A stretch of 26,626 bases of DNA, taken from NCBI GenBank assembly GCA_902373545.1, contig CABKMZ010000025.1, positions 1-26,626 of the forward strand. Reading direction: 5' to 3'. A program made the position numbers and the translations under genes. Under the pieces are notes generated by a model. The model was given only the letters and a program-made list of their open reading frames with translations. It was not told where the DNA came from and searched no databases. This DNA is from an uncultured Actinomyces sp. (GTDB lineage: Bacteria; Actinomycetota; Actinomycetes; Actinomycetales; Actinomycetaceae). The stretch's first letter is position 1. The number at the start of each line of letters is the position of its first letter. Positions 1-26,626 of the stretch are shown here, in pieces.

Positions 1-945
1 GTACGTGGGCGCAGGTGCAGGCGCGGGCGCGGGCGCCTCCTCGGCCGGCGCGGCCGGCGCGGCGGGCGCGTCGTTCGCGGGGGACGAGGCCGGAGCCTCG
101 GGAGCAGCATCGGCCGCGGGTGCCGGTGTGGCGGAGTCGCCACGGCTCTGGGCGTCGGCGGCGGCGGTCGCGGCGGAGGCCTGCTCGGCGGCGGCGCGCT
201 CGGCGGCGTTGCGTTCGGCGGCGAGGGTAGCCTCGCGCTGGTTGATCAGGTCGACGGTCGTGCCCTGCTTGTCCGCCAGCTCCTTGACGTAGGCGTCGCG
301 CTGCGCAGCGACGATGTTCGCTTGGCTCTGCGCGTCGGTTGCGGCCTTGTTGGCGGCGTCGGTGCGAGCCTGGACTTCGTCGGTGGCCTTCTGCTGGTTG
401 TCGCGGGCGGTGTTGGCCGCGTCGCGCGTCACCTTGGCGACCTGTTCAAGGGCGGCAACGTTCTGCATCTTCACCTCGGCGGAGGTGGAGAAGGAGCTGA
501 TGCCGGTCTGCTTGGTTTCGACGGCGCGCAGGCCGTCGGAGTTGAGGTAGGGCGCGATGACATCGAGGGAGCCGCCGCCGTTGCGGTAGGTGGCCTGAGC
601 GACGGATGCGACCTGCATCTTGCCGTCATTGAACGCCTTTTCGGCGGCGTCAGCGTCGGCCGAGGCCTGGGTGGCAGTCGCGGTCGCCGCGTCCAGTTCG
701 ATCTGGGCTTCGTTGAGGTCTTCGCCGGCGATCTGGGCGTTCTGGGTGGCGGTTGCCGCGGCCGCGTTGACCTCGGCGAGCTTGACCTCAATTTCGGCGA
801 CGCTCATCGAGGCGGCTTCTTCGGCTGCCTTCGCCGCTGCGATTTCTTCCTCAGTGGGAGTCGCCTGCGCCAGCTGCGGCAGGACCAGCAGGGTACTGGC
901 GGCAAACACCGTCAGGGCCGTGCGGATTGTTCCGCGTTGTCTCAT
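1..945 (-). CDS. Secreted coiled-coil protein, N-terminal part (probable NlpC/P60-type cell-wall hydrolase), truncated by window edge
   Basis: The visible 315 residues start MRQRGTIRT and carry a signal peptide (hydrophobic stretch about residues 10-24, likely cleavage after LAQA near residue 28). An Ala/Glu/Gln-rich helical region follows (about 30-250, typical coiled coil), interrupted by a conserved-looking segment YRNGGGSLDVIAPYL around residue 120. From about 255 it becomes a Pro/Ala linker that runs off the window in frame. This layout is that of the helical N-terminal region of actinobacterial RipA/RipC-like peptidoglycan endopeptidases, whose catalytic NlpC/P60 domain would lie beyond base 1; no catalytic residue is visible here. 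The start was chosen because the ATG eleven bases upstream is in a frame that stops at once. The SD is weak (GAGGCGAC). The gene is divergent from metY. The family call is inference; secretion and coiled coil are read from the sequence. Confidence 0.7.
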   Translation of the reverse strand, partial: MRQRGTIRTALTVFAASTLLVLPQLAQATPTEEEIAAAKAAEEAASMSVAEIEVKLAEVNAAAATATQNAQIAGEDLNEAQIELDAATATATQASADADAAEKAFNDGKMQVASVAQATYRNGGGSLDVIAPYLNSDGLRAVETKQTGISSFSTSAEVKMQNVAALEQVAKVTRDAANTARDNQQKATDEVQARTDAANKAATDAQSQANIVAAQRDAYVKELADKQGTTVDLINQREATLAAERNAAERAAAEQASAATAAADAQSRGDSATPAPAADAAPEAPASSPANDAPAAPAAPAEEAPAPAPAPAPTY

Positions 946-1003
946 CGTCGCCTCATCTCGTGTGCATGAGTGGGTGGACGCCCGGGGGCGCGTACTAGGA
1001 AGA

Positions 1004-1032
1004 AGCCTATCCACTTTCGTCACCCTTGGCAA
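1004..1032 (-). promoter_or_regulatory. Sigma70-type promoter for the secreted coiled-coil gene
   Basis: On the minus strand TTGCCA (1027-1032) and TAGGCT (1004-1009) are separated by 17 bases. Transcription would begin near 997, giving a leader of about 50 bases before the ATG at 945. Prediction from sequence only. Confidence 0.5.
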
Positions 1033-1259
1033 CAAACACACCAATATCCACACGATTCACAGTCGCAACAATCGCAACATTTGCACCATCAGCCCCACAC
1101 TTACCGCACAATTACCAGAAAACCTGGGCCTAGATGACGCAAAGATGTACTCCCTATCACATTTTGCGCCCCAGTCTCAACACACCCCCATCCCGTCACA
1201 AAAGTCCACCATCCGGGACCGCCGAGCCACGGCCTCGCCCATGACAAAGAATGGACCTC
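1033..1259. other. Intergenic stretch between divergent genes, no gene seen
   Basis: About 230 bases between the minus-strand promoter and the folded element before metY. It is relatively A/C-rich on the plus strand, with short recurring words such as CGCAACA, and has no ORF with a credible SD or codon bias. The metY promoter must lie here or inside the folded element. I could not find a convincing -35/-10 pair; AAGAAT at 1247-1252 is the only weak -10 candidate directly upstream of the fold. Confidence 0.4.
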
Positions 1260-1351
1260 ATGAACCGTCGAATGTGCCGCTGACTGCGCGTCAGCACAAG
1301 CGACTGCCGCGCAGTCCCCCGAGAGCGGGACGCGCATCGACGCATGTTCAT
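1260..1351 (+). ncRNA. Structured 5' leader element upstream of metY (candidate riboswitch or other cis-regulatory RNA)
   Basis: A closing stem is built from 1260-1265 with 1346-1351 (6 bp), 1266-1271 with 1337-1342 (6 bp, CAT bulge at 1343-1345) and 1273-1277 with 1332-1336 (5 bp, one-base bulge at 1272). It encloses three hairpins: 1279-1284/1290-1295 (6 bp), 1302-1307/1311-1316 (6 bp, triloop) and 1318-1321/1326-1329 (4 bp, AGAG loop). The pair 1275/1334 is U-G on the plus strand but would be A-C on the minus strand, which favours an RNA transcribed towards metY. A short hairpin, CCGC/GCGG at 1356-1367, follows. Methionine genes are often controlled by SAM-sensing RNAs, but the hallmark sequences of SAM-I/IV and SAH riboswitches are not seen. 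A regulatory role is inference. Confidence 0.55.
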
Positions 1352-1420
1352 AACACCGCCTAAGCGGCCCGCCACAGGGGAACCAGAGACACCACCCCCC
1401 TTCACAACAGGAGCCGCACA

Positions 1421-2746
1421 ATGACCGCCAACGACTGGTCCTTCGAAACCAAGCAGATTCACGCCGGATACAACCTCGACCCCGCCACGGGCGCGACCGC
1501 GCTGCCCATCTATCAGACCTCCTCCTACGCCTTCGAGGACACCGCGCAGGCCGCGAGCCGCTTCGCCCTCCAGGAACTGGGCCCCATCTACACGCGCCTG
1601 ACAAACCCGACGACCGACGGCGTCGCCGCCCGCATCGCGGCCCTCGAGGGCGGCGTCGGCGGCCTCCTCGTCTCCTCAGGCCAGTCCGCGACCGCCCTGT
1701 CGATCCTCGCCCTGGCCGTCGCCGGCAACAACGTGGTCGCCTCCCCCTCCCTGTACGGCGGCAGCGTCACCCTCCTGAAGAACACGCTGGGACGCCTGGG
1801 CATCGAGACGCGCTTCGTGTCCGACCCGCTCGACCTCGAGCAGTGGCGCGCCCTGGCCGACGACAAGACCGTCGCGTTCTTCGGCGAGACCATCCCCAAC
1901 CCGCTGGGCGACATCCTCGACATCGAACCGATCGCAACGGTCGCCCACGAGGTCGGCGTGCCCCTCATCGTCGACAACACGGTCGCCACCCCCTACCTGG
2001 TGCGCCCGATCGAGTGGGGCGCTGACATCGTCGTTCACTCGGCCACCAAGTACCTGGGCGGCCACGGCACCTCGATCGCGGGCGCGATCGTCGACTCGGG
2101 CAACTTCGACTTCGCCTCCCAGCCCGAGCGCTTCCCCCTCTACAACACCCCCGACGAGTCCTACCACGGCCTCGTCTACGCCCGCGACCTGGGCGTGGGC
2201 GGCGCGCTGGGCGCGAACCTGGCGTTCCTGCTGCGCATCCAGACGCTCATCAACCGCGACCTGGGCGCCGTCACCTCCCCCTTCAACGCGTTCCTCATCT
2301 CGCAGGGCATCGAGACGCTCTCCCTGCGCGTCGAGCGCCACGTCTCCAACGCCCTCGCGGTCGCCCGCTTCCTGGAGGCCCACCCGGACGTCGAGTCCGT
2401 CAACTACGCGGGCCTGGAGTCCTCCCCCTACTACGAGCTGGGCAAGAAGTACGCGCCGCTGGGCACGGGCGGTCTGCTCTCCTTCGTCATCAAGGGCGGG
2501 TACGAGGCCGGCCGGGCCTTCGCGGACGGCGTGCAGCTCCTGCCGGTGGTCGCCAACATCGGCGACGCGAAGTCCCTCGTCATCCACCCGGCGTCGACGA
2601 CGCACTCGCAGCTGACCGAGGACGAGCTGGTCAAGGCCGGCGTCGCACCCGGCACCGTGCGCCTGTCGATCGGCCTGGAGAACATCAAGGACATCCTCGC
2701 CGACCTGGAGCTCGGCTTCGACGCGGCCCGCGCGGCCACGGCCTGA
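1421..2746 (+). CDS. metY: O-acetylhomoserine sulfhydrylase (O-acetylhomoserine aminocarboxypropyltransferase)
   Basis: This cytoplasmic PLP enzyme makes homocysteine (or methionine) from O-acetyl-L-homoserine and sulfide (or methanethiol). The 441-residue length is normal for the family. It begins with the family's SFETKQIHAG block and contains YTRLTNPT (about 57-64), SSGQSA (85-90), the cofactor aspartate in IVDNT (183-187) and the Schiff-base lysine Lys210 in HSATKYLGGHG (206-216), followed by the C-terminal ASTTHSQL block (391-398). The ATG at 1421 has a clear SD CAGGAG seven bases upstream. It precedes metX, which supplies its substrate, in the same direction with a 116-base gap. The folded element at 1260-1351 is in its leader. 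Related Cys/Met-metabolism PLP enzymes (MetB, MetZ) are the alternatives, but the residues and the metX partner favour MetY. Confidence 0.95.
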   Translation: MTANDWSFETKQIHAGYNLDPATGATALPIYQTSSYAFEDTAQAASRFALQELGPIYTRLTNPTTDGVAARIAALEGGVGGLLVSSGQSATALSILALAVAGNNVVASPSLYGGSVTLLKNTLGRLGIETRFVSDPLDLEQWRALADDKTVAFFGETIPNPLGDILDIEPIATVAHEVGVPLIVDNTVATPYLVRPIEWGADIVVHSATKYLGGHGTSIAGAIVDSGNFDFASQPERFPLYNTPDESYHGLVYARDLGVGGALGANLAFLLRIQTLINRDLGAVTSPFNAFLISQGIETLSLRVERHVSNALAVARFLEAHPDVESVNYAGLESSPYYELGKKYAPLGTGGLLSFVIKGGYEAGRAFADGVQLLPVVANIGDAKSLVIHPASTTHSQLTEDELVKAGVAPGTVRLSIGLENIKDILADLELGFDAARAATA

Positions 2747-2757
2747 GCCCCTGCTGT

Positions 2758-2805
2758 CGGTGGCCTCGGCGCAATACACACTCTCCTCATCCGCCGAGGC
2801 CACCG
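2758..2805 (+). terminator. Intercistronic hairpin between metY and metX
   Basis: A perfect 14-bp stem, 2758-2771 with 2792-2805 (CGGTGGCCTCGGCG and its complement), with a 20-base loop. It begins 11 bases after the metY stop. There is no U-tract, so it may be a partial terminator or an mRNA processing/stability element setting the metY:metX ratio. Confidence 0.55.
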
Positions 2806-2862
2806 CATTCCTCCACTCCCCAGCCCGACACCGACGTCCCGTTCCAGCGAAAGAAGGCCCCC

Positions 2863-4020
2863 ATGAGCCGCCACAACCTGCCCCCCGCTCCCGTTTCCGG
2901 CGCGTGGCGCGAAGGCGACCCGGTCGCGTTCCGAAAGTTCGCGAACCTGGGCGCCCAGCGCCTCGAAAACGGCGAGATCCTGCCCTCCGTGACGCTCGCT
3001 TACGAGACGTGGGGCGAGCTGGACGAGGCCGGCTCGAACGCGGTCCTCATCCTGCACGCCCTGACCGGCGACGCCCACGTGTACGGCGACGCCGCGCCCG
3101 GGCAGCCGACCCCCGGCTGGTGGGACCAGATCGTGGGCCCGGGGCGCATCATCGACACCGAGCGCTACTACGTGGTGGCCGCGAACGTGCTGGGCGGCTG
3201 TCAGGGCTCGACCGGCCCGGCCTCGCTGGCGCCGGACGGGGCGCCCTGGGGCTCGCGCTTCCCCGTGATCTCCACGCGCGATCAGGTCCGCGCCGAGGCC
3301 CTCCTGTCCGACCTCCTCGGCGTCCACACGTGGGACATCGTCATCGGCACGTCCCTGGGTGGTCACCGCGCGATCGAGTGGGCGGTCACCTACCCTGAGC
3401 GCGTGCGCCGACTCGTGGTCGTGGCCTCGGGCGCGCAGACGACGGCCGACCAGGCGGCGTGGACGCACACGCAGATCCGCGCGATCGAGCTGGATCCGGC
3501 GTGGCGCGGCGGCGACTACTACGCGGGCCCCGGCCCCACCGCCGGCTTGGCACTCGCCCGCCAGATCGCGCACACGACCTACCGCTCCCCCTCGGAGCTG
3601 GACGAGCGCTTCGGCCGCATCCCCCAGAACGACGAGGATCCCCTGCACGGCGGGCGCCTGGCGGTGGAGTCCTACCTGGACTACCACGGCGAGAAGATCG
3701 TGCGCCGCTTCGACGCCGGCTCCTACGTGACGCTGTGCCGCACGATGCTCTCCCACGACGTGGGCCGCGACCGCGGCGGCGTCGCTCAGGCCCTCAAGGC
3801 CGTCACCGCCCGCACCCTCGTCGTCGCCGTCGACTCCGACCGGCTCTTCTTCCCCGAGCAGGTCTGGCAGATGGCCTCCGGCATTCCTGGCGCGTTCTAC
3901 CGCGAGATCCACTCCGACCACGGCCACGACGGCTTCCTCATCGAACACGACCAGCTCACGGCCCTACTCAACGAGTTCCTCAACGAGCGCATCCCCTCGC
4001 GCGCGTCCTCCTTCGCGTAG
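2863..4020 (+). CDS. metX: Homoserine O-acetyltransferase
   Basis: Alpha/beta-hydrolase-fold acyltransferase that moves an acetyl group from acetyl-CoA to L-homoserine, the committed step of the acetyl route to methionine. The 385-residue protein shows the family blocks LILHALTGDAH (62-72), GGCQGSTGPAS (111-121) and the nucleophile elbow IGTSLGGH with Ser164. The acid is in SDRLFFPEQ (Asp326) and the base in GHDGFL (His355), so the triad is complete. The ATG at 2863 has SD GAAGG six bases upstream. It follows metY after a hairpin-containing gap and is followed by a strong hairpin at 4048-4088. Some MetX-family members are succinyltransferases; sequence alone does not exclude this, but pairing with metY favours the acetyl donor. 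Confidence 0.95.
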   Translation: MSRHNLPPAPVSGAWREGDPVAFRKFANLGAQRLENGEILPSVTLAYETWGELDEAGSNAVLILHALTGDAHVYGDAAPGQPTPGWWDQIVGPGRIIDTERYYVVAANVLGGCQGSTGPASLAPDGAPWGSRFPVISTRDQVRAEALLSDLLGVHTWDIVIGTSLGGHRAIEWAVTYPERVRRLVVVASGAQTTADQAAWTHTQIRAIELDPAWRGGDYYAGPGPTAGLALARQIAHTTYRSPSELDERFGRIPQNDEDPLHGGRLAVESYLDYHGEKIVRRFDAGSYVTLCRTMLSHDVGRDRGGVAQALKAVTARTLVVAVDSDRLFFPEQVWQMASGIPGAFYREIHSDHGHDGFLIEHDQLTALLNEFLNERIPSRASSFA

Positions 4021-4047
4021 GCCCGCCGCCGCACCCCCGCCTCTGCG

Positions 4048-4088
4048 CCCGCCCCGACCTCTCGCTCGATCGACGAGGTCGGGGCGGG
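4048..4088 (+). terminator. Hairpin terminator after metX
   Basis: A perfect 14-bp GC-rich stem, 4048-4061 with 4075-4088, with a 13-base loop, 28 bases after the metX stop. There is no T-run, as is common in actinobacteria. Confidence 0.7.
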
Positions 4089-4097
4089 CTCTCGCGT

Positions 4098-4103
4098 TAT
4101 GCT
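4098..4103 (+). promoter_or_regulatory. -10 element giving a leaderless mRNA for the hydrolase gene
   Basis: TATGCT ends six bases before the ATG at 4110, so transcription would start on or next to the start codon. No SD precedes the ATG, in agreement with leaderless translation. The -35 position falls in the metX terminator hairpin and does not match the consensus. Confidence 0.45.
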
Positions 4104-4109
4104 GATCAC

Positions 4110-5255
4110 ATGAGCGTTACCAGCAATCCTTCACAGGGAGGCCCGGGTTCCCCCGACGCGACCGGCCTACCAGATTTTTCCGGGGTGGAGGCCCCGGCCT
4201 CGTCGAACGAGCCGACGCCCGAGCGCGACGTCATGGCCCCCTGGGGCGAGGTCGGCCCGCCCGGCCCCAACTGGCGCACCGACATCCTGGGCGAGGGGTA
4301 CGAGTCGCGCACGATCGAGCTGATCGAGGACGCGGAGGGCCCCTGCGTGGCGACCCTTGTGCGCGCGACCCCGCCCACAAACGCCCGCATGACGATCCTG
4401 TACCTGCACGGGCGCAACGACTACTTCTTCCAGACGGAGATGGCCGACCACCTGCGAGAGGCCGGGGCCGCGTTCTACGCGCTGGACATGCGCAAGTACG
4501 GGCGCTCCCTGCGCCCCCACCAGACGATCGGCTACACGGACGACCTGTCCGTGTACGACGAGGAGATCGGCGAGGCCATCGAGATTATCCGCGAGGAGCG
4601 CGACGACGAGCCGATCGTTCTCATGGGGCACTCGACGGGCGGCCTGATCGCGACCCTGTGGGCGCACCGCCACCCGGGCGTCCTGGGCGGCCTCATCCTG
4701 AACTCGGGCTGGCTGGAGATGCAGTCGATGGCCACCTGGCGCGGGGCGATGGCTCCCGTCATCGGGCGCATCGCGGCGCGCAGCCCCATGTGGGAGGTGC
4801 CCTCGGGCGGGACCGGCCACTACGGTCGCTCGCTCGCGGGGCGCGCCTCCTCGGAGCTGGATATTCCCGAGGGGCTGTCGGCGCAGGACCCGTCGGTCGC
4901 CGGCTGGCCGATCATCCAGGAGTGGAAGCGCCCCGAGTCCTACCCGGTACCCGCTTCGTGGCTGGAGGCGATTATGGCCGGTCACGACACGGTCGAGAAG
5001 GACGTGCACCTGGACTGCCCGGTCCTGTCGATGGTGTCCACGTCGGCCTATGTCGAGGAGGAGTGGTGCGAGCGCGTCTTCACGTCCGACACCGTGTTGG
5101 ACCCGGTCGTGATCGCGCAGCGCAGCCTGGGCTTGTCCGACCTGGTGACGATCGCTCGCTTCCCCGGCAAGCACGACCTGGTCCTGTCAGACGCGCCCGT
5201 GCGCGAGGCAGTGTACGCGACCATGCGCGGCTGGCTGGGCGCGTTCATCGGGTAG
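4110..5255 (+). CDS. Alpha/beta hydrolase (serine aminopeptidase S33 / lysophospholipase-like)
   Basis: A 381-residue cytoplasmic hydrolase, no signal peptide. After a Pro/Ser-rich N-terminal 40 residues the fold begins. The oxyanion region is YLHGRND (98-104), the nucleophile elbow is GHSTGG (173-178) with Ser175, and the catalytic histidine is His355 in FPGKHDL; the acid is probably Asp327 or Asp331. This matches the Hydrolase_4/S33 group of monoacylglycerol-lipase-like and aminopeptidase-like enzymes; the substrate cannot be read from the sequence. The start is the first in-frame ATG after the metX terminator, with no SD but a -10 box at leaderless distance. It is a separate transcription unit from metX and converges on the minus-strand gene ending at 5452, with a terminator between them. 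Confidence 0.85.
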   Translation: MSVTSNPSQGGPGSPDATGLPDFSGVEAPASSNEPTPERDVMAPWGEVGPPGPNWRTDILGEGYESRTIELIEDAEGPCVATLVRATPPTNARMTILYLHGRNDYFFQTEMADHLREAGAAFYALDMRKYGRSLRPHQTIGYTDDLSVYDEEIGEAIEIIREERDDEPIVLMGHSTGGLIATLWAHRHPGVLGGLILNSGWLEMQSMATWRGAMAPVIGRIAARSPMWEVPSGGTGHYGRSLAGRASSELDIPEGLSAQDPSVAGWPIIQEWKRPESYPVPASWLEAIMAGHDTVEKDVHLDCPVLSMVSTSAYVEEEWCERVFTSDTVLDPVVIAQRSLGLSDLVTIARFPGKHDLVLSDAPVREAVYATMRGWLGAFIG

Positions 5256-5402
5256 CACCCCGGGCGACGAGGCCGTGGCCGGGCACGCTCTCGTCGCACA
5301 GCACCTCGCACCCCGGCGGCGGACGCGCGGCGCCCTCGTCGAGGATCGCGGCACGGTCAGGCAGCAAGCGAGGGACGCGGGCCGCATCGTTGCGTGAGAC
5401 AG

Positions 5403-5434
5403 GGCGGCCCGGGATCGGTTGATCCCGGGCCGCC
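5403..5434. terminator. Bidirectional hairpin terminator between convergent genes
   Basis: A perfect 14-bp stem, 5403-5416 with 5421-5434, with loop GGTT. It lies between the hydrolase stop (5255) and the stop of the minus-strand gene (5452) and can serve both strands. The sequence from 5256 to 5402 has no supported gene. It contains one exact copy of the window-wide 15-mer repeat (5266-5280). Confidence 0.8.
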
Positions 5435-5451
5435 GCGTACTCTGTGGCGTG

Positions 5452-7326
5452 TCAGTGGCGCGCGATGCGGCGTTCGCGAGGCGCTTTCGCGTATTCGCGG
5501 ACGATCTCGCGGTTGACCTCGTCAAGGGCCTCGGCCAGCGTCGGGCCCAGGCGGTCGCCGATGCGCACGAGCGACCACACGTCAATGTGGCTCATGCCGC
5601 GCGCGGTCAGCATCGTGTCCAGGGACGGGTAGGTCAGGCCGGCGCCCGAGATCGCGCCGCTGGCGGCCAGCACCAGGTCGTTGGGCAGGCCCAGTTCGCC
5701 GCGAGCCACAAGGGGCGTATCCTCGCCGAGGATCTGGGCCAGCGTGCGCAGGCCATCCTCGTCGCGTCCGAGGACGGGCACGCCCTCTTCGCGGGCCGCA
5801 ACAACCTCCGGGGATTCCTCTTCGCGATCCACAAACGAGGCCGTGGCCGCCTCTGTCGCTCCGCCATCGTTGAGCTCGAAGGCCTCAGAGTGGCTGCGGC
5901 GCGACGCGCGGCTGCCGAGGTGGGCGGGGCGCTCCCAGCGCTGCTCACCATCCACGTCGGCCTCCTCGATGTCCAGCTCCTCGTTCATGTATACCGCGCG
6001 CTCCTCGGGATGGTCGTGTTCACAGTCGCCGATGTCATCACCGCTGTGCTCGCCCTCAGAGTCCTCGTTCTCCTCGGCAACGTGCTCATCGCCGTCTTGG
6101 CCCTGCTCGTCGGAGCGCTCAGAGGCGTCGGCGTCCTCGTGATCCTCAGCCTCGTCGGCGCACTCGTCCTCGCGGCGCTCAGCCTCACCCTCGTGGTCCT
6201 CAGCCTCGCCGCGCTCGGCGTCGCTGTCGCACTCGGCACCAGCCTCACCCTCGTCGGCGCGCTCGGCGTCGTCGAAGTCAGCGTCGGCACCCTCAGCGTC
6301 GTCGGTTTCCTCCTCCGCGAGCTCGTCGCTGGGCGCCTCGTCGGCGTCTGCGCCGCGCTCGCCTTCCAGCTCAGCCTCGGCGGATTCCTCGGCCTGATCC
6401 TCCAGATCGGCACCGGCCTCGTCGGCCTGCTCCTCAGCGGCGTCCTGAGCCTGATCCTGGCCGTCGTCCTCGGACTTCCAGGGAGCGGGGGGCTCCTCGT
6501 CCACCGAGTAGTGGAACACGTCGCGCAGGTGCGGGGCGACCTTCGGGGTGGGGCGCGTCGTCGGCGTCTCCGACTCGGTCGCATTCTCCTCGTCAGTATC
6601 CGCCGAGGGCGGGTCGGGCGGAGCAGGAATGGCCGGTGCCTCGTCCTGCTCGGTCGCATCGGGGGTGGCCTCACACTCGGCGGACTCAGCCGAGGCCTCG
6701 ACCGGGACGGAACCCGCGGTAATCGCGGGGGCGGCGGCGGAGGAACCGAGGAGCTGCGGGGCGTGGCCATACAGGCGCGGTCCGACCGCGTTGACGTCCA
6801 GGAACAGGCGGCCGTTCGACATCTGGCGCAGGTTCATCAGGTGCACCTCGACGCCGGAGGTCGCCAGAATCGACAGGGCGGGACGCACCGACGGGTCGAT
6901 TTCGCCAGCGACCATGATCAGGCGGGGGCCCGGGCCAACGGCAGGAGGCATCGAGTCGCGGAACTGTGCCCAGCCTGCGCGGAAACCCTCGGGGCCCGAC
7001 GGGTACTCAGCCGCCAGATCCGACCAGGACAGCGACGCCACGACTGCCAGACGCGACAGTGACGTAATGAGGGTCTCGGAGTCCAGGAGCTTCAGGATCT
7101 CGACCGAGACGATTTGCCCCGTCACGTCCAGCGCCGTCAAGCGCGGCGTCTCCTCACCAACTTGTCCTGTCATGTCACGCCATGTCACCGGGAACAGCGG
7201 GCGCGACACAATCTGCAGGACCTGTTGGCAGATCGCGTCAACCAGGTCAGGACCCAGATCATGCGACACGGGGTACCCGAATTGAGCGGGTACGAGGTGT
7301 CCATCCTCGAACTCAAACAGGGCCAT
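5452..7326 (-). CDS. Conserved hypothetical protein: possible PD-(D/E)XK-like N-domain, long acidic linker, small C-terminal domain
   Basis: The 624 residues fall into three parts. Residues 1-195 are a globular domain. The stretch ALDVTGQIVSVEILK (65-79), the W101 helix and LIMVAGEIDPSVRPAL (136-151) resemble the order of elements in NucS/DUF91-type PD-(D/E)XK nucleases (Asp67, Glu76, Lys79, spaced ExxK rather than ExK). Residues about 210-465 are an extremely acidic Glu/Asp/Ala linker. Residues about 520-610 form a small domain ending DVWSLVRIGDRLGPTLAEAL, loosely reminiscent of the RAMA domain of restriction-modification proteins. All domain assignments are inference. Translation is taken from ATG 7326 because GAAGGA lies seven bases upstream; an in-frame GTG at 7341 overlaps that SD. 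It is monocistronic, divergent from the region at 7467, and ends at the terminator 5403-5434. Confidence 0.75.
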   Translation of the reverse strand: MALFEFEDGHLVPAQFGYPVSHDLGPDLVDAICQQVLQIVSRPLFPVTWRDMTGQVGEETPRLTALDVTGQIVSVEILKLLDSETLITSLSRLAVVASLSWSDLAAEYPSGPEGFRAGWAQFRDSMPPAVGPGPRLIMVAGEIDPSVRPALSILATSGVEVHLMNLRQMSNGRLFLDVNAVGPRLYGHAPQLLGSSAAAPAITAGSVPVEASAESAECEATPDATEQDEAPAIPAPPDPPSADTDEENATESETPTTRPTPKVAPHLRDVFHYSVDEEPPAPWKSEDDGQDQAQDAAEEQADEAGADLEDQAEESAEAELEGERGADADEAPSDELAEEETDDAEGADADFDDAERADEGEAGAECDSDAERGEAEDHEGEAERREDECADEAEDHEDADASERSDEQGQDGDEHVAEENEDSEGEHSGDDIGDCEHDHPEERAVYMNEELDIEEADVDGEQRWERPAHLGSRASRRSHSEAFELNDGGATEAATASFVDREEESPEVVAAREEGVPVLGRDEDGLRTLAQILGEDTPLVARGELGLPNDLVLAASGAISGAGLTYPSLDTMLTARGMSHIDVWSLVRIGDRLGPTLAEALDEVNREIVREYAKAPRERRIARH

Positions 7327-7466
7327 CGATCTATCCTTCACGTGTATGGGGCGCTCGTGGCCATTGTTTCATACGTTTCAAAAGAAAATCGGATGACACT
7401 TGGACATTGCGATAGATACCACGTAATCATATGGCGCATTGTCAACACTCACCAGACGCGGACCCC

Positions 7467-7598
7467 ATGACCCACGTCAACAACGACACCCGCACCTCTC
7501 ACGATGTCGCCACCATCATCGCCGGCGGCAAGCAAACGACAGACACAGAGTGGGCCACACTCAAGGCAGCCCGCTCCCAACGACGAGGCCCGCACTGA
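7467..7598 (+). CDS. Possible small protein of 43 residues
   Basis: ATG 7467 to TGA 7598 encodes a 43-residue hydrophilic peptide beginning MTHVNNDTRTSHDV and ending SQRRGPH. Codon choice is partly GC-biased. There is no SD, and no clear -10 box sits at leaderless distance. It may be real, the remnant of a larger gene, or chance. No function can be given. Confidence 0.25.
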   Translation: MTHVNNDTRTSHDVATIIAGGKQTTDTEWATLKAARSQRRGPH

Positions 7599-8040
7599 CA
7601 CGTGTCGAATAACTACTTGAGATTCGCCCCATAGCAGTACCCCAATCGTGTAGGATGTGATTCCATGCGCGCAAATCGGACGAGGAAGCATATTCCATCC
7701 GGTTAAACCAGGGCGCAACATGCAGTACACGACAGGCAAGGCGGGTAACAATGAGCAGAAGATCCCTGCGCCTCATTGAATACTCGGCGCCAGAACCGAG
7801 GGTTCCAGCGTCCGATGAGACGCGCGACGAACTGTCCCCCTACTGCGTGAACAATAAGACAATGCCTCGCCGCTACCCCAATATTTCGCGCCCGGTCAGC
7901 CCACATATGCCGCCAGTTGAACGAATGCCCGTTCCGGTGACCCCTTTCCCCAAGTTTTTCACCGACGATCCCGAGCCTGCCTGAGGCCACATCGTGGGCA
8001 GCCGAGGCTTTATCGGTACTTAACAAACCCCATTGTGAGC
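7599..8040. other. Weakly coding region with a candidate ORF at 7751-7984 (+)
   Basis: This stretch is less GC-biased than its surroundings. The best ORF is ATG 7751 to TGA 7984 (77 residues, MSRRSLRLIEYS...FFTDDPEPA), with AAGG nine bases upstream. Its third positions are only moderately GC-rich, unlike neighbouring genes. Two mini-ORFs precede it: 7665-7706 (13 residues) and 7720-7779 (19 residues). A TAGGAT box at 7651-7656 could be a -10 element. On the minus strand an open frame covers much of the same interval, again without an SD. I read this as decayed or non-coding sequence rather than a confident gene. Confidence 0.3.
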
Positions 8041-8101
8041 CAGGCGCACCCGCCGACCACGGCCTCGTCCTCAGGCGCACCTGCCGGCCACGGCCTCGTC
8101 C
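8041..8101. repeat. Two tandem 30-bp repeats containing the window-wide 15-mer
   Basis: 8041-8070 and 8072-8101 match at 28 of 30 positions (period 31). Each ends in a copy of the CCACGGCCTCGTC motif (8055-8069 one mismatch to the 15-mer, 8086-8100 exact). It lies in the gap upstream of the FAD/Fe-S oxidoreductase gene. Confidence 0.8.
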
Positions 8102-8153
8102 CCGGGCGCGACTATCCGCACAGCGGGAAGACCCGCCCCGCGCGGCCAGGGCG

Positions 8154-8162
8154 TGACACACT
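8154..8162 (+). promoter_or_regulatory. Extended -10 element next to the oxidoreductase start
   Basis: TGACACACT reads as an extended -10 (TGn at 8154-8156, hexamer 8157-8162). The hexamer ends six bases before ATG 8169, the same distance as at 4098-4103. A GGGA just before the ATG is too close to be an ordinary SD, so the mRNA is probably leaderless. Confidence 0.4.
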
Positions 8163-8168
8163 GGGAAT

Positions 8169-11100
8169 ATGAGCGACAGCTTCCTGTCTGACCTGCGCGC
8201 ACTCATCGACGTCGACTCCTCGAGCGGCACGCGAGCGCGCTACTCCTCCGACGCCGGCCTCACGCGCATCCCGCCCCTGGCCGTCGCGTTCCCACGCACG
8301 CCCGAGCAGGCGATCGCGGCCTTCGACCTCGCCCGCGCCCACGGCGTCCCCCTCACCGCCCGAGGCGGCGGCACCTCGTGCGCGTCCAACGCGATCGGCC
8401 CCGGCCTCGTCCTCGATTTCTCGCGCCACATGAACCGGGTCCTCTCCATCGACCCCGAGGCCCGCACCGCCACCGTCGAACCCGGCTGCGTCGGCTCCAC
8501 CCTCCAGGCCGCCGCCGCCAAGCACGGCCTGCGTTTTGGCCCCGACCCCTCCTCCCAGAACCGGGCGACGATCGCCGGCATGGTCGCCAACAACGCGTGC
8601 GGCCCGCACGCAACCGCCTGGGGGCGCACCTCCGACAACATCGTCTCCCTCGACTGCGTGGACGGACAGGGACGCCGCTTCACGGCCACGACCTCGCACG
8701 ATTCGGAGCTGAACGACGTTCCGGGGCTCGCGTCCCTCATCGACTCCAACCTGGCGCCCATCCGCACGCAGCTCGGCCGCTTCAAGCGCCAGGTCTCCGG
8801 CTATTCCCTCGAACACCTCACCCCAGAGGGCGGGCGCAACCTCGCCGCCATGCTCGCGGGCACCGAAGGCACCCTCGTCCTCATCCTGTCCATCACCGTG
8901 CGCCTCGTGCCCCTGCCCGACGCGCCCGTGCTCGCCGCCCTCGGCTATCGCTCCATGATCGAGGCGGCCGACGACGTGCCCGCGCTGCTCGCCCACTCCC
9001 CCCTCGCGGTGGAAGGCATGGACCGCCGCCTCGTCGACGTCGTCCGCGCCCACAAGGGCCCCGGCGCCGTCCCCGCCCTGCCCGAGGGCGAAGGCTGGCT
9101 CCTCGTCGAAGTCGGCGCCCCAGGCGAAGACGTCACCGCCTCCCTGGAGCGCGCACGCGCCCTGTGCGCCGACTCGGCCGCCATCGACACGGTCGTGTAC
9201 CCGCCGGGGGCCCAGGCCTCGGCCCTGTGGAGGATCCGCGCCGACGGTGCGGGCCTGGGCGGGCGCACCCCGCCTGACGGCGCGGGCGGCGGCGACCAGC
9301 AAGCATGGCCCGGCTTCGAGGATGCGGCTGTCCCGCCCGAGAACCTCGGCGCGTACCTGCGCGACTTCACCGCCCTCATGGAGGAGTTCGACATCGACGG
9401 GCTCCTGTACGGGCACTTCGGCGACGGGTGCGTGCACGTGCGCCTCGCCATGCCGCTCGAGACCCCCGAGGGCGTCGCCCACTCGCGCGCGTTCCTGCAG
9501 TCCGCGGCCCGCGTCTGCGCCGCGCACGGTGGTTCCGTCTCCGGCGAGCACGGCGACGGGCGCGCCCGCGGCGAGCTCCTGCGCTTCATGTACTCCCCCG
9601 ACATGCTCGACCTGTTCGCGCGCGTCAAGCACGTTTTCGACCCGGCTAACCTCCTCAACCCCGGGGTGCTCGCCGCCCCCATGGACGAGGCCACGGCTGC
9701 TTCCCGCGCCCGGGCGCGGAATGCCGGCGGCGCGCTCGAACTCCAACCGGGCGTCGATCCGTTGGATCTCAATCTGCGCCGCGTTGCTGCGCGTCCCATG
9801 CCCGCCGACGGCGGCTTCGCCTTCACCCACGACGGCGGCGACTTCACCGCTGCTGTCCACCGCTGCACGGGCGTCGGCAAGTGCCGCGCCGGAGTGTCCG
9901 GCACCTTCATGTGCCCCTCCTACCTGGCCACGCGCGAGGAGAAGGACGTGACCCGAGGGCGCGCCCGCATCCTGCAGGAGGCCGCGAACTCGCAGCTCGT
10001 GAAGGCGATCGACTCCCCCGAAGTCCTCGAGGCCCTCGACCTGTGCCTGGCCTGCAAGGCCTGCTCGGCCGACTGCCCCGCCGGCGTCGACATGGCCCGC
10101 TACCGCTCCGAAGCACTGTTCCGCACCTACCGCGGACGCATGCGCCCGCTCAGCCACTACACGCTCGGCTGGCTGCCGCGCCTGACCCGCGTCACCGCGC
10201 GCGTGCCCGGCCTGGCGGCCGTCGCAAACGCCGTCATGTCGGTGGGCCCCCTGCGCTCGCTCGCCTTCCGCATCATAGGCCTTGATCCTCGCCGAGGCAT
10301 GCCCGCCCTCCAGTCAGGCACCTTCACCGCGTGGGCTCGCAAGCAGTCGCTGCTGGCGGGTTCTGTCCCAACTGTCACGCCTGACGATGCCGTATCTTCC
10401 GGCGCTCCGACTTCCGATACTGCACCTTCCGATGCCGCGACCGGTGCCCGCGAGCGCGGCGGTGCCCAGGCCTCGTCTAACTCTGCCCGCAAGCGCGGCG
10501 GCGCCCAGGCCTCGTCGATGGCGGACTCCCCGATCCTGAGCGGGCCGCGCGACCCCAGCGGGCGGCCGTATGCGCTCGTGTGGGCGGACTCGTTTAGCCA
10601 GACCCTGGACGACACGGGGGCGCGCGCGGTCGTCGACGTGCTCGAGGCGAACGGTTTCGCGCCGATCGTCGCGCCGGACGCGTGCTGCGGCCTGACGTGG
10701 ATTACGACGGGTCAGCTGAGCGGGGCGAAGAAGCACTTGGCGTCGTTGCTGGGCGTTCTTGCGCCTTTTGCGGCGTCGGGGATCCCGATCGTCGGCGTTG
10801 AGCCGTCGTGCACGGCGGTGCTGCGCGACGACCTGCTGGACCTGCTGCCCGACGACCCGCGTTCTCTGCTCGTGTCTTCCGCGACGCGCACCCTCGCCGA
10901 GGTGCTGTCGGCCGTGCCCGCCTCCGCGCGGCGCCTGCCGAGCCTGGAGGGCGTCGAGATCGTCGCCCAGCCGCACTGCCACCACTACTCCGTCATGGGG
11001 TGGGACGTGGACCAGGCGCTGCTCGAGTCGCTGGGGGCGCGCGTGACCAGGCTCGAGGGCTGCTGCGGCCTGGCCGGAAACTTCGGCATGGAGGCGGGCC

Positions 11101-11264
11101 ACTACGACCTGTCTGTGGCCGTCGCGTCGCATTCTCTGCTGCCCTCCCTGTCGGCGAAGCCGGATGCCGTGTACCTGGCGGATGGCTTCTCGTGCCGCAC
11201 CCAGGCCGCGCAGCTGGCGGGCCGCGGGGGCGTCCACCTGGCGACGCTGCTTGCGGGGAAGTAG
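8169..11264 (+). CDS. FAD-binding and Fe-S-cluster oxidoreductase (D-lactate dehydrogenase / glycolate oxidase type)
   Basis: A 1031-residue single-chain enzyme likely oxidising D-lactate or a related 2-hydroxy acid and passing electrons to the respiratory chain. The FAD_binding_4 domain spans about 35-250 (ARGGGTSCASNA 64-75, NNACGPHA 141-148). The FAD-oxidase C-terminal domain spans about 250-505 (YGHFGDGCVH 414-423 and GEHGDGRARGE 459-469). The ferredoxin-like part has Cys566/Cys572/Cys582 and CLACKACSADC (626-636) followed by Pro637. Two cysteine-rich CCG segments follow, with CC at 839-840 and CC at 965-966. An unusual Ala/Ser-rich linker (about 730-795) contains a tandem duplication of RGGAQASS. 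Glycolate oxidase (GlcD fused to GlcF) is the main alternative substrate class. No terminator is visible downstream before the repeat array at 11355. Confidence 0.88.
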   Translation: MSDSFLSDLRALIDVDSSSGTRARYSSDAGLTRIPPLAVAFPRTPEQAIAAFDLARAHGVPLTARGGGTSCASNAIGPGLVLDFSRHMNRVLSIDPEARTATVEPGCVGSTLQAAAAKHGLRFGPDPSSQNRATIAGMVANNACGPHATAWGRTSDNIVSLDCVDGQGRRFTATTSHDSELNDVPGLASLIDSNLAPIRTQLGRFKRQVSGYSLEHLTPEGGRNLAAMLAGTEGTLVLILSITVRLVPLPDAPVLAALGYRSMIEAADDVPALLAHSPLAVEGMDRRLVDVVRAHKGPGAVPALPEGEGWLLVEVGAPGEDVTASLERARALCADSAAIDTVVYPPGAQASALWRIRADGAGLGGRTPPDGAGGGDQQAWPGFEDAAVPPENLGAYLRDFTALMEEFDIDGLLYGHFGDGCVHVRLAMPLETPEGVAHSRAFLQSAARVCAAHGGSVSGEHGDGRARGELLRFMYSPDMLDLFARVKHVFDPANLLNPGVLAAPMDEATAASRARARNAGGALELQPGVDPLDLNLRRVAARPMPADGGFAFTHDGGDFTAAVHRCTGVGKCRAGVSGTFMCPSYLATREEKDVTRGRARILQEAANSQLVKAIDSPEVLEALDLCLACKACSADCPAGVDMARYRSEALFRTYRGRMRPLSHYTLGWLPRLTRVTARVPGLAAVANAVMSVGPLRSLAFRIIGLDPRRGMPALQSGTFTAWARKQSLLAGSVPTVTPDDAVSSGAPTSDTAPSDAATGARERGGAQASSNSARKRGGAQASSMADSPILSGPRDPSGRPYALVWADSFSQTLDDTGARAVVDVLEANGFAPIVAPDACCGLTWITTGQLSGAKKHLASLLGVLAPFAASGIPIVGVEPSCTAVLRDDLLDLLPDDPRSLLVSSATRTLAEVLSAVPASARRLPSLEGVEIVAQPHCHHYSVMGWDVDQALLESLGARVTRLEGCCGLAGNFGMEAGHYDLSVAVASHSLLPSLSAKPDAVYLADGFSCRTQAAQLAGRGGVHLATLLAGK

Positions 11265-11354
11265 GGGCTGATTATCGGGAAGTGAGTGCGCCATAGCCAC
11301 GACTTCTGCTCGCTACTACTAGTAATTGCTTCACGTGCGCCCTGTCCCCAAGTA

Positions 11355-11474
11355 GCAATGCACTGTTTTGAGGAGCATTGCACTAGATAGGGAGGCATTG
11401 CACTACCTACTATCCAGTGCAATGCTCTGCTATCTAGTGCACTGCTACAGCAACCAGCGCAATAACTACCGACT
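11355..11474. repeat. 20-bp-phased palindromic array, left copy (six units: three forward, three inverted)
   Basis: Units begin at 11355, 11375, 11395 (GCAATGCACT, GCATTGCACT, GCATTGCACT) and at 11415, 11435, 11455 (CAGTGCAATG, TAGTGCACTG, CAGCGCAATA). Each is an approximately 10-bp half-site followed by about 10 bp of spacer, and the period is exactly 20. The array is a large imperfect palindrome: 11375-11390 pairs with 11430-11445 (15 of 16) and 11395-11404 pairs with 11416-11425 (10 of 10). It lies between the oxidoreductase stop and the nuclease gene, and the sixth unit overlaps that gene's stop codon (11466-11468). A near-twin is at 12702. Confidence 0.85.
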
Positions 11475-12548
11475 GCGCGTATGAAAACGCCGACTCGGGC
11501 CATCACACGCTTCAGTCGGCAACGCCCACAGTGCCTCGGCATGCTCAGGGATAGCAATTTGATGCGGCCGGAGGAGCTTGATCGCCCACGCACGTAACGC
11601 GGCGAAATCTTCATAGTCCCTCCAAGAGACCCGGTATATCGTCCACCCGGCACTACGCAGATCATTTTCTCGCTGGATCCAGTCACGCTTCGCCCGCGCG
11701 AACTCAGCATCATCCTTGCCCAGTTTTCCAATGCCATCGAACTCGAAGATGATCATGAGTCCCGGAATCGCGATATCCGCAAAGTAGCGGTGCCCGTTGA
11801 CGACGATCTCGAACTGGGTCACGACCTCGAAGGCACTCACCGACTTGAGAACCCACAGCAGTGCAGCCTCGGCAGGGTTGTCGCAGCCCGGGTCAGCGGC
11901 GTCTATGATTCTCTCCGCTCGCTTGTAAGGAATGCAGGTAGCCGCCCGTCGCCGTTCTATCAGACGTACCTTCATCGCATCTTTGGTCATTTCTGCCAGG
12001 CATCTGGCTTCATCTTGAGCAAACTTCGAGAAGCCTGACTCGTGACGCAACACCATGCAGGCTGCGACAAAAGCACTCAAAGCTTCTGAATAACACGCCA
12101 TACGCACAACCGCGTCGATAACAGATTCGCATCGGAGCCCATCGATGATTTCCAATGCGTTTTCTGATGGTCGACTGGTGGTCGCGTAGACATAGACCGG
12201 CGGAACGGTAGCTACCATCGTTCTAACAGGAGGCAATCGCCGCTTTCCATGTCGTACACCGAACCACGCCACAACATCCGGATTGGCCTCCCACAATGGA
12301 ATTGAACGCGCAACGAGGGCACTATTACCGACGAAAACAGCCTGCCGCTTCGCTCCGACACATACCGCAAGGAGCCTGGCTTGGGCTACTGTCGCCCATG
12401 AATCCCAGATAGTCGTGAACGCATCAGGACTATCAACACGGACGTAGCAACCTTTCCGAATCCACACACACGCATCGGGACGTGGTTGCTGAACGGTACC
12501 CTCAGACTGTGAGGGCGATGTCAGGACCGTCATCGATCGAATACTCAT
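11466..12548 (-). CDS. AbiEi-like / DUF559 (Vsr-like) endonuclease-domain protein
   Basis: A 360-residue protein. The C-terminal part (about 225-325) has the DUF559/Vsr-type nuclease pattern: Glu227, Asp258 in YFADIAIP, Glu269 and Asp271 in IIFEFDG, then a KRDW...REND helix and GWTIYRVSW strand. The N-terminal 200 residues resemble the AbiEi-like region often found ahead of DUF559 in actinobacteria (IRKGCYVRV, then a long helical region); this part is inference. The start is ATG 12548, with SD GAGGA ten bases upstream. A 36-residue upstream extension is open but has no SD. Base composition is clearly lower in GC than the neighbours and codons are mixed, suggesting transfer. A near-identical palindromic array lies on either side of the gene, and two DnaA-box 9-mers lie upstream. 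No cognate AbiEii toxin gene is present. Role unknown; defence, regulation or element mobility are possibilities. Confidence 0.75.
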   Translation of the reverse strand: MSIRSMTVLTSPSQSEGTVQQPRPDACVWIRKGCYVRVDSPDAFTTIWDSWATVAQARLLAVCVGAKRQAVFVGNSALVARSIPLWEANPDVVAWFGVRHGKRRLPPVRTMVATVPPVYVYATTSRPSENALEIIDGLRCESVIDAVVRMACYSEALSAFVAACMVLRHESGFSKFAQDEARCLAEMTKDAMKVRLIERRRAATCIPYKRAERIIDAADPGCDNPAEAALLWVLKSVSAFEVVTQFEIVVNGHRYFADIAIPGLMIIFEFDGIGKLGKDDAEFARAKRDWIQRENDLRSAGWTIYRVSWRDYEDFAALRAWAIKLLRPHQIAIPEHAEALWALPTEACDGPSRRFHTRSR

Positions 12549-12599
12549 ACATTGATGATCCTCATGCGAGCCGCACTCGTCACCCACACAACCGACACC

Positions 12600-12636
12600 T
12601 GTGGATAACTCGCACCATAACGAAGCCTGTGGATAA
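12600..12636. promoter_or_regulatory. Two perfect TGTGGATAA 9-mers (DnaA-box consensus) 28 bp apart
   Basis: TGTGGATAA at 12600-12608 and 12628-12636, each preceded by CC, equals TTATCCACA on the minus strand. They lie 50-90 bases upstream of the nuclease start, in the position of its promoter. They may be DnaA boxes or a promoter-proximal motif of this gene family. Confidence 0.6.
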
Positions 12637-12701
12637 TCCCTGTTCGATACTCTCATCGGGGCTACCCCAAGCCGCGCCCCATGTCAGTTCAGCCTTAGGC
12701 A

Positions 12702-12821
12702 GCGATGCACCACATAGGGAGGCATTGTACTATTTCGGGAAGCATTGCACTAGCTACTATCCAGTGCAATGCCGTGCTATCTAGTGCATTGCTTACTCTT
12801 CTAGTGCAATGCTCGTTCACC
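12702..12821. repeat. 20-bp-phased palindromic array, right copy (six units: three forward, three inverted)
   Basis: Units begin at 12702, 12722, 12742 (GCGATGCACC, GCATTGTACT, GCATTGCACT) and at 12762, 12782, 12802 (CAGTGCAATG, TAGTGCATTG, TAGTGCAATG). The period is exactly 20 and the architecture is the same as in the left array. 12742-12751 pairs perfectly with 12763-12772. The final unit runs into the apbE stop codon (12817-12819). The spacers ATAGGGAG and CTACTATC are shared with the left array. Confidence 0.85.
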
Positions 12822-14148
12822 GCGCCGCACGCACCAGGCCCACTACCTTCGCCGAGGCCGGGGCGCCCATCGCGCGGGCCCAGCGGGCCGCGACGTCCGA
12901 AATATCGATGGACGGATCGACGAGCAGCGCGGTGGACAGCGCCTCCGCCAACACACCCGACGAGGCCACGACACTGACCTGCCGAACGCCCGAACGCGCG
13001 GGGTAACCCGTACGCGGGTCGATGATGTGATGGTCGAAAATTCGACCGCCGCCACCGGGTGTTTCACGCGATGTTTCACGCGCGCGCAGATCCGCCGCAC
13101 GCTCCGCCACACACTCCGACACAGGCCCCGCACAAAGCGCACGAGCATCCCCCAGCGGCCCCAGGTTGTCCCCAGACGTCGACAGGGACGCCATGCCGTC
13201 CGCAGGCAGTTCCACGACGCCGGCAATCGCCGTGGGCACGCCGTGAGGATCACGCAGGCCTGCGCGCCACGGCGAACCGTCGGCGCGAGTACCACTCACA
13301 GACACCGACGACGTCCCCACAGACACCAACACGCCGCGCGCTCCCATGGACACCGCCAGGTCGCGGCACGCGTCGGCGGTGTACCCCTTCGCGATGCCGC
13401 CCAGGTCGAGGCGCGGGCTGGGAACATCCACACAACCGACGGACTCGGCGGGAACGCCCACTGCCCAGCGCCGCTCGCCGACGCGCGACAGCAAGCCCCA
13501 CGACGACGCGCGCAACGCCGCCTCCACAACGCGCGAGGACGGCGCAGGAGGCAAGGGAGCGCCCGCAACATACGCGGCCCGCATCGCCTTGACGTCCCAT
13601 GCGGCAACGAGCGGCCCGATCATCGGGTTGAACGCTCCCCCGGTCGCCTCCGCGAGTGCCAGCGCGCCACGCAGCAACCGGTCGGTGTCCTCGCTCACAA
13701 CGAGGCCGGCGCTGGCCTCCGCGGATTCAGCCAAGTGACGGGAAACACCCTCACCGCCCCCAGCTGAAGCGACAGCGGCATTGAGCCGCGACACCTCGGA
13801 AGAAACCCGGAAGACACTCCACAGGTCCTCGTGGCGCGCCACGACCTCGACAATGGCGTTGACGATAGCCATGCCGTTCCCGCCCCAGCCGATCAGGTCA
13901 ACGCGCGTACCCATGGCTGGAAAGGAGGAGCGCCACATCGGCGAAACCGCGGCTTCGGCTGTCGCTCCTGAGGAAGCACCAGCCACGCCCGATTCACCAG
14001 CAGGATCGGCAGCAGCACCGGCAGCAGCGCCGACAGCAACACCGACCACCGCATCGGTCCCGCCCGCAAGCCCAGCGGCATTCGCGCACGAGCCCTCGCC
14101 GACACTGACGGGCTTCGCCGAGCGCGCTGAACCCGACGGATCGGCCAC
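12817..14148 (-). CDS. apbE: FAD:protein FMN transferase
   Basis: ApbE attaches FMN from FAD to a threonine of a target protein through a phosphoester bond, outside the cytoplasmic membrane. The motifs are AFNPMIGPL (172-180), DLGGIAKGYTADA (248-260), SLSTSGDN (321-328) and HHIIDPRTGYP (373-383), all typical of the family. Read from GTG 14148 the protein has 443 residues. The first 70 are Ala/Gly-rich low complexity with no SD, and the GTG lies inside a copy of the window's 15-mer repeat, so translation could instead begin at Met71 (13938) or nearby, giving 373 residues. It is the last gene of the iron operon, 31 bases after the FMN-binding lipoprotein, its likely substrate. No lipobox or standard signal peptide is visible, which is unusual for an exported ApbE. 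Confidence 0.88.
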   Translation of the reverse strand: MADPSGSARSAKPVSVGEGSCANAAGLAGGTDAVVGVAVGAAAGAAADPAGESGVAGASSGATAEAAVSPMWRSSFPAMGTRVDLIGWGGNGMAIVNAIVEVVARHEDLWSVFRVSSEVSRLNAAVASAGGGEGVSRHLAESAEASAGLVVSEDTDRLLRGALALAEATGGAFNPMIGPLVAAWDVKAMRAAYVAGAPLPPAPSSRVVEAALRASSWGLLSRVGERRWAVGVPAESVGCVDVPSPRLDLGGIAKGYTADACRDLAVSMGARGVLVSVGTSSVSVSGTRADGSPWRAGLRDPHGVPTAIAGVVELPADGMASLSTSGDNLGPLGDARALCAGPVSECVAERAADLRARETSRETPGGGGRIFDHHIIDPRTGYPARSGVRQVSVVASSGVLAEALSTALLVDPSIDISDVAARWARAMGAPASAKVVGLVRAAR

Positions 14149-14179
14149 GGCCTCGTCGCTGCCCGAGCGCCCCCTGGCC

Positions 14180-14746
14180 TCAGCCGTCGGAGTCCCCGGT
14201 CTCGGCGTCCTTCGTGGCGTCGTTCAGGCCGGGGATGTCGATGTCGTCGGCGCCGTCGGGGGACACGCCCTGGGCGGCGGCGATGGCGCGGATGGCGGCC
14301 TGGATGAACTGCTGGTGGGCGACGGTCGCGCCGGTGATGACGTCGACCTTGGCGGGGTCGCCGACCTGGGTGAGGTTGTCGGAGTACTCCTGGTAGGAGG
14401 CGACGGCGGCCTGCGCCTTCTTGTAGTAGTCCTGGTTGAAGACCTCACCGGATGAGCTCTTGCCGTAATCGGCACCCTTGTCGGTGCCGTCGGCCAGCGT
14501 CGTCTCGTAGGAGGTCGCGGTGATGCGCCCGCCCTCGACGGTGATGGTGATCGTGCCGATGGAGCCCTGGTCGTCGGGGTTGGATTGGGCGGTCCACGTG
14601 CCGTCGCTCAGGGGCTTGGACATGTCCAGGCCGGTGTTAGGCGTGCACGCGCCCAGGATGGTTGCGCCGAGCGCGCCGAGGACCGCGAACGAGGCCGGGG
14701 CTGCCCATCGGGATCGGCTGGCGTGGGTGGGTCGGGTGGTGGTCAT
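14180..14746 (-). CDS. FMN-binding-domain lipoprotein (flavinylated electron carrier)
   Basis: A 188-residue exported lipoprotein: N-terminal hydrophobic segment 17-32 and lipobox LGAC with Cys34. The FMN-binding domain (about 47-160) ends in DVITGAT (135-141), matching the ApbE target pattern DxxS/TGAT, so FMN should be joined to Thr141. Its function would be one- or two-electron transfer on the outer face of the membrane. The C-terminus is an acidic tail. The start ATG overlaps the stop of the ABC ATPase gene (ATGA), indicating coupled translation, and apbE follows. In the related Campylobacter P19 operon this place is taken by thioredoxin-like proteins, so the flavoprotein is probably the redox partner of the iron system here (inference). 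Confidence 0.88.
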   Translation of the reverse strand: MTTTRPTHASRSRWAAPASFAVLGALGATILGACTPNTGLDMSKPLSDGTWTAQSNPDDQGSIGTITITVEGGRITATSYETTLADGTDKGADYGKSSSGEVFNQDYYKKAQAAVASYQEYSDNLTQVGDPAKVDVITGATVAHQQFIQAAIRAIAAAQGVSPDGADDIDIPGLNDATKDAETGDSDG

Positions 14747-15573
14747 CGCACTTTGTCCTTTCCGCTGCGGCCTTCGCCGTCGCGGCCGGGGAGGATGAGG
14801 CCGGAGGCTCGCGCCGAGAAGTCGTGGTCGTGCCAGGTTTCTTTGACGACCTTACCGTGGTCGAGTCGGATCTCACGCTGGCCCTGTTCGGCGACAAGCG
14901 CGTCGTGGGTGACGACCATGAGGGTCGTGCCGTCCTGGTGGAGCTGGTTGAACAGGTCGAGGACGATCTCCTCGTTGGTTTCGTCCAGGTTACCGGTGGG
15001 TTCGTCGGCCAGCAGCAGCTTGGGGTAGTTGATGAGGGCGCGGGCCACGCACACGCGCTGCTGCTCGCCGCCGGAGAGCTGGCGGGGCAGGTGGGAGGCG
15101 CGGTCGGCGAGGCCGACGCGGTCAAGGGCCTCGAGGGCTTCCTTCTCGTCGGGCATCGAGTGGTAGTACTGGGCGACCATCACGTTTTCGAGGGCCGTCA
15201 GGTGGCCGATGAGGTGGAACTGCTGGAAGACGAGGCCGATGGTACGGCAGCGCACCTCGGTGAGTTCGTCGGCGGTCAGGTCGGAGATGTCGTGGCCGTC
15301 CAGCATGACGGTGCCCTTGGTGGCGGTGTCCATCGCGCCGACGATGTTCATGAGGGTGGTCTTGCCGGAGCCGGAGGGGCCGACGATGGAGACCCACTGG
15401 CCGCGCGGGATTTCCAGGGAGACGTTGTCCAGGGCGTGCAGGTCGCCGTAGATCTTGGAGACGCCGTCGAGGCTCAGCAGCGCGTCCGAAGAGGACGAGG
15501 CCGCGGTGGCCTCGGGCGCGTCGGTGGCCTCGGGCGCGTCGGTCGCGGCGGCGGTGGTGTCGGGGGTGGTCAT
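14743..15573 (-). CDS. ABC transporter ATP-binding protein (MacB/LolD type) of the iron operon
   Basis: A 276-residue ATPase. Walker A is GPSGSGKTT (65-73), the Q-loop Gln117, signature LSGGEQQR (166-173), Walker B LLLADEP (186-192) and H-loop His223. The family (MacB/LolD) works with FtsX-like permeases, as here. The first 30 residues are a Thr/Ala/Glu tail containing an exact 18-bp tandem duplication (15505-15540, peptide TDAPEA twice). The ATG at 15573 is preferred because GAGAG lies five bases upstream; the alternative ATG at 15585 overlaps the permease stop in ATGA fashion. It energises the two permeases encoded just upstream. The C-terminal tail after 245 is longer than usual. Confidence 0.92.
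   Translation of the reverse strand: MTTPDTTAAATDAPEATDAPEATAASSSSDALLSLDGVSKIYGDLHALDNVSLEIPRGQWVSIVGPSGSGKTTLMNIVGAMDTATKGTVMLDGHDISDLTADELTEVRCRTIGLVFQQFHLIGHLTALENVMVAQYYHSMPDEKEALEALDRVGLADRASHLPRQLSGGEQQRVCVARALINYPKLLLADEPTGNLDETNEEIVLDLFNQLHQDGTTLMVVTHDALVAEQGQREIRLDHGKVVKETWHDHDFSARASGLILPGRDGEGRSGKDKVR
15505..15540. repeat. Exact 18-bp tandem duplication inside the ABC ATPase N-terminus
   Basis: 15505-15522 is repeated at 15523-15540, encoding TDAPEA twice in the disordered N-terminal tail. A likely slippage product that may vary in copy number between strains. Confidence 0.85.
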
Positions 15574-15581
15574 GGTGGCTC

Positions 15582-16811
15582 TCATTCTCCGCGCAGGACG
15601 AGCGCGGGGTCGACGGCCAGTGCGCGGCGCACGGGCGGGAGGCAGGCGAGGACGGCGATGAGGATCGAGCACGCGACGGTGCCGAGGAGGATCACGGGGT
15701 GCAGGGAGATGGTCCGGTGGAACACGGAGGTAGAGATGAGGACGGCAAGGCCGTAGCCCGCCCCGGCACCCAGAACGCCTCCGATGAGCCCGAGCATGAC
15801 GCCTTCGCCCATGAACTCGCGGGTGATGGAGCGCCCGGTGGCGCCCAGGGCCTTGCGCAGGCCGATTTCGTTGCGGCGCTCGGTAACGACGGCGATCATC
15901 GTGGTGGACACGCCGATCATGGTCAGCGCCAGCACGATGACGGTGATGACGACCAGGAGGGAGCGCAGCATCGCGAGGACGCCCGTGTCGGACTGGGCGA
16001 GGCGACGCACAGTCTGGGCGTGAACCTCGGGGTTCGCGGCGTTCATGGCGTCGGCGACGGCGCTGAGCTGGTCGCCCTCCAGGGCGATCGAGTACTCGGC
16101 CAGCGTCACCGTGTCACTGGTCCCGGTCAGCTGGGACATGTCCTGGGTGGACATGTACACGTACCCGTCTTCGTTGCCGCCGGTTTTGAGGATGCCGGAG
16201 ACGGTCAGGGTGACGCTCCTGGGGTCGACCTTCAGGGCCGAGGCCGGGGCTGCGTCCTGCCCGTCCGCGCCGGACTGCGGGTCTTGGGTGGCGCCGGACT
16301 GGCCCTGGGCGCCCTTCGAGGCGGCGTTGCTGTCCAGCTGGCTGACCGTGATGGTGTCGCCAGCCTTGACGTCGATCGTCGAGGCGATCTGCTCGCCTAC
16401 GAGGACCTGTCCGAGGTCTTGGGGCCACGCCCCGTCCACGAACCAGGAGGGATTCATGGCTTGCACGGCCGCCAGGTCTGCGCCGCCGGCGACGTAGGGC
16501 TGATCGTTGATGGTGACGGTCTCGTAGTCGAAGGCTGCGGATCCAACGAGAGCGCCGGAGGGAACCAGGGCGGTGGACGCGGCCACGGCCTCGTCCGTGA
16601 GGGCCCCCTCGCCGGCGGGTGTGACGACCAGGTTGGCGCCGTAGGAGCGGATCTCGCGGGCCAGCTGGGCGGGCACGTCCACGGCGATCGTCACGAGGCC
16701 GGACAGCGTGGTCGCGCCGATGGCGACGGCTAGGACCGCGATGAGGACGCGGGAGCGGCGGCGCAGGATGGAAGAGGTGACCATCTTCCAGAACATTGCT
16801 CGTCTGGACAT
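15582..16811 (-). CDS. ABC transporter permease 2 (MacB/FtsX family)
   Basis: A 409-residue membrane protein: one N-terminal TM helix (about 20-43), a large extracytoplasmic MacB-PCD-type domain (45-275) and three C-terminal helices (about 281-308, 334-362, 372-395). ERRNEIGLRKALGA (311-324) is the cytoplasmic coupling segment of FtsX-like permeases. The extracytoplasmic part carries a Gln/Ser/Gly-rich insertion (about 164-190). SD GAAGGTG lies six bases before ATG 16811, and the start follows the first permease's stop after five bases. It pairs with permease 1 and the ATPase. In the P19-type systems of Campylobacter, homologous permeases help iron acquisition, but their cargo is not settled. 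Confidence 0.9.
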   Translation of the reverse strand: MSRRAMFWKMVTSSILRRRSRVLIAVLAVAIGATTLSGLVTIAVDVPAQLAREIRSYGANLVVTPAGEGALTDEAVAASTALVPSGALVGSAAFDYETVTINDQPYVAGGADLAAVQAMNPSWFVDGAWPQDLGQVLVGEQIASTIDVKAGDTITVSQLDSNAASKGAQGQSGATQDPQSGADGQDAAPASALKVDPRSVTLTVSGILKTGGNEDGYVYMSTQDMSQLTGTSDTVTLAEYSIALEGDQLSAVADAMNAANPEVHAQTVRRLAQSDTGVLAMLRSLLVVITVIVLALTMIGVSTTMIAVVTERRNEIGLRKALGATGRSITREFMGEGVMLGLIGGVLGAGAGYGLAVLISTSVFHRTISLHPVILLGTVACSILIAVLACLPPVRRALAVDPALVLRGE

Positions 16812-16816
16812 GGGAA

Positions 16817-18094
16817 TCACCTTCCGTGCAGGACTTCGGCCGCGTTGAGGCGCAGCAGGTAGCGGATCGCGGGAATGGAGGCTCCCAGGACGACAAGGAT
16901 GACAAGGACGGCGACGAGGCCGACGACGACGGGCACGAAAGCAATGGACGAGCCGAAGACCATGTATCCGATCGCCTGCGCGAGGCCGAGTCCGCCCGCG
17001 TATCCGAGGAGCCCTCCGGCCAGGCCGACGATGATCGTCTCGGTCAGGAACAGGGCGATGATCTGCTTGTCTTTGGCACCCACGGCCTTCATGAGGCCGA
17101 TTTCGCTGGAGCGCTCCATGACGCCCGCGGTCACCAGGTTCGCAATGGCCAGGGCTGAGGCGATGAGCGCCAGCACGGTCACGAGGACCATGAGCAGCTG
17201 GGTCTTCTCCAGGATCGTGCCCTCGGACTGGGCGACCTGGCGGACCGGGCGGGCCACGGAGTCCGTCATGACTTCCTCGATCTGGTAGGCGATCGAGGAG
17301 ACGTAGGCGGTGCAGTACCAGGTTTCCTTCTCGGACACGCTCAGCGAGTTCGGGTTCTTCGCGGCCTTGCGGGCCAGGTCGTTGTCCGGGGTGGTCAGGG
17401 CGGAAACCTCGACGCTTCCGACGGCGCCCTCGCGGCCCAGGAGCGTCTGGGCGGCAGGCAGCTGGATGAACACGCCGCGGTCCGCGTCGTCGCCGGTGGT
17501 GACGACGCCAGTGACCGTGAAGTCCTGGGTGACGCCCTCGCGGGTGAGCGTGAAGGAGTCGCCGACGCCGAGGCCTCGGGCGGCCGCGTAGGAAGAGCCG
17601 ATAACCGCTCCGGTCGGGTCGTCGTCGCCGGGCCAGGCGCCCTCCAGGCCCCACCAGCCGCGCAGCTTGTCCAGACCGGTCTCGACGCTCTCACCGGTGG
17701 CCAGCTCCAGGTGGTGGCTGAACCAGGTGCCCGTCGTGGGCACGTGCTCGCCGCTGGCGTCGGTCGCCGACACGCTCAGCAGCGGCGCGAAGTCGAGGAT
17801 GTTGTAGGTCCAAAAGATCGTCTTGATGTTGCCCAGCTCGTCCTCACGCAGGTACGAGCGGGCCTCGGCGGCCTCGCCCGTGTTGTAGAGGTCATCGAGG
17901 ACGGCCGCACCCTGGGGGCGCACGACGATGTTCGCGCCGTAGGACTTGAGTTCCTGGTTGACCTTGTCACCCACGTTGAACATGACGGAGAGCATGGACG
18001 TGGCCACACCCGCTCCCAGGGCGACGGTCAGGGCGATCATGAGGTGGCGGTTACCGCGCCTCGTGAGGGCCCCTCGCAGCATTCGGAAAAACAC
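16817..18094 (-). CDS. ABC transporter permease 1 (MacB/FtsX family)
   Basis: A 425-residue FtsX-like permease: TM1 about 17-40, extracytoplasmic domain 42-295, then TM2 about 298-323, TM3 345-370 and TM4 388-408. The coupling segment is ERSSEIGLMKAVGA (327-340). It starts at GTG 18094, which has SD AAGGGA five bases upstream; the first ATG (18082) has none. Ten bases separate it from the DUF2318 gene's stop and five from permease 2. It shares SYGANIVV/SYGANLVV and other blocks with permease 2, so the two are paralogues forming a heterodimer (inference). Part of the iron operon. Confidence 0.9.
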   Translation of the reverse strand: MFFRMLRGALTRRGNRHLMIALTVALGAGVATSMLSVMFNVGDKVNQELKSYGANIVVRPQGAAVLDDLYNTGEAAEARSYLREDELGNIKTIFWTYNILDFAPLLSVSATDASGEHVPTTGTWFSHHLELATGESVETGLDKLRGWWGLEGAWPGDDDPTGAVIGSSYAAARGLGVGDSFTLTREGVTQDFTVTGVVTTGDDADRGVFIQLPAAQTLLGREGAVGSVEVSALTTPDNDLARKAAKNPNSLSVSEKETWYCTAYVSSIAYQIEEVMTDSVARPVRQVAQSEGTILEKTQLLMVLVTVLALIASALAIANLVTAGVMERSSEIGLMKAVGAKDKQIIALFLTETIIVGLAGGLLGYAGGLGLAQAIGYMVFGSSIAFVPVVVGLVAVLVILVVLGASIPAIRYLLRLNAAEVLHGR

Positions 18095-18104
18095 GTGAGT
18101 CCCT

Positions 18105-19427
18105 TTACTTCGCGAAGATGGAGGCCGAGGCCTCAAGCGCCGAAATCGGCACGGTCAGTGTCCCGTTCGAGACCTTGTAGTCAATGGGGATGGGGTTACA
18201 GCCACCCTTAAAGCCGATGGTCGCGATGTTCATCGCCACTTCACACAGCTTGCAGATGACCTTGCCGTCCTTCTCGTAGTAGCCGGTAGGGCCGCAGATA
18301 TCGCACGCGTCCAGGCCCACGCCGAAGGAGGAGCCGGACTTCTGGATGACGATGAAGCGCACCTTCACGCCGCCCGAGGTCGTGTACTCGAAGCGGTGCA
18401 GGTGGCCATCGGAAATATCGGCCAGGTTGACGCTCACCTGGTCCTCGACGACGGTGAAGGACTCCGGCGGCGAGAGCTCGATCTCCTGGCTGCCGTAGGC
18501 CACGCCCACGGTGATGAGCAGGGCGCCGCACAGGTAGCCGATCGCGGCGGTACCAGCCATGGACTTGTACAGGCGCGAGCGGGCGCGGCCCAGGCGGCTC
18601 TCGGCGGGGTTGGACCCGACGGTGGGGATCGCGCGCGACGCGCGCCACGTCAGAACGACGACGACACCCAGGGCCACGGCGGCCACGATCGTGAAGACGG
18701 CCTCGTTGTTAATGAACCAGGAGATGACCTCCCACGCTTCCTTGGAGGTCTTGATCCAGCGCTTGGCCTTGAGGATACGCACGAAGAGCAGCGCGTAGTT
18801 GGCCAGCAGGGCCGCCAGGATCAACGCGGCCGGCCACACGCGGTTATTCCACGAACACAGGCGGTACGACAGCCACGCCAGGAAGAACACGAGCAGCCAC
18901 GCCAGCATGTAGCCGACGATGGCCAGCACCATCGGGGTCGAGTAGATCGCGACGCCGCCCGACGTCATCATGATCGCCTGGTTCATGGCGGTGGGCACCG
19001 CGCGGAACAGGACCAGCGCGATGAACGCCGCGCCAACAAGGCGCACGAGGAAGTCCCCGGGCAGGGCGGTCTCCATCGACGAGGCCGCCTTGGCCTCGTC
19101 ATCCGCGTCTCCTCCCGGCAGGTGCGCGCGCATGCGGCGGGCGCGCACGGCCACCAACGCAAGGAAGACCAGGGCCAGGACCACCGCGAACGGCAGCGTG
19201 TACAGGCCGACGGTCTGGCGGTTGACGGACTTGGGGTCATGAAGGATGAGCAACGTCAGGTACAGGGAGGAGACAAAGCCCGCGATGATGCCTCCCCACG
19301 CGGCCCGCGAGCGCGCGAGCTTTCCACGGCGTCCATGTCCGGCGGCGGGCATGAAGCGGATGACAGCTCCGACGGCGAGCATCGTGAGTAGCAACGTTAG
19401 CGTCGCCTCACTCATCTGCACAAGCAT
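18105..19427 (-). CDS. Membrane protein with C-terminal DUF2318 (Fe-S-containing) domain, iron operon
   Basis: A 440-residue membrane protein. Roughly eight hydrophobic helices occupy residues 1-315 (for example 8-24, 45-62, 76-95, 126-143, 160-188, 198-217, 242-260, 292-310). The exported DUF2318 domain follows (320-440), with CDIC (375-378), CKLC (392-395) and GGCNPIP (Cys410), the cysteine set proposed to bind an Fe-S cluster or metal. Homologues sit in P19-type iron operons (for example Cj1660 of Campylobacter jejuni) and are thought to take part in electron or iron handling across the membrane. The ATG at 19427 has SD GAGGA seven bases upstream. The 137-base gap before it contains two hairpins and a possible internal -10 box. 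Confidence 0.88.
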   Translation of the reverse strand: MLVQMSEATLTLLLTMLAVGAVIRFMPAAGHGRRGKLARSRAAWGGIIAGFVSSLYLTLLILHDPKSVNRQTVGLYTLPFAVVLALVFLALVAVRARRMRAHLPGGDADDEAKAASSMETALPGDFLVRLVGAAFIALVLFRAVPTAMNQAIMMTSGGVAIYSTPMVLAIVGYMLAWLLVFFLAWLSYRLCSWNNRVWPAALILAALLANYALLFVRILKAKRWIKTSKEAWEVISWFINNEAVFTIVAAVALGVVVVLTWRASRAIPTVGSNPAESRLGRARSRLYKSMAGTAAIGYLCGALLITVGVAYGSQEIELSPPESFTVVEDQVSVNLADISDGHLHRFEYTTSGGVKVRFIVIQKSGSSFGVGLDACDICGPTGYYEKDGKVICKLCEVAMNIATIGFKGGCNPIPIDYKVSNGTLTVPISALEASASIFAK

Positions 19428-19487
19428 TGGCTTTCCTCTCTCAATACAGGCACACCGAAGCCACGCGACTCCGATGTTGAGTTTAGT

Positions 19488-19544
19488 CCCCCATGGGGGC
19501 GCGGATCGAGGCCAGCGATCCCGGAAGGAACCACGGCCTCGACC
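19488..19544 (-). terminator. Intercistronic hairpins between the P19 and DUF2318 genes
   Basis: In transcript order: a 10-bp stem (19535-19544 with 19504-19513, one G-U pair) and then the self-complementary CCCCCATGGGGG at 19488-19499. No U-tract follows. TAAACT just downstream (about 19482-19487) could be a -10 box of an internal promoter. These may reduce read-through or set mRNA ends so that the P19 lipoprotein is made in excess. Confidence 0.45.
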
Positions 19545-19564
19545 CCGCGTTACTTAAGAGTCGA

Positions 19565-20194
19565 TCACCACGAAACGGCGGTGGGATCCCACTGCCAATC
19601 CGGGAACTCGGCGACGAGCGGCTCAGTCCAGAAGCGGCCCTTGACGCCCGTGGTCTTGTCGGTGTGCAGCAGCCAGCCGCTGGGGGGCTTGATCGTGAAG
19701 GTCACGTCGTAGGTGCCGGCGTCCAGCTTGGGCAGGTTCAGGCCGTAGTGCGGGCCATCGGAGGCGTTCATCGGCATGAGCGTACCCTCCTGGACGGCCG
19801 TGCCGGACTTGTCCTTGATCGCGTACTCGACGGTCAGGCCGGGGACGAAGTCGCCCACGCCGTAGCCGAGGTCGTTGTTGTCGGCGGCGGAGACGTCGGC
19901 CTCAATGTGCATCGAGGACTCGGCAGCCGGGGTGCCCATCTCGGGCTCCATGTCGACGGGCTGGAAGTAGACGCCACCCACGACGAGGGGGCCAACGTGG
20001 ACCTCGTCGCCGAGGGGCTGCTCTTCGAAGCCAGCGTCCTCGCCGGGGGCGGGGGCGGCAGGGTTAGCCGAAGCCGAGGTCGGCCCCGCGGGCGTCTCGC
20101 TGGAGGACGAGGAGTTGTTGGTGCAGGCAGCCAGGGTGCCTGCGAGGGCCAGCGTGGCCAGGGCCGCGCCGACGCGGAACAGAGAGCGCTTCAT
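19565..20194 (-). CDS. P19/Tp34-family iron-transport lipoprotein
   Basis: A 209-residue exported lipoprotein: signal 1-23 with lipobox LAAC (Cys24), a Ser/Ala/Pro linker 25-58 and a beta-sandwich domain 60-209. Features of the P19/Tp34 metal site are present: VYFQPVDMEPEMG (76-87), His96 in MHIEADV, His149 in GPHYGLN and His177 in LLHTDK. These Met/Glu/His residues bind Cu and Fe in P19 of Campylobacter jejuni, which is needed for iron uptake together with an FTR1 permease. The ATG at 20194 has SD AGGAG nine bases upstream. It lies 57 bases after the FTR1 gene and is cotranscribed with it. Confidence 0.92.
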   Translation of the reverse strand: MKRSLFRVGAALATLALAGTLAACTNNSSSSSETPAGPTSASANPAAPAPGEDAGFEEQPLGDEVHVGPLVVGGVYFQPVDMEPEMGTPAAESSMHIEADVSAADNNDLGYGVGDFVPGLTVEYAIKDKSGTAVQEGTLMPMNASDGPHYGLNLPKLDAGTYDVTFTIKPPSGWLLHTDKTTGVKGRFWTEPLVAEFPDWQWDPTAVSW

Positions 20195-20251
20195 AGTGAT
20201 GATCTCCTGTGCGTGTTGGTTGGATGGAATGTCGGTGTCGCTCGAGAGGAG

Positions 20252-21886
20252 TCAGTCCTCGGCCCGCGACTGGGCGGCCTCGCGGGCGAGGCGAGCTTTT
20301 CCGAAGAAATAGAGACCGACGATGATGGCGAGAACGATGGCTTGCGCGGCCAGGTTCTCCACTCGGGGGTAGATCCCCAAGAGGTCAATGGTGGGGAAGC
20401 CGGAGATGGGCGTCAGGGACACGACGTCCGCCTCCTGAAGTTCCCCGATACCAGAACCCGTAAACGTGAAGGCCATGAAGGCCATCAGCAGCGAGGTAAT
20501 GGTGAAGAAGGGGCGCAGCGGGATGCGGACCGCCGCGAACTGGATGAGCAGGTAGATGATGACCAGGGCCACGAGGCCGACCGCCAGGCCGATCCACACG
20601 TAGTGGACCTTGTCGCCCGCGGCGGCGACGATCGGGACGTAGAAGAGGATCGTCTCCGCACCCTCGCGCAGGACCGCGAGGAAGGAAATGAAGGCCAAGC
20701 CCAGCAGGGAGCCGCTGCTCAGCGAGGCGTCCGTCTGTTTCTTGATGTACTCGTCCCAGGCCTTGTTGGAGGACTTGTTGATCATCCAGTTGGAGACCCA
20801 GATGAGCATGGCAACCGCGAAGAGCGCCGCGAAGCCTTCGAGGAGTTCCTGGTTCGCGCCCGCCAGGGAGGTGACGTAGCTGAAGAGGAAGGCCAGACCG
20901 ATGGACAGGCCGAAGGCGAGCACCACGCCGCCCCAGACGATCGGGGCCTTCTTCTTGTGACCGGCCTTGGCCAAGTAGGCCAGGACTGCGGCGACGACCA
21001 GGATCGCCTCCATGCCCTCGCGCAGGATCACGAGGAGGGAAGGCAGGAACTGGGCAACCCACGGGGAGGTGGTCGAGCCCTCGGTGGCCTTGTCGGCGGC
21101 CTTGCCGGTGTACCCGTCGAGGCTATTGGCATCCTCGCGGATGTAGTTCGTCAGTGTCGAGAGGTGCTGGTCGACCGCCGCCGAGTCGTCGTCGGTCATG
21201 GCCTTCTTCAGGAGGGAGAACTCCATCTCCACCTGCGAGACGCGCGAGCCGGAGATGCGGCTCATGACCTGCTTCTCCATGCCGGTGATCTCGTAGTGCT
21301 TGTAGTAGGCCTCGTTGACCTTGTCCTTACCGGCCTTGGCGTCGCCGCCCTTGTAGGCGTTGGCGCCGTCTTCGAGGATGCCGTTGATCGTCTTGGCGAC
21401 CTCACCCCACGCGCCGGGGCTGTAATCATCCGACGAGGCCTGGGCTGCCGACCCGGGTGCCACGCCGTCCAGGGACGCGCCGTCTTCGACCATGTACTGC
21501 TTGAGGGTCTTGGCATGGCTGTCGACACCGGCGCTATCGCCGTCGGTCATGGCCTTCTTGAGGAGGGAGAACTCCATCTCCACCTGGGAGACGCGCGCAC
21601 CGGAGATGCGGGCCATGACCTGCTTCTCCATGCCGGTGATCTCGTAGTGCTTGTAGTAGGCGTCGTTGACTTTGTCCTTGCCGCCCTTGGCGTCGCCCGC
21701 CTTGTAGGTTGACACGCCCTCATCAATGAGTCCGTTGATCGTGGTCGAGACATCGCTCCACGTCTGATCCGCGGCGCGCGAGGGAGCGGCGAACACCGCC
21801 AGGGAGATCGCCGCCATAAGCGCAACGACGAAGAGACGTGTAGCCCGCTGGACGACATGATCTGCATGGGCGCGAAGCACTGCCAC
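20252..21886 (-). CDS. FTR1-family high-affinity iron permease with duplicated extracellular domain
   Basis: A 544-residue protein. Signal peptide/first helix about 17-38 (AAPSRAA before the cleavage site), then two homologous extracellular segments (residues about 44-140 and 161-257). KDKVNxAYYKHYEITGMEKQ is repeated at offset 117. The FTR1 membrane domain (278-535) follows with both iron-binding motifs, REGME (289-293) and REGAE (407-411). FTR1 proteins move iron into the cell, often with a periplasmic partner such as P19. Translation is taken from GTG 21886 because a perfect AGGAGG (21893-21898) lies six bases upstream; a longer frame to 21958 has no SD. It is first in the eight-gene operon, behind a candidate iron-regulated promoter. 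Confidence 0.92.
   Translation of the reverse strand: MAVLRAHADHVVQRATRLFVVALMAAISLAVFAAPSRAADQTWSDVSTTINGLIDEGVSTYKAGDAKGGKDKVNDAYYKHYEITGMEKQVMARISGARVSQVEMEFSLLKKAMTDGDSAGVDSHAKTLKQYMVEDGASLDGVAPGSAAQASSDDYSPGAWGEVAKTINGILEDGANAYKGGDAKAGKDKVNEAYYKHYEITGMEKQVMSRISGSRVSQVEMEFSLLKKAMTDDDSAAVDQHLSTLTNYIREDANSLDGYTGKAADKATEGSTTSPWVAQFLPSLLVILREGMEAILVVAAVLAYLAKAGHKKKAPIVWGGVVLAFGLSIGLAFLFSYVTSLAGANQELLEGFAALFAVAMLIWVSNWMINKSSNKAWDEYIKKQTDASLSSGSLLGLAFISFLAVLREGAETILFYVPIVAAAGDKVHYVWIGLAVGLVALVIIYLLIQFAAVRIPLRPFFTITSLLMAFMAFTFTGSGIGELQEADVVSLTPISGFPTIDLLGIYPRVENLAAQAIVLAIIVGLYFFGKARLAREAAQSRAED
21191..21690. repeat. Two direct repeats inside the FTR1 gene, 351 bp apart
   Basis: About 140 bp around 21191-21330 match about 140 bp around 21542-21681 with only a few changes; 21200 corresponds to 21551. 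They encode the duplicated extracellular domain. High DNA identity suggests recent duplication or continuing gene conversion. Confidence 0.8.
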
Positions 21887-21973
21887 GGCTTGCCTCCTGT
21901 GAAACCGGCGCGATGGGCTCGCCGGGTCGATCGAATTCCTGTCAATCAGCGTAACCACATCTGGCCCAGGTGA

Positions 21974-22002
21974 AAAGTAGTCCGTTTAGGTCGTCCTAAA
22001 TT
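21974..22002 (-). promoter_or_regulatory. Candidate iron-responsive operator and promoter of the FTR1 operon
   Basis: A perfect 16-bp palindrome, TTTAGGTCGTCCTAAA (21985-22000), matches the DtxR/IdeR box (TTAGGTTAGSCTAACCTAA) at about 12 of 19 positions. It lies between a weak -35 (AATTTA, 22002-21997) and a -10 (TACTTT, 21979-21974) on the minus strand, about 100 bases before the FTR1 start. Repression by iron-loaded DtxR/IdeR is inference. Confidence 0.5.
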
Positions 22003-22188
22003 GTGATCATGCCGTGACCGTGTTTAGCGCGGACATATACCCCCCTTGAAGGACTAAAGACCCAGGCTGACCGCTTGCTGACACAATGCCACAAAAATGG
22101 CGCGCCAGCAGGCGAAACACCATGACCCCCCACGTCCACAGACGGATGCACCCACGCGCACATCCATATGCCCATTTATTTCAAAATC
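22003..22188. other. Divergent intergenic region between the iron operon and the CPBP protease gene
   Basis: No credible gene. A 38-codon minus-strand ORF exists but has no SD and would lie upstream of the predicted operon promoter. The region holds only the divergent promoters at its edges. Confidence 0.5.
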
Positions 22189-22197
22189 TGTCATAAT
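22189..22197 (+). promoter_or_regulatory. Extended -10 promoter for the CPBP protease gene
   Basis: TGTCATAAT (TGn plus CATAAT at 22192-22197) in an AT-rich stretch. A start near 22204 would give a 34-base leader containing the SD AGGAAG. Confidence 0.5.
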
Positions 22198-22237
22198 ATT
22201 CCGGCAGCACAATTAACCGCAGGAAGCAGTCCCACCC

Positions 22238-23059
22238 ATGACCACCGACCCGAACACACAGCCCCTGAGCGCGACGGCAGATTCTCCCGTGACGAACGCA
22301 GGCCCGCAGGGCCCCGTGTCCGCCGCTCCCCTCCCCCTGCCCGGCGAGCCTGGTTCGAGCGAGGCGGCCCCGGCCTCGTCCCCCGCGCGCCCGACGCGCG
22401 CCGACTGGGTGCGCATCGCGATCTTCACCATCCCCTACGCGGCGTTCTTCCTGGTGGGAGTGCCGACATGGCTCTTCCCCGAGTCGTGGAACCTGACGGC
22501 CATCAACCTCGCTGTCGACACGGTCTTCCTGATCATCGTCCTGGCATTCTTTGCAGGCGAGTTTTTCTCCGCTTTCACTTACCTGCGCACGCACCCCTTC
22601 TTGAAGATCCTGCTGCTTTTCGGCCTGTGGATCCCGGTCGTCATCGTCCAGGCCGCGACCCGCATCGCCCTCTACGGGCTCAACCCGCCGGTCCCCGAGA
22701 ACCAACAGGCCGTCATCAACGCAATTTTTGACGGCGGCACGGGACTCGTCTTCTGCTTCTTCGTCGCCATCGGGGTGCCCATGGTCGAAGAGATTTTCTA
22801 CCGCCACATCCTCATCGGCAAGTTCAGCGTCTACGCACCCACGTGGCTCGTCGCATCGATCTCAGCGGCGCTGTTTGCGTACATGCATTGTCACCAGTGG
22901 CAGGATTTCTTCTCGTACCTGCCCATCACCATCGTCCTGACGCTCGTCTACGTTTTTTCAGGCAAGAGCGTGGCCTACTCATGGCTGTTCCACGCGCTCA
23001 ACAACACGATCATGGTGGGCCTCATGTTCGCGATGCAGGGAGCACTGCAGAACGCCTGA
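22238..23059 (+). CDS. CPBP-family intramembrane glutamic endopeptidase (CAAX protease/bacteriocin-processing type)
   Basis: A 273-residue membrane protein: Pro/Ala-rich cytoplasmic N-terminus (1-52), then hydrophobic segments at about 58-80, 92-112, 122-145, 168-182, 202-216, 228-240 and 248-266. The CPBP motifs are present: EEIFYR (184-189, catalytic Glu-Glu plus Arg), FAYMHCH (213-219) and HALNN (252-256). These proteins cleave substrates within the membrane; in bacteria they are linked to bacteriocin immunity, peptide processing or signalling, and no substrate is indicated here. ATG 22238 has SD AGGAAG about ten bases upstream. It is divergent from the iron operon and monocistronic; the 23126-23527 repeats follow it. 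Confidence 0.88.
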   Translation: MTTDPNTQPLSATADSPVTNAGPQGPVSAAPLPLPGEPGSSEAAPASSPARPTRADWVRIAIFTIPYAAFFLVGVPTWLFPESWNLTAINLAVDTVFLIIVLAFFAGEFFSAFTYLRTHPFLKILLLFGLWIPVVIVQAATRIALYGLNPPVPENQQAVINAIFDGGTGLVFCFFVAIGVPMVEEIFYRHILIGKFSVYAPTWLVASISAALFAYMHCHQWQDFFSYLPITIVLTLVYVFSGKSVAYSWLFHALNNTIMVGLMFAMQGALQNA

Positions 23060-23125
23060 TTGCTGGTTGCGCGCCCCGCCGACCGCACAACCGCACAACC
23101 ACACAACCCCAAAACTAACCAAAAG

Positions 23126-23278
23126 TCGCACGTAATTTGGGTACCCTAACTTTTCTTAGGCATCCGATAAACCGCGGAATTTCAACGATCCGATTTCAAA
23201 ACTTGAAATATGGGCAGGGGAATTACGTGCGACATTGTTGGGGAACCACTCCGGCATTTCAAACGGAAGAACCCCACA
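23126..23278. repeat. MITE-like repeat, copy 1
   Basis: A 153-bp AT-richer repeat. Its first 107 bp (23126-23232) are bounded by perfect 12-bp inverted repeats, TCGCACGTAATT and AATTACGTGCGA. Inside is a 7-bp hairpin, ATTTCAA/TTGAAAT (23193-23209). The remaining 46 bp can fold as GGGG...CCCC around TCCG/CGGA. No ORF is supported. Copy 2 at 23375 differs at 5 of 153 positions. Confidence 0.85.
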
Positions 23279-23374
23279 GGTATGGAGGTCGCCCGGCATC
23301 AGGCGGGGCCACGCCACTCGGCATCAGGTGCCGCGACACCGACACGCGTCACCGAGAAAGCCCCCAGACAAATC
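23279..23374. other. 96-bp spacer between the two repeats
   Basis: GC-rich, no gene. It contains CGGCATCAGG twice (23294-23303 and 23319-23328). Confidence 0.5.
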
Positions 23375-23527
23375 TCGCACGTAATTTGGGTACCCTCACT
23401 TTTCTTAGGCATCCAAAAAACCGCGGAATTTCAACGATCCGATTTCAAAACTTGAAATATGGGCAGGGGAATTACGTGCGACATTGTTGGGGAACCACTC
23501 CGGTATTTCAAACGGAAGCACCCCACA
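23375..23527. repeat. MITE-like repeat, copy 2 (direct orientation)
   Basis: Same structure as copy 1, 249 bp downstream: terminal inverted repeats at 23375-23386 and 23470-23481, internal hairpin, and 46-bp tail ending at 23527. Identity to copy 1 is 148 of 153. Confidence 0.85.
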
Positions 23528-23563
23528 ACCCACGGGCCGAGCCCGCACACCCCACCCCAGACA

Positions 23564-23603
23564 CGACGAGGCCGCGACCGGTTTCCCGGCCACGGCCTCG
23601 TCG
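23564..23603. terminator. Terminator of ppdK (bidirectional hairpin)
   Basis: An 11-bp perfect stem, CGACGAGGCCG (23564-23574) with CGGCCTCGTCG (23593-23603), and an inner CCGG/CCGG pairing. The right arm is an exact copy of the window-wide 15-mer (23588-23602). It lies 40 bases downstream of the ppdK stop. Confidence 0.75.
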
Positions 23604-23643
23604 CGCTCGGCGGCACTCAGCACAGCGCCACCCGCCTGGCGGA

Positions 23644-26361
<2,718 letters not shown>

Positions 26362-26392
26362 CGTGGTCCTCAACTTCCGTGTTTGCGATGAT

Positions 26393-26410
26393 TGGCCCGA
26401 CACCGGGCCA
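26393..26410 (-). promoter_or_regulatory. Hairpin in the ppdK 5' leader
   Basis: Perfect 7-bp stem TGGCCCG/CGGGCCA with a four-base loop, between the predicted transcription start and the SD. It may affect mRNA stability or translation. Confidence 0.5.
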
Positions 26411-26422
26411 CTACCACAGGCA

Positions 26423-26452
26423 AGGATACACGTATCAAGGGACTAAGGTCAC
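26423..26452 (-). promoter_or_regulatory. Predicted ppdK promoter
   Basis: On the minus strand GTGACC (26447-26452) and TATCCT (26423-26428) are separated by 18 bases, giving a leader of about 55 bases. A short palindrome, ACAAT-AATG-ATTGT (26465-26478), lies just upstream and could be an operator. Confidence 0.4.
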
Positions 26453-26538
26453 TTCAAGACACGCACAATAATGATTGTCCTTACATGGACGAGGCCTTGG
26501 TTGCTTGTCGGGTATCGTTTCCTCGCGCGGAAGTAGCG

Positions 26539-26625
26539 TCAAGCGGGCTGGTCAGGGGTATCGGCGAGGCTGTCACGCAGGCGCCGGCGGGCGCGGCGTT
26601 CGGCCGACCGGGGGCGGGCAGACGA
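26539..26625 (-). CDS. C-terminal end of a gene continuing beyond the right edge
   Basis: The minus-strand frame entering from the window edge encodes 28 residues, SSARPRSAERRARRRLRDSLADTPDQPA, then TGA at 26539-26541. The basic, helical tail with strong GC third-position bias looks like a real C-terminus. Too short to identify. It would be transcribed towards ppdK, with about 180 bases between them. Confidence 0.45.
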   Translation of the reverse strand, partial: SSARPRSAERRARRRLRDSLADTPDQPA

Positions 26626-26626
26626 C

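What the first reader, a model, noticed from the sequence alone, without database searches (positions are those of the whole stretch)
11355..12821. Nuclease gene bracketed by twin palindromic arrays with exact 20-bp phasing
Seen directly: two arrays of six half-sites (consensus GCATTGCACT), three forward then three inverted, every unit exactly 20 bp from the next. One lies immediately downstream of the AbiEi/DUF559 gene and one about 150 bp upstream. Twenty bp is two helical turns, so all sites face one side of the DNA, as expected for cooperative protein binding. Two separate loci sharing the same 3+3 layout, spacer words and spacing are not explained by a simple terminator. The enclosed gene has lower GC than its neighbours. 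Inference: a nuclease with its own recognition arrays. This could be a small mobile cassette (compare REP/RAYT, where a protein acts on flanking palindromes), a defence or addiction module that marks its own borders, or a self-regulated locus. I know of no described system with this architecture.
Basis: partly seen in the sequence, partly recalled or inferred. Interest (0 to 1): 0.82.

Follow-up and report, generated by a model that had tools for sequence, protein, structure and literature searches.

The report
Nuclease genes with matching repeat arrays
In a group of mouth bacteria, a family of DNA-cutting proteins each sits between two copies of its own patterned DNA array, related arrays are scattered through the genome, and the array sequence changes together with the protein's reading part, which hints at a little-known kind of repeat-and-nuclease partnership.

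Summary
In detail: two 3+3 half-site arrays bracket a Vsr-fold nuclease gene, probably of a Schaalia. The pattern is general. The gene lies between the same neighbours in eight other genomes (55-64% identity) and, split over two contigs, in a ninth; arrays flank all of them, matched on both sides within a strain but different between strains. Over nine loci, array similarity follows the protein's N-terminal domain (rho 0.77), not its nuclease domain (0.22; partial Mantel p 0.0002), even for the array beside the nuclease-coding end. Paralogues elsewhere often have direct repeats of their own, unrelated sequence: 27 of 61 against 9 of 709 control segments. Related arrays are dispersed as solo, extragenic copies, enriched between convergent genes, and present or absent by strain. 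This works like REP/RAYT, but with a homing-endonuclease-like nuclease instead of an HUH transposase and direct instead of inverted flanks. Binding is inferred. Dispersal by the nuclease is a hypothesis that the copy counts by resident type do not support overall. A recently mobile gene cassette is not supported. My searches found no description.

The parts
11355..11465 (.). Array 1: three forward and three inverted half-sites (consensus GCATTGCACT, type A), on the 3' side of the nuclease gene, abutting its stop codon
12702..12812 (.). Array 2: three forward and three inverted half-sites (type A), on the 5' side of the nuclease gene; aligns with array 1 as a direct repeat (76% over 110 nt)
11466..12548 (-). 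Nuclease gene from the likely start M37 (360 aa; the longest ORF runs to 12656, 396 aa). Residues about 71-255 resemble nucleotidyltransferase/AbiEi-antitoxin folds; residues 260-367 have a Vsr/I-Bth0305I-like nuclease fold
8169..11264 (+). Conserved left neighbour: FAD-linked oxidase with a 4Fe-4S domain, anchor of the syntenic locus
12817..14148 (-). Conserved right neighbour: ApbE family protein, anchor of the syntenic locus

Best explanation
The gene encodes a sequence-specific nuclease. Its N-terminal domain (AbiEi/nucleotidyltransferase-like fold) reads the half-sites of a cognate array; its C-terminal domain is a Vsr/EDxHD-type, homing-endonuclease-like catalytic domain. Gene and arrays form a cognate pair that works like a REP/RAYT system. 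The gene is a locus-fixed source bracketed by two direct copies of the array, and solo copies of related arrays have spread into extragenic, preferentially 3'-3' positions. Shown: architecture, co-variation, dispersal pattern, presence/absence differences. Inferred: the N-domain binds the array, probably several molecules side by side on a 19-20 bp repeat. Hypothesis: cutting by the nuclease drives spread or replacement of arrays through break repair (gene conversion). Binding of the two flanking arrays may also repress the gene.
Against: Resident array type does not predict which type is dispersed. G001-G005 have 2-8 type-A junctions each with at most one mismatch, and none has a type-A gene at the locus. 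Dispersed type-C matches: 12 places in G005 (C resident), 1 in G024 (also C), 1-5 in the eight others with any. Dispersed type-D matches: 11 in G017 (D resident), 1-4 in the other D residents (G001, G003, G010), 1-7 in six non-residents. No clean insertion border or target duplication was seen; at PDT-DAGK the arrays stand in place of about 45 bp of the G002-type gap. The ten array-bearing genomes may be one clade, so co-occurrence is confounded by descent. Many of the 61 paralogues are orthologues of each other. 34 of 61 show no direct repeat at the cut-off. In a class-wide set the flanking-repeat signal is weak, 6 of 31 loci at 24 or more, without a matched control. Arrays also bracket an unrelated malic enzyme gene. 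No binding or cutting data exist.
Confidence: 0.5

Rival explanations
1. Self-regulated locus: an AbiEi-like protein binds both flanking arrays (looping or roadblock) and represses its own gene. Dispersed arrays are regulatory targets or relics, with no role for the nuclease in their spread.
Against: It does not by itself explain the array behind the stop codon, solo arrays enriched between convergent genes, strain-to-strain presence/absence, or the conserved nuclease domain. No toxin gene adjoins at this locus.
Confidence: 0.25
2. The arrays are ordinary REP/MITE-like repeats or bidirectional terminators spread by another enzyme. The gene merely sits among them and its N-domain drifts.
For: Array 1 folds well as RNA (z -6.7 and -6.2 on the two strands) and array 2 moderately (z -3.6 and -2.9). 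Solo arrays favour 3'-3' gaps. Arrays also bracket an unrelated malic enzyme gene in two genomes.
Against: It does not explain why this gene family is bracketed by direct repeats 27 of 61 times against 9 of 709 control segments, why different paralogue groups have different repeat sequences, or why the 3' array follows the N-domain across a conserved nuclease domain.
Confidence: 0.13
3. Homing cassette: the nuclease cuts a lone array, and gene plus array is copied in, leaving the gene between two direct arrays.
Against: In the three groups tested the gene keeps one locus per family. Solo arrays stay unfilled. G002 lacks the gene but keeps two arrays, which looks like loss rather than an unused site.
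Confidence: 0.08

Closest known systems
REP/RAYT (REPtrons, REPINs) of gammaproteobacteria
   Same: Single-copy, largely vertically inherited enzyme gene bracketed by palindromic repeats; dispersed extragenic copies; several distinct families per genome; proposed co-evolution of repeat and enzyme (PMC2817692 and PMC3116915, passages read)
   Different: The enzyme is a Vsr-fold nuclease, not an HUH tyrosine transposase; flanks are direct, not inverted; repeats are multi-site phased arrays; solo copies seem to number tens, not hundreds (17 in a third of G010)
AbiEi / Rv2827c antitoxins (type IV toxin-antitoxin)
   Same: Similar N-domain fold; known binding to sets of inverted repeats at the own promoter (PMC7319586, passages read)
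   Different: No partner toxin gene beside it; a nuclease domain is fused on; arrays lie on both sides of the gene and across the genome
EDxHD homing endonuclease I-Bth0305I
   Different: Not inside an intron; different DNA-reading domain; no homing shown
DUF559 / MTES_1575 nuclease families (Pfam PF04480, PF18741)
   Same: Weak profile matches; one relative (L238) passes the DUF559 cut-off
   Different: The window protein is below the MTES_1575 cut-off (14.6 against 38.2 bits) and shows no DUF559 match; no array association in the passages I read (PMC3710099)

Membership tests
REP/RAYT (REPtron) | HUH tyrosine transposase (IS200/IS605-related) | tested here: not met
   C-terminal domain matches I-Bth0305I and Vsr; Pfam shows only a weak MTES_1575 match
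REP/RAYT (REPtron) | Enzyme gene bracketed by repeats on both sides | tested here: met
REP/RAYT (REPtron) | Flanking repeats in inverted orientation | tested here: not met
   Direct score of 40 or more at 27 of 61 paralogues, inverted at 11 of 61; the window arrays score 58 direct, 37 inverted
REP/RAYT (REPtron) | GTAG or CGTC tag at one end of the repeat | tested here: inconclusive
   Seen by eye beside the outermost half-site of some type-A arrays, not in the L169 or L253 arrays; no systematic count
REP/RAYT (REPtron) | Dispersed, extragenic copies | tested here: met
Type IV TA AbiE | AbiEi-like antitoxin fold | tested here: inconclusive
Type IV TA AbiE | Adjacent AbiEii-type toxin gene | tested here: not met
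   Neighbours at this locus are an FAD oxidase and ApbE in the window and syntenic relatives; neighbours of the other paralogues were not annotated
[quoted passage not shown]
   The aligned AbiEi range begins at residue 55; residues 1-38 and 49-60 of the long ORF are low-confidence
EDxHD homing endonuclease | Catalytic-domain fold | tested here: met
EDxHD homing endonuclease | Conserved EDxHD residues | tested here: inconclusive
   E263, D294, E305 and D307 are invariant in 15 sequences; no histidine is; not mapped on the structure
EDxHD homing endonuclease | Cuts a target lacking the gene and homes into it | not testable with these tools
   needs an experiment
DUF559 / MTES_1575 | Profile score over the curated cut-off | tested here: not met
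   Window protein 14.6 against 38.2 bits for MTES_1575 and no DUF559 match; the relative L238 passes DUF559 at 25.2 against 20.6

The most novel reading that the evidence does not exclude
A family of Vsr-fold nucleases with swappable DNA-reading domains, each paired with its own class of phased palindromic arrays that it spreads and maintains across the chromosome: a REP/RAYT-like system with unrelated chemistry, in which the pairing of reading domain and array changes between strains by exchange of the N-domain and both arrays together.
Probability: 0.35. Interest if true: 0.88.

Novelty: new variant of a known kind. Interest (0 to 1): 0.74.

Why it matters
DUF559/Vsr-like nucleases are common in actinobacteria (56 of 79 sampled class genomes match PF04480), and I know of no settled role for most of them (recalled). 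If each reads its own array, they become a natural set of nucleases whose target is written beside the gene, which would allow a direct decoding of how the N-domain reads DNA. It would also give a second, chemically unrelated example of how bacterial genomes acquire dispersed palindromic repeats and of what keeps a single-copy enzyme gene tied to them, a question that the REPIN paper left open (PMC3116915, passages read).

Tried and rejected
Arrays as a feature of the gene locus only: rejected, type-A arrays are dispersed. Recent mobile cassette: rejected, same neighbours in the relatives examined; in G011 and G012 a 43%-identical relative sits there inverted. Known RNA: no Rfam match in 11000-13200. 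Promoter or terminator consensus at the arrays: none there. Known defence gene: no PADLOC match, no NCBIfam match. Solved-structure relatives by sequence: none. Viral contigs with tandem half-sites: two, one an 11-bp tandem repeat and one a lone pair, unlike these arrays. L003, L009 and L010 from the first scan carry only a single hairpin by my scan and come from other phyla; taken as chance. Link between resident type and dispersed type: not supported overall.

Limits. The window's own genome is not held. Gene calls are from my own codon-usage caller, which misses low-GC genes such as this family, so gaps and neighbours are approximate. Array types A-G were assigned by eye, and the array segments for searches were cut by hand. 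The scans fixed the period at 20 bp and so miss 19-bp families such as F2. The 60 paralogue loci were picked from the listed matches, roughly by rank, and include groups of orthologues. One locus was dropped from the direct-repeat count for a short flank. In one search two of 17 solo arrays lay at sample edges without a left neighbour. Ten loci carry the syntenic gene, the window included; nine entered the co-variation test, and G004 was left out because its gene is split over two contigs. An earlier count said 18 of 20 loci have repeats; the output shows 17 of 20. Seven of the 20 are genes already counted (6 of them with repeats); the text uses the 13 new ones (11 with repeats).

Literature. 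Full-text searches: 'DUF559'+'AbiEi' (0 papers), 'DUF559' (14, listing only), REP in Actinomyces (4, listing), RAYT (8, listing), Vsr-like homing (14, listing), endonuclease with flanking/intergenic repeats in Actinobacteria (1, listing), AbiEi (4, listing), REP-like with homing (0), MTES_1575 (4, listing), Schaalia/intergenic/palindromic repeat (2,654, of which 15 listed). Passages read: PMC2817692, PMC3733652, PMC3116915, PMC7319586, PMC3710099, PMC3943268, PMC12369343. None described this system. Most subscription papers are outside that library.

Full report
WHAT IS THERE. The window probably comes from the Schaalia odontolytica group. The exact junction of the array was found in records titled Schaalia and Actinomyces, in two titled Xylanimonas and Sanguibacter that fall in the same genus group, and in three unrelated records; the FAD oxidase neighbour matches that group at up to 96%. 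Two arrays, 11355-11465 and 12702-12812, each hold three forward and three inverted copies of a 10-bp half-site, 20 bp apart within each arm and 21 bp across the centre. The layout did not occur in 200 mononucleotide shuffles of the window. The enclosed gene (minus strand, stop at 11466, likely start 12548) has 56% GC against 70-73% for its neighbours.

SAME GENE, DIFFERENT ARRAYS. Eight other genomes (G001, G003, G005, G006, G010, G017, G022, G024) carry an orthologue at 55-64% identity between the same FAD oxidase and ApbE genes; in G004 it is split over two contigs. At all nine, phased arrays lie on both sides, of the same sequence type on both sides of one gene, but of different type between strains (A window; C G005, G024; D G001, G003, G010, G017; E G004, G006; a D-like one in G022), types by eye. 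G002 lacks the gene and keeps two type-D arrays. In G011 and G012 a more distant relative (about 43%) sits inverted at the same place, again between two arrays, of another half-site (CATTGGGGCA-like).

CO-VARIATION. Over nine loci (36 pairs), array similarity correlates with N-domain identity (rho 0.77) and not with nuclease-domain identity (0.22). Controlling for the other, N gives 0.76 (Mantel p 0.0002) and C gives -0.01. The array on the 3' side lies next to the nuclease-coding end, so simple linkage should tie it to the nuclease domain. It follows the N-domain instead (partial 0.75, 0 of 5000 permutations; nuclease domain 0.27, p 0.11). In 50-residue windows the correlation is 0.62-0.79 from residue 43 to 267, near zero or negative in windows from 243 to 367, and rises again at the C-terminal tail (0.54-0.67). 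The window and G005 proteins are 92% identical in the nuclease domain, 45% in the N-domain, and have different arrays. With nine related loci this is strong but not final evidence that the N-domain reads the array.

OTHER PARALOGUES. The family search found matches in 53 of 213 genomes. I took 60 of the listed non-syntenic matches plus L167 and L169 and scanned them for 20-bp phased inverted arrays of any sequence. Flanks scoring 38 or more: 9 of 62 (5'), 10 of 62 (3'), 7 on both sides, against 2 of 273 background windows. A sequence-neutral test for direct repeats between the two flanks found 27 of 61 at 40 or more, against 9 of 709 control segments and 4 of 105 called genes; of those four, two are a malic enzyme gene set among the same arrays, one a tandem gene duplication and one an ISL3 transposase. 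Of 13 further genes, 11 scored 60 or more: one orthologue group of five, five in three other genomes of the family (G057, G067, G078), one of them with a near-perfect 83-bp palindrome on both sides (L346), and one more. 20 of 28 repeats are palindromic. Spacing is 19 or 20 bp in the six arrays measured. In class-wide loci the signal is weak: 6 of 31 at 24 or more, the best being L376 (49), L381 (40) and L413 (37), with no matched control.

DISPERSED COPIES. The type-A junction (up to 3 mismatches, which also admits some type-B arrays) occurs 5-11 times per genome in G001-G005 and in 11 of 35 genus genomes, against none for the reversed pattern; three of the 11 (G015, G020, G032) have a single 3-mismatch hit and may be chance or another type. 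In an unbiased 800-kb sample of G010 (40 pieces of 20 kb), family F2 (GGATAG) has two arrays at its gene and five solo; F3 two at its gene and about five solo; type D five solo; type A two. None of 17 solo arrays lies in a called gene. Of 15 with both neighbours, 9 lie between convergent genes, 5 between co-directional and 1 between divergent ones; counted once per gap, 5 of 10 are convergent (p 0.008), against 73 of 517 gaps. In pieces chosen for type C/D matches in G005, G017 and G024, 12 of 20 classifiable gaps are convergent (p 3e-6). Arrays of different families pile up in the same gap.

PRESENCE AND ABSENCE. Downstream of prephenate dehydratase (convergent with a diacylglycerol kinase gene), G002, G010 and G024 have a short gap without arrays, while G001 has types C+A, G003 and G004 E+A, G005 C+E+A and more, and G022 variants. 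The arrays stand in place of about 45 bp of the G002-type gap; no target duplication is visible. G017 has other inserted sequence there.

WHAT DOES NOT FIT. If each resident nuclease spread its own array type, resident and dispersed types should agree. For C, G005 has twelve dispersed places but G024, also C, one, and eight others one to five. For D, G017 has eleven and the other D residents one to four, while six non-residents have one to seven. Type A is frequent where no type-A gene is held. Past alleles may explain this, but it is not evidence for the model.

HOW IT LIKELY WORKS. Most likely the N-domain binds the half-sites and the nuclease acts at or near the array. By analogy with REP/RAYT (passages read) the arrays would be the spreading unit and the gene a fixed source. 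Cut-induced gene conversion is the simplest route for a hydrolytic nuclease, but that step is hypothesis. Autoregulation by array binding, as in AbiEi and Rv2827c (passages read), is compatible and may occur as well.

VERDICT. It is not a REP/RAYT member (HUH enzyme and inverted flanks not met), not an AbiE toxin-antitoxin system at this locus (no toxin partner), and homing is untested. I file it as a new variant of the repeat-plus-dedicated-enzyme kind.

Noticed in passing
L002 (G001 C3) about 3542-4993: An element with ISL3-like ends (GGCTCTTCATAATT...; family name recalled) interrupts a type-A array, with the 8-bp word GCATTGCA on both sides, as a target duplication would look.
   Followed up: no
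L418 2530-2864 and 5051-5406 (G005); L056 4041-6774 (G001): A malic enzyme gene is bracketed by clusters of arrays, in the same order A, C, D on both sides in G005; A and D on both sides in G001. It was not called at the corresponding place in G003 (L073). It may be cargo gained or lost by recombination between arrays.
   Followed up: partly
L162 1333-1900 and 3330-3880 (G017): Arrays plus spacer are tandemly multiplied (several type-D arrays on each side of the gene). L240 shows repeated arrays of another half-site.
   Followed up: no
L156, L158, L166 between FAD oxidase and array: A MITE-like repeat with ends like TTCGCACGTAATTCCC / AAATTACGTGCGA sits in the same gap in three genomes.
   Followed up: no
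L165 / L166 (G004): The orthologue of the nuclease gene is split over two contigs whose ends carry other sequence, which suggests an inserted element.
   Followed up: no
L210 (G014 C2 811200-819400): Two copies of a paralogue lie in tandem (two matches of equal score 2.1 kb apart).
   Followed up: no
L089, L095: Some type-B/D arrays have many more inverted units on one side, so unit number varies.
   Followed up: no
window 5452-7341: A 629-aa reading frame without any Pfam match at E 0.001.
   Followed up: no
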